Shown here piece after piece: positions 1 through 64,000 of a stretch of 64,000 bases of DNA. The notes beneath the pieces were generated by a model. The model had not been told where the DNA came from, did not search any database, and saw nothing but the letters and a program-made list of their open reading frames with translations. Source of the stretch: Lactococcus sp. S-13. GTDB taxonomy: Bacteria > Bacillota > Bacilli > Lactobacillales > Streptococcaceae. The stretch covers positions 1,178,001 through 1,242,000 of the forward strand of contig NZ_SDAK01000001.1 in assembly GCF_004210295.1 (NCBI RefSeq), written 5' to 3'. The position numbers and the translations under genes are program-made. Numbering within the stretch: position 1 is the first letter of the stretch; each line of letters begins with the position of its first letter.

Positions 1-3000
1 ATTCAGGAAGACCTGGTTTAGGAATACGTTCACCTTTAACGATTGCTTCATAAGCACGTGTACGTCCAATCACGTCATCTGACTTGTAAGTCAAGATTTC
101 TTGAAGAACATTTGCCGCACCATAAGCTTCCAACGCCCAAACTTCCATTTCCCCGAAACGTTGTCCACCGAACTGTGCTTTACCACCGAGCGGTTGTTGT
201 GTAACGAGTGAGTAAGGACCAACTGAACGAGCATGGAGTTTATCATCAACCATGTGGTGAAGTTTAATCATGTACATGACACCAACTGAAATTCGGTTAT
301 CAAATGGTTCACCAGTACGACCGTCATAAAGGACAGTCTTAGCGTCAGCAGCCATACCAGCTTCTTTAACTGTATCCCAGATATCTTCATCAGAAGCACC
401 GTCAAAGACGGGTGTTGCGATGTGGATACCCAAAGTACGAGCAGCCATACCTAAATGAAGCTCCATAACCTGTCCAATGTTCATCCGTGAAGGCACCCCA
501 AGTGGGTTCAACATGATATCGATTGGAGTTCCATCTGGCAAGTAAGGCATATCTTCCACAGGAACGATATTTGAAACGACCCCTTTGTTACCGTGACGTC
601 CGGCCATCTTATCCCCAACGTGGATTTTACGTTTTTGAGCAATGAAGACACGAACGAGCTTATTCACACCTGATGGCAATTCATCACCATTTTCACGAGT
701 AAACACACGCACATCGTGGACGATACCGCCACCACCGTGAGGCACACGGAGTGATGTATCACGAACTTCACGAGCTTTTTCACCAAAGATTGCACGAAGG
801 AGACGTTCTTCTGGTGTTGGATCAGTTTCACCTTTAGGAGTAACTTTACCAACCAGCAAATCACCGTCTTTCACTTCCGCACCGATACGGATAATACCAG
901 CTTCGTCAAGGTTTTTGAGTGCTTCATCTCCAATATTAGGAATCTCGCGAGTGATTTCTTCAGGCCCAAGCTTTGTATCGCGTGTTTCTGATTCATATTC
1001 TTCGATAGCGATTGAAGTATAAACGTCATCTTTAATCAAACGTTCAGACATGATAACCGCATCCTCAAAGTTGTAACCTTCCCAAGTCATATAGGCAACG
1101 AGTGGATTTTGACCAAGGGCCATTTCCCCGTTTTCCATAGAAGGTCCATCAGCAATGATGTCACCTTTTTCAACTTTTTCGCCAAGTTGAGCAAGCGGAC
1201 GTTGGTTGTATGAAGTTCCTGAGTTTGAACGTTGATATTTAGTGATATTGTAGATATCAAGCTCGCCGGAGATACGGCGAACACGAATTTCATCACCATC
1301 AACATATTCAACCACACCATCATGTTTAGCAAGTAAAGCAGCACCTGAATCGCGCGCTGTTTGATGTTCCATACCTGTACCAATCCAAGGAGCGTGCGGG
1401 TCAATCAGTGGAACTGCTTGACGTTGCATGTTGGCACCCATGAGGGCACGGTTGGAGTCATCGTTTTCAAGGAAAGGAATACAAGCGGCAGCTACGGCGA
1501 TAACCTGTTTAGGCGATACGTCCATGTAATCTGCTGTTGAAGCTTCTACTTCGATGTTGTTACCAGTGTGACGGGCCATAACTGTTTCATTAGCAAAACG
1601 GCTATCTTCAGTCAAACGTGAGTTAGCTTGGGCAACAGTGTAGTTGTCTTCTTCATCAGCTGTGAGGTATTCTACTTCATCAGTAACAATCCCTGTTGCA
1701 CGATCAACACGACGATATGGTGACATAATGAAACCATATTCGTTAACTTTGGCATAAGATGACAAGTTGTTGATCAAACCGATATTTGGTCCTTCAGGTG
1801 TTTCAATAGGACACATACGGCCATAGTGAGTATAGTGAACGTCACGCACTTCATAAGAAGCACGGTCACGCGAGATACCACCAGGTCCTAAGGCAGAAAA
1901 ACGACGTTTGTGTGAAAGCTCAGACAAAGGATTGTGTTGGTCCATGAACTGTGAAAGTTGTGAAGAACCAAAGAATTCTTTAATAGAAGCTGTTACAGGA
2001 CGAATGTTAATCAAACCTTGTGGTGTGATATTTTCATTTTCTGAAGATGACATCCGTTCGCGAATAACACGTTCCATACGTGAAAGTCCGATACGTACTT
2101 GGTTTTGAAGCAATTCACCTACTGAACGGATACGACGGTTACCTAAGTGGTCGATATCGTCCACTTTACCGATTCCTTCAGCAAGACCAAGCCAGTAGCT
2201 AATGTTTGCAATAACATCGGCTGGAGTCAATACGCGGCATTCATCATCTGGTGTTCCATTTGAGAGCAAAGTCACAACACGTTCTGAATTTTTCGGTGAG
2301 TAAACCTTGATGCTTTGCAAAGTGATTGGTTCTGGAATAACGGCGTCGTCAGAAGGTTCAACAACAAAGTTTCCAAGACCATTGTCAAGAAATGGTTCAA
2401 TCACATCAAGCACATCACGTGTTACAAGCGTATCTGCATTGACAAGAATTTCACCAGTTTCTGGGTCAACAATTGGCTCTGCCAAAGTCAAACCGAGGAG
2501 ACGATTTTTGAGTGCCAATTTTTTGTTAAATTTATAACGACCAACAGCCGCAAAATCATAACGTTTTGGATCAAAGAAACGTGCAACAAGCAAACCACGT
2601 GAGCTGTCAGCAGTTTTTGGTTCACCTGGGCGAAGACGGTCATAGATATCTTTGAGCGCTTCTTCTACACGAGTGTCCGCTGGATTTTTATGAACATCTT
2701 TTGCGATAGTATCTGTCAAAAGTTGAGTTTCACCCAACAATTCAAGGATTTCATCATCTGAACCAAAACCAAGGGCACGAAGCATTGTTGTAAATGTTAA
2801 TTTACGTGTACGGTCAATACGAACATAACCGATTCCTTTAGCATCAGTATCTAACTCAAACCAAGCCCCACGGTTAGGGATTGTTGTATGACCAAAGCTT
2901 TCGAGACCATTTTTGTCTGCTTTGAGGTGGAAATATGAGCCGGGGCTACGTACCAATTGGCTGACGATCAAACGTTCTGAACCATTGTTGATAAATGTAC

Positions 3001-3367
3001 CCATTTCAGTCATGAGTGGGAAATCTCCAAAGAAGACTTCTTGTGTTTTCAGTTCTCCCGTTTCTTTATTTACAAGACGGAAGGTTACATAAATTGGTGC
3101 TGAATAGTTTGCGTCATGCGCGCGCGCTTCTTCAACAGTGTATTTCGGTGTTTTCATCTCGTAACCGACAAATTCAAGCTCCATTGTGCCTGCAAAGTTG
3201 TCGATTGGGAACATTTCTTTAAAGACATTTGCAAGACCTTCATCGAGGAAGTTCTTGTAACTTGATGTTTGAACTTCGATGAGGTTTGGCAAACCGATTA
3301 CTTCTTTGATACGTGAAAAGCTGCGTCTTGTACGGTGTTTACCGTATTTTACGTCATGTCCTGCCAA
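1..3367 (-). CDS. rpoB: RNA polymerase subunit beta (RpoB), 3' end outside window
   Basis: Encodes the beta subunit of DNA-dependent RNA polymerase. The minus-strand frame is open from 3367 to the window edge, about 1122 codons of a protein usually near 1190-1200, so roughly 70 C-terminal residues are missing. The N-terminus reads [20 protein letters not shown], typical of lactococcal/streptococcal RpoB. The start codon is TTG (3367-3365), preceded by a GAGGAG Shine-Dalgarno, which is why it is easily missed by ATG-only calling. rpoC would follow downstream, outside the window. A sigma-A promoter and a leader hairpin lie upstream. Confidence 0.97.
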
Positions 3368-3499
3368 GTGTTTTCTCCTCTATTTTTTAGATTTGATTAA
3401 AAAAGTCTGTGTTTTTGGTGAAATTTAAATGAAAAAAACCGAAAAGTCTGTAGTTTGTCTTTTTAATAACTTTTCTGGTTTTATCGACTTAAAGACGCC

Positions 3500-3534
3500 A
3501 AAAAAGCAACGAAAACACGAATGTTTCGTTGCTT
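3500..3534 (-). terminator. Terminator-like hairpin in the rpoB leader
   Basis: On the minus strand an 11-bp stem (AAGCAACGAAA pairing with TTTCGTTGCTT, about 9-nt loop) is followed at once by six Us. It lies between the rpoB promoter and the rpoB start, so it can only act as an attenuator or a processing site of the rpoB leader, not as an end-of-operon terminator. Confidence 0.65.
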
Positions 3535-3590
3535 ACAAAGCCTATGGGGACAAGAGATCCCACAGAATTTGCTGACAAACCATTATTTCT

Positions 3591-3619
3591 ATTATACTAT
3601 ATTTCTAGTGGTTTGGCAA
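3591..3619 (-). promoter_or_regulatory. rpoB promoter
   Basis: Minus strand: TTGCCA, 17-nt spacer, TATAAT. The transcript would start near 3584 and carry a leader of about 215 nt before the rpoB TTG. It begins about 30 nt beyond the stop of the upstream CodY-like gene. Confidence 0.8.
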
Positions 3620-3650
3620 GGTGAATCCTAGGAATAAACGCTTGTTCAGG

Positions 3651-4253
3651 TTAAAGATCAATTTTTTCAATGATTGTTTTAAAAGTTTCTAGTTCCGGTC
3701 GAGAAAGTGACTGAATCAAAGAAGCAAAGCTGTTTTCTCTACGTTGACTCTCTAGTTCTTCTAACATAATATAAGAAGCTTGGTTCCCAATAAAAGTCGA
3801 AAGTGTATCAAGCAGCATGATTTGTTCATTGCTGAGTGGTTCAGCAGTCAACACAAAAAGGCTTCCTAAACGCAATCTATTTCCCTCTATCGGACCTATT
3901 GTAACCCAATGATCAGCAAAATTGCTTTTCAAAAGCTCAATTTTTTGCAGAAGCGAACTTTCTATTTTCACACTATCACTAATTTCAAAATTTTTGAGCG
4001 CTTCATCAGAAATTTCTTCGGAGATTTTTTGATAAGTGAAAAAATTTTTAAGGATTTTATTTTCTCGAAATTCGTCACTAGCGTAGCCATAACCTAGACA
4101 ATTTCTTTTCGAATTAATGCCAAAAATATGACCATTTATGACTTTGGCCGCTCGTTCTAATATGACCTGATAGGGAAATGGCTCTGAAAAATCAACTGAA
4201 GTTTCTCTGAGTAGAACATTGAGTTGTTGTGTCTGCTTAAAAATCTTTTCCAT
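3651..4253 (-). CDS. CodY-like protein, GAF ligand-binding half only
   Basis: The 200-residue protein follows the N-terminal half of the nutrient regulator CodY. The segment ERAAKVINGHIFGINSK matches CodY ERLANVID..AxVINTK, the segment TIGPIEGNRLRLGSLFV matches TLAPIYGSGMRLGTFI, and the C-terminal helix SRPELETFKTIIEKID matches SYSEMKAVKAIIEELD. In CodY the branched-chain-amino-acid-binding GAF domain and linker helix are followed by a winged-helix DNA-binding domain. Here the protein stops (TAA) exactly at the end of the linker helix, and the rpoB promoter begins about 30 bp later, so no HTH is left in any frame. CodY is about 260 residues. RBS AAAGGAGAG precedes the ATG. Divergent to the XRE regulator at 4504. 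It may be a GAF-only modulator (for example a dimerisation partner of full CodY) or a decayed paralogue. Confidence 0.8.
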   Translation of the reverse strand: MEKIFKQTQQLNVLLRETSVDFSEPFPYQVILERAAKVINGHIFGINSKRNCLGYGYASDEFRENKILKNFFTYQKISEEISDEALKNFEISDSVKIESSLLQKIELLKSNFADHWVTIGPIEGNRLRLGSLFVLTAEPLSNEQIMLLDTLSTFIGNQASYIMLEELESQRRENSFASLIQSLSRPELETFKTIIEKIDL

Positions 4254-4503
4254 ACTTCTCTCCTTTATGATACTTTGTTTAGTCTACCAAGAAAACGCTA
4301 ACAGTATTTTTTTGATTACTTTTATCCTATCATATCTTACTAAAGGTGTCAAACTTCCTACACCGGTCACTAAAATTAAGTTATTAACTTATATATTTCT
4401 GTTTAGTTATTTCTTTTTTCTTTTATATCGTAAAGTTATGTGTTATAATATAGGTGTTACAAATATTTTAATGGCGTTTTTTTAATACGCACTGAGGTGT
4501 ATT

Positions 4504-5193
4504 TTGTTATTTTATGATCGTTTAAAAAGTTTAGTCGTTGATTCCCACAAATCTTTCAATCAAATCGAAAGAGAGTTGGGTTATCCCAGAAATGCACTTG
4601 CTAACTACCGTTTAGGCAAGGAACCTAGTGCGAAGCGTTTGGCAGAAATTGCTGATTACTTTGACGTTACTACCGAATATCTGCTCGGCAAAGGAGATGA
4701 TTACAATTACAAAAAAGCGCAGCTTCTTTTTGAATATTTAAGTCAAGAAAAGAAACAAAACTTACTTAACTACATCGAAGCTCGTCTGGATGAAGTGACG
4801 CGTTTTGAACAAGAACGTGTTTCTTTGAACGTGGAGCAATTCGTTCACAAAGATGCTGATACTTGGGTTTTTCAACCCAGTGATAAAATCGTTCGTTTTC
4901 CTCGTCAGGAACTTCCTGATGACTACGATGTTATTTTCGAACTCGTCAATGAGGCTTTGCAACCTGCGATTCCAAGTATGAATGGCGATTTGGTCTTTAT
5001 TAAATTTACCGAAAAACCTTTGAAAGAAGGCATTCTATCATTTTCTTTGGAAGCTAATCAGCTTGCTAAGTTAGTCACAAATGATGATAGAGTGCTTTAC
5101 CTCAGTTATTTAGGCACAGACGATGCTGAAGCTTCTGAGGAATTGTCCGGAAAAGTTGTAAAAGTTTATCGTTCACAAGAAGTTCTTTCTTGA
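4504..5193 (+). CDS. XRE-family regulator with degenerate S24/LexA-like C-terminal domain
   Basis: The N-terminal ~65 residues are a helix-turn-helix (SFNQIERELGYPRNALANYR, then a LGKEPSAKRLAEIADYF helix). The C-terminal ~110 residues follow the LexA/CI peptidase fold. In the catalytic box, usually G-D-S-M-x-P, the sequence reads N-E-A-L-Q-P, so the nucleophilic Ser is Ala. The Lys box survives (QLAKLV, compare TVKRF). No Ala-Gly cleavage pair is seen in the linker. It therefore resembles HdiR/LexA-type regulators in shape but should not self-cleave. The start is TTG at 4504, chosen because GAGG lies six nt upstream and no in-frame ATG is near. Transcribed divergently from the CodY-like gene and ends in a shared bidirectional terminator. 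Confidence 0.8.
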   Translation: MLFYDRLKSLVVDSHKSFNQIERELGYPRNALANYRLGKEPSAKRLAEIADYFDVTTEYLLGKGDDYNYKKAQLLFEYLSQEKKQNLLNYIEARLDEVTRFEQERVSLNVEQFVHKDADTWVFQPSDKIVRFPRQELPDDYDVIFELVNEALQPAIPSMNGDLVFIKFTEKPLKEGILSFSLEANQLAKLVTNDDRVLYLSYLGTDDAEASEELSGKVVKVYRSQEVLS

Positions 5194-5214
5194 TGACCTT
5201 TTGTTTCTCCGTAT

Positions 5215-5252
5215 AAAAAAAATCTTCTACTTTTCAGTAGAAGATTTTTTTA
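5215..5252. terminator. Bidirectional terminator
   Basis: Perfect 10-bp stem (AATCTTCTAC / GTAGAAGATT) flanked by A and T runs on both sides, between the convergent XRE gene and the alkyltransferase-like gene. The stop codon of the latter lies inside the stem. Confidence 0.9.
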
Positions 5253-5538
5253 TATTAACTTTTCCTTTGGTAGAGACCGAAACTCCTTCTTGTTGAAGAA
5301 GGGCGATTTGTTCGCTTCTTCCTGGCTCTGGTAGGGCAATTGTTCCATCTGAACGGATAATCCGCCACCAAGGGAGCTTATAGTTGTGAGACATTGAATG
5401 TAAAATCCAAGAGACTTGGCGCGCAGCATTGGGCAAACCGGCTAGTTTGCCAACATCTCGATAGCTCATTACTTCTCCTTGAGGAACTGCTTGAATGACG
5501 GCTAATATCTTTTTGGTGTTTTCTGTAAGCTCAGCCAT
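5227..5538 (-). CDS. Alkyltransferase-like (ATL) DNA-repair protein
   Basis: About 103 residues with the DNA-binding fold of O6-alkylguanine-DNA alkyltransferase: GEVMSYRDVGKLAGLPNAAR matches the helix-turn-helix region. At the active site the usual PCHR is replaced by PWWR, so the alkyl-accepting Cys is Trp. That is the signature of ATL proteins (compare E. coli YbaZ), which bind alkylated guanine without repairing it and hand it to nucleotide excision repair. The ATG at 5538 overlaps the pepO stop by one base (TAATG), which suggests translational coupling. A TTG two codons upstream is an alternative start. Confidence 0.87.
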   Translation of the reverse strand: MAELTENTKKILAVIQAVPQGEVMSYRDVGKLAGLPNAARQVSWILHSMSHNYKLPWWRIIRSDGTIALPEPGRSEQIALLQQEGVSVSTKGKVNIKKSSTEK

Positions 5539-7421
5539 TACCAAATTTCCACTCGTTTTTCTGGTGCTTGATACATTTTATCTGTCGTTTTAATATCGAA
5601 GGCTTCATAAAATTCTTCGAGATTTGTTGGCGGAATATTTGCTCGTAATTTTGCTGGGGCATGAACATCCATAGACAAAAGCATTTGTTGGAACTCTGTG
5701 CTTGCTTTCATCCGCCAAATGGTTGCCCATTGGCTAAAGAAAGCTTTTAAATCAAGGTCTTTTTCTTGTTTAGCTGCGGTCAGTGCTGCTGTGATTCCGC
5801 CTTGGTCAGCGATATTTTCTGATACAATGAGTTTTCCATTAGCTGCGCCTGCTTCTGTTTCTATCCCTTCAAAGCGTGCAATCATTTCTTCTTGCTTTTT
5901 CTCAAAAGCTTCATAATCTTTGTCCAGCCACCACTTGTTGAGGTTGCCATATTTGTCAAATTGAGCGCCATTGTTATCGAAAGCGTGTGAAATTTCGTGA
6001 GCAATGACTGCGCCAATTCCACCATAATTTTGTGAGCTAGATTGTTCTAATGAATAGAAAGGGGCTTGCAAAATTGCTGCTGGGAAAACAATAGTGTTGC
6101 TATCTGGACTATAATAAGCGTTGACCATGTGAGCTGGCATATGCCAAATGGTTTTATCCACATCTTCTGAGAATTTTTCATAGACACGCGCTGTCAAAAT
6201 TTCATCAAAGTTGACGGCATCTTCATATAAAGTACCTTCACCAACTTTTAATCTGCTATAAATTTCTGGTAACTTATCTGGAAAGCCAATGAATGCTGTA
6301 ATTGCATCAAGTTTTTCGATTGCTTTCGTGGCCGTTTCTTGGCTAAGCCATGTGTTTGTGCGTAAGCGTTCTTGATACACGTTTATCATCGCTGCAACCA
6401 TGCGTTTCACATCGGCTTTGGCAGCTTCACCAAAATATTTTTTGCCGTAAAATAAGCCAACGACTTGACTGAAGTAAGCTTCTGTAATATCCAATTGGTG
6501 CTTGTCTTGACTTCTGGCTTCTTGGACATTGGAAAGAAAGCGCGCGTAAGCTCCACCAAGAATTCGCAATTCTTCATTCAAAAATGAGCTGGCCCTACGT
6601 GCAGTTTTCGTCAGCATCCACGCTTTGATGAGTGGCCAATTTTCTTCATTGATTAAGGTGTTAAAATTGTCGTAAAATCGATTTTCGAAAACAATAACCT
6701 TTTCAACTTTTGTTTGTACTAAATCTTTAAGCAGCGCTTGAAAATCAATGGTAGAGATTTTGCTGACGAAAGTTTTGGTGCTGACGGGATTGTAAAGCTC
6801 AACATATTTTGCCCATTCTTCTGACGTATTTGCTGACGAAACTAATAGAAGGTCAAATTTGACGGCGTCAGCAGCAATCTTTTGGGCATTTTCCACATCA
6901 AAATGCTCCAAAATTTCAGCTGAATTTTTTGCCCAAAAATCAAGCAGCTCGGTCTTTCTTGGGTGTTCGTCAGCATAATAGGTCGTATCTGGCAAAATCA
7001 AACCTGGGCCAGTAAAGCTCAATCCATAGTGAATAGCATCTTTCATATCTGGCTCAACACTAAAGGAGAAAGGAACCGGCGCTTGCGAATGGAAAATCAA
7101 ATCCGTCAGCTTGTCTTTAAACTCTTGAAAATTGGTAAGTTTTTGAACTTTGGCCAATTCCGCTTTTACGGCTGTAAAATCAGCTTTTTCGCGGCTTTCC
7201 CAATCTCCAGCTTTATTGTAAAACTTAATTGCTTCTAAGAGTTCGGCATTGTCTTTGGGAAGATTTGCTGACAATTCCGTCAAATCGGCTGACAAATTTT
7301 TTTCATTTTCCAAAACCAATTCATCGAAAGCGGAAATTCTAGGCTTATCTGCGGGAATCTCAGCTTTGGTCAGCCATTCCTCATTGACTGCTGCAAATAA
7401 ATCATCTTGAATTCTTACCAT
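5538..7421 (-). CDS. pepO: Endopeptidase O, M13 neprilysin family
   Basis: 627 residues, the usual length of lactococcal PepO, a cytoplasmic zinc endopeptidase that cleaves oligopeptides of roughly 5-35 residues during casein or peptide use. Zinc motif VIAHEISHAFDNNG lies near residue 475 and the second ligand motif ENIADQGG near residue 535. The C-terminus ends RVEIW, close to the conserved neprilysin CxVW end. No signal peptide. RBS AAAAAAGGAG before the ATG. An extended -10 (TGCTATAAT on the minus strand, near 7455-7463) lies upstream. The ATL gene is coupled downstream. Confidence 0.96.
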   Translation of the reverse strand: MVRIQDDLFAAVNEEWLTKAEIPADKPRISAFDELVLENEKNLSADLTELSANLPKDNAELLEAIKFYNKAGDWESREKADFTAVKAELAKVQKLTNFQEFKDKLTDLIFHSQAPVPFSFSVEPDMKDAIHYGLSFTGPGLILPDTTYYADEHPRKTELLDFWAKNSAEILEHFDVENAQKIAADAVKFDLLLVSSANTSEEWAKYVELYNPVSTKTFVSKISTIDFQALLKDLVQTKVEKVIVFENRFYDNFNTLINEENWPLIKAWMLTKTARRASSFLNEELRILGGAYARFLSNVQEARSQDKHQLDITEAYFSQVVGLFYGKKYFGEAAKADVKRMVAAMINVYQERLRTNTWLSQETATKAIEKLDAITAFIGFPDKLPEIYSRLKVGEGTLYEDAVNFDEILTARVYEKFSEDVDKTIWHMPAHMVNAYYSPDSNTIVFPAAILQAPFYSLEQSSSQNYGGIGAVIAHEISHAFDNNGAQFDKYGNLNKWWLDKDYEAFEKKQEEMIARFEGIETEAGAANGKLIVSENIADQGGITAALTAAKQEKDLDLKAFFSQWATIWRMKASTEFQQMLLSMDVHAPAKLRANIPPTNLEEFYEAFDIKTTDKMYQAPEKRVEIW

Positions 7422-7472
7422 TTTTTCTCCTTTTTTACTTATATTTTTCTATTATTATAGCACAATCATAAA

Positions 7473-7501
7473 AAAAGTACTGACAATTCTGTCAGTACTT
7501 T
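7473..7501 (-). terminator. Terminator after the murJ-like gene
   Basis: Perfect 11-bp stem AAGTACTGACA / TGTCAGTACTT followed on the minus strand by seven Ts, located 5 nt after the flippase stop codon. Confidence 0.9.
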
Positions 7502-7505
7502 AAGC

Positions 7506-9176
7506 TTATATGCGAAGTCGGCGACGCAGTCCTGCTGCTCGATTTCCGAACCATCTTTCTAATAGACCAAGTTGAGCTGCAAACCACAAATAAGTGTAAA
7601 ATCCAGCACCGCCGGCAATGAGGGCAATGAGTGCTGACGCAATCCGTCCAGGTGTTTTTCCAAAAATGAGTCCCAAAATCATCTCAGCAACAATGACAAC
7701 GATTGACATAAACAGCGTCAATAATGAGGCACCTATGATTCCTCGAGTGGTATTTTTAATAGAGAAATGTGTGATTTCATGCAATTTTCTAATGAACAAG
7801 AAGACACCAAGCGTGAAAGAAATTGTCGTTGCTAGAAGTGGCCCAAAGCTGTGGAAAATCAGAATCAATGGCACTTGAAGAACTAACTTCACAACCAAAG
7901 TAATGGCAAAAAAGCGCATCGCTAAGCGTTTATGATCCATCACAGTCAATGGTGGATAAACCAGCATATAAAGTCCAAGCAAGAAGGTCTGTAAACTTGC
8001 AAAAACAAATAAGCTACTCTGCAAAGTTGACGGAATTTGATAGAAAATAGTATAGATAGGTTTAGTCAAAAGTGCCATCCCAACGACCGCTGGGAGCATA
8101 AATCCAACATAAAGTTGAAAGTTGTAACCCACTAAGGTCGCAAGTTCGCGACGATTTCCTTTGACGTAATGCTCCGTAATCAAGGGGTCAGAAACTGAAC
8201 CCAATGTCAAGGCCACTCCAAGTAAAACCATTGTCAATTTGTCTGTATTAGCAGAAAAATAACTCATCAAAGCCAGCAATTCATTATGGCTGTAATCTGT
8301 GACCCATGGCATCATGTTCATAAACGTTGAATTGTCAATGATTTTGAAAATTTGAATTGCTGAACCAATCACGATGAAAGGAATAGCAGTATGCATGGTT
8401 GATTTCATGATGCCCAGTGCATTGATTTTTGATTTGGCTGGGCCTGGATGCAAGAGATGGCTTAATTTACCCGATTTTTGTAAATAATAAAGTAGAACTG
8501 CATAAGAACCAAGCATTCCTATAAAGGCTGCTGTGGTTGATTGAGTAACGGCATTTTGCCAGCTGTGCGAGCCGAGTTTCATAATGGCAAAGGTGGCAGC
8601 AAGCATCCAGATGACCCGAACGACTTGCTCTAATAATTGGCTGAGGGCGTACGCTTTTACTTCATTTAAACCTTGAAAATATCCTCGAATGACGGACATT
8701 GACGGGAAGATTAAAACGGCTAAAGCTAGACTTTTCATGACTGGAACGAGATCCGCACTGTCTTTCCCTCCAACAAGAGTTGAGAGTGGCCCTGAAAGGA
8801 CAAACATCAGTCCTGCCGCAACCAAACCTAAACCTGCCATGATTGCAAGCATTTGACGGACTAAACGATAAGCCATATTGGGGTCGTCCAAAGTATTGTA
8901 ACGTGCGACCTCACGCGCAACAGCTGCTGGGATTCCAATCGTTGATACGAGTAGAAAAAGCGCATAAATATTATAACCCATGCTAAACAAAGAATTGGCT
9001 TCATTTCCGAAACGCCCCATCCAAGCATACCACGGGATGATATAGACCACGCCTAAAATTTTTCCAATCATATCTGCACCGGTACGCCAAGCAGCACCTG
9101 AGAGCATCTGATCTTTTGATTTTGCAGCCGTTTTTGGCGGCTGCTCTGTATTCACTAGTTTTTCTGAATCTTCCAT
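7506..9176 (-). CDS. murJ: MOP-family flippase, lipid II flippase MurJ/YtgP type
   Basis: 556 residues with about 14 hydrophobic segments, and a start MEDSEKLVNTEQPP then LSGAAWRTGADMIGKILGVVYIIPWY, the typical opening of the polysaccharide-transport/MurJ branch of the MOP superfamily. In streptococci and Bacillus the orthologue (YtgP) flips lipid II across the membrane for peptidoglycan synthesis. The gene is divergent from murE, the same pairing known in streptococci, which supports a cell-wall role over capsule export. A strong terminator follows. Confidence 0.87.
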   Translation of the reverse strand: MEDSEKLVNTEQPPKTAAKSKDQMLSGAAWRTGADMIGKILGVVYIIPWYAWMGRFGNEANSLFSMGYNIYALFLLVSTIGIPAAVAREVARYNTLDDPNMAYRLVRQMLAIMAGLGLVAAGLMFVLSGPLSTLVGGKDSADLVPVMKSLALAVLIFPSMSVIRGYFQGLNEVKAYALSQLLEQVVRVIWMLAATFAIMKLGSHSWQNAVTQSTTAAFIGMLGSYAVLLYYLQKSGKLSHLLHPGPAKSKINALGIMKSTMHTAIPFIVIGSAIQIFKIIDNSTFMNMMPWVTDYSHNELLALMSYFSANTDKLTMVLLGVALTLGSVSDPLITEHYVKGNRRELATLVGYNFQLYVGFMLPAVVGMALLTKPIYTIFYQIPSTLQSSLFVFASLQTFLLGLYMLVYPPLTVMDHKRLAMRFFAITLVVKLVLQVPLILIFHSFGPLLATTISFTLGVFLFIRKLHEITHFSIKNTTRGIIGASLLTLFMSIVVIVAEMILGLIFGKTPGRIASALIALIAGGAGFYTYLWFAAQLGLLERWFGNRAAGLRRRLRI

Positions 9177-9307
9177 TGTTCCATTTTACCTTAACTTTAT
9201 GCTTTTGACAATCAAATGCTAATATTTATTATTCCTTTTGTTCTCTATTCTAAAACAAAATTCCTAAAAGAAGCTCAATGACTTATGCGCTCCTTTGTTC
9301 CTTGTGC

Positions 9308-9313
9308 TATAAT
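9308..9313 (+). promoter_or_regulatory. murE promoter (-10 element)
   Basis: TGCTATAAT, an extended -10, lies about 80 nt upstream of the murE ATG. No good -35 is visible at the usual distance. Confidence 0.5.
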
Positions 9314-9392
9314 AGTAAGAACGGGATAATTCCCTTAAATTTCCTTGCTTTAGAAAGGTATCGTGATTTGCGATAGATGGGCATTTTTAACC

Positions 9393-10844
9393 ATGATTAA
9401 ACTTCAACAGATTTTAGAAATACTAAAAAAAGATGATAATTTTCGAGAAATTTCAGCGGGTGGTGAATATTATTTCAACTGGTCGTCTGAAGTTTGCTTT
9501 GATGAACTTTCTTACGATTCACGGCAAACGACAGCAGGGACGCTTTTCTTTGCTAAAGGTTTAAATTTCAAAAAAGAATATTTAGCAGATTTGAAAGCTC
9601 CTTTTTATGTTTCTGAATTTGACTATGAGGTTGATGTTCCGGCTGTTATTGTGACCGATGTTAAACGGGCTATGGCTTTAATCGCAGCGGCTTTTTATGA
9701 TTTTCCACAGGACAAACTCAAATTGCTGGCTTTAACGGGAACTAAGGGGAAAACGACTTCTGCTTATTTTGCTAAAGCAATCCTTGATGAGATGAACGGG
9801 GGAAAAACCGCCCTTTTATCAACAGCTCAAACGACTTTAGACGGCAAATATTATTTTAAATCAGAATTGACAACGCCAGAAAGTCTTGATTTGCTTGAAA
9901 TGATGGCAAAGGCTGTGGATAATGGGATGAGTCATTTGGTCATGGAAGTTTCAAGTCAGGCTTATAAGACTGAGCGAGTTTATGGCCTAACGTTTGATGT
10001 TGGGGTCTTTTTGAACATTTCACCTGATCATATTGGTCCTATCGAGCATCCGACTTTGGAAGATTATTTCTATTGTAAACGTCAATTGCTACGTCACTCT
10101 CGCTATTTCGTGGCTAATGCTGAGATGAATCATTTCCCAATCATCAAGGAAGAATTGACGGAGCGGCAAATTCCTCACGCCTTCTATGGTGGTGCTTCGC
10201 AAAACGTGATTACGGCGTCTAAAGGATTGCATTTTGTGACTGACGGTGACATCAGCGGTGATTTTGTCATTCGTTTGCTGGGTAGATTTAACCAAGAGAA
10301 CGCTCTTGCGACTGCTTTAGCAACGAAAGCTTTGGGAGCTTCTGATGATCATATTCGTCAAGGCTTAGCGTTAGCGGTGGTGCCTGGTCGTATGGAGCTT
10401 TTAACCGCCAAAAATGGCGCTCATATCTATGTGGATTATGCGCACAATGGAATTTCTTTGGAGAATTTGGTGAAGGTCGTTGAAGAGCATCATAAAGGAA
10501 AATTGTTGCTGGTGCTTGGTTCCACAGGAAATAAAGGTGAAAGTCGCAGAAAAGATTTTGGTCAAGTCATTGAAAATCACTTACGCATTGAAGCGATTTT
10601 GACAACTGATGATTCTAACCGCGAAAATCCTAGAGAAATTGCTGACGAAATTGCACACTATATCACACGCGATGTTGCTTTCGAAATGGATCGTGAATTG
10701 GCTATAAAAATGGCCATTGAAGCAACCGAAAATGCTGACGATGCTGTCATCATTGCCGGAAAAGGCGCTGACCGATTCCAATTATTGAATGGCAAACGTG
10801 AAGCTTACCTTGGTGACCGTGAAGCAGCAGAAAAATACTTATAA
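9393..10844 (+). CDS. murE: UDP-MurNAc-L-Ala-D-Glu:L-lysine ligase
   Basis: Adds the third stem-peptide residue during cytoplasmic peptidoglycan precursor synthesis. ATP-binding motif [14 protein letters not shown] lies near residue 112; LTTPESLDL and the central domain [15 protein letters not shown] follow; the C-terminal ligase domain has [14 protein letters not shown] and [17 protein letters not shown]. In the specificity loop the mDAP motif DNPR is replaced by DSNR, which fits the L-Lys peptidoglycan of lactococci. The ATG at 9393 gives 483 residues and an N-terminus [20 protein letters not shown] like streptococcal MurE. A GTG at 9363 with a better RBS (AGAAAGG) would add ten residues, so the start is uncertain. 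Confidence 0.95.
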
Positions 10845-10911
10845 AAATTTACGTCAGCATTTTGGGAACACTAAATCGGTGTGAACTTTACGTCAGCATT
10901 TTAGTCTGATA

Positions 10912-10942
10912 AAAAAACGGCTCATTTCTTGAGCCGTTTTTT
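10912..10942 (+). terminator. murE terminator
   Basis: Perfect 12-bp stem AAAAAACGGCTC / GAGCCGTTTTTT with a 7-nt loop, U-rich on both strands, between the convergent murE and the small HTH gene. Confidence 0.9.
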
Positions 10943-10966
10943 CGTCAGTAAATTTTCGTCAACAAC

Positions 10967-11227
10967 TTATGCAAAATGGTTCACTACCGCCAAAATACGT
11001 TGAAGTTCTGCGTGTGTTTCATAGTCTACTGTATCCGAGTACAGAAGCGATGAGAGTTGGCGTGAAGAATAGCCTGCTTCTTCGCTGACTTCATCAACAT
11101 TGAGCGATTTTTCTTTCATTTTATACAAAATCGCTTGTTTAAAATTGTTCGTAATTTCTTCTTGTTGAAATTGCGAAAGGTTGTTAAACTCATCAGTTGA
11201 ATAGTTTGTTAATTGATCAGAATTCAT
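10967..11227 (-). CDS. Small HTH-like protein of unknown role
   Basis: 86 residues, soluble, acidic N-terminus. Residues about 45-75 (NVDEVSEEAGYSSRQLSSLL) read like a helix-turn-helix of XRE type, followed by a short helix RILAVVNHFA. It lies 15 nt downstream of adhA on the same strand, so it is probably cotranscribed with it. No family name is recognised. A DNA-binding partner controlling adhA or a neighbour is possible but unproven. Confidence 0.7.
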   Translation of the reverse strand: MNSDQLTNYSTDEFNNLSQFQQEEITNNFKQAILYKMKEKSLNVDEVSEEAGYSSRQLSSLLYSDTVDYETHAELQRILAVVNHFA

Positions 11228-11242
11228 TTTAATGCCTTCTTT

Positions 11243-12265
11243 TTATTTTGTAAAATCAATGACCATACGACCTTCGATTTTACCTGCTTTCATTTCGTCA
11301 ATGATATCATTGATTTCTTCGAGTTTACGTGTGGCAACGACTGGTTTAACTTTTCCTTCAGCACCAAAGCGGAACGCTTCTTCAAGGTCAAGACGAGTAC
11401 CAACCAGTGAACCAGCTACTTCTACACCGTCAAAGACAGTTGTCGGAATAGACAAGGACATATCTGAGTTAGGCAGGGCAACAGCCACCATTTTACCCAT
11501 TGGCTTCAGGCAAGCTACGGCTTGTTCAAAGGCTACACGAGCAACGGCAGTCACGATTGAAGATTGAGCACCAAGTCCACCAGTAACTTTCTTAATTGCT
11601 TCAACTGGGTCAACTTCAGAAGAATTGATGACCACGTCAGCCCCTTGTTTTTTAGCCAAGTCCAGTTTTGGTTGGTTGATATCAACCACGATAACTTTTG
11701 CGTTGAAGACATTCTTAGCATATTGCAACGCCAAGTTACCAAGTCCACCAGCACCAAAGATAACTTGCCAGTCACCAGGTTTCACACCTGAAACTTTGAT
11801 GGCCTTGTAAGTCGTTACACCAGCACAAGTGATAGAGGAAGCTTCGACAGGGTCAAGTCCTTCTGGTACTTTGACTGCATAGTCAGCAGTGACAATCGCT
11901 TGTTCAGCCATCCCGCCATCAACAGAGTAACCTGCATTTTTAACTTCGCGACAGAAAGTTTCATTACCAGAAACACAGTATTCGCAGTGGCCGCAGCCTT
12001 CAAAGAACCAAGCGACAGAAACACGATCGCCAACTTTGAGTGATGTAACATCACTACCAATTTCTTTAACAATCCCGATTCCTTCGTGGCCAAGGACTGT
12101 GCCTGCTTTGTTGCCATAGTCACCAGCTGCAACGTGCAAGTCGGTGTGACAAACGCCACAATACTCCATGTCAAGCAAAGCTTCATTGGCTTTGATTGGA
12201 CGAAGTTCTTTCTCAACGACATCTGCATATCCATCTGGATTTTGGCGTACTACTGCTGCTTTCAT
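11243..12265 (-). CDS. adhA: Zinc-dependent alcohol dehydrogenase
   Basis: 340 residues, medium-chain dehydrogenase family, reducing acetaldehyde or other short aldehydes with NADH. Catalytic-zinc residues are in [16 protein letters not shown] and GHEGIGIV. The structural-zinc loop has four Cys in [16 protein letters not shown]. Rossmann motif [13 protein letters not shown] with an Asp-type NAD pocket ([10 protein letters not shown]). The sequence matches the AdhA/AdhP propanol-preferring type of lactic acid bacteria. RBS AAAAAAGGAG precedes the ATG. A near-consensus catabolite-response element lies just downstream of the -10 box. Confidence 0.94.
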
Positions 12266-12291
12266 ATGTGTTCTCCTTTTTTTACGATTTT

Positions 12292-12305
12292 TACAACCGC
12301 TTTCA
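12292..12305 (-). promoter_or_regulatory. Candidate cre site at the adhA promoter
   Basis: Minus strand TGAAAGCGGTTGTA matches 12 of 14 positions of the CcpA consensus TGWAARCGYTWNCW. It lies 8 nt downstream of a TGCTATAAT -10 (12313-12318), where CcpA binding would block transcription. Confidence 0.5.
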
Positions 12306-12386
12306 TAAATTTATTATAGCACTTTTTTTAGAAAGTGGCTAAAATAAAGTGTGAATTTTTTCTCAAACTTTTTTATCAATTATTCG

Positions 12387-12414
12387 TTACATTTTCATAT
12401 TTTTAACGTATAAT
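12387..12414 (+). promoter_or_regulatory. recQ promoter giving an apparently leaderless mRNA
   Basis: TTACAT, 16-nt spacer, TATAAT. Only 7 nt separate the -10 from the recQ ATG, so the predicted start site falls on or beside the A of the start codon. No Shine-Dalgarno is visible. Confidence 0.55.
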
Positions 12415-12421
12415 AAAAAGA

Positions 12422-14194
12422 ATGGACTTAGAAGCAAAACTCAAGGAAATTTTCGGTTACGAACATTTCCGAAATGGACAAAAACAAATCATTGAACAGG
12501 TGTTAGCTGGCAAAGACACTCTTGGAATTTTGCCCACTGGTGCTGGGAAATCCATCTGTTATCAACTTCCGGCACTCCTGCTCGATGGTGTTACATTGGT
12601 CGTCTCTCCTTTGATTAGTTTAATGAAAGACCAAGTTGATAGCCTCAATGTTACTGGCATTCCAGCCACTATGCTCAATTCAACGATTGATGAGAGTGAA
12701 GTAAATTTTCGAATGCAGGAAGTTCAAAAGGGAAAAATTAAACTTTTATTTGTTGCACCTGAGCGTTTTGAGTCAGATCGTTTTCGCTATTTTTTACAAC
12801 AACTCCCACTTAAACTTGTTGCTATTGATGAAGCTCACTGTATTTCCCAGTGGGGGCATGATTTCCGACCTTCTTATGTCGAATTTACGAATCATTTGGC
12901 TGAATTAAAAAACAAGCCAACGCTTCTGGCTTTAACAGCAACAGCCACACCGCAAGTCGCCAAAGATATTCAAACTTTGCTGGCTATTTCTGCTAAACAA
13001 ACGATTAAAACAGGATTTTTACGTGAAAATTTACGGTTTGAAGTGGCTAAAGGGGTGGACAAAAGGACTTTTCTAAAGGACTATTTGCAAAAACATCCGC
13101 AAGAATCTGGCATTATTTATGCCAGCACGCGCAAGGAAGTTGAAGAAATTACAGCTTTTTTGTGCAAGGCTAAATTTGCTGCCACGCGTTATCATGCTGG
13201 CTTGGCTGAAAATGAGCGCCAGAGTAACCAGGAAGCTTTTCTATATGACGAAAAACCAATTATGGTTGCTACGAATGCTTTTGGCATGGGCATCAATAAA
13301 TCAAATGTTCGCTTTGTCATTCATTACAATATTCCTGCCACGATTGAAGCTTATTATCAAGAAGCCGGGAGAGCGGGGCGCGATGGCTTGGATTCTGATG
13401 CTATTTTACTTTTTGCTCCTAATGATTTACGCTTACGGTTGTACTTTATTGAGCAAAGCGAGAGTGATGAGCTACACAAAGCTCATGATTATGAAAAATT
13501 ACGACAAATGGCAGCCTATGCCAATTCTGAAACGTGTTTACAGCGCTATATTTTACAATATTTTGGTGATGAAGGAGCCGACTGCGGAAAATGTAGTAAT
13601 TGCTTAGACGAACGTGAACTTACAGATATTACGATTGACACGCAAAAAGTCTTGTCTTGCGTGGTTCGGATGCAAGAACGTTTTGGTAAAACAGCAGTTG
13701 CCCAAGTGCTTGTTGGTTCTAAAAATCAAAAACTTGCAAGCTGGCATTTTGAAAAACTGTCAACTTTTGGCATTATGAGTACGTATTCTCAAAAAAATGT
13801 GGGGGAATTGATTGATTTTTTGACGGCTGAAAATTATTTGACTGTTTCTAATGGTCAATTTCCGGTGCTTCGCGTTTCTGCCAAAGGCAAAAAAGTCTTG
13901 ACAGGCAAGCAAAAAGTGATGCGGCGGGCGACTTTTATTGCTGACAAGAGAAATCTTGCTTCTGACCAGTTCAATCCTCAGGTCTTTGAAAAATTACGAC
14001 AGTTGCGCTTAGAAATCGCCAAAGCTGAGAAAGTCCCACCTTTTTTGATTTTTTCTGATGCCGCCCTGAAAGAAATGAGTCTTGTTTGTCCCACGACAGA
14101 AACTGATTTTTTACAGATTTCTGGGGTCGGACCGGTCAAAATGGAAAAATATGGGCAAGTTTTCATGGCGCTACTGCGTGAAAATACGCTTTAA
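12422..14194 (+). CDS. recQ: RecQ ATP-dependent DNA helicase
   Basis: 3'-5' DNA helicase for recombination and fork repair. Motifs in order: motif 0 FGYEHFRNGQKQII, Walker A LPTGAGKSICYQLP, DEAH in AIDEAHCISQWGHDFR, motif III LALTATAT, motif VI QEAGRAGRDG. The RQC zinc-binding Cys set (ETCLQRYIL, CGKCSNC) follows, then an RQC winged helix and a C-terminal HRDC domain (NPQVFEKLRQLRLEIAK ... FLQISGVGPVKMEKYG). 590 residues is normal for RecQ. The upstream gap to adhA holds two divergent promoters. It ends in a large shared terminator. Confidence 0.96.
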   Translation: MDLEAKLKEIFGYEHFRNGQKQIIEQVLAGKDTLGILPTGAGKSICYQLPALLLDGVTLVVSPLISLMKDQVDSLNVTGIPATMLNSTIDESEVNFRMQEVQKGKIKLLFVAPERFESDRFRYFLQQLPLKLVAIDEAHCISQWGHDFRPSYVEFTNHLAELKNKPTLLALTATATPQVAKDIQTLLAISAKQTIKTGFLRENLRFEVAKGVDKRTFLKDYLQKHPQESGIIYASTRKEVEEITAFLCKAKFAATRYHAGLAENERQSNQEAFLYDEKPIMVATNAFGMGINKSNVRFVIHYNIPATIEAYYQEAGRAGRDGLDSDAILLFAPNDLRLRLYFIEQSESDELHKAHDYEKLRQMAAYANSETCLQRYILQYFGDEGADCGKCSNCLDERELTDITIDTQKVLSCVVRMQERFGKTAVAQVLVGSKNQKLASWHFEKLSTFGIMSTYSQKNVGELIDFLTAENYLTVSNGQFPVLRVSAKGKKVLTGKQKVMRRATFIADKRNLASDQFNPQVFEKLRQLRLEIAKAEKVPPFLIFSDAALKEMSLVCPTTETDFLQISGVGPVKMEKYGQVFMALLRENTL

Positions 14195-14264
14195 CTCAAT
14201 CAACACTTCATTGGAGTTATAAAAATCAAGTCCGATGCACCTAGCTTTTTTAATAAAATTCAAT

Positions 14265-14337
14265 AAAAATACGCCACTTGTTGTCGCGATTGCTCTAAAC
14301 ATTTAGAGACAGACGTTAAACAAGAGGCGTATTTTTT
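14265..14337. terminator. Large bidirectional terminator between recQ and the permease
   Basis: Outer stem AAATACGCCaCTTGTT / AACAAGaGGCGTATTT encloses an inner stem CTCTAA-acat-TTAGAG. A and T runs lie on both outer edges. Confidence 0.85.
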
Positions 14338-14339
14338 AT

Positions 14340-15866
14340 TTATTTATTTGTCATTTTTTTGTAGCGAAGCATCATTAAGTAGGCAATTATACTGAAAATA
14401 ATTGGCCCACCAACCATTGAGACGACTGAAGTAATTGTTTGGCTAAGTGCTGCTGATGTTTGAGCAGCGGCTGGCAAGCCTACGTAATCAACAATCGGTT
14501 GGATAATGGTGAAGAAATTCGCGCCAATAACAACAATCAGAACCAAGAGGGTCAAAAATGTCGCTACTGCGTGTGATTTGAAAAATTCAATCGGTTTGTT
14601 GATTGTAGTATTTTTCTTGAAAAACCAGTAGGCGATGACGATGAAAATATAAGGCAAGGTCATCGAAACATTGGCCATGTAAGTTAAGATAAGGAAAAAC
14701 TCGCTGGCTCCGCCTTGAGAAGTCAAGAAATTCAAGACAATAATCAATACAACAATAGCACATTGAATCCACATGGCAAATTTTGGCAGACCATTTTCGT
14801 CAAGTTTTCCTAATTTTCCAGGCCACAGTTTTTGTGGTGTTCCTGTAATCAATTGTTTAATCGGGCTATAAGTCAGGTTGAAAAAGGCACCCATGTAGGC
14901 AAGGAGCATTGACAGGCCAATATAGCGGGCAAAAATTGCTCCGAGAAGATCAGCGCCAGCAGTTGAAAGGCCTAAGGCGTGACCAACTGACTCACCAAGA
15001 CTTTGCAAAAGCATATAAGGCACTGTCCCAAGGTTCATGGTGCCGGCTTTGATGGCTGGAAGCCATTGTGAATAGTCAACAAAGAAACCAACACTGAGAA
15101 TGGCCACAGAATAACCAACAGCGATGACGATTGCTGAAGTGATAATGCCTCGAGGGAAGTTTTTCTCTGGTTTGTGTGTTTGGTCAACGAGTCCTGCAAT
15201 AGATTCTACACCACCATAAGCAAAAATAGCAAAAACTAGAAAGGCGATGAAGGCGACAGCACTACCGTTGAAGGTTGGATTTGGTGAAGAAGCAAAGGCA
15301 GAAAGCGTGATTGGTGTTGCAGGGTGTCCATTGGCAATAAGCACAATAATAGCGCCAAGAATCAAAATAATATTGAGCGAAAGGACAGCAACTCCAGCAA
15401 CTGAGGTGAATTTTTTGATGGTATCAACACCTTTGGACACCATGAAAGTGATAAGTCCCATCCAAACGATTGCCGCGAGGGAAATCCAGAAGGGAGAAGG
15501 TGTATTGGCCGAATTTCCAAAAATCAGATTGACGATTGGAATCAGAATTTTATTGGCAACTGAAACCATCCAGATGACGTAGCTGGCGTACCACATGAAG
15601 GTGCCAATGAAGGCAAAAGTTGGGTTGACAGCTTCACTCATCCAAGAGTAAATTCCGCCTTTTTCGTCTTTAAAGGCTGATCCCATTTCTGTGACCATGA
15701 AGGCAAAGGGCAGGAAAAAGAGTAATGCGCCAATGATGTACCAAGGAATGGCGCCGTAGCCCATTTGGTAGAAGGCAACGGGAATATTTCCGAAGCCAAA
15801 AACGGTCGTGAAAATCATGAGAGAGAGACCGACGAGGGAGAGTTTACCTTTTATGTTTTGTGACAT
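14340..15866 (-). CDS. APC-superfamily amino-acid transporter, YjeM type
   Basis: 508 residues and about 12 membrane segments. It resembles E. coli YjeM over its length: LSLMIFTTVFGFGNIPVAFY near the N-terminus, GGIYSWMSEAVNPTFAFIGT, FAIFAYGGVESIAGLVDQT in the middle, and ANVSMTLPYIFIVIAYWFFK in TM10-11. YjeM belongs to the glutamate/GABA-antiporter branch of the APC family; its substrate is not established, so none is claimed. A monocistronic unit: a terminator follows and a long gene-free region precedes. Confidence 0.87.
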   Translation of the reverse strand: MSQNIKGKLSLVGLSLMIFTTVFGFGNIPVAFYQMGYGAIPWYIIGALLFFLPFAFMVTEMGSAFKDEKGGIYSWMSEAVNPTFAFIGTFMWYASYVIWMVSVANKILIPIVNLIFGNSANTPSPFWISLAAIVWMGLITFMVSKGVDTIKKFTSVAGVAVLSLNIILILGAIIVLIANGHPATPITLSAFASSPNPTFNGSAVAFIAFLVFAIFAYGGVESIAGLVDQTHKPEKNFPRGIITSAIVIAVGYSVAILSVGFFVDYSQWLPAIKAGTMNLGTVPYMLLQSLGESVGHALGLSTAGADLLGAIFARYIGLSMLLAYMGAFFNLTYSPIKQLITGTPQKLWPGKLGKLDENGLPKFAMWIQCAIVVLIIVLNFLTSQGGASEFFLILTYMANVSMTLPYIFIVIAYWFFKKNTTINKPIEFFKSHAVATFLTLLVLIVVIGANFFTIIQPIVDYVGLPAAAQTSAALSQTITSVVSMVGGPIIFSIIAYLMMLRYKKMTNK

Positions 15867-16298
15867 AAGGTTTCCTTTCTTGTCTGGTGCGTTTTTGCAC
15901 CTGTTTAGTAGATGGTTGAGAGAAAATGCTGACGCAAATTTTTTGCACTTTTCGTCAGTATTTTTTCTGAGAGATGAGTGTTGTCAGTGAAAATTTCCAT
16001 TTTCAAAAACGATAAAGATTACACGCGCTGAATTTTCATGAAAAATAGGCATTAGTCTGATATTTTCAGATTGATAACAAAGCAAGCCGTCCAACAGAAA
16101 TTTGCGAACAAACTCCTGTCGGGCGACTTGTGTAAGATAGAGCCAGAAAATTTACTGACGGATTATATTTTTCGATGACCGACGTTTTCGTCAGTATTTT
16201 TTCTAGCTGTCAGACGTAATTTTTCTTTCGTCAGCTGTTTTTTTCAGAATTTTTACTGACGAATTGGTTAAAAACATTTCGTCAGTAATTTCTCTGGT
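15867..16298. other. Gene-free stretch with CGTCAG motifs and a small ORF remnant
   Basis: Seven to eight copies of the genome's CTGACG/CGTCAG motif lie here, including an inverted pair at 16254-16292 that can end pepT transcription. On the minus strand about 15990-16150 is open for some 54 codons (includes QVARQEFVRKFLLDGLLCYQ) and begins within a motif copy, without start codon or RBS. It looks like a coding remnant or a coincidental frame. The yjeM-like promoter presumably lies near 15880-15920 but no strong consensus is seen. Confidence 0.5.
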
Positions 16299-18103
<1,805 letters not shown>

Positions 18104-18104
18104 T

Positions 18105-18878
18105 TTATTCTCCTAGAGAGATAAAAGCCGTGAGCGGTTGAGTTTGCTGGATTTGTGCAGCAATGAATAGCTTCGCATCCGTAAATTTTTTCTCTGGAAT
18201 CACTTGCTCAGAAAAATCCAAGAGGCAGCGGTATTCTCGCTCAGAAATTTTTTCAATGTAAGCATATTTTTCCAACACTTGAATGAAAATATCTGATTTC
18301 GTTTTAACCACTTCTTTTCGCATGAATTTCAGCAAAAAAGTAGTCATATATTTGAGCGCATACTCCGGATCAACGTCGCCAATAAGCTCGTAAACTTCCT
18401 GCTCCAAAGCCGTCAACGGCAGATTTTCAGCCACTTTATGAAAATAATTAAAGAGCGTGTCCGTTGATAAATCATAGCGACTGGAAAAATTTAAAGTCAC
18501 CTGATTTATTGCATTTTTCAAACTCTGGAAGGCCCAAGATTCATCTAGTTTTTGCGCTAAATTACTCCCAGCTTCCACAAAAAATGGCGCTGTAAAGCTA
18601 TTTTTGCTCAGAGAATTTACTGACGGATTTTTTTGCAGGACGTCAGCAAAATCTCCATCACCAAAGCACTCCAGCCCCAACGAATAACGCTTATCTGAAC
18701 GCTCAACCAACCCCGCAGCAATAAAAGCATCAATCTGACGGTCAATATTTTTTACGTCAGCAAAATCTCTGTGAATTTGCCGCAACATCACCCCATCATT
18801 TTGAGCCAAATAGTTAATCAAATCTTTGAAAAAGGGCTGACGTGTCAGCCTATTTTCGTTGTAGATTTTAACAAGCAT
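18105..18878 (-). CDS. DUF1803 family protein
   Basis: 257 residues. The opening [20 protein letters not shown] and the following winged-helix-like stretch (LRQIHRDFADVKNIDRQID, then GLVERSDKRYSLGL) match the DUF1803 family of streptococci and lactococci, whose role is unknown. The 3' two thirds are less conserved. The coding sequence contains two copies of the dispersed CTGACG motif (18607-18650). Coupled to ppaC: its ATG overlaps the ppaC stop (TAATG). Confidence 0.8.
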   Translation of the reverse strand: MLVKIYNENRLTRQPFFKDLINYLAQNDGVMLRQIHRDFADVKNIDRQIDAFIAAGLVERSDKRYSLGLECFGDGDFADVLQKNPSVNSLSKNSFTAPFFVEAGSNLAQKLDESWAFQSLKNAINQVTLNFSSRYDLSTDTLFNYFHKVAENLPLTALEQEVYELIGDVDPEYALKYMTTFLLKFMRKEVVKTKSDIFIQVLEKYAYIEKISEREYRCLLDFSEQVIPEKKFTDAKLFIAAQIQQTQPLTAFISLGE

Positions 18879-19822
18879 TAGTTGTTAAAGCTTTCAGTCA
18901 ATTGTGGAACCACTTGTTTCTTACGTGAAACAGCACCTTCAAGGAAGGCATGACCATCTTCAAGTTTGAAATGGAAAGCCGCTTCAACCTTATCCGCATG
19001 TGAGCCCACTTCCACGATTTCTGAATTTGAGTTAACAATATCAGTAATCATGAACACAAAGTCATCATAACCATTTGCTTGCATTGCCGCATTGATTGCT
19101 GCTTTAAGATCCACCAAACGTTCCAAAACTTCAGGAATATCTACTGTATTAACTTGAGCAATACGAACTTTTGAACCGTTTAATTCGAATGTTTTAGCAT
19201 CGATATCAATCAATTCTTCAGCTGATTTATTAGCTAAGTTTGTCCCAGCTTTGAGCATGGCAAGGCCATATTCTTCCAGATTTACACCAGCAATTTCAGC
19301 CAATTCTTTAGCCACTTTGTGGTCAGTCACGTGAGTAGTTGGTGATTTCAAAAGCAAAGTATCTGAAATTAAACCTGAAAGCAAAAGTCCAGCCACTTCT
19401 TTAGGAAGCTCAACACCAGCTTCAAGGAATTTGCGGTAAACAATTGATGATGCAGAACCGACAGGTTCAACTGTCATAAACAAAGGCGCAGCCGTATTAA
19501 AATTAGCCACACGGTGATGATCCACAACACCAAAGATTGTTACATCTTCAATATCAGAAATTGATTGTTGAAATTCATTGTGGTCAGTCAAAATAACCGT
19601 ATCCACACCCTCTTCTTTAGCAGAAGTCACCACGCGGGGCGCTTCCACACCAAAGTAATCCAAAACAAATTGTGTTTCTTCATTTGGTGTTCCAAGAGCA
19701 ACAACTTCCGTATTAAGCGCGCCATTTGGACGGTGATTGCTCAAATATGAGAAACCGTATGATGATGCAATAGCATCAGTATCTGGTTTTTGATGACCAA
19801 AAACAAAAATTTTGTCAGACAT
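18878..19822 (-). CDS. ppaC: Manganese-dependent inorganic pyrophosphatase
   Basis: Hydrolyses pyrophosphate from biosynthetic reactions. 314 residues, family II (DHH) pyrophosphatase. Metal ligands in [15 protein letters not shown] at the N-terminus, TDHNEF near residue 85, and the name-giving [10 protein letters not shown] near residue 99. The C-terminal DHHA2 domain ends with [14 protein letters not shown], whose SRKKQ binds substrate. First gene of the ppaC-DUF1803-phosphatase-pepT operon. Confidence 0.97.
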
Positions 19823-19922
19823 TTTCCTACCTCGTTAAAAAAATTTACTTCCCAGAACTTCAGCTCAGTTTGACTAAGCTAAGCATGGGCTTTCTCCGAT
19901 AAAATCGGATGATATCCTCTAA

Positions 19923-19955
19923 ATTATACCAAAAAAAGCATGATTTAGCACGCTT
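19923..19955 (-). terminator. Terminator overlapping the ppaC promoter
   Basis: Minus strand: AAGCGTG / CATGCTT (one G-U pair, 6-nt loop) then seven Ts, ending transcription from 20332. Immediately after it lies TATAAT (19928-19923), the likely -10 for ppaC. A second small hairpin, CCGAT-ttt-ATCGG, follows in the ppaC leader. Confidence 0.6.
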
Positions 19956-20011
19956 TCTTTGATATTTATTTTTCAGCTCAAATAAGTCACAAGATGCTGT
20001 GATTTTTTTCA

Positions 20012-20332
20012 TCAAACAAGATGATAAACCTTTTTGAATTCTTTTTCGCTAATCCCACGAAACTCACCATTTGCATTCAAAATTAACCATTGACCCACAT
20101 AAGCTTTGACTGGCGTAGCAAACGAGCCACCACCTGTTTTTCCAAGAATAACCTGCGTCACCACTCCTGCTTTGCCAATGCTTGCAGTAGGGCCAATAAA
20201 TACCCCCACCACATCCTTTTTCCAGACTAATTTGCCTTCATCAAGCAGCTCTTGAACCCAAGCTTCTGGTGTTTCAGCTCTTGTCACTTTCCAAGCATTA
20301 CACGTTCCTTCTATTCCAAATGTCGCTTTCAT
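20012..20332 (-). CDS. Hypothetical 106-residue protein
   Basis: Short soluble protein, beta-rich in its second half (GVFIGPTASIGKAGVV, GGGSFATPVKAYVGQWLILN). No family recognised and no signal peptide or membrane segment. It stands alone: pflA upstream has its own terminator and this gene has one after it. RBS AAAGAAGGCGG precedes the ATG. Confidence 0.7.
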   Translation of the reverse strand: MKATFGIEGTCNAWKVTRAETPEAWVQELLDEGKLVWKKDVVGVFIGPTASIGKAGVVTQVILGKTGGGSFATPVKAYVGQWLILNANGEFRGISEKEFKKVYHLV

Positions 20333-20402
20333 GTAACCGCCTTCTTTCTTTTGTTACGTTCATTATACACCCTCTCCTTTTCCTTGTCAATTCCTTTTCT
20401 AC

Positions 20403-20434
20403 AAAAAAATGAACCCAGTAAACCTGGATTCATT
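20403..20434 (-). terminator. pflA terminator
   Basis: Minus strand AATGAATCCAG / CTGGGTTCATT (11 bp with one G-U pair), followed by seven Ts. Confidence 0.85.
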
Positions 20435-20472
20435 CCTTAATTCAACGGCGTTCTAGCAAAATTTTCTAGTTT

Positions 20473-21264
20473 TTATTTGATCCGTGTCAAATAATCTTGG
20501 TAAGATTCGGTTGCCATCACTTCTTTAGCATTATGCACTCGGTCTTTTGTTGGAGGTTTAACTCCCTCAAGTGGATATTTCCAGCCCAACTCACGCCATT
20601 TAAATTCACCCATCGTGTGGTAAGGCAAGATTTCAAATTTCAAGACATTTTTCAACGTTTTGACAAATTCGCCCAGTTGAACCAAATCTTCATCGAAGTC
20701 GCTCTCTCCTGGAACTAAAACGTGGCGAACCCACATCGCATTCCCTCGCTCAGAAAGATATTGAGCAAAAGCAAGAATATTGTCATTTTTATTAGCAGTC
20801 AATTCTTTGTGACGCTCTGGATTGATTTCTTTAATGTCTAACAAGACCAAATCCGTATAATCAAGTAAGTCATCGATGCGTTCAGTGATATAATCATCCG
20901 TTTGATAAGGTTGAGCAGCCGTATCCAGTGTGGTGTGAATGCCTAGTGATTTAGCCACTTTAAAAAGCGCCGTCACAAAGTCAATCTGAAGCAGAGCTTC
21001 CCCTCCAGAAACAGTGATTCCCCCTTTTTCTCCCCAGAATCCACGGAAACGTGTTGCTTCGTCCAAAACATCCTCAACTGTTCGTTCTGAAGCTTTGTCT
21101 GATTTCATCGCCCAAGTGTCTGGATTATGGCAATATTTACAACGCATCCGACATCCTTGCATAAAGATAATAAAACGTACACCAGGCCCATCTACCGAAC
21201 CAAAAGATTCCGTAGAATGAACCAATCCCGTAACTTTCTTGAGTTCTTCTATATTTTCAGACAT
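20473..21264 (-). CDS. pflA: Pyruvate formate-lyase activating enzyme
   Basis: Radical-SAM enzyme that installs the glycyl radical on pyruvate formate-lyase for mixed-acid fermentation. The [4Fe-4S] motif is CRMRCKYC near residue 35, preceded by VDGPGVRFIIFMQG. GGEALLQ (SAM contact) lies near residue 80. The ATG at 21264 was chosen because GGAG stands six nt upstream and it gives 263 residues, the usual length. The longer frame to 21309 lacks an RBS. Monocistronic. Confidence 0.95.
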   Translation of the reverse strand: MSENIEELKKVTGLVHSTESFGSVDGPGVRFIIFMQGCRMRCKYCHNPDTWAMKSDKASERTVEDVLDEATRFRGFWGEKGGITVSGGEALLQIDFVTALFKVAKSLGIHTTLDTAAQPYQTDDYITERIDDLLDYTDLVLLDIKEINPERHKELTANKNDNILAFAQYLSERGNAMWVRHVLVPGESDFDEDLVQLGEFVKTLKNVLKFEILPYHTMGEFKWRELGWKYPLEGVKPPTKDRVHNAKEVMATESYQDYLTRIK

Positions 21265-21350
21265 TCCATTCTCCATTTCAAAGCAATTTACACCTCTATA
21301 ATACCGCAAATATGGACTTTTATCAACTTATCTACCAGATTTTTAAAGAC

Positions 21351-21379
21351 AAAAAATTGCTGACAAAAGTCAGCAATTT
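21351..21379 (-). terminator. Terminator of the CorC-type gene
   Basis: Stem AAATTGCTGAC / GTCAGCAATTT followed by T run on the minus strand, a few bases past the stop codon. Confidence 0.9.
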
Positions 21380-21382
21380 CAA

Positions 21383-22720
21383 TTATTCTTCGATTTCTTC
21401 AGGCTTCACATCAAACTCTACTCGAAGCTTAACTACTCGTTTTCCAGAAACTTCCAAGCTAGTTAATGATAAATGATCCTCTTCATTATCTACTTTGCAG
21501 ACAATTTGCTGACCTTTTTCTGGAATTTGACCAGTTTCCGACAAGAAATAACCAGCAATTGTGTCTACATCATTGCTTTCAAGATGCGTCTCAAATTCTT
21601 CGTTGAAATCATTAAGCGTCATTTTTCCTTGAACAACATACAGATTGTCTCCGATTTTAAAAACTTCTTCTTCAGCAATATCAGTTTCATCGTCAATTTC
21701 TCCAACGATTTCTTCCAATAAATCTTCTAAAGTGATAAGTCCTTCAACGCCCCCGTATTCATTAAGTAAAACCGCCATTTGATTTTGGGTTTTACGCATT
21801 TGGCGCATCAAATCATCCACAAAAATTGTTTCTGGTACAAACAAAGGCTCTTGCAAAATTTCGCGCAAATCAATATTTTCAAAACCATGATCAAAACCAT
21901 ATCTCAACAATTTTTTAACGTGCAAAATTCCTAAAATATTATCTTTGTCGTCATCATAGACAGGCACACGCGAATAGGTTTCGTTTAAAATTGCAGTGAT
22001 ACTTTCATGTGAATCATCATTAACATCAATCATGAAGGAATCCGTCCGTGGCACCATAATCTCCCTTGCCACCAACTCATCCAAGCTGAAAACACCTGTG
22101 ATCATCTCACGTTCGCTATCATCCAGCGCTTCATCATTAGAATTAAGCAAATACTCAATCTCATCTCGAGTCATGCTTTCATCAGCATCATCAAATTTCA
22201 TTGGTGTTAAACGGCTCAATAAATTCGTTGAGCTAGCCAAAAACCAGACAAAAGGCTTCATCACCTTCCCTAAAAATTGAATAGGTGGTGCAACACGTAG
22301 CGCCATTTTTTCCTTCAGATTTTGGGCGATTCGTTTAGGATACAATTCCCCAAAAACCAATGAAACATAGGTCAAGATTGCCAAAACAATCACCTGTGCC
22401 AAAGTTTTAGCCAAAGTCGTCCCACCCAAAAGTGGTGCTAAGCGTGAAGAAAGGGCATCTGCCAGACTGGCCCCAGCCAAGATGTTAATCAGAGTAATTC
22501 CGATTTGAATCGTTGAAAGGAAATTGCTTGGTTGATTCAATATTTTGACAAGATTGATGTATTTTTTATCACCTTCACTTGCTTTTTGCTCAACCTTTGT
22601 TCGGCTAAGACTGACCATTGCCATTTCACTGGCAGAGAAAAAGGCATTTAAAGCCGTCAGAAAGATAAGTAAGAGAATCTGCAAGAGTATCGATACACTC
22701 TCGGGATCAGGGTTTGACAT
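21383..22720 (-). CDS. CNNM/CorC-HlyC family membrane protein
   Basis: 445 residues. N-terminal DUF21 domain with 3-4 membrane segments (ALNAFFSASEMAMVSLSRTK is the family hallmark), then two CBS domains (REIMVPRTDSFMIDV; VPETIFVDDLMRQM), and a C-terminal CorC_HlyC domain (NEYGGVEGLITLEDLLEEIVG). Relatives (B. subtilis YhdP/MpfA, YrkA) act in magnesium efflux or resistance. A 116-bp tandem duplication lies in its upstream region. Confidence 0.92.
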   Translation of the reverse strand: MSNPDPESVSILLQILLLIFLTALNAFFSASEMAMVSLSRTKVEQKASEGDKKYINLVKILNQPSNFLSTIQIGITLINILAGASLADALSSRLAPLLGGTTLAKTLAQVIVLAILTYVSLVFGELYPKRIAQNLKEKMALRVAPPIQFLGKVMKPFVWFLASSTNLLSRLTPMKFDDADESMTRDEIEYLLNSNDEALDDSEREMITGVFSLDELVAREIMVPRTDSFMIDVNDDSHESITAILNETYSRVPVYDDDKDNILGILHVKKLLRYGFDHGFENIDLREILQEPLFVPETIFVDDLMRQMRKTQNQMAVLLNEYGGVEGLITLEDLLEEIVGEIDDETDIAEEEVFKIGDNLYVVQGKMTLNDFNEEFETHLESNDVDTIAGYFLSETGQIPEKGQQIVCKVDNEEDHLSLTSLEVSGKRVVKLRVEFDVKPEEIEE

Positions 22721-22744
22721 TATTACTCCTTGAATTTAAGATTA

Positions 22745-22976
22745 AGGTGTGAGACCGACTATTTTGAAAGATTGAAAATTAGGAAATCACGCAAAGCAAC
22801 TTTGTTGCTTGAAGAGATTTATCTATTCTCACCTCTTTCAAGGAGGACGAACTCAGTTAAAGATGTGAGCCCGACTGTTCTGAAAGATTGAAAATTAGGA
22901 TATCACGCAAAGCAACTTTGTTGCTTGAAGAGATTTATCTATTTTCACCTCTTTCAAGGAGGACGAACTCAGTTAA
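22745..22976. repeat. Two tandem copies of a 116-bp unit
   Basis: 22745-22860 and 22861-22976 are about 95% identical head-to-tail copies. Each contains an inverted repeat AAGCAAC-aaa-GTTGCTT, a CCTCCTTGAAAGAGG stem and an internal GGTGtGAG/CTCACC pair, so each can fold into a compact RNA. It lies 25 nt upstream of the CorC-type gene. No ORF of note. The rest of the gap (22977-23048) shows nothing clear. Confidence 0.9.
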
Positions 22977-23048
22977 TAAGACATAAAACGCCCATGGAAT
23001 GGCGAAATTATTTTATTAGATAGCATTTATTATATCATATTTTTATTC

Positions 23049-24164
23049 TCATTTTGAAATAATTTTCCTCTGCTGCTCTCTATGATTTCGATAAAGGCTG
23101 TTTAAGAACTTCACGATCTCTTTGACCAGACAATAAGTCGGAACAGCGATAATCATTCCAACAATTCCATAAAGACTGCCAGAAATAAGCATCAGAATCA
23201 TTACAGTCACTGGATGAACTTTAACTGCTGACCCAACGATTTTAGGATAAACCAGATTGCCATCCAATTGTTGAAGGACAAGGACGTAAACAACGGCAAT
23301 AAGTGCAGTAATTGGACGATTGAAAGCAACAGTCAGCACCATTGGCAGTACCCCAATGTAAGGGCCGGCGTAAGGAATCAGATTTGTCACCCCAGCAAAA
23401 AGGGCAAAAAGGAAGGCATAAGGAATTCCTAACACGAGATACCCTACAAAAACTACCACAAAGACTAAGAGCGCATCAAGCGCAACTCCTGAAATATATC
23501 GCGAAATGGTATGGTTCATATTTTCCAATAACTCAAAGATATTGAGCTTATCTTCAACCAAAACGTTCTTTTTCAAGAATGGGATGATTTTTTCACCATC
23601 TTTAAGCATATAAAACAGCAAAATTGGAACTAAAATGAGAACCATAACAATGCTTGTGGCAATACTCACGATGCTTCCCACGCTAATTGTGATGCTATTA
23701 AGCAGATTATGGAGAATATCTGTATAGGACAGGTTCAATTTTTCTACAAGACTATTAACATCCACTTGTCGGTAAATTTCAGCGAATCTTGGACTATGAC
23801 GCAGCCCTTCAAGCCATTTCATTGCTTCTGGATAAACTTTTGCTGTTGCACTAATCAGATCCGTCAGTTGCGAAATCAAGCTAGGAATTACCGAAGCAAT
23901 TGCAAAAATAATCATTCCTAAAAGAACTAAAAGAACAATAAAAATACCAAATATTTTTTTGATTTTTAATTTTTGCTCCAGATAAACAACGACTGGATTA
24001 AAAACATAGTACAAAAAACCAGCGATAATAAAAGGAATGAAAAGAAGAGCGAGCAAGGTTTTGATGGGTTGAAAGACAAATTGAATCTCGGTTAGCATGA
24101 AGATTAAGAGCGCCACCGCTAAAATCTCAATTGTCCAGAAGAAAAGTTTACTTTTTTTAAACAT
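23049..24164 (-). CDS. AI-2E family membrane protein
   Basis: About 371 residues with eight predicted membrane segments in the family pattern: two at the N-terminus, one pair around residue 60-80, a soluble part (residues 100-160), then the conserved LYYxL-like region LLFYMLKDGEKIIPFLKKN, LGIPYAFLFALFAGVTNLIP and YAGPYIGVLPMV. Members transport diverse substrates (PerM/YtvI/TqsA-like); substrate not inferable. The ATG at 24164 with AAAGGGAG just upstream is preferred over a TTG at 24182. Confidence 0.9.
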   Translation of the reverse strand: MFKKSKLFFWTIEILAVALLIFMLTEIQFVFQPIKTLLALLFIPFIIAGFLYYVFNPVVVYLEQKLKIKKIFGIFIVLLVLLGMIIFAIASVIPSLISQLTDLISATAKVYPEAMKWLEGLRHSPRFAEIYRQVDVNSLVEKLNLSYTDILHNLLNSITISVGSIVSIATSIVMVLILVPILLFYMLKDGEKIIPFLKKNVLVEDKLNIFELLENMNHTISRYISGVALDALLVFVVVFVGYLVLGIPYAFLFALFAGVTNLIPYAGPYIGVLPMVLTVAFNRPITALIAVVYVLVLQQLDGNLVYPKIVGSAVKVHPVTVMILMLISGSLYGIVGMIIAVPTYCLVKEIVKFLNSLYRNHREQQRKIISK

Positions 24165-24251
24165 AGGCTCCCTTTGGCTCAAATCTTTTTGTAAATTAGA
24201 CTTGGCTTTCTTATTTTGATAAATTTTGGTACAGTTTTGTGACTATTTATA

Positions 24252-24271
24252 TTATAATAAATCCAAGGCTT
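24252..24271 (+). repeat. 20-bp copy of the GNAT-gene promoter region
   Basis: Identical over 20 bp (TTATAATAAATCCAAGGCTT) to 31935-31954, which contains the -10 of the acetyltransferase gene. The copies lie outside the two att repeats, one on each side of the element. Confidence 0.85.
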
Positions 24272-24336
24272 ATGCCCCTGACACTATCTATAATACCATA
24301 AACTGATTTACTGTGCTACAAAGGCATCCAAGCAAA

Positions 24337-24365
24337 AAATCAAGTAACTTAAATTTACTTGATTT
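24337..24365 (-). terminator. Terminator at the left edge of the element
   Basis: Stem AAATCAAGTAA / TTACTTGATTT with T6 on the minus strand, just outside the left att repeat. Confidence 0.75.
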
Positions 24366-24373
24366 GATATTGC

Positions 24374-24396
24374 AACGCTGTTAAAAACTCTGTTAA
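24374..24396 (+). repeat. Left attachment repeat
   Basis: AACGCTGTTAAAAACTCTGT plus TAA, identical to 31841-31863. Identity stops sharply on both sides. Confidence 0.9.
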
Positions 24397-24454
24397 AAAA
24401 ATATACAAAAATTATTCATTGCACCGCCGTGCGTAAAATTGAGAATCATGAGTG

Positions 24455-24477
24455 AGCACTTATTGAGTGCTTTTTAT
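24455..24477 (+). terminator. Terminator inside the left end of the element
   Basis: AGCACT-tattg-AGTGCT followed by T5 on the plus strand; shields the minus-strand cargo gene from read-in, or the reverse. Confidence 0.6.
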
Positions 24478-26096
24478 TTATCTACTAAATTTCTTATTCG
24501 CTTTATCGTTTTATCACTAAAATTAGAAATATTAAAAATGCTCTGCATACTCTTTATAAGGTGTTCAAATTCTATTGGATCATTTTTTATCGTTAAGAGA
24601 TGAACTGCAAGCTCTAATTCCTCTATAGATACATAATTCGATTTTCTACAATTGAATTTATATTTTGAATTTTTTCGTATAGAGTTAACTTTCGAGTCCC
24701 GTACGTATAAAAATTTATCCTTCTGAATTATTGCTGAACTATTTATTAACTTCTGAACACAAGTCTTAAATTGTTCACCATTAAACTCTTCTTCCATTAT
24801 CATTTCTAATCTTTTTTTCAAGAATTTTTTATGAATAGGAGATTCCTCTATTATCACATTTAAAATATAACCAGTCATATAGTGATTGTCCCCGAGCCAG
24901 TCCCTGTGAGCTGGAAAAATCGCAACATACTCTCCTACATAGTCTTTAATAGATTCTTCTTTATTCTCATAAAATCCTTTTAATAGTGGAAACTCGTTTT
25001 CTTGCAATGAAATTGGCTGCTCATATAGTAAATATTCATCATCACAATAAATATCACCATCAAGAATCAAGCCATCGATAATTTGATTGATATTAACTAA
25101 TTCCTCAAATTCTTCTATTTCTTCATTTAAAATATAAAAATCCTCAATTTCTTTAATTAAATTAGACTTTTTCACCCTTCCTTCCCACTGGACAGTTTCA
25201 TATACTATATCTATAACAAAATCTTTATCTCTTATATTGAAAGGCGGTCTAGGGAAATCAAAGTAAGTAGTTATTAATTTTATATCATTAACTGATTCTC
25301 CCATCTCAGTATCCGGTATAAGCAGTTCAATATCATTAAAATTTACCTTATTCAAAAAAACTTTCACTTCATCTTGAGTTAATAAACTCGAGTATGAATC
25401 CCCTTGTTTCTTAGTAATTTTCATAATGTCCTTTTTTTGTATTCCTGTTCTTTGAGATAATTCTAAGACACTAACTACCTTTTCATTACCTTGGAATAAA
25501 ATATTTTTTTCAAGCGTTCCTATTATGCTCTTTTTCATACACAATTTTTCTTTCTTCTTCAAGGGAAAATTCCCTTTCGAAAAATCTTCTAATTTTTGAT
25601 CAAAAAAAGTTGGGGGATTTGAAACACATTTCAAATCTTTATAATTTTTGTAAAGTTTGTAGGGAAAGTTCTGCCCAGAAAAATACCTCAGTATTAAATC
25701 ATCCAAATCCTTCTGTATCTTTTTATTTTTGTCTTTAATTTCATCTACAGCTAGTTCGGAAATTTTTAGATGCTGCTCCAAATGATTTATACCTAAAAAT
25801 TTACTTTTTTTTTCATCAATTCTCTTTATTTCATATAAATATTTTACAGCATGACCACAGTCACAATGTAAAGTATTCTTATTTCCTAAGTGAATATCGA
25901 AGTTTAAATCCTCAGTATAACCTGCAAAAAGCCATTGTGTATTGTTAATAATATTTGTATGAAATTTAGAAATCCACAACCATTTGCGATGAGAGTAGAG
26001 CGCCTCATTTTGCTCTAATGATAATTGTCTAAAAAATTTTACCCGCCTTTCTAATAAGCGATCCTTTGCCTTATTTTTTTTCTTTGTATAACTCAT
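24474..26096 (-). CDS. Large CxCG-motif protein of unknown function (element cargo)
   Basis: 540 residues, no recognised catalytic motif. An N-terminal basic stretch (residues 1-25) is followed near residue 78 by a HCDCGHAVKYLYEI motif and, about 20 residues later, LGINHLEQHL, which together look like a short metal-binding ribbon or its remnant. Residues about 105-135 are helical and charged. The middle part has a segment like an HTH (LELSQRTGIQKKDIMKITKK). Near residues 420-480, NVIIEESPIHKKFLKKRLEM is a winged-helix-like repeat of the kind found at the ends of nuclease/helicase proteins (DUF3320-like in shape). RBS GGGGGTG precedes the ATG. Terminator and extended -10 (26240-26245) lie upstream, so it has its own transcript. 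A nucleic-acid-binding defence or regulatory protein is possible; function unknown. Confidence 0.72.
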   Translation of the reverse strand: MSYTKKKNKAKDRLLERRVKFFRQLSLEQNEALYSHRKWLWISKFHTNIINNTQWLFAGYTEDLNFDIHLGNKNTLHCDCGHAVKYLYEIKRIDEKKSKFLGINHLEQHLKISELAVDEIKDKNKKIQKDLDDLILRYFSGQNFPYKLYKNYKDLKCVSNPPTFFDQKLEDFSKGNFPLKKKEKLCMKKSIIGTLEKNILFQGNEKVVSVLELSQRTGIQKKDIMKITKKQGDSYSSLLTQDEVKVFLNKVNFNDIELLIPDTEMGESVNDIKLITTYFDFPRPPFNIRDKDFVIDIVYETVQWEGRVKKSNLIKEIEDFYILNEEIEEFEELVNINQIIDGLILDGDIYCDDEYLLYEQPISLQENEFPLLKGFYENKEESIKDYVGEYVAIFPAHRDWLGDNHYMTGYILNVIIEESPIHKKFLKKRLEMIMEEEFNGEQFKTCVQKLINSSAIIQKDKFLYVRDSKVNSIRKNSKYKFNCRKSNYVSIEELELAVHLLTIKNDPIEFEHLIKSMQSIFNISNFSDKTIKRIRNLVDK

Positions 26097-26256
26097 TTAC
26101 ACCCCCAACACTATATGCTTCCTGCATTAGTTTCCTTAACCTACATCCTTCCTTAGATCACAGCTGTACTTTTTTCTTCCCTCAATTATTATTTCCTTCT
26201 GTGAAGGTTCTCATGCTTGCGTTTCTCTTTTAGAAAATTATAGCATAATCGGGATA

Positions 26257-26279
26257 AAATAAAAACGCCCTGAAGGGCG
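26257..26279 (-). terminator. Terminator between the two cargo genes
   Basis: CGCCCT-tc-AGGGCG followed by T5ATTTT on the minus strand, separating the GIY-YIG gene from the 540-residue gene. Confidence 0.85.
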
Positions 26280-26375
26280 GAGATAGTTATTTTATTACTT
26301 CAACTATCAGAAATTTAGTATAGTTCATATCATCTGTGAGCGAGTGGTTTAAAATGTGCCCTGATCATTAATTAT

Positions 26376-27281
26376 TTAATTTTGATTATATCCAAACTTA
26401 CGTGATTGGAAAGCCTCCTTCCAATATATTTCTCTTTTTAATGCTTTACCTTTTCCAATTTCATCTTTTTTAAATATTTCTAGAACTGTGTATTGAAAAT
26501 TCTTTTGAACATACTCTATCCCTTTGTTACTGACGAGTTCTTTTAATTTAGTATTTGGATATTTACTATCTTCTTTCTCATTTTTATCATATCCATCAGC
26601 AAGATAAGCAGACCATCGTCCATAAATACCATCTTGGCCAGTTGCAGAACCAACGTATAATTTTCCAGTTTTTTTATCTGTTATTAAATAGACCCCATAA
26701 ACTTCTGATAAAGCTTGCACCCACAACTTATTATTCCAATGCTGTTTTAAATCATAATAGCTTTTACATAAGTTTTCATAACCTGGGAAGTTAATATCTA
26801 ATTCAAAATATGGTTCTGTTGAAATAGAATCTACCTGGACGCTGTTAATAATCTCAGGGTTAACATAAAAAAAACTTTGACCCCTGTTTTTGAAATCAAC
26901 AATCAGCCTTTCTGCATATTGATCATATTCTTGAATTCTGACTGCTTCAGCATAAGACTTGAAATAATTTGCAGAAAAATGGTAAGTTAAACTATCTCGG
27001 CTTTTGATGTCGTATGCCCCAACAAAGAGCCACCTATGCTTTTCAACCTCAATAAATTGAAATTGTATATCGTTCACTGCATTTCTAGATACACTCTTAC
27101 TCCCAGCTGTCAACATCATGGGAATAAAATAATCTTCTTTCATTCTACACATATCAGCATAATCAAATACAATATCATTATACTTCCAATTAGTGTTAAA
27201 TCTTAATTTTATTCTTTTTCCTTTATATTTTTCCAGTAAAGTTTCAAAATTAAGTATATCTTTCAATAAAATCGTCATCAA
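26376..27281 (-). CDS. GIY-YIG nuclease-domain protein (element cargo)
   Basis: 301 residues. The C-terminal ~100 residues form a GIY-YIG nuclease: GVYLITDKKTGKLYVGSATG has the two beta strands (G-V-Y ... Y-V-G), the catalytic Arg follows in IYGRWSAYL, and the metal-binding Glu is in LKREIYWKEAFQSRKFG. The N-terminal ~190 residues are a separate domain of alternating beta and helix (WKYNDIVFDYADMCR, RWLFVGAYDI) without a recognised name, perhaps for DNA or modified-base recognition. Such two-domain proteins occur scattered in mobile islands and are often taken as restriction-like; that role is inferred. RBS TTAGGAG before ATG. Downstream terminator at 26257-26279. Confidence 0.85.
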   Translation of the reverse strand: MMTILLKDILNFETLLEKYKGKRIKLRFNTNWKYNDIVFDYADMCRMKEDYFIPMMLTAGSKSVSRNAVNDIQFQFIEVEKHRWLFVGAYDIKSRDSLTYHFSANYFKSYAEAVRIQEYDQYAERLIVDFKNRGQSFFYVNPEIINSVQVDSISTEPYFELDINFPGYENLCKSYYDLKQHWNNKLWVQALSEVYGVYLITDKKTGKLYVGSATGQDGIYGRWSAYLADGYDKNEKEDSKYPNTKLKELVSNKGIEYVQKNFQYTVLEIFKKDEIGKGKALKREIYWKEAFQSRKFGYNQN

Positions 27282-27537
27282 TAATTCTCCTAAAAACCTT
27301 TTTGAACTAATTTGTTCATTATAAAACTTGCTACACAGATTATTACCGAAATCTCCTCAAATTAGATTCTAATTCATCTCATTTTCTTCTAGCATGTATT
27401 TGCCTTACCTGAGCAGCTTGGAATAAATTTTGCTTTCAAAATATTATTCTCCTACTAGATAATAGCTTATCATATTTTTAAGTTCATATCATTCATGAAG
27501 AGTAATTGAAACTGCCCCCTTTATCACAAGTCATAAA

Positions 27538-27674
27538 TTTTAGGAATTCAAAAATCCCTGACTGAACGATGTGCTTCTCATACCTACGTGATGTCAGTAT
27601 GGATTTTGTCTAGCGTTGTAACCTCCACACCTTTGAGAGCGTTAGGAACTTTACACCCGAAACCGTGTTTTTGG
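27538..27674 (-). ncRNA. Candidate structured RNA upstream of the GIY-YIG gene
   Basis: The 586-bp gap 27282-27867 has no gene. On the minus strand an extended -10 (TGGTATAAT, 27689-27681) is followed by an unusually GC-richer 135-nt stretch in otherwise AT-rich DNA. It holds stems AACgCUC/GAGGUU, CAUAC/GUAUG and, at 27538-27556, AGGGAUU-uuug-AAUUCCU. A 32-codon frame (27682-27584, includes HGFGCKVPNALKGVEV) covers it but has no RBS and starts within the -10 region, so an RNA is more likely than a peptide. The layout recalls the non-coding RNA found in front of AbiF-type abortive-infection genes, but no Abi frame follows here. The rest of the gap shows nothing more. Confidence 0.45.
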
Positions 27675-27867
27675 TATGACATTATACCACGTATCGTAAA
27701 ACTGAAATTTTCGTTGTTGCGTCCATTAAAATTAATAATTGATATCCCTTATATTTACAACTTACTTTCTATTTCCTAATATAAAAATCAGAGCCTATTA
27801 TATAGATACTAGTATTTAAAATAGTTTTAAGGTAAAATAATAGTAAAATATTTAGTGAGGTAAACTT

Positions 27868-28254
27868 ATGGACACGCAGGATTTGATAACACGTTCTGAA
27901 AATCAAATTGACGATTTCAAAAAGAATAATGAAGTTATTTTAAAAGATAATATCAATCAAGAAATTATTAAAACGAAAAATTCATTTTCAAAAGAAATTT
28001 GGGACGAAGAATTATCTTTAGAAGTTGAAAAAGAAGTTGAAAAGAAATTAACTGCACTTAATAACAGCATTGATCTAAATCCTACTTCGATTTATTTCAC
28101 CCTCAAAGCCGAAACTGCTCTCAATCCTGATATTTCAGAAGAGGAGCTTAAGTTAGCTGCTTATAAATTTTTATCTTCAAAAACCAAAAATAAATTTATG
28201 AAAAAAATTTTGAAAGAAAAAATAAGCAAATTCACAAAAGGGGGAAATAAATGA
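27868..28254 (+). CDS. Hypothetical 128-residue helical protein
   Basis: Strongly charged, helix-rich protein with coiled-coil character (EVEKEVEKKLTALNNS) and a C-terminal ELKLAAYKFLSSKTKNKF stretch. No family recognised, no membrane segment. Start ATG with GTGAGG RBS. Its TGA overlaps the next ATG (ATGA), so both products are made together. Very AT-rich. Located in the cargo zone of the element on the opposite strand to the two larger cargo genes. Confidence 0.7.
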   Translation: MDTQDLITRSENQIDDFKKNNEVILKDNINQEIIKTKNSFSKEIWDEELSLEVEKEVEKKLTALNNSIDLNPTSIYFTLKAETALNPDISEEELKLAAYKFLSSKTKNKFMKKILKEKISKFTKGGNK

Positions 28255-28424
28255 GTATTCAAACCTTAGGAATAAAAATCGGGAAAATCATTATTCAAAT
28301 TATTTCTCAACAGATTATAAAATATACTACAAGTGAGCAGTTTCAAAAACGAGTCAGTGATATGTTGGATGGGGTAATTGATAAGATTGTAAAAGCAGTA
28401 CTATCAGAGAATAAAAGTAAGTAA
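28251..28424 (+). CDS. Hypothetical 57-residue partner protein
   Basis: MSIQTLGIKIGKIIIQIISQ then QIIKYTTSEQ and a C-terminal VIDKIVKAVLSENKSK. An amphipathic, Ile-rich small protein, translationally coupled to the 128-residue protein (ATGA overlap). The size and pairing resemble small two-component modules such as toxin-antitoxin pairs, but nothing diagnostic is seen. A terminator follows directly. Confidence 0.65.
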   Translation: MSIQTLGIKIGKIIIQIISQQIIKYTTSEQFQKRVSDMLDGVIDKIVKAVLSENKSK

Positions 28425-28425
28425 A

Positions 28426-28449
28426 AGCATCTATAATGGATGCTTTTTT
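28426..28449 (+). terminator. Terminator of the two-gene cassette
   Basis: AGCATC-tataatg-GATGCT followed by T5, starting 2 nt after the stop codon. Confidence 0.85.
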
Positions 28450-28881
28450 CTTCCCATTAATTATTTCTTTGATTTTTTATTAAACGATGTCATAAATATC
28501 TATTATTAACGTTAAAACACCTATTTTCCATTTTTTACCTAAACTATTGATAATATGCATATTAGAGCTTTTATCTCCACTTTTTTTGCGAGAATTCCCA
28601 CAAAAACTAATTTTCCCATAAATCGTTGTGTAGCTTGAATGATTAGGCTTTTTTGACACTTTTTCTATGATTTCACACCCCCTTTCATTTTTTAAAAGTT
28701 GTGCAACTTTATTTGTGACTCCATCTACCCTATCCTCCAAAAAGAAATTTATTTTTATTTTGGATAGGGGGGGGTAACTTTAGTTTACTTTTAGAGTAAT
28801 TTTTACTATTTTAGAATAACTATAGTTGATTACATTCATTATCATACTTACTATGCTGCCATAAGACCTTAGAGCAACTTA
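28450..28881. other. Gene-poor stretch with a G8 run and inverted repeat
   Basis: A minus-strand frame at 28740-28480 (86 codons, TTG start, no RBS) is possible but unconvincing. An eight-G run (28767-28774) sits beside GGATAGGG, whose complement CCTATCC recurs at 28729-28736, so the two can pair. No promoter with both boxes seen. Confidence 0.4.
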
Positions 28882-28914
28882 AAAAGTACCTCACTCAAAT
28901 AGAGAGGTACTTTT
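28882..28914 (-). terminator. Terminator of the Rha-like operon
   Basis: Perfect 11-bp stem AAAAGTACCTC / GAGGTACTTTT with T runs, 4 bp past the last stop codon. Confidence 0.9.
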
Positions 28915-28917
28915 ATT

Positions 28918-29058
28918 TTACGCTTGTGCTATGATCTCCTTGGCTCTCTTCATGAATTTAGCTGTTCGTGTAGAAACTTGGTAAACTGTCAATCCTGTGT
29001 GCTCAGCAGTTTCTGCGATACTTAATAACCGCTCTGCTTGGTCAGATAGTAAGCTCAT
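28918..29058 (-). CDS. 46-residue protein, last gene of the Rha-like operon
   Basis: Very short frame MSLLSDQAERLLSIAETAEH... ending KRAKEIIAQA. Supported by an ATGA overlap with the gene before it, normal codon use and a terminator straight after. Could be a small HTH or linker protein of the element; no family recognised. Confidence 0.6.
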   Translation of the reverse strand: MSLLSDQAERLLSIAETAEHTGLTVYQVSTRTAKFMKRAKEIIAQA

Positions 29059-29573
29059 TGGTAACCTCCATTCTTACGTTTGGAAATAACTTCCATGACG
29101 GCATAGGTTAATTTATCTTCAGCAATCCCAAGCTCAGAAGAAAGTTCAACAACATCAGCAGCAGCAAGAATGTCAAATGCTGACAAATCTGTTTTCCTTG
29201 ATCTTTGGCGCTGTTCTCTAATTCCTCTAGCATATCCAGCCCAGTATAAGTCTGGGGCTATCCACCTTGCCTCTCTACCGTTCGCTTTGTTAGCCATAGA
29301 AAGCTCGAAAGTATTAAGAAATAATGAATCATCAACAGGCCTGGTATAACAAGCTCTTAGATCTCGCTTAGCTTGTTGCTTCTCTTTCCAACGTTGTACC
29401 ATTCCAGCAGTAATTTTAATACTCCATGGTTCGCGGTTAGTGTTAATAAAAAATACATTTTTGTTAAACGCATTTCCAGAGACGCTTTTACGGATAAAAT
29501 AATGATTACGATTTTCATCTAAAGGAGTAGAAAAAAGCAAAATATACTTGTTTTCTGCAGTGATACTTTTCAT
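29055..29573 (-). CDS. Hypothetical 172-residue element protein
   Basis: Basic protein with a central helical region (MVQRWKEKQQAKRDLRACYT) and an ordered C-terminus (AFDILAAADVVELSSELGIA). No catalytic motif recognised. Third gene of the minus operon, 10 nt after the 54-residue gene and overlapping the 46-residue gene. Composition less AT-rich than the cargo zone, similar to the Rha-like gene. Confidence 0.7.
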   Translation of the reverse strand: MKSITAENKYILLFSTPLDENRNHYFIRKSVSGNAFNKNVFFINTNREPWSIKITAGMVQRWKEKQQAKRDLRACYTRPVDDSLFLNTFELSMANKANGREARWIAPDLYWAGYARGIREQRQRSRKTDLSAFDILAAADVVELSSELGIAEDKLTYAVMEVISKRKNGGYQ

Positions 29574-29583
29574 AACCTACACC

Positions 29584-29748
29584 TTAACCTTTCGTCATGT
29601 AACGTGTGTATGCTGTAACTGTTCTAAACGTGCGTTCTAAGCCCCGTTTGTTCCAAACCGTCCAAATATGAGTACTTGGGTCAAACTGAACCTGTGCGCC
29701 TGACTGTGTGCCGTGAGTTGGGTATAATACTTCGATTGTATTGTTCAT
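29584..29748 (-). CDS. 54-residue protein of the Rha-like operon
   Basis: MNNTIEVLYPTHGTQSGAQV, then a WTVWNKRG turn and a C-terminal YTRYMTKG. Too short for a family call but supported by an AGAGG RBS 8 nt before ATG and tight placement between its operon neighbours. Confidence 0.6.
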   Translation of the reverse strand: MNNTIEVLYPTHGTQSGAQVQFDPSTHIWTVWNKRGLERTFRTVTAYTRYMTKG

Positions 29749-29826
29749 TTGTGTTACCTCTCTTTTTAGTGTAAAATAGAGAGTAGAAAAGCTTTACTAG
29801 AGCCTTTCTACTCATAATTACTTTTT

Positions 29827-30510
29827 TCAAAAACTGTCTTTGGTCGCCAAACTTTCGGACAGTTTTTTTGTTGCAATTTTTTCGACATATTCCTTGATGT
29901 CCTTATAAGTTTCCCCAAAATCAAGTAAAGGAATAACCAGCGCTTTTAACTTGTTATATCGTTCTAATTCTTCAGCTGTCAGCAAGTCAACCATTGGAAC
30001 GCCTTTATCTCCCCGAGCTTGTACCTTCGTATAAGGCAAACCTGTAGCACACTTAATTAGCAACTTTCTAAAATTACTTTGTGCGTAGTTATTAGTATGC
30101 TTCCAATTTTGAACTGCATCCGTTAAACTTCGAGTAGTCGCTTTTTCTGTGGCTCGCTCAATTTTGCGAGCTTGTAGCTCATTTCTCATCGCAACAAAGG
30201 CTGCAGCTAAATCAAATTTAAATTGTACAACTGCAGGAGTGTTCCCCAAAAGCGGAATAAAGAAAAGAGTTTGTTGTTCGTTTAATTTATATACTTTTCT
30301 TGAGCGTCCTGCATCATTTACATTTAGCTTTTTGAAAAAGCTATTTAGATGTGCAATTTTTTCAAGTTCAGAACGATATTTACGTACCAAGTCAGATTCA
30401 ACTTTATAAGAGTTGCCTGATTGTGTCGCAATAATCTCGGTCGTGGTATAAAAATTTTCATTGCTTGATTTAGATAAGTCGAGACTGTCAAATAATACTA
30501 ATGGGTTCAT
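29827..30510 (-). CDS. Rha-like phage regulatory protein
   Basis: About 227 residues. Residues 20-120 follow the Rha/antirepressor N-terminal pattern: TTTEIIATQSGNSYKVESDL (TTxxIA..xG..H/Y..V), then GRSRKVYKLNEQQTLFFIPL and KFDLAAAFVAMRNELQARK. The C-terminal half is a separate helical domain. In prophages such proteins switch lysogeny genes. The ATG at 30510 with AGAGG is preferred; a GTG at 30549 would read through a perfect 16-bp palindrome that looks like an operator. Head of a four-gene minus operon, divergent from int. Confidence 0.7.
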   Translation of the reverse strand: MNPLVLFDSLDLSKSSNENFYTTTEIIATQSGNSYKVESDLVRKYRSELEKIAHLNSFFKKLNVNDAGRSRKVYKLNEQQTLFFIPLLGNTPAVVQFKFDLAAAFVAMRNELQARKIERATEKATTRSLTDAVQNWKHTNNYAQSNFRKLLIKCATGLPYTKVQARGDKGVPMVDLLTAEELERYNKLKALVIPLLDFGETYKDIKEYVEKIATKKLSESLATKDSF

Positions 30511-30524
30511 CTTCCTCTTTTCTA

Positions 30525-30540
30525 CTGACAGATCTGTCAG
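30525..30540. promoter_or_regulatory. Perfect palindrome between the Rha-like gene and int
   Basis: CTGACAGATCTGTCAG, a 16-bp perfect inverted repeat, 15 bp upstream of the regulator's ATG and about 80 bp upstream of the int ATG. A likely operator for divergent control. Confidence 0.5.
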
Positions 30541-30618
30541 GCTACTCACCGTGTTTCAACGCTTTATTTTTATGTTTTCAATTTTGCGTACTGGGCGGTG
30601 CTAGAAAGACAAATCAAC

Positions 30619-31836
30619 ATGAACAAACTAAATATCAAAGAATACAAAACCAAAGGCGGAGAGGTGCGTTATATTCTCCGTGGTGCTTATATTGGTACTG
30701 ATGTGCTGACAGGTAAGCAAGTTAAAACATACGTCAGAGGGCGTACAAAAACAGGCGTCAAGAATGAACTCGAACGCCTGAAAAATGATTTTAAGAAAAA
30801 TGGTTGTGCTAAAAGAAAATCATCCTTGAACACTTTTTCTGAAGTTGCTGAGAGTTTCTTTGAATTTTATAAGCTGCAGCAAAAAATTGGATCAGTTAAA
30901 CAAATGAGAGCTAATCTTGATACTTATTCTCTCCCAGCTTTTGGAAATAAACGAATTAGTAAAATTACTACTGCACAAATCCAAAAGCAAGTAATCCTTT
31001 GGGCCAAAAACGCTGCAGAACCTCTTGAAGGTAAGCAGAAAAGAACGCAGGGAAAAGGAAAAGACTATAAGTTACAATTTAACGTGATAAATCGTATATT
31101 CCAACACGCTTTTTCTCTTGGGATGATAGATTTTAACCCTTGCCAGTCGGTAATTATCCCGCAGATAAAAATTGATAAAGCGACTAAACAGCTCAAATTT
31201 TATACTAAAATGGAGCTTGAAACGCTATTCTCTCACGTTAGAAGTTTGCCTAGTGGTAAATGGTCAACTGAGTACTTTCAAGCGCTTCTACGCCTACTCG
31301 TGGCTTCTGGCTTACGTATCGGGGAGGCTATGGCTCTATCATGGTCTGATATTGATTTAGATAAACAAACTATTTCTATCAGCAAGACCACTGTACAGCG
31401 CACCACTATCCAAGATACTCCCAAAACTAACAAAAGTACTCGTCAAATTACTATTGATCCTAAAGCAAATGCAACACTTAAACATTGGTTCTTCTATCAA
31501 AAAAAACACTTCATGAGCTTAGGAAATCCACACCAACCACTTGTATTTCCAACTTGGCAAGGAAACGTTATGGATTACCATAGTTTAGCTTATCGGCTCA
31601 AAAAAATTGAAACAGAAGCCAAACTTCCTTTATTATCTTTTCATGGTTTTAGACATTCTCATGCAAGTCTATGTTTAAATGCTGGCATGACCTACAAAGT
31701 TATTCAGGAGCGTCTAGGGCATTCAACTTTACAAATGACAATGGATTTATATTCACATCTTGAGCCTGAAAAGAAAAATAAAGAGCTGGAACTATTCACT
31801 AAATACGCTAAATACGCTAAATACGCTAATTTTTAG
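30619..31836 (+). CDS. int: Tyrosine-family site-specific integrase
   Basis: About 405 residues. An N-terminal arm-binding domain (KEYKTKGGEVRYILRGAY), a SAM-like core-binding domain (residues 75-160), then the catalytic domain: Arg in SGLRIGEAMALSW, HxxR in FHGFRHSHASLC, and GHSTLQMTMDLYSH with the last His and the nucleophilic Tyr. The last codons repeat KYAKYAKYA, reflecting a TACGCTAAA tandem repeat at the 3' end. ATG 30619 is preferred; a GTG at 30598 adds seven residues. Ends 4 bp before the right att repeat. Confidence 0.95.
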   Translation: MNKLNIKEYKTKGGEVRYILRGAYIGTDVLTGKQVKTYVRGRTKTGVKNELERLKNDFKKNGCAKRKSSLNTFSEVAESFFEFYKLQQKIGSVKQMRANLDTYSLPAFGNKRISKITTAQIQKQVILWAKNAAEPLEGKQKRTQGKGKDYKLQFNVINRIFQHAFSLGMIDFNPCQSVIIPQIKIDKATKQLKFYTKMELETLFSHVRSLPSGKWSTEYFQALLRLLVASGLRIGEAMALSWSDIDLDKQTISISKTTVQRTTIQDTPKTNKSTRQITIDPKANATLKHWFFYQKKHFMSLGNPHQPLVFPTWQGNVMDYHSLAYRLKKIETEAKLPLLSFHGFRHSHASLCLNAGMTYKVIQERLGHSTLQMTMDLYSHLEPEKKNKELELFTKYAKYAKYANF

Positions 31837-31840
31837 GTGG

Positions 31841-31863
31841 AACGCTGTTAAAAACTCTGTTAA
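31841..31863 (+). repeat. Right attachment repeat
   Basis: Identical 23 bp to 24374-24396, directly after the int stop codon. Confidence 0.9.
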
Positions 31864-31912
31864 CTCTTTTTTCAAAAAATTAAAAAGCACTGAAACACAG
31901 TATTTTCAATGC

Positions 31913-31941
31913 TTGACACGTTTTAATAGAAACTTTATAAT
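31913..31941 (+). promoter_or_regulatory. Promoter of the GNAT gene
   Basis: TTGACA, 17-nt spacer, TATAAT: an exact consensus. It lies about 50 bp outside the right att repeat. Confidence 0.85.
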
Positions 31942-31993
31942 AAATCCAAGGCTTTTAAGCAAACTAATCTTTCAAGAGGATAAAGGAGAAAAA

Positions 31994-32452
31994 ATGGAAA
32001 TTCGAATCACACGAGATACGATGTCTGATATTTACTTTGATGCTTTGCGTATTCGCAATCAAGTATTTGTCAAAGAGCAAGGGGTGCCTTATGAGCTGGA
32101 AGTAGGCAATGCGCTCGAGGAGGCTGCTGCTGTACATTTTGTGCTTTATGACGCTGGTGTCGCCCAAGGAACCGTGCGATTACTTACGAACCCAGCGGGT
32201 AGCTCGGCGTTGATTCAACGTATGGCCATTTTCAAGGAATCCAGAGGAAGGGGTTACGCCAATGTTTTGCTAGAGGAACTGGTCGTTTTTGCGCAAAATG
32301 CTGGTATCGAAAAACTAGAACTTCATGCTCAACTTTCTGCTCGAGGCCTCTATGACAAGCATGGTTTTGCAGAGGTGGGCGATGTTTTTGAAGAAGCAGG
32401 AATTGCGCACATCACGATGGAAAAAGGGCTTAATAAACAGAAAAATCACTGA
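31994..32452 (+). CDS. GNAT-family N-acetyltransferase
   Basis: 152 residues with the acetyl-CoA fold: RIRNQVFVKEQGVPYELEVG at the N-terminus is the ElaA/YjcF pattern, and motif A is LIQRMAIFKESRGRGYANVL (R-x-x-G-x-G/A as RGRGYA). C-terminal LYDKHGFAEVGDVFEEAGI fits the same branch. Substrate unknown. ATG with AAAGGAG at 31994; the longer upstream frame is not used. First chromosomal gene right of the element. Confidence 0.9.
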   Translation: MEIRITRDTMSDIYFDALRIRNQVFVKEQGVPYELEVGNALEEAAAVHFVLYDAGVAQGTVRLLTNPAGSSALIQRMAIFKESRGRGYANVLLEELVVFAQNAGIEKLELHAQLSARGLYDKHGFAEVGDVFEEAGIAHITMEKGLNKQKNH

Positions 32453-32468
32453 CGAAAGTGATTTTTTT
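32441..32468 (+). terminator. Terminator of the GNAT gene
   Basis: AAATCACT-gacgaa-AGTGATTT followed by Ts; the stop codon lies within the hairpin. Confidence 0.8.
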
Positions 32469-32481
32469 GTTTAAATATCAG

Positions 32482-32528
32482 AGAATTTACTGACGAATTT
32501 TTTTCTAATCTTTTCGTCAGCATTTTCT
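32482..32528. repeat. Inverted pair of the dispersed CTGACG motif
   Basis: GAGAATTTACTGACGAA faces TTTCGTCAGCATTTTCTC, giving a 17-bp near-perfect stem just after the glycosylase gene; works as its terminator. Confidence 0.8.
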
Positions 32529-32537
32529 CTCCTTTTT

Positions 32538-33122
32538 TTAATTTTTTAGGATTTCGGCAACACGTTTTTTTAGCTCGGGTAAAACTTCTGCTTCAAACCA
32601 CGGATTTTTAGATATCCAAATATTATTGCGCGGACTGGGGTGGACGAGCGGAAAATATCGAGGTAAATAATTTTGAAAATTATGGATGACATCAGTCGTT
32701 TTTGCTGACGATTTCAGTGGCAAATAATGTTTCATCGCGTAAGCACCAACCAAAATGAACAATTCAATCTCAGGCATTTGCGTCAGTAAAATCTCGTGCC
32801 ATTTATTAGCAAAATCCTTACGTGGCGGTAAGTCGCCCGATTTTCCTTTCCCTGGAAAATAAAAATCCAGCGGTAAAATTGATAACTTGTCAGAAGTGTA
32901 GAAGCTGTCTCGGTCAATGCCCAGCCAATCGCGCAACCGATCGCCCGACGGATCATTCCAAAACAGCCGTGACTCTTGCGCGCGAATCCCTGGCGCTTGG
33001 CCAATGATGCAAATTTTGGCCTGCTGATGCACCGAATAAAGCGGATCAATTCCTTGCTCAGTGTACGATTTATTTTGTGGGTCAGCCTTGATTGCCTCAA
33101 AAATCTCTTGAAATTTATCCAT
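32538..33122 (-). CDS. Uracil-DNA glycosylase family protein
   Basis: About 194 residues. Water-activating motif ICIIGQAPGIRAQ near residue 40 and the C-terminal loop LVHPSPRNN near residue 165, both hallmarks of the UDG superfamily; RDWLGI and LPLDFYFPGKGKSGDLPPRK match the branch of small bacterial glycosylases. Expected to excise uracil or a related base. The -10 (33134-33129) ends 6 nt before the ATG, so the mRNA is probably leaderless. Confidence 0.88.
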   Translation of the reverse strand: MDKFQEIFEAIKADPQNKSYTEQGIDPLYSVHQQAKICIIGQAPGIRAQESRLFWNDPSGDRLRDWLGIDRDSFYTSDKLSILPLDFYFPGKGKSGDLPPRKDFANKWHEILLTQMPEIELFILVGAYAMKHYLPLKSSAKTTDVIHNFQNYLPRYFPLVHPSPRNNIWISKNPWFEAEVLPELKKRVAEILKN

Positions 33123-33161
33123 GATTAAATTATACACTTCCTCAAGATTTTTTGCATTCTC

Positions 33162-33296
33162 TCAGACTTTTTTCCGATAAATCAGAAAAGTGACCAGTAA
33201 AATGACCCCAAAACTGCTCAAAACCAAAGTTCAGTTTGGCACGACTGTATAAGTGCCAGTCAATGTATGACCCAAGTCACTTAACAAATGCGTCAG
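33162..33296 (-). pseudogene. Remnant of a membrane-protein C-terminus
   Basis: Minus-strand frame reads LTHLLSDLGHTLTGTYTVVP, an in-frame TGA, then TLVLSSFGVILLVTFLIYRK and a stop. The second half is a clear membrane segment with a basic tail. No start codon or RBS. It lies alone between the glycosylase gene and uvrA; the flank carries the dispersed motif. Confidence 0.35.
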
Positions 33297-33370
33297 TAAA
33301 TTCTCTGACAAAAAATTACTGACGAATTTATCAGCTAACAGCGCCCAAGGAAGGCAGTCAGGTGGCGGAT

Positions 33371-33405
33371 AAAAAAATTTACTGACAAAACTGTCAGTAA
33401 ATTTT
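33371..33405 (-). terminator. uvrA terminator
   Basis: AAATTTACTGACA / TGTCAGTAAATTT, perfect stem with a 4-nt loop and T7 on the minus strand. The arms are variants of the dispersed motif. Confidence 0.9.
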
Positions 33406-33419
33406 CACATTCTATTTCA

Positions 33420-36242
33420 TTATTTTTCCAATTTGGCTTTCAAATATTGTCCCGTGTAGCTTTCAGGCACAGCTGCCACTTCTTCTGGTGTCCCTTTGGC
33501 AAGAATGGTTCCACCGCCAGCACCACCTTCTGGGCCAAGGTCAATGATGTAATCGGCCGTTTTTATAACATCCAGATTATGCTCGATAACCACAATCGTA
33601 TTGCCCTGCTCAACCAAGCGGTCAAGTACCTTAATCAAGGTGGCAATGTCTTCACTGTGCAATCCAGTCGTTGGCTCATCCAAAATGTAAAAAGCTTTCC
33701 CATTTGAACGTTTTTGTAATTCGCTGGCCAATTTCATCCGTTGAGCTTCTCCACCAGACAAGGTTGTTGCAGGTTGACCAAGCGTCACATAGCCCAGCCC
33801 TACGTCAACAATAGTCTGCAATTTCCGTTCAATTTTCGGAATATGACGGAAAAATTCCAGTCCATCAGACACGCGCATATCCAGCACCTCTGAGATATTT
33901 TTACCCTTATAATGAACTTCCAAAGTTTCCGAATTATACCGTCTGCCGTGACACACTTCACAAGGCACATACACGTCAGGCAAGAAGTGCATTTCAATCT
34001 TGATAATCCCGTCACCAGAACAAGCCTCACAGCGTCCACCCTTGACATTAAAGGAGAAACGGCCTTTCTTGTAACCGCGAATTTTAGCTTCATTAGTATT
34101 GGCAAACAAATCACGAATATCGTCAAAAACGCTGGTATAAGTGGCAGGATTGGAGCGCGGTGTCCGCCCAATTGGACTTTGATCGATGTCAATCAAGCGC
34201 TCAATGCCCTCATAGCCTGTGATTTTCTTGTATTTCCCTGGTTTTTCTGAATTACGATTGAGCTTTTGAGCCAAAGCTTTCTTCAAAATAGAATTCACCA
34301 AAGTTGATTTTCCAGACCCAGAAACTCCAGTGACCGCAGTCATCACACCCAGTGGAAATTCTGCATCAATCGTTTGCAGGTTATTTTCACTAGCACCTGT
34401 AATTTTGACTGCTTTTTTCTTATCAATAGCACGCCGTTTTTCTGGTACAGGAATGGCTCTCTTGCCTGACAAATATTGTCCTGTCAACGATTTTTTATTT
34501 TTCATGACCTGTTTTGGTGTTCCAGCAGCTATAATCTCGCCCCCCAAATCACCAGCGCCTGGCCCTACGTCAATCAGCCAATCTGCCGCCATCATCGTAT
34601 CTTCATCATGTTCCACTACAATCAGTGTGTTGCCCAAATCCCGCATTTTTTGCAAAGATTCAATCAAGCGGTCATTATCCCGTTGGTGTAAACCAATCGA
34701 AGGCTCATCCAAAATGTAAAGCACTCCTGATAAGTTAGAACCAATCTGTGTTGCCAAACGTATCCGTTGGGATTCTCCCCCAGACAAAGTCCCACTTGAC
34801 CGAGACAAAGTCAGATAATCCAAGCCCACATTTTTAAGGAAATTCAGCCGATCTTTAACTTCTTTCAAGATAGGACGCGCAATCACTTCATTATTGGTTG
34901 ACAAGGTCAAATTTGCTACATAATCTAAAGTATCCCCGATGGATAACGTAGAAAATTCAGCAATATTTTTTTCACCAACCTTGACCGATAAGGCTTGGTC
35001 ATTCAGGCGATAGCCGTGACAAGTCGTACAAGTCAACTCCGTCATGTAAGCTCGCGCCACTTCACGTGCAGATTCACTCATCCCCGAGCGGTATCGACGC
35101 CATAGATTAGGGATGACGCCAACAAAAGTCATATCTTGATCTCGCAGACCAAAATCTCCCTCGTGATAAAAGTGGAAAAGTTTTTCACCATTCCCATGAA
35201 GCACAATATTCTGCTCTTTTTCTGACAAATTTTCCCAAGGTGTATCTAAATCAATTCCGAACTGCTCCATAGCTTGTTCCAAAAGGGCTGGATAATAAGT
35301 CGAAGCCTTGCCATACCAATAAACAATTGCTCCCTCACGCAAGGTTTTGCTTGGATCTGGAATCAACAAGTCCACATCTGGTTCCAATTTCAACCCTAAA
35401 CCATCACAATCAGGACAAGATCCAAATGGCGCATTGAAAGAGAAGAGACGAGGCTCCAGCTCAGGAACTGTAAAGCCACAGACAGGGCAGGCATAAAACT
35501 CGCTAAAAAGTAGCTCCGTGCCATCCATTTTATCCACAATCACATAACCTTCAGCTTGATGCAGTGCAGCCTCTACTGAATCAAATAAACGAGAGCGAAT
35601 TCCTTCTTTGACAACAATTCGGTCAATGACAATCTCAATATTATGTTTTTTATTCTTATCTAATTCGGGAGCTTCTGAAATATCATAAACTTCGCCATTG
35701 ACGCGCACACGCACATAGCCGTCTTTTTGAATGCGTTCAAACATTTTGACGTGTGTGCCTTTTTTCCCGCGCACGACAGGCGCCAGAATTTGTAGACGGG
35801 TTTTTTCTGGCAATTCGAGGATTTGTTCCACAATCTCCTCAACTGACTGTGCTGAAATTTCTCCGTGACCATTGATACAATAAGGTGTTCCTGCTCGTGC
35901 ATACAATAATCTCAGATAATCATTGATCTCAGTAACTGTCCCAACTGTTGAACGCGGGTTTTTTGAGGTCGTTTTTTGATCAATAGAAATGGCTGGTGAA
36001 AGGCCATCAATGGAATCTACATCTGGCTTGTCCATATTTCCTAAAAATTGGCGGGCATAAGCCGACAGACTTTCAACATAGCGTCTTTGTCCTTCGGCAT
36101 ACAGCGTTTCAAAGGCCAATGAGGACTTTCCTGAACCTGAAACTCCTGTTACGACAACTAGCTTGTCACGAGGAATCTCAACATCTATATTTTTTAAATT
36201 GTGCTCACGCGCACCATGAATAACGATTTTATCTTGTGGCAT
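33420..36242 (-). CDS. uvrA: Excinuclease ABC subunit A
   Basis: DNA-damage sensor of nucleotide excision repair. 940 residues with two ABC ATPase halves: Walker [21 protein letters not shown] near residue 35 and [15 protein letters not shown] near 640; signature [12 protein letters not shown] and [12 protein letters not shown]; zinc-finger Cys pairs CPVCGFT..CPDCDG and [16 protein letters not shown]. The start at 36242 is the last of five identical starts (see the tandem repeat). No LexA-type operator is evident. Confidence 0.98.
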
Positions 36243-36746
36243 CTTTTTTCCTTTTATTTATTTTGATCTTTTTCACGCACTTAGACGCGTTCACCATTCT
36301 CACTATGCTGCTAAAGCAGCAAGTCGAATCGGCCGCGCACCATGAATAACGATTTTATCTTGTGGCATCTTTTTTCCTTTTATTTATTTTGATCTTTTTC
36401 GCGCACTTAGACGCGTTCACCATTCTCGCTACGCTGCTAAAGCAGCAAGTCGAATCGGCCGCGCACCATGAATAACGATTTTATCTTGTGGCATCTTTTT
36501 TCCTTTTATTTATTTTGATCTTTTTCGCGCACTTAGACGCGTTCACCATTCTCGCTACGCTGCTAAAGCAGCAAGTCGAATCGGCCGCGCACCATGAATA
36601 ACGATTTTATCTTGTGGCATCTTTTTTCCTTTTATTTATTTTGATCTTTTTCACGCACTTAGACGCGTTCACCATTCTCGCTACGCTGCTAAAGCAGCTA
36701 GTCGAATCGGCCGCGCACCATGAATAACGATTTTATCTTGTGGCAT
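36243..36746 (-). repeat. Four tandem 126-bp repeats carrying decoy uvrA starts
   Basis: Start sites identical to that of uvrA recur at 36368, 36494, 36620 and 36746, exactly 126 bp (42 codons) apart. Each unit has the RBS AAAAGGAAAAAAG, the ATG and uvrA codons 1-12, then leaves the uvrA sequence and ends at TAG after 21 codons ([20 protein letters not shown] plus one). A GCTGCT-tt-AGCAGC hairpin lies in each. Copies differ at a few positions only. Confidence 0.95.
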
Positions 36747-36781
36747 CTTTTTTTCCTTTTAAATTTCGTTGAATTAGTTCC

Positions 36782-36787
36782 ATTATA
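36782..36787 (-). promoter_or_regulatory. uvrA promoter (-10), upstream of the repeats
   Basis: TGGTATAAT on the minus strand, 36 nt before the first (outermost) decoy ATG. If it is the only promoter, the uvrA mRNA has a leader of over 530 nt with four short ORFs. Confidence 0.55.
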
Positions 36788-36878
36788 CCATGAAAATAAG
36801 GTCAACTCTTAACATTGAGCATCTGAAATGCTATAATCTGATTATGTCAATTGATAAAAAGCCAAGGAGTTGATTTTT

Positions 36879-37196
36879 ATGACTGAGCATTTTACTTATG
36901 TTCTCGAATGTGCGGACAAAACACTTTACTGTGGTTATACGACAGATATAGACAAGCGTTTTGCTACTCACAATGCGGGCAAAGGGGCCAAATATACCAA
37001 ACGTCGACTTCCTGTCAAGCTTGTTGCTGTGGTCGTTTTTGACAATAAAATCGAAGCAATGCAGTGTGAATGGTGGTTTAAGCATAAGCTCATCCGCCAA
37101 CAAAAACTCCTTTTGATTAAAAATAAAGAAATCAAAGAAAAGTTTACTGCCTATCAAAAAGCGCGTGAAAATAAAAAAACATCCATTAAAAAATGA
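36879..37196 (+). CDS. GIY-YIG nuclease superfamily protein, UPF0213 type
   Basis: 105 residues, single-domain [26 protein letters not shown] has the paired motifs, with Arg in [19 protein letters not shown] and the Glu in [11 protein letters not shown]. This is the small YhbQ/YazA type, unrelated in layout to the element's GIY-YIG protein. ATG 36879 has AAGGAG upstream. Divergent from uvrA. Confidence 0.9.
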
Positions 37197-37206
37197 ATGT
37201 TTTTTA
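37173..37206. terminator. Bidirectional terminator
   Basis: AAAAAACATcCATT / AATGaATGTTTTTT between the convergent UPF0213 gene and permease. Confidence 0.85.
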
Positions 37207-37208
37207 TT

Positions 37209-38557
37209 TTAAGCTTTTTTCTTACGGTAACTAAAGTAAGAAATCAAGCAAATTACTAAAGCAAAGACAGACAGAGTCCATGGATTTGTAACAATTTGCA
37301 TGATGAATACAGTGCTCAATCCAATCAGAACAACGAGTGTTGCCAGTTTAACAAACCAGTTTGTAACTTCTTTTTGCTTGAAATAAAGCACCAAAGCTGC
37401 AACGAGTAATATAATCCAAGTAATTGTAATCGTAAATGAGATTGATCCAGCGACAAATTGCCAGAAACCGTCACCCAAGACTGCTGAGAGAATTACACCG
37501 ACAAAGAGAACAAATGAAGAAACCAAAATAGCATTTGTTGGAACTTGGTGTTTAGACAATTTTCCTAATTTTTTTCCAACATAAGTTGGCGAACCTTGAA
37601 TCCGTGAATAGAGTGAGCGTGAAGTCGCATAAATCGCTGAGTTAACTGCAGAGAAAATAGCAATGATAATCACGACGAGAATAATTTTATCTGCATGGGG
37701 AATCCCTACACGAGCAAAGATCGTTGCAAATGGACTTGGAGCATCAGGATTTGATACTTCTTTCCAAGGTAAAAGGTGCAAAAAGAGGAAAATTGGAATC
37801 ACATAGAAACTGATAATCCGGACCAAAACGCCACGAATAGCTTTTGGAATTGCTACTTTGGGATTTTCTGTTTCGGCTACGGTAATTGACGCCAATTCAG
37901 AACCACCAAATGAGAAGATAACCACTAAAAGTGAAGTTAAGATTCCTGAGAAGCCGTGCGGAGCAAAGCTTGGTGGAGTACTTTGGGTTGATGTTTTTTG
38001 TGCAGCATCTGCAATAAATCCAAGGTGTGAGTCATTAATGACCACTAAATAAATTCCGAGAGCAATTAAAATCAAAATGACAGCAACTTTGACAAAAGCT
38101 AACCAATATTCTGTTTCAGCAAAGGCTCTTACTGACCAGAGATTGATTGCGGTGCCGAGTACTGCAACAATCAAAGCAAAAACCCAGAGGGGAATGCCCG
38201 GAAAGAGCATCGCAAGGAAAGTAGAAACCCCTGCTTCTTCAGCAATGAGGACTGCCATCCACGTTGACCAGTAAACCCAGTCAGCAAAATGCGCCCAATG
38301 ATCACCAATAAATGGCGCTACGACACCGGCCATTCCTGTTTTATGATTGTCTTGATGAATAACCATTTTCCCAACGCCATACATCACAACATAAAGTGCT
38401 AAACCAGCTAAAATGTAAGACAGGAGAACTGCTGGTCCTGCTTGTGCAATAACTTTACCAGACCCTAAGAAGAGTCCTGATCCGATCGCCCCCCAAGTGA
38501 GAGCATGACAATGTGTCGAGTTTGAAGTGAAGACTTCAATCCTTTAGAATTTTCCAT
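37209..38557 (-). pseudogene. Aromatic-type amino-acid permease with N-terminal frameshift
   Basis: An APC-family permease (12 membrane segments). The RBS (GAGGAA) and ATG at 38557 open MENSKGLKSSLQTRHIVMLS then LGG, after which the frame shifts to RSDQ and stops. One more G in the six-G run (38489-38494 on the plus strand as C6) would restore the family motif LGGAIGSGLFLGSGK, and the rest is intact to 37209 (for example FSFGGSELASITVAETENP). So about 450 residues are encoded if the frame is restored; otherwise translation can only restart near 38387, losing TM1-2. The preceding leader peptide suggests Phe/Tyr/Trp import (FywP-like). Confidence 0.85.
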
Positions 38558-38693
38558 AGAAATTCCTCTTTTCTTTTGAACTTTGAAAGTAAAAACTTTC
38601 ATGATGAGAGTGCTTTGTTCATCAAGCAAAACCCTGCTTGGAGTCGGTCTTTACGATTAATTTTACTTTTGATGATGACAAGCACTAAAAATA

Positions 38694-38737
38694 TCAAAAA
38701 AAGAAAGACCGAATAGCTTTTCTATCCGGTCTTTCTT
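38694..38737 (-). terminator. Leader terminator of the permease gene
   Basis: 16-position stem AAGAAAGACCGgATAG / CTATtCGGTCTTTCTT, 5-nt loop, T7 on the minus strand. It lies 137 nt before the permease ATG. Confidence 0.9.
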
Positions 38738-38803
38738 GAATCCCCGGCGTAAAAATTTGAGTAAACTCAAAAGTTGTATCTACGCCAATTGCATAAACAC
38801 AAA

Positions 38804-38848
38804 TTATCTGAGCCAAAAATAAAAGACTGTAAATAGTTGTGTTTTCAT
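38804..38848 (-). CDS. Aromatic leader peptide
   Basis: 14 codons: MKTQLFTVFYFWLR, stop TAA. AAAGGAG lies 6 nt before the ATG and a consensus promoter 28 nt before it. Five of 14 residues are Phe, Tyr or Trp, four of them consecutive (F-Y-F-W). The position ahead of a terminator hairpin fits ribosome-mediated attenuation. Confidence 0.75.
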   Translation of the reverse strand: MKTQLFTVFYFWLR

Positions 38849-38875
38849 GCGGACTCCTTTTTCTAATTTTTTATA

Positions 38876-38904
38876 ATTATACTGTTTTTTTAGACAAATT
38901 GCAA
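38876..38904 (-). promoter_or_regulatory. Promoter of the leader-permease unit
   Basis: TTGCAA, 17-nt spacer, TATAAT on the minus strand. Confidence 0.8.
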
Positions 38905-38950
38905 GACTTAGCTTGAATCAAGCTTAAATTTACTGAATTTTTTTGTAAAA

Positions 38951-39034
38951 TTATTTTCGTCAGCATTTTCTCTGGCTTTTATTGATAGAGATTTTACTGA
39001 CGGATTCAAAATTATTTTCGTCAGTAAATTTTCT
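38951..39034. repeat. Cluster of dispersed CTGACG motifs
   Basis: CGTCAGCATTTTCTCTGG, then TTTTACTGACGGATT facing TTTTCGTCAGTAAATTTTCT; the inverted pair can end the oxidoreductase transcript. Confidence 0.75.
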
Positions 39035-39959
39035 AGCTCTTTTCGGCCAACATTTCAGCAATGATTTCGTGTGATTTCAAAATATTTTCTTGTTTCAAAT
39101 CCGTCAGCAAATGCTCTCGATTATTTCCGTCAAATTCTGTGACTGCGGCAACCATTCCCTCAACTAAAGCGTCAAAACCACGGTTATAAGTCGCTGTCTG
39201 CCAGCCATTTATCCCAAATGTTTGTCGGTCAATTCCTGTAAATTTTTCAAGTGTCACAAGCTCTGACAGACGCAAAGTTTCGGTCGCTGATTCGACTGTA
39301 AACTCTTCGGTGAAGGCGCCAGCTTCCAAATTCATGCTAGCAATCCCAGTTGTCGTCGCTGTTTCTAGCAGAACCGTTGCCCTCAATAAACGACCATTTT
39401 CATCAGTCTTCATTGAGTGATGAACCTCCAAAATTTCATCGTCCAGCAAGTAAATCAGTGTATCCAAAGGATGAATGAAAATATCATACATTGAAAAAAC
39501 TGGATTTTCGCTCGCTTGATGTGCCAAATTTTTGCTCACCTTCACCATATTTTTATGAGCTACTGCTTTTAATTTTGCTGTTTGTGGAGCAAAACGGCGA
39601 TTGAAGCCAACAACGAAAAGCACATTTTTTTCTACCGCTAAAGCTTGCAAAGCCTTAACTTCTGCTAAATTTTCCGACACAGGTTTGTCCATTAAAACAG
39701 GAACGCCGGCTGTAAGATAACGTTTTGCAAGCTCAAAATGTTGACTTGTTGCTGCATGAATAATGACCAAATCTACTGTTTCCAAGGCCGCTAAATCTTC
39801 CGTGGCATATTCAAATTTATAGATTTCGCGGACTTTTTCAGCCTTCTCCCACTGGCGTGAATACAAAATAAAACGATGTTCCGCCTGCATCTTCGCATAG
39901 ACTGGCAGGTAAGCCTTACTGGCAATGTTTGATGTTGCTCCGATTACTCCGATGATCAT
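39033..39959 (-). CDS. Gfo/Idh/MocA-family oxidoreductase
   Basis: About 308 residues. N-terminal Rossmann motif MIIGVIGATSNIASKAYLPV (GxIGAxxxA) and the family signature CDKPxx as VLMDKPVSENLAEVKAL near residue 95, followed by VGFNRRFAPQ. Sugar, inositol or related substrate with NAD(P); not identifiable. ATG 39959 chosen because TTAGGAG lies 9 nt upstream. Its 3' end lies in a CTGACG motif. Confidence 0.9.
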   Translation of the reverse strand: MIIGVIGATSNIASKAYLPVYAKMQAEHRFILYSRQWEKAEKVREIYKFEYATEDLAALETVDLVIIHAATSQHFELAKRYLTAGVPVLMDKPVSENLAEVKALQALAVEKNVLFVVGFNRRFAPQTAKLKAVAHKNMVKVSKNLAHQASENPVFSMYDIFIHPLDTLIYLLDDEILEVHHSMKTDENGRLLRATVLLETATTTGIASMNLEAGAFTEEFTVESATETLRLSELVTLEKFTGIDRQTFGINGWQTATYNRGFDALVEGMVAAVTEFDGNNREHLLTDLKQENILKSHEIIAEMLAEKS

Positions 39960-40048
39960 TTTTACTTCTCCTAATTTTATTATCACCTGTTCATTTTAAC
40001 ATTTTTTGAGGCGATATAGCCAAATAAGCAAGCGTTACCAAAAAAATA

Positions 40049-40687
40049 CTAGATTCCACCAAACTTATCTCTGGAATAAATCACAATGACCATTCCAAGC
40101 TCTAATGAAACCATCATCTGATCACTGATAAATTCATTACTGGCATAGATTGGACTAAAATTATCAGCCGCTTTGAGTGGATACTTGGCTTGTGAAATCG
40201 CCAAAGTGTCCTGACTTTCAACTTGGACAAAGCCAATATATTTGTAGCCTTCTAGCCGTTTTAGGGTATGCTTTCCGGCTAATAAATAGCGCACTACATT
40301 TTGCCCATCCACTAAAGTCAAGCGAGGAGCAAGTTTTTGATATTTTGGACGAGTTGCCAAAAAAACATTTGTCAAAAGATGATCCAAACGTCCTCCCAAA
40401 GCTCCTGCAATTGTTAACTCGGCCTCTGGAAAACGCTCCAAAACAACATCCAAGGCTGCCTCCAAATCGGTCACATCTTTTTCTGCTGGCAACTTGATGA
40501 GTTGCTCAGTCGCTTCACTAATACTCAAAAATTCTTTGGCAGTTACCGAATCAAAATCTCCCACAGCAAGGGAAAGCTCTCGACCAGTCTCCAGTAAAAA
40601 AAGTGCCCCTCGATCCACACCGATACATTTGTCAAAAGTTTCGCTTGGTATAAAATCTGGCGAACCTGCCACAAGTAAAATCTTCAT
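40049..40687 (-). CDS. thiN: Thiamine pyrophosphokinase
   Basis: 212 residues. Converts thiamine to TPP. Catalytic motifs CIGVDRGALFLLE near residue 28, AVGDFDSV near 50, EKDVTDLEAALD near 78 and IAGALGGRLDHLLTN near 100 are all present. The start at 40687 (MKILLVAGSP) has CGGGAG upstream; the longer frame does not. Followed on the same strand from the 145-residue gene. Confidence 0.95.
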   Translation of the reverse strand: MKILLVAGSPDFIPSETFDKCIGVDRGALFLLETGRELSLAVGDFDSVTAKEFLSISEATEQLIKLPAEKDVTDLEAALDVVLERFPEAELTIAGALGGRLDHLLTNVFLATRPKYQKLAPRLTLVDGQNVVRYLLAGKHTLKRLEGYKYIGFVQVESQDTLAISQAKYPLKAADNFSPIYASNEFISDQMMVSLELGMVIVIYSRDKFGGI

Positions 40688-40728
40688 TTTCAACTCCCGA
40701 ATATGAGCTAGCATTTTTGAAATCTAGC

Positions 40729-41166
40729 TCATCTACTCTTTTTCTTTTTTTGCGTCATTTTGACTTCCAGATAAACATCCGCCAAAATTGCCAGCACCAT
40801 TTGTCGATATTCTGCATCATCAACCAACAACGCTTTTAAACACCCTTGCTCATAGTAAAGATCACACAATTGTCCAAAAAGACGATGATATTGCGCAACT
40901 TCATCAGCAACTCCTCGCATATTTTCATGAACCATATTAACAAACAAGACAAGCATTGCTTCTTCATCAAGCTTTTCAGGCCTGATTTGATAAATTGCAT
41001 AAGCACTAATCACAAATTCAGAAATAAAATCAGCTACAAATGTCGGCTCAAAGTAGGCGTAATCATAGAGAGCGTAAGTTTCCACCGCTCGCTCTGCCAT
41101 TCGCTGCGCCAGCTGACGCGTTGCTAAATCCACCATTGCTTCAAACGTTTCATCTGCCTGTTCCAT
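40729..41166 (-). CDS. Hypothetical 145-residue helical protein
   Basis: All-helical, acidic protein with a basic tail TQKKKKSR. Tyr-rich central part (YALYDYAYFEPTFVADFISE). No family recognised, no membrane segment. Upstream of thiN with 41 nt between, probably cotranscribed. RBS AAGGAGGAG precedes the ATG. Confidence 0.7.
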   Translation of the reverse strand: MEQADETFEAMVDLATRQLAQRMAERAVETYALYDYAYFEPTFVADFISEFVISAYAIYQIRPEKLDEEAMLVLFVNMVHENMRGVADEVAQYHRLFGQLCDLYYEQGCLKALLVDDAEYRQMVLAILADVYLEVKMTQKKKKSR

Positions 41167-41266
41167 ACCCGCTCCTCCTTGTTTTACATGACTTCATTAT
41201 AGCATAAGTCCTCATCTAAATTTCGATTAACGCGATTACAAGCCCTCTCCAAAAGTAACCAACAAC

Positions 41267-41294
41267 TAAAAAAACTCCCAATTAAGGAAGTTTT
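41267..41294 (-). terminator. asnS terminator
   Basis: AAACTtCC-ttaatt-GGgAGTTT followed by T run on the minus strand. Confidence 0.7.
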
Positions 41295-41299
41295 CAAAT

Positions 41300-42643
41300 T
41301 TATGGTTGAATCCGGTTAATCATTCGTGGGAATGGAATGGCTTCGCGGATATGTTCTGTTCCAGCAGCAAAAGTTACCATACGTTCAAGCCCAAGACCGA
41401 AACCAGCATGAGGAACTGAACCAAATTTACGAAGTTCCAAGTACCATTCGTAATCTTTAGGATCTAAGCCGAAGTCAGCAATCTTTTTGAGCAACAAGTC
41501 GTAGTCTGTTTCACGTTCTGAACCACCGATGATTTCACCGTAGCCTTCTGGCGCCAAAAGGTCGGCACACAGCACACGTTCTGGGTTACCAGGGACTGGT
41601 TTCATGTAGAAAGCTTTGAAGCTTGCTGGGTAGTTGATGACAAAAGTTGGCACACCGTAGAAGTTAGATAACCAAGTTTCGTGCGGGCTACCGAAGTCAT
41701 CGCCGTGCTCAACGTGCTCGTAGTCAGTATCTTCATCATTTTCGTGCGCTTGTAAAAGGTCAATGGCATCATCGTAAGACACGCGCATAAATGGTGTGTC
41801 AATATATTTTTGCAACTTGCTTGTGTCACGCTCAAGTGTTTCAAGGGCATAAGCAGCATTGTCCAAAACACCTTGAATCAAGGCTTTAACATAAGCTTCT
41901 TGAATATCTAAAGATTCATCATGCGTTACGAATGGATACTCAGCGTCCATCATCCAAAATTCTGTCAAGTGACGACGCGTTTTTGATTTTTCAGCACGGA
42001 AAACTGGGCCAAAGTCAAAGACACGTCCAAGTGCCATAGCCCCTGCTTCGAGGTAAAGTTGTCCTGATTGTGACAAGAAAGCTGGGTTACCAAAGTAATC
42101 TGTTTCAAAAAGTTCTGTTGTATTTTCAGCAGCATTTCCTGAGAGAATTGGGCTGTCAAATTTGATAAAACCATTCTTGGCAAAGAAATCATAGCTGGCG
42201 TAAATGATGGCATTACGGATTTGCATGATGGCCATTTGGCGTTTTGAACGCAACCAGAGATGGCGGTTATCCAGCAAAAATTCCACTCCGTGTTCTTTTG
42301 GTGTGATAGGATAATCCTGAGAAGCTCCGATGACCTCGACATCTGTCACATCCAGCTCATAACCAAATTTTGAGCGGGCGTCTTCTTTGACGACACCAGT
42401 TACATAAACTGATGTTTCTTGAGACAAGTGCTTGATTTCATCAAATTTTGCTGTTCCTGCTTCTTCGCCAAATTTTTCAATCATGTTAGGTTTGAAAACA
42501 ACGGCTTGGAAAAATGCTGTTCCGTCGCGAAGTTGGAGGAATTGAAGTTTTCCTTTTCCTGATTTGTCGGCAACCCATGCGCCAATTTTTACCGTTTCAC
42601 CAACGTGTTTCTTGACGTCAATGATTGAGATTAAGTCTTTCAT
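41300..42643 (-). CDS. asnS: Asparaginyl-tRNA synthetase
   Basis: 447 residues, class IIb synthetase. OB-fold anticodon-binding N-terminus ([20 protein letters not shown]), motif 2 [20 protein letters not shown] near residue 220 and motif 3 [12 protein letters not shown] near residue 425. Last gene of the dinG-ypmB-aspB-orf-asnS block, the same order as in Bacillus. Confidence 0.97.
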
Positions 42644-42713
42644 AAATAAGTCCTTCTATAATTTTTTATTGATTTTATCATATTTGTAGCAAAAAGTGTG
42701 AAACTTTCTGTAT

Positions 42714-43031
42714 TTAATTTGCTAATTTTTCTACCCAAATTTCTTTTAAGGTTTTTAAATCTTCTTTGAACGCTTTGGTGCTTTGCAAGTCATCTTTTTT
42801 GAGTTCTTCAAGTACTTCTAGCTCAAAATCAGCGGTTTTGGCTGCTTTTTCAATCGCATATGGCAGGCCAATCCCTGTTTTCTTCGCGAATTCAAAGCGA
42901 TTTTTGATTCCTGCTAAATCTGGGGCAATGTCAAGATAACGCTCATTCGTGCTTAAATTTTTGTAGGCCACGACTGCGCCTATTTTTTCAGCAAGTTTAT
43001 AAGTTGATTTAGCTTCTTTTTTATCAATCAT
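42714..43031 (-). CDS. Hypothetical 105-residue protein between aspB and asnS
   Basis: Charged helical protein (AEKIGAVVAYKNLSTNERYL; ENPs absent). ATGA overlap with the aspB stop, so coupled to it. No family recognised. RBS is inside the aspB 3' end. Confidence 0.7.
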   Translation of the reverse strand: MIDKKEAKSTYKLAEKIGAVVAYKNLSTNERYLDIAPDLAGIKNRFEFAKKTGIGLPYAIEKAAKTADFELEVLEELKKDDLQSTKAFKEDLKTLKEIWVEKLAN

Positions 43032-44209
43032 TGATTCATCCAGTCTTTCAAGCGTTTAATGGCAGCTTCTAAGTTTTCCATACTTGTCGCATAACTTAGG
43101 CGCACATTTTCGGCTGAGCCAAAGCCTGCTCCTGTGACCAAAGCGACTCCTGCTTCTTCCAAGATGGCTGTGGTGAACGCTGTGACATCTGTAAATCCTT
43201 TAAGCGCCATTGCTTTTGTGACTTTTGGAAAGAGATAGAAAGCACCGTTGGGTTTGACCACTTCAAAGCCAGGAACTTCAGCTAATTGAAGATAGATTTT
43301 ATTGAGCCGTTCTTCAAAAGCAGCGTGCATTTGAGCAAAGCTATTGTCATTTTCTTCAAAGGCTTCTATTGCGGCATATTGGGCAACTGCTGTTGGGTTA
43401 GAAGTCGTCTGGCTGGCAATTTTAGTCATTGCGCTAATGATTTCAGGGTCACCTACGGCAGCTCCGATACGCCAACCTGTCATAGCAAAAGTTTTAGAAA
43501 CACCATTGATGACTGTTGTGCGTTTGCGGATTTCTTCGGATAGACTGGAAATTGCTGGAAATTCTGCCCCATTATAGACCAAACGATGGTAAATATCATC
43601 CGCCAAAATGAGCAAATCATGAGCAACTGCCCATTCTCCAATCGCTTTTAATTCGTCTTTGGAATAAATCATTCCTGTTGGATTAGACGGAGAATTCAAG
43701 AGCAAAATTTTTGTTTTTTCTGTTCGTGCTTTTTCCAGTTGATCAACAGTAACCTTAAACTGATGGGCTTGGGTGGCCTCGACAATTACTGGTTTTCCAC
43801 CAGCCATTTTGACTTGATCAACGTAAGAAACCCAATAAGGAGCGGGAATAATAACTTCGTCTTCTGGGTCAACCGTTGCCATAAAGTAGGCATACAGGGC
43901 AAATTTAGCTCCAGCTGTAATCAGAATTTGTGAATTTTCAATGTCATAACCGTAAAAGCGTGTCCAATATTTTTGGACTGCTTTTTTTAATTCAGGCAAA
44001 CCACCGACTTGGGTATAAAAGCTAGCTGCACCATTTTGAATCGATGAAATCGCAGCAGCACCAATCTTTTGAGGGGTTGGAAAATCAGGCTGGCCGAGAG
44101 TGAGGTCAATAATATCATGCCCTTGGGCCTTGAGTGCTTTTGCCCGATTGGCGGCTGCCAAGGTGACGGATTCGTCCATTTTCAAAACAAAATCAGAACA
44201 TTTTTTCAT
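43028..44209 (-). CDS. aspB: Aspartate aminotransferase (PLP, class I)
   Basis: 393 residues. PLP lysine in INGVSKTFAMTGWRIGAAVG near residue 235; substrate-binding motif NSPSNPTGMIYS near 170; LGQPDFPTP at the N-terminus. The 'aspC/aspB' branch near asnS supplies aspartate/oxaloacetate. Overlaps ypmB by four bases (ATGA) and is coupled to the downstream small gene. Confidence 0.93.
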   Translation of the reverse strand: MKKCSDFVLKMDESVTLAAANRAKALKAQGHDIIDLTLGQPDFPTPQKIGAAAISSIQNGAASFYTQVGGLPELKKAVQKYWTRFYGYDIENSQILITAGAKFALYAYFMATVDPEDEVIIPAPYWVSYVDQVKMAGGKPVIVEATQAHQFKVTVDQLEKARTEKTKILLLNSPSNPTGMIYSKDELKAIGEWAVAHDLLILADDIYHRLVYNGAEFPAISSLSEEIRKRTTVINGVSKTFAMTGWRIGAAVGDPEIISAMTKIASQTTSNPTAVAQYAAIEAFEENDNSFAQMHAAFEERLNKIYLQLAEVPGFEVVKPNGAFYLFPKVTKAMALKGFTDVTAFTTAILEEAGVALVTGAGFGSAENVRLSYATSMENLEAAIKRLKDWMNQ

Positions 44210-44649
44210 ATTAACTCCTTACCTGTCTTAAAGTCGTAGACTTTAAAGCCATTCGTATTATTTACTTCCCAAGCGGGTTTGCCTTGGTAAAGTGCCAAAA
44301 CAACGGATTGGGTCTGTTTTGTGGTCAATGTTTTTGGGGAAACGCCCTCATCAAGTTTCACGACGGTGATTTCACCAGCTTTTTTGGGAATTAAAACGCC
44401 AATTTTTTGTTTGTTGCGATCAAGTCCGACAACTGAATAAGTGGTAGTGTCTGTGGTTGCAATGTCAAAAGCGGTGGCTTCTTTCAAATCCGTTTTTTCC
44501 TGAGCGACAGCAATCGCCTGCCCCCGAACGGAATGATAAGGGGTCAGGCTTTTCCAAAAGAACAGCGCAATGGACAAATAAATGGCTAAAATTACCGTCA
44601 AAATTCCGATGATTATCTGCGAATGACGCGTCATTTTTCGCTTTCTCAT
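44206..44649 (-). CDS. ypmB: TseB/YpmB-like DUF5590 protein
   Basis: 147 residues: short cytoplasmic N-terminus, one membrane segment (IIIGILTVILAIYLSIALFF, residues 10-30), then an extracytoplasmic domain with YSVVGLDRNKQKIGVLIPKK, the duplicated cystatin-like DUF5590 pattern. In B. subtilis TseB affects PBP2A and cell elongation. Position between dinG and aspB is conserved. The ATG at 44649 with GAAAGAAGA is preferred over a TTG five codons upstream. Confidence 0.85.
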   Translation of the reverse strand: MRKRKMTRHSQIIIGILTVILAIYLSIALFFWKSLTPYHSVRGQAIAVAQEKTDLKEATAFDIATTDTTTYSVVGLDRNKQKIGVLIPKKAGEITVVKLDEGVSPKTLTTKQTQSVVLALYQGKPAWEVNNTNGFKVYDFKTGKELI

Positions 44650-44732
44650 GTTTTCTTCTTTCAAATTTTTGACACAATTCCTAGAACTGTGTGTTGAATT
44701 TAGCTTTTCATTTTTTATTTAATTATGTTTTA

Positions 44733-47204
44733 TTATATCAAAAATTTCTTGATTTCGCTGACTGTTTCAAGGAAATTCAGCATTTTTACGGGGAGGGCTT
44801 CGGAAAGATTTTTCCGCATTCTTTTAGCATAGGATTTTCCAGAAAGTCGATTGTCCAAGATGATAATGCTTGAGTATTGATTTTTTCGACGATTGACGCG
44901 CCCAATGGCTTGTCTAAGTTTCAGGGTGGCCATGGGAACGTTGAAATCATAGAAGGGATTTTCAAATTTTTGGGCATATTTTTTGGTTAAAATATCATCT
45001 GGTGTGGCAAAGGGGAGGCGGGGAATGACAAGAAGGACTTGATTTTGCTTGTCAAAGTCAACGCCCTCCCAAAAGGAGCCAAGTCCTAGTAAAATTTTAC
45101 TTTCTCCTTTATCAAATTTTTTCTTGATTTGAGCGGGAGTGCCGTTGATGTCTTGGGCTAAAATATTGAAGCCGTCAGCTGACAGTTTTTCAGCGGCAAA
45201 GGTCAAAGAACTTTTTGAGGTAAACAAAACAACGATTGGAAGTTTGAGCATTGAGAGTTGGCCAATGGTATCTGCCGTGTAATGGGCATAGTCAATCAGG
45301 TTGAGATTTTTGATGTTTGGCGAATCGGTCAGCGTGATGAGTTCTTGATTTTTCGCGACCTCACTGTCAATTTTGAAGAAACGATAATCATTGAAGCCGA
45401 GGAGTTCTGGGAAAGAAGGCTTGTCTTTCGAAAGGGAAAGAGTGGCGCCAAACATGAAAAGTTTGGTGGTTTGGGGAATGAGTTTTTCAAAGTTGTAAAA
45501 ATCTTGTTCGCTTGCGTAAATCCGGCCGTTTTCTCGCCAGATAATCTGATTTTCCGCTGCTAAAAGGGCCGAAAGTTCGGTTAATCCAAGCTCGTCAGCG
45601 TCCATTTTGATTTTTACGGGATCGAGAATTTTTTTATTGAGCTGAAAAACGAGACTTTCTTGGAGCCGCTTGGTGAGCTGTGGGTTTTCACTTGTGCTTG
45701 GGTCAATTTTTAAAAGTTCGTCAGTTATTTTGAGTGATTTTTGTCCGGCATTTTCCATGATTGGAAAAAGTTGCTGAGCTTCATCAACGACCAAGAGGCG
45801 ATTTTCCAGAAAACTTTCGGGATAATCGGCCAGGCGCTCAATCAAATAAGCATGGTTAACGACTTTGACTGCTGCTTTTTCGGCCAATTTTTGCGCCCGT
45901 AGCCAAAAATCTTGCTCGTAGTGAAAATTTTTGGAATTGACGTAGCCGTCATGACTAATGGCTGCGAAATAATCGGAATTGGTCATCACGGTAGATAGTT
46001 CGTCAAGTTCGCCAGTCGTTGTTTCTGTGAGCCAGACGAGAACTTTCATTTTAAAAATTTCAAAATTCTTGCCGTCCATGTCGTTGTACAAAAGTTGGGA
46101 AAATTTGCTGAGGGAGATGTAATTTTTCGTCCCAACAATTCTGGCCATTTTCAAGCCAAAGGTCGCCTCTAATTTAGGGGCAACATCTTGTAAAAGTTGC
46201 TTTTGTAAAACTTTTGTCGCTGTGGAAATGATGATTTTTTCCCCAGCAGCAAGCAAAGGGAGCAGGTAGCCGTAAGTTTTCCCCATGCCTGTCGGTGCTT
46301 CGATGAAGCTGGTCTGTGGAAAATTTAGTTCTTCTTGCACCAAATGCGCCATTTTTTCTTGTTTTCCACGGATGGACAGGCCTAATCTGTGGATATTCTC
46401 TTCAAAATTTGCTGACGGTTTTGTTGGGGCTTGTGGAAAACCTGCGGGCCGCATTTTTGCATTTTCCTCAGTAATTTCTCTTTGATTTTGATTTGCGTCA
46501 GCATTTTCTCTGGCTTTTTGATTGGCGTCAGTAAGTCTGTCGGCTGCTGGATGTTTCTTGGTGGCAATATTATGCACAATTTGCAGGCCGGCTGGGGCTA
46601 ATTCGGTCTGCGCCAATTGATTTTGCAAAAATAATTTACTTTCAAAAAGCAGATTGTCCGCGTGGCGCAAGAGTTCTTCCAACACAGCTCGGGGGAGTTT
46701 GCGAATTTTATTTTCCATTTTCAATAATAATTCGGCGGTCGCCAAAGCGTCAGAAAGGGCTGCGTGCGGATGATCGTGGGAAAGTTTTAATTTTCTACTG
46801 AGCATTTCCAAGCCGTATTTTTCAAATGTCGGATAAAAAACGCGCGCCAAATCAACCGTGTCAATGCGCGGCATCTCATTAAATTCTAATCCAATATTTA
46901 AAAAGCTTTTCTCTAAAAGGCCATAATCAAATTTTGCATTGTGGGCCACAAAAACGCAGTCCAATAAATGTGCGCGCACTTCTGCAGCAATTTCAGCAAA
47001 ATCTGGCGCTATTTTCAAGCGTTCGTCTGACAAGCCTGTCAGCTCACTAATCCTTGGAAGCAAGGGTTCATGCGGGTTGACCTCACTCGAATAAGTCCCA
47101 ACAATCTGACCATTTTCGACCAAGGCAATCCCAATCTGAATAATTTTATTTTCACTACTATGAGCATCGGTCGCTTCCAAATCCACCACAGCATATCGAG
47201 TCAT
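44733..47204 (-). CDS. dinG: DinG-type helicase with N-terminal 3'-5' exonuclease domain
   Basis: About 823 residues. Residues 1-170 are a DnaQ-type exonuclease (VVDLEATDAHSSENKIIQIG; HNAKFDYGLLEK; HPHAALSDALATAELL). A linker at 210-265 is rich in N/D/E (ARENADANQNQREITEENAK) and is encoded by copies of the dispersed CTGACG motif. The helicase part has Walker A EAPTGMGKTYGYLLP, DEAQ in VVDEAQQLFPIM, and motif VI RQAIGRVNRR. The iron-sulphur Cys set of E. coli DinG is absent, as usual in Firmicutes. ATG 47204 preferred (AGGTGAG upstream). Confidence 0.93.
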   Translation of the reverse strand: MTRYAVVDLEATDAHSSENKIIQIGIALVENGQIVGTYSSEVNPHEPLLPRISELTGLSDERLKIAPDFAEIAAEVRAHLLDCVFVAHNAKFDYGLLEKSFLNIGLEFNEMPRIDTVDLARVFYPTFEKYGLEMLSRKLKLSHDHPHAALSDALATAELLLKMENKIRKLPRAVLEELLRHADNLLFESKLFLQNQLAQTELAPAGLQIVHNIATKKHPAADRLTDANQKARENADANQNQREITEENAKMRPAGFPQAPTKPSANFEENIHRLGLSIRGKQEKMAHLVQEELNFPQTSFIEAPTGMGKTYGYLLPLLAAGEKIIISTATKVLQKQLLQDVAPKLEATFGLKMARIVGTKNYISLSKFSQLLYNDMDGKNFEIFKMKVLVWLTETTTGELDELSTVMTNSDYFAAISHDGYVNSKNFHYEQDFWLRAQKLAEKAAVKVVNHAYLIERLADYPESFLENRLLVVDEAQQLFPIMENAGQKSLKITDELLKIDPSTSENPQLTKRLQESLVFQLNKKILDPVKIKMDADELGLTELSALLAAENQIIWRENGRIYASEQDFYNFEKLIPQTTKLFMFGATLSLSKDKPSFPELLGFNDYRFFKIDSEVAKNQELITLTDSPNIKNLNLIDYAHYTADTIGQLSMLKLPIVVLFTSKSSLTFAAEKLSADGFNILAQDINGTPAQIKKKFDKGESKILLGLGSFWEGVDFDKQNQVLLVIPRLPFATPDDILTKKYAQKFENPFYDFNVPMATLKLRQAIGRVNRRKNQYSSIIILDNRLSGKSYAKRMRKNLSEALPVKMLNFLETVSEIKKFLI

Positions 47205-47239
47205 ATTTCTCACCTATTTCTTACAATTTTCTAAAAAAC

Positions 47240-47286
47240 ATCAGAGAATTTACTGACGAAAACATTTCGTCAGCAAAATTTCGTCC
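47240..47286. repeat. Inverted pair of the dispersed motif upstream of dinG
   Basis: CAGAGAATTTACTGACGAAA faces TTTCGTCAGCAAAATTTCG between the divergent dinG and usp genes, so here it cannot be an end-of-gene terminator for either. Confidence 0.75.
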
Positions 47287-47408
47287 TTTTTCAGAAATTT
47301 ACTCTATCAATTATACCACAAACCTATTTTTCGACAGTTTTCTTTTTACAAATCGACAAAATAAGAGTAAAATTAAAATATAAAGAAATATTTACAAAGG
47401 AGTCGCCT

Positions 47409-47846
47409 ATGTTAGACAATTATAAGAAAATCCTCGTTGGTCTTGACGGTTCAGTAGAAGCCACTAAGGCCTTTGATAAAGCCGTTGCCACAGCTCTTCG
47501 TAATGATGCCGAACTCGTTATCGCCAATGTGATTGATCTTCGTGCCTTCCAATCAATCTCAGCTTATGACTCAGTCGTTGCTGATGACACGCACAAAGGT
47601 GCTGAAAACTTGATTCGCGACTTTGCTGAAGATGCTCAAGCAGCCGGCGTGAAAACTGTGAAAACACGTGTTGAGTTTGGTTCACCAAAAGTCATGCTCG
47701 GACAAACGCTCCCTAAAGAAGAAAACATTGACCTCATCGTTCTCGGTGCGACCGGTCTTTCATACATCGAGCGTATTTTCATCGGTTCTGTTGCTGACTA
47801 CATCATCAAGAATGCCCCTTGCGACGTCCTCGTTGTTCGTGACTAA
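47409..47846 (+). CDS. Universal stress protein, UspA family
   Basis: 145 residues. ATP-binding form: ILVGLDGSVEATKAFDKAVA at the N-terminus and the nucleotide loop GATGLSYIERIFIGSVADYI near residue 115 (G-x2-G-x9-G-S pattern). Cytosolic, stress-induced in relatives. RBS AAAGGAG before the ATG, strong terminator after. Confidence 0.95.
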   Translation: MLDNYKKILVGLDGSVEATKAFDKAVATALRNDAELVIANVIDLRAFQSISAYDSVVADDTHKGAENLIRDFAEDAQAAGVKTVKTRVEFGSPKVMLGQTLPKEENIDLIVLGATGLSYIERIFIGSVADYIIKNAPCDVLVVRD

Positions 47847-47870
47847 CACTTGTTAAATTCGTTTAAAAAT

Positions 47871-47904
47871 AAAAATCGCTGATTGATGAATCAGCGATTT
47901 TTTT
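47871..47904 (+). terminator. usp terminator
   Basis: AAATCGCTGATT-gatg-AATCAGCGATTT followed by T7. Confidence 0.92.
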
Positions 47905-47905
47905 G

Positions 47906-47979
47906 ACCCTTTTACTGACGAAAACCAGAGAAATTACTGACGAAAAGTGCCAAAAATTTCCGTCAGCAAATTCTCTCTT
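47906..47979. repeat. Three dispersed motifs between convergent genes
   Basis: TTTACTGACGAAAACCAGAG, AGAAATTACTGACGAAAAG and the reverse TTCCGTCAGCAAATTCTCTC; the last two form a stem after the DUF2156 gene. Confidence 0.8.
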
Positions 47980-49683
47980 TCAAAAACGATTCCCCGTTTT
48001 CAAACGCAGTTTTTCCAGCAAAAGCTTGTTAATTCCCTTAGGATTTTGCGCCTTGATAATCGCATAAGCATAGCTAAAACCAAAAGGTTTGGGCGTATAA
48101 GCGATGAAGCGTTCTTGCCAATCCGTCGGAGCAAATTTTTTCTTTGCCTGATAGAGCCCTTTGAAACCATAAACTCCATTCATATTTTCATAAATAAATT
48201 GCATCAGCTGCGTCGTCATCGAATTATCCTGCCCCCCTTCAATGTTCGCCAGCGGACACAATCCCAAATTTCCCCAAAGCACCCCATCTTCTCGCATTTT
48301 AGTAAAGGCGTCAAACATGATCACCTCCATTGTTCCATTTGGCGCATCTGACAGTCGTCTTGTCACGTCAGCCATATAAGCCTGCCCCTTCTCGTAAGGC
48401 ACGAACACCACCAAAGCAATCGGCTTACCCGTCGCATCTTTCGCATAAAAATAACGCCGATTGTGCGGATTTTCTAAAGCTAAATCTCCCAACATAAAGC
48501 CCAATTCAGCCCCTTTTTGTTTGAACCACTCATGTGAAATATGCTGGAAAGCCTGCTCAATTGCCACATCTCGGTGAACAAGTGGCTGATATTCCGCCAC
48601 TTCAATCCCCAAGCGCCGCGCGTGATTGATATTCGCCCGTACCTTCGCCGCCTTTTTCCCTTTCAAATCATAATTAGCCAGCTCAATACACGCATCCTCA
48701 CCAATCTTGACCAGCCCAAAGCCAAATTCCTCATAAACGTGCCGCAATTTTTCTGTAATGTCTAGAAAAAGCAATTTCCAACCATTTTTATGAGCAAATC
48801 GAGTAATCTCTCCCATAAAAACAATCGCATTTTCCTCCTGACAAATCAAATCCCCACACACGACCAACACATTATTGACCACCATATAAGCAATCACACC
48901 ATCAGTCATTTCACCAAAAAAATACTGCTTATCCTTGGACAAAGCCAAATAAGCCATCGGATTTTGCCCATATTCATGCACCAAACTCAAAACCCGAGCC
49001 CGCTCGCGCCCATTAACAATCGGATTGATCACCAAAGGCTTCAAAAGCAAAATAAAAGCAATAATCAACGAAATCCAACTCATTGCAATCAAAGTCACCG
49101 TATAAAGAAAATTCATATGCGAAACAAAATAAGCATCCTGCGTATCCATCAACACCAAAAAACGCACCGAATGTTTCAAAGCCAACCAAAAATTAGCCGT
49201 CCCCGCATAATCACGCCGCAAAAAAGTCAAACTCAAAATCGCATTAAATAAAGCCAGCCCAAAAGGAATCAAACTTAACCCCAAAGCCTGCCAAGTTTCA
49301 CGCCGCTTTGGCACTCGCCTAAAATCCTTCGCCGTCACCCCCAAAACAAGCAAAATAAATAAAGAAACCAAAGAAAACAGCGAAAAAACAGTCCCCGTAT
49401 AGTAGAGATGCAAGGCAAACAACATTGACTGACCAATCATCCCCAAAACCCACGCCGAACGCACCCGCCGGTACAAATTAACCGAAACCAAAAGCCCCAA
49501 GACACCAACCGTGAACGCCAATAACCGATGCGCCATCAAGCCATAAGGGGCCACATAATTATAAAAACTCTCTGCTTGAAAAGGTCGCCAATGTCGTAAA
49601 TAAATCCCGGCCACACTCATCAAACTCATCAAAACCGACAAAAAAATCGCAATATCTTGTAAAATACTTCTCAAACGAAACAT
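47980..49683 (-). CDS. DUF2156 membrane protein (MprF C-terminal domain type)
   Basis: 567 residues: about six membrane segments in the first 230 residues, then a cytoplasmic tandem-GNAT DUF2156 domain (FFGEMTDGVIAYMVVNNVLV, RANINHARRLGIEVAEYQPL, DVTRRLSDAPNGTMEVIMFD). The C-terminal half matches the catalytic domain of phosphatidylglycerol lysyltransferase. The full 14-TM flippase of MprF is absent, so it may be a stand-alone aminoacyl-lipid synthase or another acyl/aminoacyl transferase. Confidence 0.87.
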   Translation of the reverse strand: MFRLRSILQDIAIFLSVLMSLMSVAGIYLRHWRPFQAESFYNYVAPYGLMAHRLLAFTVGVLGLLVSVNLYRRVRSAWVLGMIGQSMLFALHLYYTGTVFSLFSLVSLFILLVLGVTAKDFRRVPKRRETWQALGLSLIPFGLALFNAILSLTFLRRDYAGTANFWLALKHSVRFLVLMDTQDAYFVSHMNFLYTVTLIAMSWISLIIAFILLLKPLVINPIVNGRERARVLSLVHEYGQNPMAYLALSKDKQYFFGEMTDGVIAYMVVNNVLVVCGDLICQEENAIVFMGEITRFAHKNGWKLLFLDITEKLRHVYEEFGFGLVKIGEDACIELANYDLKGKKAAKVRANINHARRLGIEVAEYQPLVHRDVAIEQAFQHISHEWFKQKGAELGFMLGDLALENPHNRRYFYAKDATGKPIALVVFVPYEKGQAYMADVTRRLSDAPNGTMEVIMFDAFTKMREDGVLWGNLGLCPLANIEGGQDNSMTTQLMQFIYENMNGVYGFKGLYQAKKKFAPTDWQERFIAYTPKPFGFSYAYAIIKAQNPKGINKLLLEKLRLKTGNRF

Positions 49684-49763
49684 AAAACTTCTTCCTAACT
49701 AGTAAGTTATACTAAGTTTATCATGAAATGACCAAATTTAAAATTCTTACCCCACCTTTCAGC

Positions 49764-49794
49764 CAAAAAAAGCCCAAGTCAAAGACTTGAACTT
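49764..49794 (-). terminator. Terminator of the orphan unit
   Basis: AAGTTCAAGTC-ttt-GACTTGGGCTT: 11 pairs with two G-U, then T6 more on the minus strand. Confidence 0.85.
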
Positions 49795-49801
49795 CTTTTA
49801 C

Positions 49802-49873
49802 CTAGCTTTCGCCAGATGAGGGAATTTTTACAAAAAACTTGTAAACATAGTCAAAAGCTTTTTTCCAAATCAT
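49802..49873 (-). CDS. Possible 23-residue small protein
   Basis: MIWKKAFDYVYKFFVKIPSS then GES, stop TAG. Basic and aromatic, amphipathic. No clear Shine-Dalgarno (TTTGG only), so the coding call is weak; it lies wholly inside the orphan transcript, 7 nt before its terminator. Confidence 0.3.
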   Translation of the reverse strand: MIWKKAFDYVYKFFVKIPSSGES

Positions 49874-50031
49874 TGAGACCAAAGCTTATCTTAAATATTT
49901 AACGAAGTATCCTTTTAATTCCTGGTTTTCTAATTCAGTTTTATATTTTTGCAAAAATACACTAAATTATCTACCATTCCTAAATTATAAACCTTTTTCT
50001 AAATTTTCGCAATAATTTATCTTATAAAATA

Positions 50032-50058
50032 AAAAACCTGTTATAATAACAGATTTTT
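50032..50058 (-). terminator. Terminator of the infC-rpmI-rplT operon
   Basis: AAAAATCTGTTA / TAACAGGTTTTT (one mismatch/wobble, 3-nt loop), T-rich on the minus strand, 9 nt after the rplT stop. Confidence 0.85.
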
Positions 50059-50066
50059 CATTTAAA

Positions 50067-50426
50067 TTATTTAGCCAAAGCTTTTTTAGCAGCATCAGCG
50101 AGTGTAGTGAATGCAGCAGCATCAGCAACAGCCAAGTCAGCAAGCATTTTACGGTTCACTTCGATGTCAGCCAATTTCAAACCATGCATCAATTTGCTGT
50201 ATGAAAGACCATTCATACGTGCAGCTGCATTGATACGTGCAATCCACAATTTACGGAAGTCGCGTTTCTTTTGACGACGATCGCGGAATGCGTAGTAGTA
50301 TGAGTTCATGACTTGCTCTTTAGCAGTCTTGAAGAGTTTATGTTTAGCTCCGTAGTAACCTTTAGCGAGCTTTAAAATACGTTTACGGCGTTTGCGAGTT
50401 GCAACGCTACCTTTAACACGTGCCAT
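50067..50426 (-). CDS. rplT: Ribosomal protein L20
   Basis: 119 residues, highly basic N-terminus ([20 protein letters not shown]), conserved [20 protein letters not shown] and [20 protein letters not shown]. Large-subunit assembly protein and the known autorepressor of this operon in Firmicutes through the infC leader. Third gene of the operon. Confidence 0.98.
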
Positions 50427-50591
50427 GTGTGTTCTCCTTAATTCTTAGTAATTTTTATTTTGTCATCCGACAAACTTATTTTTTAATTTCATATGGAGCA
50501 GGGAACTTAATGCTACTTATTGATTTCAAAAACTAATAAGCCTATTTAATTACCCCTAGTTGCTTACGCTCCTATGACGTTTATCCTTGCG

Positions 50592-50669
50592 GCTTAACGC
50601 ATAGTCCCCCTCAGCATAGCTTCGGGGCTTGCTCCAATGCAGCGAACAGTGTTCGCTTAACGCATAGTC
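50592..50669. repeat. 15-bp direct repeat spanning the rpmI 3' end
   Basis: GCTTAACGCATAGTC at 50592-50606 and 50655-50669; the second copy holds the rpmI stop and last codons. Between them are stems GCGAAC/GTTCGC and AGCCCCGAAGCT. It looks like a duplication of the gene end with an inserted spacer, in the 230-nt rpmI-rplT gap. Confidence 0.75.
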
Positions 50670-50857
50670 GCAACCATGCGACGGATACGTTTGAAGTCAC
50701 CTTTTGAAACCATACCAGATTTACGAAGTTGACGACGTTGTTTTACAGTTTTACCGTGGAAACGGTGAGAAGTGTAAGCGTGGAAGCGTTTAAGACCGCC
50801 TGAACCTGTACGTTTAAAACGTTTAGCAGATGCACGGTGAGTTTTTTGTTTTGGCAT
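50657..50857 (-). CDS. rpmI: Ribosomal protein L35
   Basis: 66 residues, [20 protein letters not shown], typical L35 with [20 protein letters not shown]. Second gene of the operon. RBS AAGGAG before ATG. Confidence 0.98.
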
Positions 50858-50887
50858 TATAATTCTCCTTAATTAAATATTGAAGGC

Positions 50888-51412
50888 TTAACCCTTCTTG
50901 ATAGGCGCAAGTTGTAAGAACATTTGACGACCATCCATTTTGGCTCTTTGTTCAACGACAGCAACTTCTTTCGTTGCTTGCGCAAACTTGTCCATCACTT
51001 GACGACCCACATCTTGGTGAGTAATCATCCGACCTTTAAATCGGATTGAAACCTTAACCTTATCCCCTTTTTCAAGGAACTTGATGGCTTGACGAAGTTT
51101 TGTATCAAAGTCGTTTTGGTCAATAACTGGTGACAAACGGACTTCTTTCACAGAAACAACGGTTTGCTTTTTCTTGGCTTCTTTTTGCTTTTTCTTTTGC
51201 TCAAACATGAATTTTGTATAATCCATGATTTTTGCAACAGGTGGCTCTTGGTTGGAAATCAGAACCAAATCCATGTTAAGAGCTTCAGCTTGCATCAGCG
51301 CCTCAGACGTTGGTGTGACACCTAATTGTTCACCCTCAGCGCCGATTAGACGAACCTCACGAGCACGGATTGCACCGTTCATCATAGGTTTTCTATTGTC
51401 TTGTTTAGCTAT
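50888..51412 (-). CDS. infC: Translation initiation factor IF-3 with AUA start codon
   Basis: About 174 residues. The conserved N-terminus [20 protein letters not shown] begins 11 codons inside; the upstream in-frame codons read [16 protein letters not shown] (51412-51410) is preceded by GAAGGAG 6 nt upstream, whereas the first ATG (51385) has no RBS. Rare AUU/AUC/AUA starts are a known autoregulatory trait of infC because IF-3 rejects non-canonical starts. C-terminal [20 protein letters not shown] and [16 protein letters not shown] complete the two-domain protein. Confidence 0.93.
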
Positions 51413-51588
51413 GTTCGTTCTCCTTCTAATTAGAATGCTTCTAACAATAATATGTTAGAAAATAAAGAAAAACAAAAGCGGAACGACAATCTCGCCCCGC
51501 TCATGAAAACATTCGTTTTGAATAATTCCATTCGTTTGCCCAGGGCTATAACCACTAAGGCGAGAAGCGGGTGCTTCTGCTTTTCAAC
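51413..51588 (-). ncRNA. infC leader (L20-type attenuator)
   Basis: Between promoter and infC. A stem AGAAGC-accc-GCTTCT is followed by GCCCTGGGC-like pairing and, near 51473-51504, AGCGGggCG / CGttCCGCT with a T-rich tail, a terminator-like stem. Such leaders control infC-rpmI-rplT by L20 binding in Firmicutes; here the function is inferred from position and layout. Confidence 0.65.
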
Positions 51589-51594
51589 TCTACC

Positions 51595-51623
51595 ATTCTA
51601 TCAATTATTTTTACTTCTGTCAA
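51595..51623 (-). promoter_or_regulatory. infC operon promoter
   Basis: TTGACA, 17-nt spacer, TAGAAT on the minus strand, about 175 nt upstream of the infC ATA. The rest of the gap up to 51871 holds an AAAGGAG-like box near 51761 but no supported gene. Confidence 0.8.
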
Positions 51624-51871
51624 GTTTTTTCTCTTTACCCTCTGCTTCTTTTACGAACTCTACCCTTTCACTTCTCAAAATAAGAAAATAATAACAAAAT
51701 TTCTCATATCATTTATAAAGATAATAAAAAAATGATAAAATAATGATAACAAACTAAAGAAAGGAGTCGAATCAGCGAAAACCTAGCTTCCAGCATTCGG
51801 CCTCTCAAAGAACAATGACTAAATTAACCCTATTTAATCAACTGAAAATCTTTATAGAAAGGAAATTCAAT

Positions 51872-52417
51872 ATGCCTGCATTAGATTTATCCCACCTCAA
51901 CGAAGAAATCAAAAAAACACAAAACTGGTCTAACCATCGCAAGCAAATGTATGCCAAAGGACTGTTGCACGAACTCTACATCACCGATGGCTCCTCCAAC
52001 GCTGAGCATTCCATTATCCCCGCAAGTGATCGGGCTTCAACTGCTCACCTGGTCAGTGAAATCCTCGATCAACTCTTAGCTTTTGACGGAATTTCTCTCA
52101 TCAATCAAGAACTTGAAAGTCAGACCGCAAATGCTGCAAAAATTCAGTTTCCTCACCTTCTTATGCTTAGCGACCAGCCTGGTATTCAATACATTTTAAA
52201 TTCAAATATCTGGCTCAAAGTCCTCAATGACAAGGAACGTACTTTGGCCTTAGTCGTTACTGGTGATTTAACTGGCAATTTCACCTTTTACACCGAAAAA
52301 ATTGACGGTAGTTTTGAGCAAAATACACTATTCTTCAATAAAAATGGGATCTATTGCCTCAACAAACCAAATGTAGATGTGCTACATTTGACAGATCATG
52401 CTCTCCAAATTAACTAA
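51872..52417 (+). CDS. Hypothetical 181-residue protein
   Basis: Soluble protein (MPALDLSHLNEEIKKTQNWS; later LVVTGDLTGNFTFYTEKIDG). No family recognised and no membrane segment. The ATG at 51872 has AAAGGAAA upstream; a longer frame from 51815 lacks an RBS. Divergent from infC, ends in a bidirectional terminator. Confidence 0.7.
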   Translation: MPALDLSHLNEEIKKTQNWSNHRKQMYAKGLLHELYITDGSSNAEHSIIPASDRASTAHLVSEILDQLLAFDGISLINQELESQTANAAKIQFPHLLMLSDQPGIQYILNSNIWLKVLNDKERTLALVVTGDLTGNFTFYTEKIDGSFEQNTLFFNKNGIYCLNKPNVDVLHLTDHALQIN

Positions 52418-52446
52418 AAAAAAACGGACAAACTCCGTTTTTTTAA
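52415..52446. terminator. Bidirectional terminator
   Basis: AAAAACGGA-caaac-TCCGTTTTT between convergent genes, A/T runs both sides. Confidence 0.88.
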
Positions 52447-53138
52447 TTTTTGTTTCTCCAAAAATCAAAGAAATCCTGAATCTGATTAAACTCAAAATCG
52501 GCAATCGTTTCTTTTTCAGGGCCAATATAGGCTGTTTTTAAGCCCAACTTTCGCGCAGGGGCAATATCATGCTCCAATAAATCACCGACCATTAAAGTCT
52601 CTTGCGCCACAAAATTTTCTCGCTCTAAAACAGTCTTAAAAGCTCGGGGATCAGGTTTCAAAAAACCTGTTTCTCCAGAAATATAAAGTGGGAAGCGCTC
52701 CTCCAAACCTGCTCGCCGTAATTTTTCTCGTTGTTCCACTCGACCGCCATTGGTCAAAATCGCTAGCTTATGCCCCTGAGCAAGCTTTTCTAATTGCCCA
52801 TTCAGATTTTCATCCGGTTCAATCTGATGATGTAAAGTTGTCAAAAATCGCTTAAAAAATCCTTTAATATAAGCATCCTCAAATTCCAAATCAAACGCCT
52901 CCAAAGTTAACCGCAACCGCTCCTCACGAAATTTTTCAATCAACATTTTTCGCTCATGGACTTGTGGCCAAAGTAGCTCATCAAACTCATGGTAAAGGCT
53001 CATAAAACGCTCAAGTTCTGATTCAGAAAACTGAAAATCTTCGCTAAAAAGTTTGCGATGTGCGCTCTCCCAATATTTTTCTTTAAAAGGAAAAAGTGTA
53101 TTATCCCAATCAAAAATAATATTTTTAATTTCTGTCAT
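52443..53138 (-). CDS. HAD-family hydrolase, YjjG/nucleotidase-like
   Basis: 231 residues. Motif I FDWDNTLFPF (D-x-D), motif II LTNGGRVEQ, Lys in TGFLKPDPRAF and motif IV MVGDLLEHDIAPARKLG. The helical cap (residues 20-90) fits the subfamily of pyrimidine 5'-nucleotidases such as YjjG. Exact substrate not known. Confidence 0.9.
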   Translation of the reverse strand: MTEIKNIIFDWDNTLFPFKEKYWESAHRKLFSEDFQFSESELERFMSLYHEFDELLWPQVHERKMLIEKFREERLRLTLEAFDLEFEDAYIKGFFKRFLTTLHHQIEPDENLNGQLEKLAQGHKLAILTNGGRVEQREKLRRAGLEERFPLYISGETGFLKPDPRAFKTVLERENFVAQETLMVGDLLEHDIAPARKLGLKTAYIGPEKETIADFEFNQIQDFFDFWRNKN

Positions 53139-53194
53139 TTATCAGCCTACTCTCATTTTTATCTCATTTTAACAATTTTTTAGCTGATTCACAA

Positions 53195-53231
53195 GAAAAA
53201 AGAATAAGAAATCAATAGAATTCTTATTCTC
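53195..53231 (-). terminator. mnmG terminator
   Basis: AGAATAAGAA / TTCTTATTCT, 10-bp perfect stem, 10-nt loop, T6 on the minus strand. Confidence 0.85.
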
Positions 53232-53243
53232 ATTACTCAAGGT

Positions 53244-55121
53244 TTATTTTCCTTCTAGATATACCATCAAGATGCTGATATCTGCAGGATTTACACCAGA
53301 AATTCGGCTGGCTTGTCCAAGAGTTTCTGGATTGATTTTTTTGAATTTTTGTCTCGCCTCAGTCGCAATAGAATCCAACTTGTCCCAGTCCATATTTTTA
53401 GGGATACGTTTTGCTTCTAAGCGGTGCATTTTTTCCACCTGCTCCATCGCTTTTTTGATGTAGCCTTCATAAGTAATTTCTGTTTCAATCAGCTCAATGA
53501 CAGTGCGGTCAATAAGTTCAGGTGCTGGCCCGATAAAATTCAAGACCTCTTTATAGTGTACCTCTGGACGTTTTAAGAAATCAGCCCCACTCAGCGCATC
53601 TTTAATTGGACCAAAGCCCATCATTCCCAACTTTTCCTGTGTTTCAGGGAAAGGTTTCAATTTTTCAGTGTTTAAACGTTTCATTTCACGATCAAATTGA
53701 GCCATTTTATTTTGATAAATTTCCCATTGACGATCTGAAACGAGACCAACTTGACGTCCAAGCTCTGTCAAGCGATGGTCCGCGTTGTCATGGCGCAAAA
53801 TCAGGCGATATTCAGCACGAGAAGTGAGCAAGCGATAAGGTTCAAGCGTTCCCTTAGTCACCAAGTCATCAATCATTACCCCGATATAAGCTTCGCTGCG
53901 TTTCAAGATAAACTCTGGTTTACCTTGCACTTTAAGCGCTGCGTTAATCCCAGCAATCAAACCTTGCCCTGCTGCTTCTTCATAGCCAGAAGTTCCATTT
54001 GTTTGCCCAGCTGTAAAAAGTCCTGAAATCAGCTTTGTTTCCAAAGTTGGACGAAGTTGGTGAGGCATGACCACATCATACTCGATGGCATAACCAGAGC
54101 GCATCATTTGTGCGTTTTCGAGTCCTGGGATTGAACGCACTAAATCAAATTGGACATCCTCAGGCATGGAAGTCGAAAGTCCACCAATATAGACTTCTTC
54201 TGTATAGCGTCCTTCTGGCTCAAGGAAAAGTTGATGACGTGGTTTGTCAGCAAAACGAGTAATTTTATCCTCAATAGATGGACAATAACGTGGGCCTACT
54301 CCTTTGACGATTCCAGAGAAAAGTGGTGCCCGATGCAAATTTTCCCGCAAAATCGTGTGACTATTTTCTGTCGTATAAGTCAACCAACATGGGATTTGAT
54401 CTTTCAGATAATCTTCATCACGGCTTGTAAAACTGAAATGATTTGGTGCTTCATCACCTGGCTGAATCTCTGTTTTATCATAATCAATCGAACTTGCTAG
54501 TACACGCGGTGGTGTCCCTGTCTTAAAACGACCAATCTCAAAACCGAGATTACGTAAATTATCTGCTAGACCAATTGATGAGAGTGAATTGTTTGGACCA
54601 GATGAATATTTCAACTCACCAATAATAATTTCTCCTCGAAGAGCTGTCCCTGTCGTAATAATAACTGATTTAGCACGGTAATGTGTCCCTGTGGCTGTTC
54701 GTACACCAATCACCTGTGTTTTGTCTTCGTTAACCAAAAGTTCTTCAACCATCCCTTGACGAAGGGTCAAGTTTTCTTGATCAGACACTGTATTTTTCAT
54801 TTCCAGGGCATACTCATCTTTGTCTGCTTGAGCGCGTAACGCACGGACAGCAGGTCCTTTACCCGTATTGAGCATTTTCATCTGGATATAGGTTTTGTCA
54901 ATATTACGCCCCATTTCACCACCGAGTGCATCAATCTCTCGCACTACGATGCCTTTAGCAGAGCCTCCAATGGAAGGGTTACATGGCATGAAAGCCACCA
55001 TATTCAGATTGATGGTCAATAGCAGAGTTTTGCAACCCATGCGAGCTGCAGCTAAACTGGCTTCAACACCAGCGTGTCCCGCCCCGACGACGATGACATC
55101 ATAATTTTCTTGAAATTCCAT
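53244..55121 (-). CDS. mnmG: tRNA uridine 5-carboxymethylaminomethyl modification enzyme
   Basis: With MnmE it modifies U34 of certain tRNAs. FAD motif [20 protein letters not shown] at the N-terminus, [20 protein letters not shown] (with the conserved Cys-Asn-Pro-Ser), a second nucleotide motif [20 protein letters not shown] near residue 370, and the helical C-terminus ([19 protein letters not shown]). The ATG at 55121 gives 625 residues; an ATG at 55139 with AAAAGGG is an alternative. Confidence 0.96.
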
Positions 55122-55215
55122 TTTTTCTTTGCAAATCATTAGATTTGCCCTTTTCTTGTAAATTTTTAATAAGTTCTCAGTTGTTGGTAAACTTCTCAGC
55201 GAAACTTTTACAAAC

Positions 55216-55318
55216 AAAAAAGCCAAAGCTGTGAAAAATATGTCAAAAACGCCTTCTCTTTCGTAAGCATCACCTGCTCACGGCTTCAAAAGTTTTTTTC
55301 ATATTTTCCCGAGCTTTG
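55216..55318 (-). other. Long folded element before mnmG
   Basis: Minus strand: AAAGCT / AGCTTT at the outer edges, then AAAATATG / CATATTTT and GCC / GGC, with an inner hairpin GTGAGCA-ggtga-TGCTTAC. The outer stem is followed by GGCT6. It is either a branched terminator for the gene at 55408 or a leader of mnmG. Confidence 0.6.
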
Positions 55319-55407
55319 ACCATCGAGTTCTTTATAAGATACTGATATTTTAACTCATTTTTTACAATTTTTCAAGAGAAACTTTTCACTTATTAGGCAA
55401 AAACAAC

Positions 55408-56001
55408 TTATACTGTTTCTTCCATTTCTCGGTACAACACTTGATTTTTTGTATCGGTCACAGGGAGAATGCTTTGACCAAGCATGATTCGATCTTTAGT
55501 TTGATCAGTCGGATCATGGACGCCCGAATAATCAACGGACCCATCAGAGTGTATCACTGGAATAGCACTTCCTTTAGGATAGAGTGCTAAAATTTTTTCA
55601 GTTGCGCTGTTATCAATAGATAAATTGAGGTAAGGAAGTGCTGTTTCAGCGTTTAATCCTCCAAAAATAAGTTCGTATTGTTGGCGTTCAATCGTTGCTA
55701 TCGAACCTGAAATGAGAATTTCTTGAGCAGTGCTTGACACAGATTTGTTTCGCCAGATACCAGTGAGTGTTGTAAAGTTTCCATCTTTTACTTCATCAAC
55801 AAGAATATTTAAACCATCCTGTTCGTCAGCTTCTTCATTTTCGCTAACTGGACTATTTTCTGCATTTGTGCCCATTTCTGTCTGGTTATCCAATAAAGAA
55901 TTTTCAGTGCGTTGCTGTCGTACACTAAAGAATAAAGCCACGGCAAGTAGCGTGACCAACAACACCAAAAAACCATCTAAAAGAATCAGCGTTCGTTTCA
56001 T
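55408..56001 (-). CDS. Anchored extracytoplasmic protein, DUF6287-like
   Basis: 197 residues: N-terminal membrane anchor (LILLDGFLVLLVTLLAVALF, residues 5-25), an acidic linker, then GLNILVDEVKDGNFTTLTGI-WRN, which resembles the DUF6287 domain of streptococcal surface lipoproteins. No lipobox Cys. Function unknown. RBS AGGAGGGGG before the ATG. Confidence 0.65.
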   Translation of the reverse strand: MKRTLILLDGFLVLLVTLLAVALFFSVRQQRTENSLLDNQTEMGTNAENSPVSENEEADEQDGLNILVDEVKDGNFTTLTGIWRNKSVSSTAQEILISGSIATIERQQYELIFGGLNAETALPYLNLSIDNSATEKILALYPKGSAIPVIHSDGSVDYSGVHDPTDQTKDRIMLGQSILPVTDTKNQVLYREMEETV

Positions 56002-56093
56002 AGCCCCCTCCTAACATTAGAATTTCATTATAAAATAATTATAAACTATTTTTCAGAAAATTTCTAATAAAATACCTGATTTGCCACAAAAAT

Positions 56094-56128
56094 AAAAAAA
56101 GAAAGTCTTCACAAAGAAGAACTTTCTC
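56094..56128 (-). terminator. Terminator of the DUF1033 gene
   Basis: GAAAGTtcTTC / GAAgACTTTC with T7 on the minus strand. Confidence 0.8.
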
Positions 56129-56131
56129 ATT

Positions 56132-56500
56132 TTAATTATCATTTTTCATGGAACAAAAACGCTCAGGCAGATCACTTGATTTTTTACTGTAACCTGCTCG
56201 CTTTCTCTCTAAGGGGATAGCGTGCCAGTCTTCAAGCAAAGCAATACTATGGTAACGTTGCAGATAGCCTACGCATTCCTCGCACCATTCTTCATCACCA
56301 GTTTTCCAAAAAGCAGTCTGCAAACCAGATTTACTAGTGTATTCTTTAAAACTTTTAGCTAATTCAAACCACTCTTTTTTGTACCATTTTAAAGCTTTGT
56401 AAAAATCATCAAACTCATCTACTGAAACTATATCTTCTTTCCAGCCCTCAAAGAACCACCATGGCTCATCGGTGCCGTACATCGTAACAACTCTATACAT
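56132..56500 (-). CDS. DUF1033 family protein
   Basis: About 122 residues. MYRVVTMYGTDEPWWFFEGW with the following EDI and EWFELAKSFKEY match DUF1033, a small Lactobacillales family of unknown role. A CEEC pair (WCEECVGYL) is kept. The ATG at 56500 with AGAAGAAGAG is preferred over upstream codons in the same frame. Confidence 0.8.
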   Translation of the reverse strand: MYRVVTMYGTDEPWWFFEGWKEDIVSVDEFDDFYKALKWYKKEWFELAKSFKEYTSKSGLQTAFWKTGDEEWCEECVGYLQRYHSIALLEDWHAIPLERKRAGYSKKSSDLPERFCSMKNDN

Positions 56501-56592
56501 CTCTTCTTCTTTCCGCTGTTTAGCTCTTTTCGTTTGCAAACCTATTCTAGCGGATTTTTTTATTTTTTTAAACTAATTTGCTCAGGATTTGA

Positions 56593-57015
56593 TTATTTTT
56601 TGAACACGGTCAATTCAGACTGCTGTTCTTCTACTGTTTTTAGACAAAAATTCCAAAATTCTTGCAGGCGCTCTTTTTCCTCATTCAGGTGAAGGATACC
56701 AATGACCGCTTCAAAACCTGTCGAAATTCGGTAAGTGACCACATCAGTGTTTTTAGCTGTTGTTTTAGAATGAGCATTACGACCTCGCTTGAAATAGGTC
56801 AGTTCGTAATCATTCAAAAATTCTGCCTCACTCATTGCTTCAATAATTTTTGCTTGAGCTTTTGCTGACACAAATCGTGTTGCATTTTTTTGCAAAATTG
56901 CTGGTTTCGTCAGTCCTTTCGTCAGCAAATAATCTCGGACCAAAACTTCGTAAACTGCATCACCAATATAGGCAAGAGCGATTCCATTTAACAGTTCTGC
57001 TTGTTGTTTATTCAC
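56593..57015 (-). CDS. mrnC: Mini-ribonuclease III
   Basis: About 140 residues, the catalytic RNase III fold without ds[23 protein letters not shown] carries the catalytic Asp region and [20 protein letters not shown] the conserved basic loop; [10 protein letters not shown] carries the Glu. Processes 23S rRNA in Bacillus. The GTG at 57015 overlaps the cysS stop by eight bases (family length fits). A dispersed motif copy lies inside the gene near 56920-56935. Confidence 0.93.
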
Positions 57016-58360
57016 GATGCCAGCGCACTCCTTCTTTCGTGTCTTCAAGCACAATACCTTGGGCTTTCAATTGATCACGAATCTCATCTGATTTGGCAAA
57101 ATCACGCATTTCACGCGCAACTTGGCGCGCTTCAATGAGCTGTTCAATTTCGCTATCCAAATCTTTTTCACTATCAAATTTGATACCTAAGATTTCCAAT
57201 ACTTGATCAAAAAATGCTATTACTTCTGGTCCATTATTACCTTTATTGATCCAAGAAATAAAATCATAGAAGACCGTCATGCCGTTGGCAATATTAAAAT
57301 CTTCATCCATTGCAGCTTGAAAGTCAGTTTGAAAATTTTGTAAAGCGGACAAATCCGTCAGTAAATTCTCTGCACCAGAGAGATTTCGGTAAGCATTTTC
57401 GATTTTTTTGATGTTATTTTCAGCATCTTGTAAAGCTTCTGAGGTAAAATTCACGGGACGACGATAGTGGGTTGTTGCCAAGAAAAAGCGAAGAACACGC
57501 GGATTGACCATTTGTAATAGCTCGTGAACTGTTGTAAAATTCCCAAGGGATTTCGACATTTTTTCGCCGTCAACATTGACAAAACCATTATGCATCCAAT
57601 AATTCGCAAATTTTTGTCCTGTCTTAGCCTCAGATTGGGCAATTTCGTTGGTGTGATGCGGAAATTCTAAGTCTGCACCACCACCGTGAATATCAATCGT
57701 ATTCCCTAAAAGTGAGGTAGCCATCACAGAGCATTCAATATGCCAGCCAGGACGCCCCGCTCCCCAAGGTGCTTGCCATGAAACTTCTCCTGTCTTCGCC
57801 GTTTTCCAAAGGGCAAAATCAGCTGGAGACTCTTTGCGGGAGGTTTCTTCATCCGTCCGACCAGAAGCCCCATCTAAAAGCTCTGCCAAGTTTTTATTGG
57901 CTAATTTAGCATAATCTTTCGATTTCGCCACACGAAAATAAACATCTCCTTGCGCAACATAAGCGTAGCCTTTATCAATCAATTCTTGGATGAATTCAAT
58001 CATTGGTGCAATGAATTCACTTGCTTTGGGATTTTGGTTAGCTCGTTTAACATTCAGTGCATCAGTGTCTTCGTAAAAAGCTTTAATATAGCGTTCAGAA
58101 AAAGCCGTTGTACTAATTTGTTCAGCGTTAGCCCCATTGATAATTTTATCATCAAGATCAGTGAAGTTGGAGATGTAATTCACTTCAAAACCACGATACT
58201 CCATGTATTTGCGAATTACATCAAAAGCAACGACTGAACGCGCATTTCCGACGTGGATATAATTATAAACGGTCGGCCCACAGACGTACATTTTCACTTT
58301 CCCTGTTTCGATAGGTTGAAATGTTTCGAGTTGACGCGTATAAGTATTATAAATTTTCAT
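57008..58360 (-). CDS. cysS: Cysteinyl-tRNA synthetase
   Basis: 450 residues, class I. HIGH-like [15 protein letters not shown], zinc Cys in CGPTVYN and [16 protein letters not shown] in [12 protein letters not shown] near residue 270. C-terminal anticodon-binding helical bundle. A dispersed motif (CGTCAGTAAATTCTCTG) lies in the coding sequence near 57355, encoding LTDL residues. Confidence 0.97.
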
Positions 58361-58531
58361 TGTATTTCCTTTTTAACCTTCCTCATATAATCACAGAAAT
58401 GAGGAGCTAGCCTCCTAATCAATAAAGTGAAGGCATCGCTAAGTCTCTAGACTAAAATAAGAGTTCTGATTGTATTGGTCAGTGATTTTTAGAGGTAAGT
58501 GACCCTTATAACTCATTTTATTATTTTTTTC

Positions 58532-59131
58532 TCATAAATGTGAGGAATGATAAGAGGCTTCACGCCGTTCTTCTATTGTCGTGATTTGAAGGCTATCTTT
58601 CTTGCCGTTGATTCGGACAACTTTGGCAGGAATACCAACGACCGTCACATTAGCAGGAACGTCTGACACCACAACAGCACTGGCGCCCACTTTGGCATTT
58701 TGCCCGATTTCAATTGGGCCAAGCAGCTGTGCGTGTGCTGAAATCAGCGCCCCTTGGCGAACAGTTGGATGACGTTTTCCTTTGTCTTTTCCAGTCCCAC
58801 CTAATGTGACGCCATGATATAATTTGACATTTGTCTCCACAATCGCTGTTTCGCCAATCACTAGCCCAGAACCATGGTCAATAAAGACGCCGTAGGCGAT
58901 TTGTGCGCCGGGATGAATTTCAATTTGCGTCCAAAAGCGCCAAAATTGGGAATGCATCCGTGCTAGAAGTTTTATATGATGTCGCCAAAGCCAATGCGAA
59001 ATTCGATGGGCTGCTAACGCCTTTACACCGGGATAGGTCAATAGAACTTCTAAGGCTGTGCGTGCCGCTGGATCATTTTCTTTGGTCACCCGAATGGCTT
59101 CTCGCCAAAAACCTTTCTTTTGCTTATTCAT
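58532..59131 (-). CDS. cysE: Serine O-acetyltransferase
   Basis: 199 residues. Left-handed beta-helix hexapeptide repeats (IEIHPGAQIAYGVFIDHGSG, LYHGVTLGGTGKDKGKRHPT, IGQNAKVGASAVVVSDVPAN) with catalytic His-Asp. First step of cysteine synthesis. The placement before cysS is conserved in lactococci and streptococci. The C-terminal tail (ERREASYHSSHL) may include the cysteine-synthase docking end. Confidence 0.96.
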   Translation of the reverse strand: MNKQKKGFWREAIRVTKENDPAARTALEVLLTYPGVKALAAHRISHWLWRHHIKLLARMHSQFWRFWTQIEIHPGAQIAYGVFIDHGSGLVIGETAIVETNVKLYHGVTLGGTGKDKGKRHPTVRQGALISAHAQLLGPIEIGQNAKVGASAVVVSDVPANVTVVGIPAKVVRINGKKDSLQITTIEERREASYHSSHL

Positions 59132-59243
59132 TTTTTCTCACTTTGTTAAAAAATACTCATAGTAAATTATACCATAAGTATTGTTGGTCTGGTTGACCGC
59201 AAAAATGAGCGTCCTTCCAGCTAATTTATTTCTACATCCACTT

Positions 59244-60014
59244 TTAGTTTTTGCCTAACTCCGCCCAAGAAATCATTGAGTTTTGAACCTCTTCTTGCGA
59301 ATAGTCCAAAGGATTGACAGTAATTCCTACTGTTTGACCAAAATCATTTGTAAATTCCTCTGTTGGGTGCAGTAATTCTGATAATTTCAAGAGCAAAACT
59401 TGGCCATTATTTTCTTTGAATGCTTTACTGAAATAATCTTCGTCATGCCATTTTGCTAAGCTGTCCAAGTTGTCAAAAAGTGGGACATACTCCGCATTTT
59501 CTTTCGTCATTAAATTCGGGAAAGTTCTTTTGCCGTCAGTCGTGATAAAAGTTGGGACAAAATAGTATTTATCAGCTTGCTGTGCAGCTAAATTTTCAGG
59601 GCTAAAAACCTTGTTCAAGATTTCTGTATAATGAATCAAGAATTTCATCAATTCTGGTGTACCAAAATACACTGTGTTGCCTGCATCTTCGTCTTGAGGT
59701 AATTTAGGATTGATTGCGATGATATCAATGTCTGTTTCCATGAGCTGATCCAAAATGTCAATCAATGAATGAAGTTCCCATTCTGCTTCAATATTTTCTA
59801 ATTCGGAAGTGAAAACGTCTAATTCTTTTTCCGTTGTAAAAACGGGCAAAGCTTTATGTTCATCCATCGGGACAAAGAAGATACTTTTTGGTGCTAAGAC
59901 AGGAAATTGGTGAAGGGCATATACTAGAGATAAGTCTTCCATGAAAGATCCTGGATTTTCAAGAGATAAACGTAAACGTTCATCTAATTCTGGATTGATA
60001 TTATATTGAGACAT
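59244..60014 (-). CDS. SseB-family protein
   Basis: 256 residues, two SseB-like domains: FFVPMDEHKALPVFTTEKEL and YYFVPTFITTDGKRTFPNLM. SseB proteins are cytoplasmic and of unclear role in Gram-positives. It lies between pnp and cysE on the same strand, an arrangement seen in related genomes. Confidence 0.8.
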   Translation of the reverse strand: MSQYNINPELDERLRLSLENPGSFMEDLSLVYALHQFPVLAPKSIFFVPMDEHKALPVFTTEKELDVFTSELENIEAEWELHSLIDILDQLMETDIDIIAINPKLPQDEDAGNTVYFGTPELMKFLIHYTEILNKVFSPENLAAQQADKYYFVPTFITTDGKRTFPNLMTKENAEYVPLFDNLDSLAKWHDEDYFSKAFKENNGQVLLLKLSELLHPTEEFTNDFGQTVGITVNPLDYSQEEVQNSMISWAELGKN

Positions 60015-60097
60015 ATTTTTGGGCTGACAGTATCCGTCAGTGATAGAGAAATTACTGACGAAACTATTTTTACAGCTTTTCCATGTTAAAACTCAGC

Positions 60098-62389
60098 TTA
60101 TTCTGGTTTTTTTGTTGAAAGTTCTGGAAATTCATTATCAAAATGTGATTTGCGTTCACGACGTTCAAAATTATGGTTTCCAGTGTTGCCGTTACGCTCG
60201 TTATTGCGATTGTTGCGGTCATTACCATTGCGACGATTGCCGTTTTCACGACGCTCACGTGGTTTACGTTCAGGCTCAACATAGCCTTCTGGTTTTTCAA
60301 GCAGCGCGCGCATAGAGGCATCGACACGACCTTTGTCGTCAATTTTCATGATTTTGACTTCAACGATATCGCCTAATTTAACGATATCTTCAACTTTTTC
60401 TGTTCTTGCCCAAGCCATCTCTGAAATATGCACCATCGCGTCTTGTTTACCAAAGAGATTGACAAAAGCCCCAAAACTTTCAATTCTGACTACTTTAGCT
60501 TGGTAAATATCACCCACTTTAGCTGTGCGAACAAGTTCGGCAATAATTTCTTTCGTCCGATCAATTGCTGCTTGATCAGAAGAGAAGATTGAACAAAGTC
60601 CCTCATCGTTGATGTCAATTTTCACGCCAGTTTCAGCAATAATCTTGTCAATTTGTTCGCCGCCTTTACCGATGACCACTTTGATTTTATCCACAGGGAT
60701 AACAATCGTGTCAATTTTCGGTGCAGATGGAGCCAATTCTTTGCGTGGTTCAGCGATAGTTGCTTCAATGACGTCAAGAATTTGGAAACGAGCTGTTTTA
60801 GCTTGCGCCAGCGCTTCGGCAAGGATTTCAGGCGTAATGCCTGAGATTTTAATATCCATTTGCAACGCTGTAATCCCATCACGCGTCCCTGCTACTTTGA
60901 AGTCCATGTCACCAAAGTGATCTTCCAAACCTTGAATGTCGGTCAAGACTGTATAATTTGTCCCGTCAGAAATCAAGCCCATCGCAATCCCAGCCACAGG
61001 AGCTTTGATTGGCACACCACCAGCCATCAGGGCAAGTGTACCCGCACAGATAGAAGCTTGTGAAGACGAACCGTTAGATTCCAAGACTTCAGCCACCAAA
61101 CGAATCGCGTAAGGGAATTCCTCTAAAGAAGGCAATACTTGTGCCAAAGCGCGTTCACCGAGCGCCCCGTGACCAATTTCACGACGTCCTGGCGCGCCAT
61201 AACGGCCTGTTTCCCCAACTGAATATTGTGGGAAATTGTAATGGTGCATAAAGCGTTTTTTATATTCGTCAGCAAGCCCATCAATGATTTGAGCTTCGTT
61301 CATTGGTGCCAAAGTCAAAGTTGACAAAGCTTGTGTTTGTCCGCGTGTGAACAAGCCTGTACCATGCGTGATATTGCGTGGTGTAAAATCAATTTCAGCA
61401 TCCAAAGGACGAATTTCATCAACTTTACGACCATCAGGACGGACTTTGTCCTCCGTAATCAAACGACGGACTTCGGCGTGTTCCATCCCTTCCAAGATTT
61501 CGGCAACGTCACGCATGATTGTCGTAAAATTATCAGCATTTTCATATTTTTGTGCGTATGCAGCGTTGACAGCGTCTTTAACCGCTTGAGTAGCTGCTTC
61601 ACGCGCCAGTTTTTCTTCCACTTGAACAGCTTTTTGTAAATCTGAATTGTAGGCTGCGATAATTTCAGCTTTCAAGCTTTCGTCAACTTGTAAAAGTTCA
61701 ACTTGGGCTTTTGCTTTACCAACTTTTGCTACGATTTCATTTTGGAAAGCAATCAATTCTTTGACCGCATTGTGACCTACCAAAAGCGCACCCAGCATGA
61801 CTTCTTCTGACAATTCTTTGGCGCCGGACTCAACCATGTTAATCGCATTGATATTACCAGCTACTGATAATTCCAAGCTTGACGCTTCTTGTTGAGCAAC
61901 TGTTGGGTTGATGATGTATTCGCCATCGACATAAGCGACCTCAACACCAGCGATAGGCCCATCAAAAGGAATGTCAGAAATGGCAAGGGCCAAAGATGAA
62001 CCAAACATTGCCGCCACTCGACCAGAAGCATTTTCATCATAAGAAAGGACAGTGTTAATCACTTGAACTTCGTTGCGGAAACCCTCGGCAAACATTGGAC
62101 GAATCGGACGGTCAATCAAACGCGCTGTCAAAGTCGCATCAGTTGACGGACGCGCTTCACGTTTGTTAAAGCCACCAGGGAATTTACCAGCAGCGTACAT
62201 TTTTTCTTCATAGTTCACTTGCAAGGGGAAGAAATCGCCCGTTGCCATTTTACCCATTGTTGCCGCAGTCAAAACCGTCGTGTCACCGTAGCGTACAACC
62301 ACAGCACCATTAGCCTGTTTAGCCACCTGCCCTGTTTCAACAGTCAAAGTTCGTCCTGCAAACTCAATTGAAAATGTTTCTTTAGACAT
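60098..62389 (-). CDS. pnp: Polynucleotide phosphorylase
   Basis: 763 residues. Phosphorolytic 3'-5' exoribonuclease. Two RNase PH domains ([20 protein letters not shown] with FFRR-like loop; [40 protein letters not shown]), a KH domain ([18 protein letters not shown]) and S1 domain ([20 protein letters not shown]). The C-terminal tail (residues ~700-740) is Arg/Asn-rich ([20 protein letters not shown]), typical of lactic acid bacteria. An unusual tandem array fills its leader. Confidence 0.97.
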
Positions 62390-62441
62390 TTGTTACCTCA
62401 TAAAATATTTATTTTTACGCATTTCTAAACAAAAATCAATC

Positions 62442-62750
62442 CGTCAGCAATTTCTCTAGACTCAATACCTAAAATTCAATTACGTCAGCAATTTCTCTAG
62501 GCTCAGTACCTAAAATTCAATTGCGTCAGCATTTTCTCTAGGCTCAGCACCTAAAATTCAATTGCGTCAGCATTTCCTCTAGGCTCAATACCTAAAATTC
62601 AATTACGTCAGCATTTTCTCTAGGCTCAGCACTTAAAATTCAATTACGTCAGCATTTTCTCTAGGCTCAGTACCTAAAATTCAATTACGTCAGCATTTTC
62701 TCTAGGCTCAGCACTTAAAATTCAATTGCGTCAGCATTTTCTCTAGACTG
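62442..62750 (-). repeat. Eight-copy 41-bp tandem array in the pnp leader
   Basis: CGTCAG recurs at 62442 and every 41 bp to 62729. Each unit is the dispersed motif CGTCAGCATTTTCTCTAG plus GCTCAG(T/C)ACCTAAAATTC. Copies vary at a few bases (for example GACTCAATA in the first). It occupies most of the 400 nt between the likely promoter and the pnp ATG. Outside the array the gap shows no other feature. Confidence 0.95.
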
Positions 62751-62787
62751 ACAAATTCATTTTTGTATAGAACAACACGTATGTCCC

Positions 62788-62793
62788 ATTATA
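62788..62793 (-). promoter_or_regulatory. pnp promoter (-10)
   Basis: TATAAT on the minus strand just after the terminator of the upstream gene; -35 not clear. If used, the leader contains all eight repeats. Confidence 0.5.
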
Positions 62794-62808
62794 CTACATT
62801 TTAGCAAA

Positions 62809-62834
62809 GAAAAAAAGGCTCGCGGAGAGCCTTT
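62809..62834 (-). terminator. Terminator of the lipoprotein gene
   Basis: AAAGGCTC-gcgg-AGAGCCTTT then T run on the minus strand. Confidence 0.85.
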
Positions 62835-62853
62835 CTTTAGAATCAAGTATGAA

Positions 62854-64000
62854 TTAGTTAGCTGCTTTAACCGCAGTTTCACCAGTTACTTTAAATTGGT
62901 TAGCCACTGGAAGTGCTTTGTAAGCATCAAGTTGTTCTTGTGTTGCAAAGTAGAGGTTACCAGTGATTGTAGAAACAGAAACTTCACCTGAAGCATCTTT
63001 CATTCCACGAGATTGAAGTGAAGCATCTTTACCAACATAAACGTCACCTTTGACATTACCACCTTCAAAGTCAGTTGCAGGTGAATTAACAATCAAGCGA
63101 TCAACAGTCAAAGTGAATGTTTTTGTAAGTTGGTGTGCTTCATTTGTTGTTGCCAAAGCAATTGTACGTTGAACAGCACCAGCTTCATTCAAGAAGATTC
63201 CGTCAACAGTGATATCTTTACCAGAAGCGTCAACATCGCCTTTAGCAGCTACAAGCCAAGCACCATTTTTACCAAGCGCTTTAGTCAATACTGAAGCATC
63301 TGTTGTACCAGTTGTTGCACCAGTTTCAGTGTCAGCACCATTACCTTTGAATGTATAAGTTACATTTCCGTGAGCGCCAGCAGTGATTGCACCAGCTTCA
63401 AAGCTTACTACATCACCTTTAACTACTGAAGTTGTACCCGTTACTTTAACTTTTTGAGCTTCTGGAAGTTTATTGTAAGCATCAAGTAAGTCTTGGCTAG
63501 CAAATGTCAAGTTACCGTCAATTGTAGCTTGTCCTTCAACACCTTGTCCAGATTGTCCGTGGAAACCAGCTGCAAAGACATCAACATTCCCTTTAACTGT
63601 ACCATTTGAAATGTAGAAACCTGGTGATTTAACTTCGATTTTATCTACTGTCAATGTGTAGCGTTCTGTTACTTTACGGTTGCTGTCTTGGTTATAAATC
63701 GCCAATTTACGAGCAACAACATTATCGCCCAAGAACAAACCTTCAACTGTCAAAGTTTTTCCAGAAGCATCCATATCGCCTTTAGTTGCATTCAACCAAG
63801 CGCCATTTTTAGCAAATCCTTTTTGCAAATCTGCAAAACTATTCGTTCCAGCTGTTGCACCTGCAAAAACTTCAGCTTTTGAAGATTGCGATGTTTTGTT
63901 GTCAGAACTTGAGTTTGAGTTTGAGTTGTTGCCGCAAGCCGCAAGCAAAGCAACTGAAAGCGCAGAAACTGCGAGAAGTGAGATGACTTTAGTTTTTTTC
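62854..64000 (-). CDS. Lipoprotein with two tandem domains, 5' end outside window
   Basis: The frame is open to the window edge; the visible N-terminus KKTKVISLLAVSALSVALLA then AC is a lipoprotein signal with lipobox LAAC, so only one or two codons are missing. A Ser/Asn linker follows. Two ~150-residue repeats (each with NGAWL-K-GD-DASGK-TVEGLFL and GN-FA-Q-LDAY-LP) make up the rest. Extracellular, membrane-anchored by lipid; function unknown. ORFs beginning at LLAAC would miss the signal. Confidence 0.85.
   Translation of the reverse strand, partial: KKTKVISLLAVSALSVALLAACGNNSNSNSSSDNKTSQSSKAEVFAGATAGTNSFADLQKGFAKNGAWLNATKGDMDASGKTLTVEGLFLGDNVVARKLAIYNQDSNRKVTERYTLTVDKIEVKSPGFYISNGTVKGNVDVFAAGFHGQSGQGVEGQATIDGNLTFASQDLLDAYNKLPEAQKVKVTGTTSVVKGDVVSFEAGAITAGAHGNVTYTFKGNGADTETGATTGTTDASVLTKALGKNGAWLVAAKGDVDASGKDITVDGIFLNEAGAVQRTIALATTNEAHQLTKTFTLTVDRLIVNSPATDFEGGNVKGDVYVGKDASLQSRGMKDASGEVSVSTITGNLYFATQEQLDAYKALPVANQFKVTGETAVKAAN

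Follow-up and report, generated by a model that had tools for sequence, protein, structure and literature searches.

The window analysed here, a stretch of 64,000 nucleotides from Lactococcus sp. S-13, contains two long open reading frames lying side by side on the minus strand (Table 1). One codes for a GIY-YIG endonuclease, UzuA, and the other for a 540-residue protein, P540. Both frames are real, as an earlier note made from the sequence alone had described them. They are separated by a gap of 279 nt that contains a terminator-like hairpin. The true start of uzuA is more likely to be the ATG at 27278, predicting a protein of 300 residues, than the TTG at 27281, because the sequence AGGAG is found 7 nt upstream of the ATG. 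The earlier note had also assigned a promoter and a terminator of its own to each gene, and this holds in part. The hairpin-T site after uzuA is a good one, and supports transcription of this gene apart from P540. Promoter-like sites numbered 30, compared with 22 ± 5 in shuffled sequence; as this is within the scatter of the shuffles, separate promoters for uzuA and P540 are unsupported. The hairpin at 24454–24472 reads on the plus strand, and a terminator for P540 is thus not clearly shown.

Table 1. Features of the integrated element and its cargo (positions in the window)
Feature	Position	Strand	Evidence
Integrated element of about 7.5 kb, bIL311-type satellite prophage or remnant	24374-31863		23-bp identical att repeats AACGCTGTTAAAAACTCTGTTAA
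attL, 23-bp core AACGCTGTTAAAAACTCTGTTAA	24374-24396		identical repeat
P540 (540-aa mosaic protein)	24474-26096	minus	ORF call
P540 residues 403-539, DUF3320-type winged helix and C-terminal domain	24480-24890	minus	PDC-S37, ProA, BLASTP
P540 residues 288-358, probable first winged helix	25023-25235	minus	helix/strand order of model; L031 homology
P540 residues 204-232, helix-turn-helix-like segment VVSVLELSQRTGIQKKDIMKITKK	25401-25487	minus	inferred from sequence; low-confidence part of model
P540 residues 15-180, CxCG...HxxxH domain, metal-site-like	25557-26054	minus	47/396 genomes; invariant residues
Intrinsic terminator-like hairpin downstream of uzuA	26279-26266	minus	hairpin-T site
uzuA (Uzume), GIY-YIG endonuclease, 301 aa	26376-27281	minus	PADLOC UzuA E 5.9e-44; start and ribosome site from sequence
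UzuA residues 195-299, GIY-YIG catalytic domain (GVY...YVG, R222, E284, N299)	26385-26699	minus	PF01541; invariant residues; I-TevI fold
UzuA residues 1-190, beta-rich N-terminal domain, putative target-recognition domain	26712-27281	minus	AlphaFold2 model
128-aa element ORF	27868-28254	plus	no family match above cut-off
Rha-type phage regulator of element	29827-30549	minus	PF09669, phrog_2657
Tyrosine integrase, bIL311 type	30598-31836	plus	PF00589 E 5.6e-26
attR, 23-bp core AACGCTGTTAAAAACTCTGTTAA, just downstream of integrase stop codon	31841-31863		identical repeat

The two genes sit at the attL end of the element. Its integrase end is 73% identical in DNA to the int end of the Lactococcus satellite prophage bIL311 over a stretch of 1.3 kb that runs through the att site; bIL311 matches both ends of the element, and its att core agrees in 22 of 23 bases. 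In related Lactococcus genomes the same transporter-like and acetyltransferase-like genes flank the site, and the element is absent. The att repeats, the bIL311-type integrase and these element-free relatives together confirm that the genes are carried as cargo of a mobile element, as had been proposed. The G+C content of this cargo is 28–30% compared with 39% for the window (28.4% against 39.3% for P540).

An exact 20-bp repeat, TTATAATAAATCCAAGGCTT, is found just outside the att repeats, at 24252–24271 and 31935–31954. In the right copy, the repeat makes up the −10 region before the acetyltransferase gene, with a TTGACA-like −35 sequence upstream. This outer repeat was rejected as the att site because a genome without the element (G002) keeps the adjoining sequence on both sides; a chromosomal promoter repeat fits better.

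On its sequence, the 301-residue protein clearly belongs, as a new member, to UzuA, the family of the single-gene Uzume defence system. It matched the PADLOC model PDLC03973 over residues 67–301 and PDLC03974 with E 4.4e-31, and six relatives from plasmids and genomes likewise score best as UzuA. The GIY-YIG domain noted earlier was confirmed by Pfam PF01541, which passes its cut-off with E 2.6e-6, and the GVYLI–YVG motif occupies residues 196–211 in this C-terminal domain. Y198, Y209, G211, R222, E284 and N299 were invariant in two alignments comprising 23 distinct sequences. As the catalytic residues are invariant among these relatives, the active site is complete. In a review (PMC12926258) the single-gene Uzume system is placed among those of unknown mechanism, with reference to Doron et al. 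(2018) and Millman et al. (2022). The defence reading of the nuclease gene therefore stands through its membership of an already known family, and not, as the earlier note had it, as an unrecognised anti-phage system.

Uzume has a patchy distribution, and was found in 10 of 396 Lactobacillales genomes, in 393 plasmid records and in 19 viral contigs. Its relatives stand alone or in unrelated contexts, as a single-gene system would: in the loci that were read they were mostly solitary, and one lay within a type I restriction locus (L093). In three Streptococcaceae genomes (L089, L090 and L091) Uzume occupies the same chromosomal site, a recurrent integration spot with a spermidine/putrescine-type ABC transporter operon on one side and, on the other, a pair of genes of which alaS is the last. 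A gene for a coiled-coil, apparently membrane-anchored protein lies directly downstream of Uzume in L089 and L090.

An AlphaFold2 model of UzuA built from 14 sequences (mean pLDDT 75 for the whole protein) shows a GIY-YIG domain preceded by a beta-rich N-terminal domain. A fold search with this model retrieved the I-TevI catalytic domain with a probability of 1.00. Many YTH m6A-reader structures were also returned, as weak matches with low TM scores, a best E of 6.8e-3 (none below 1e-3) and probabilities of up to 0.77. The weak matches include 1zce and 2gbs, which we take to be EVE-domain structures. When the N-terminal domain was compared by HHalign with EVE and ASCH alignments the probability was below 1%, and membership of these families found no support at the profile level. 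As the fold matches are weak and the profile comparison was negative, a role of the N-terminal domain as a reader of modified bases is a lead and not a result. Fusions of EVE and GIY-YIG domains have been reported (PMC7641849), and CMoRE is a GIY-YIG type IV enzyme (PMC12923530). UzuA would recognise incoming phage DNA by its beta-rich N-terminal domain, which may read modified or flipped bases in the manner of PUA, YTH and EVE domains, and would cut this DNA with its C-terminal active site. The single gene uzuA would in this way protect both the cell and the resident element.

P540 is, to judge by its sequence, a mosaic of domains with a tail homologous to that of the giant PDC-S37 proteins, and without their ATPase and nuclease. 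Its earlier description as a zinc-ribbon-like protein with a helix-turn-helix and a winged helix was largely right. The CDCG motif corresponds to C78-x-C80-G81 and belongs to a C-x-C-G, K, G-x-x-H pattern that P540 shares with its relatives, together with the surrounding 165-residue domain. C78, C80, G81, K85 and G102 are invariant in the relatives, H105 is nearly so and H109 is usual. The CxCG domain occurs in both accessory and chromosomal proteins, and the proteins of the family measure about 260–460 residues; many of the carriers are single chromosomal copies of about 360–460 residues amid ordinary genes. In one locus (L057) the CxCG gene adjoins genes for a HerA-type ATPase, an adenine methylase and a probable restriction nuclease.

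Several other arrangements of the CxCG domain were observed. A 517-residue protein with two CxCG-like repeats, one in a CxxC form, adjoins a type IIG restriction enzyme-methyltransferase of 1490 residues (L063:8548-15483); the CxxC form supports a variable metal-binding site in the domain. An apparent operon at L064:6155-11904 codes for an 841-residue CxCG protein, a 400-residue GIY-YIG protein of the T5orf172 type and a 652-residue ResIII/DEAD helicase, and is a stronger candidate than the uzuA/P540 pair for a true system of several genes. At L065:8862-10898, near type I restriction genes, the domain is C-terminal in a 678-residue PriCT-1 primase-like protein with a helix-turn-helix. On a Ligilactobacillus salivarius plasmid (L032) and on two IMG/VR contigs (L099 and L100) a CxCG gene is followed by an SF2 helicase gene downstream of parM, a conserved plasmid arrangement.

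The closest relative of P540, encoded on an L. garvieae plasmid (L031), is 37–38% identical and ends at about residue 361. Among CxCG proteins, the middle region up to this residue is common only to P540 and the plasmid protein. No full-length relatives were found in viral contigs or GTDB contigs, and a profile search with four sequences added only two distant Companilactobacillus CxCG proteins. Structure prediction gave a poor model of P540 (mean pLDDT 53) that is usable only for the N-terminal domain and part of the middle. Within residues 288–358 the pLDDT was about 61–70 in most of the segment, and winged-helix structures in the PDB were matched with probabilities of 0.9–1.0 and E no better than 0.17. 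Sequence searches against solved structures gave nothing meaningful.

The tail, residues 403–539, was matched by PADLOC PDC-S37 with E 2.3e-11 at profile positions 1392–1531 of 1550, by the end of the NCBIfam model ProA with E 3e-5, and in BLASTP by a PDC-S37 protein of 1592 residues with E 9e-8. The name ProA was not found in the papers searched. When the tail was searched in 399 genomes across the class, only four other significant matches were obtained. Three of these are the C termini of open frames of 1580–1855 residues; the giant relatives carry DUF4011, an AAA helicase, an MTES_1575 nuclease and DUF3320, and score as full PDC-S37. Two motifs, E-x-P-[VI]-H and F-[LF]-[WY], are retained in the alignment with them. 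PMC3710099 describes the DUF3320 region as a winged helix-turn-helix, and the match to it confirms the winged-helix-like tail of the earlier note. Pfam searches found no DUF4011, AAA helicase or MTES_1575 nuclease in P540.

We consider it fairly probable that uzuA and P540 travel as separate cargo genes on a small bIL311-type satellite prophage, uzuA as a Uzume defence gene and P540 as an independent gene, most likely for a DNA-binding protein. P540 appears to combine a metal-site-like CxCG...HxxxH domain with one or two winged helices and with a DUF3320 tail of the kind found in giant defence helicase-nucleases. It is probably a DNA-binding protein; binding to nucleic acid is its most likely mode of action, and it would serve either in stand-alone interference or as a regulator. 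A regulatory role in the element, or an accessory one in its replication or maintenance, would leave uzuA as the only defence cargo, and we put the chances of this somewhat below even. P540 has helix-turn-helix and winged-helix parts, and no nuclease, ATPase or toxin domain was detected in it; its CxCG relatives include those beside parM and a helicase on plasmids, the fusion with the PriCT-1 primase-like protein, and proteins in ordinary chromosomal positions in several genomes. However, the tail is otherwise found on giant proteins that are candidates for anti-phage function, several CxCG relatives lie beside restriction systems, and the element already has a Rha regulator.

It is rather unlikely that P540 is an anti-phage protein in its own right, binding phage DNA and blocking replication or transcription. 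Its cargo position and low G+C content, the shuffling of its domains with the tail of a defence protein, and the recurrence of the CxCG domain at restriction loci are all consistent with such a function; the lack of any detected effector domain is not, and the stably placed chromosomal homologues suggest household roles for the CxCG domain.

The earlier note had joined the two genes as a candidate defence module and had left it open whether they were one system or two. As a two-component system, P540 would bind or sense phage DNA and UzuA would cut it. The genes are adjacent on one strand at the same end of one element, and the distant CxCG protein of L064 adjoins a GIY-YIG protein of a different type together with a helicase. 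However, no P540-like gene, with either the CxCG domain or the DUF3320 tail, was found in the 31 other Uzume loci that were inspected. Co-occurrence in the 396 genomes was that expected by chance: the CxCG domain is present in 47, Uzume in 10 and both in two, compared with 1.2 expected. In the second genome with both families (G082) they are unlinked, about 1.37 Mb apart. No GIY-YIG gene is annotated on the L. garvieae plasmid carrying the nearest relative of P540, and the terminator-like hairpin lies in the 279 nt between uzuA and P540. A two-gene module was therefore rejected as the main reading, and a two-component system appears improbable. Two independent cargo genes are most likely; the adjacency is real and not conserved, and possibly reflects a recent local partnership.

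A bolder combined proposal is a long shot. It holds both that P540 is the first defence protein free of nuclease and ATPase in which a captured DUF3320 tail, for recognition of DNA or a partner, is joined to a metal-site domain that recurs beside restriction systems, and that the N-terminal domain of UzuA is a divergent PUA/YTH-like reader of modified bases. Identity of UzuA as a free-standing homing endonuclease, a selfish gene and not a defence gene, is very unlikely and was rejected on model scores: a PHROG homing endonuclease and the intron-endonuclease model TIGR01453 (E 5e-8) match it, but the latter reaches 33.2 bits against a cut-off of 56.05, the PADLOC homing-endonuclease profile gives E 6e-4, the UzuA models score far higher, and the N-terminal domain shows conservation over its full length with UzuA and not with I-TevI-type DNA-binding tails.

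On the favoured reading of separate cargo, a vague candidate module becomes two genes that can be tested separately. For Uzume, the complete catalytic site, together with the hint from the fold search, leads to the hypothesis of modification- or structure-dependent cleavage of phage DNA; if the N-terminal domain is a modified-base reader, Uzume would be a type IV restriction family. The tail of P540 shows that DUF3320, a module of giant defence helicases, can move alone, with a function that can be tested apart from the helicase. The CxCG family, which is unnamed in the libraries that were searched, turns up repeatedly next to restriction loci and helicases and merits a family model.

Compared with known systems, the element resembles bIL311 in its type of integrase and att core, whereas the cargo is different and the two have almost no other DNA in common. 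P540 is homologous to the giants of the PDC-S37/Hhe/ProA type (DUF4011-AAA-MTES_1575-DUF3320) in their DUF3320 winged helix and C-terminal domain, and has the CxCG domain in place of their DUF4011, SF1 helicase/ATPase and Vsr-type MTES_1575 nuclease. With the CxCG...HxxxH proteins of Lactobacillales it shares residues 15–180, whereas their C-terminal parts differ. CMoRE (PD-T4-3), the type IV restriction enzyme, is like UzuA a single protein with a GIY-YIG nuclease and a recognition domain (PMC12923530), but its nuclease is N-terminal with a GIYxY-YIG motif, and that of UzuA is C-terminal with GVYLI-YVG. SNIPE has DUF4041 and an N-terminal transmembrane segment; UzuA has no DUF4041 in Pfam and no hydrophobic N-terminal segment. 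The closest likeness is to Uzume itself (PDLC03973/PDLC03974), with the same full-length family match, a C-terminal GIY-YIG domain and a single gene on mobile elements. The protein described here is about 30–40% identical to the Uzume members sampled, and carries a 9-residue insertion after the catalytic arginine (the YDKNEKEDSKYP region) that is otherwise found only in the L. plantarum plasmid form.
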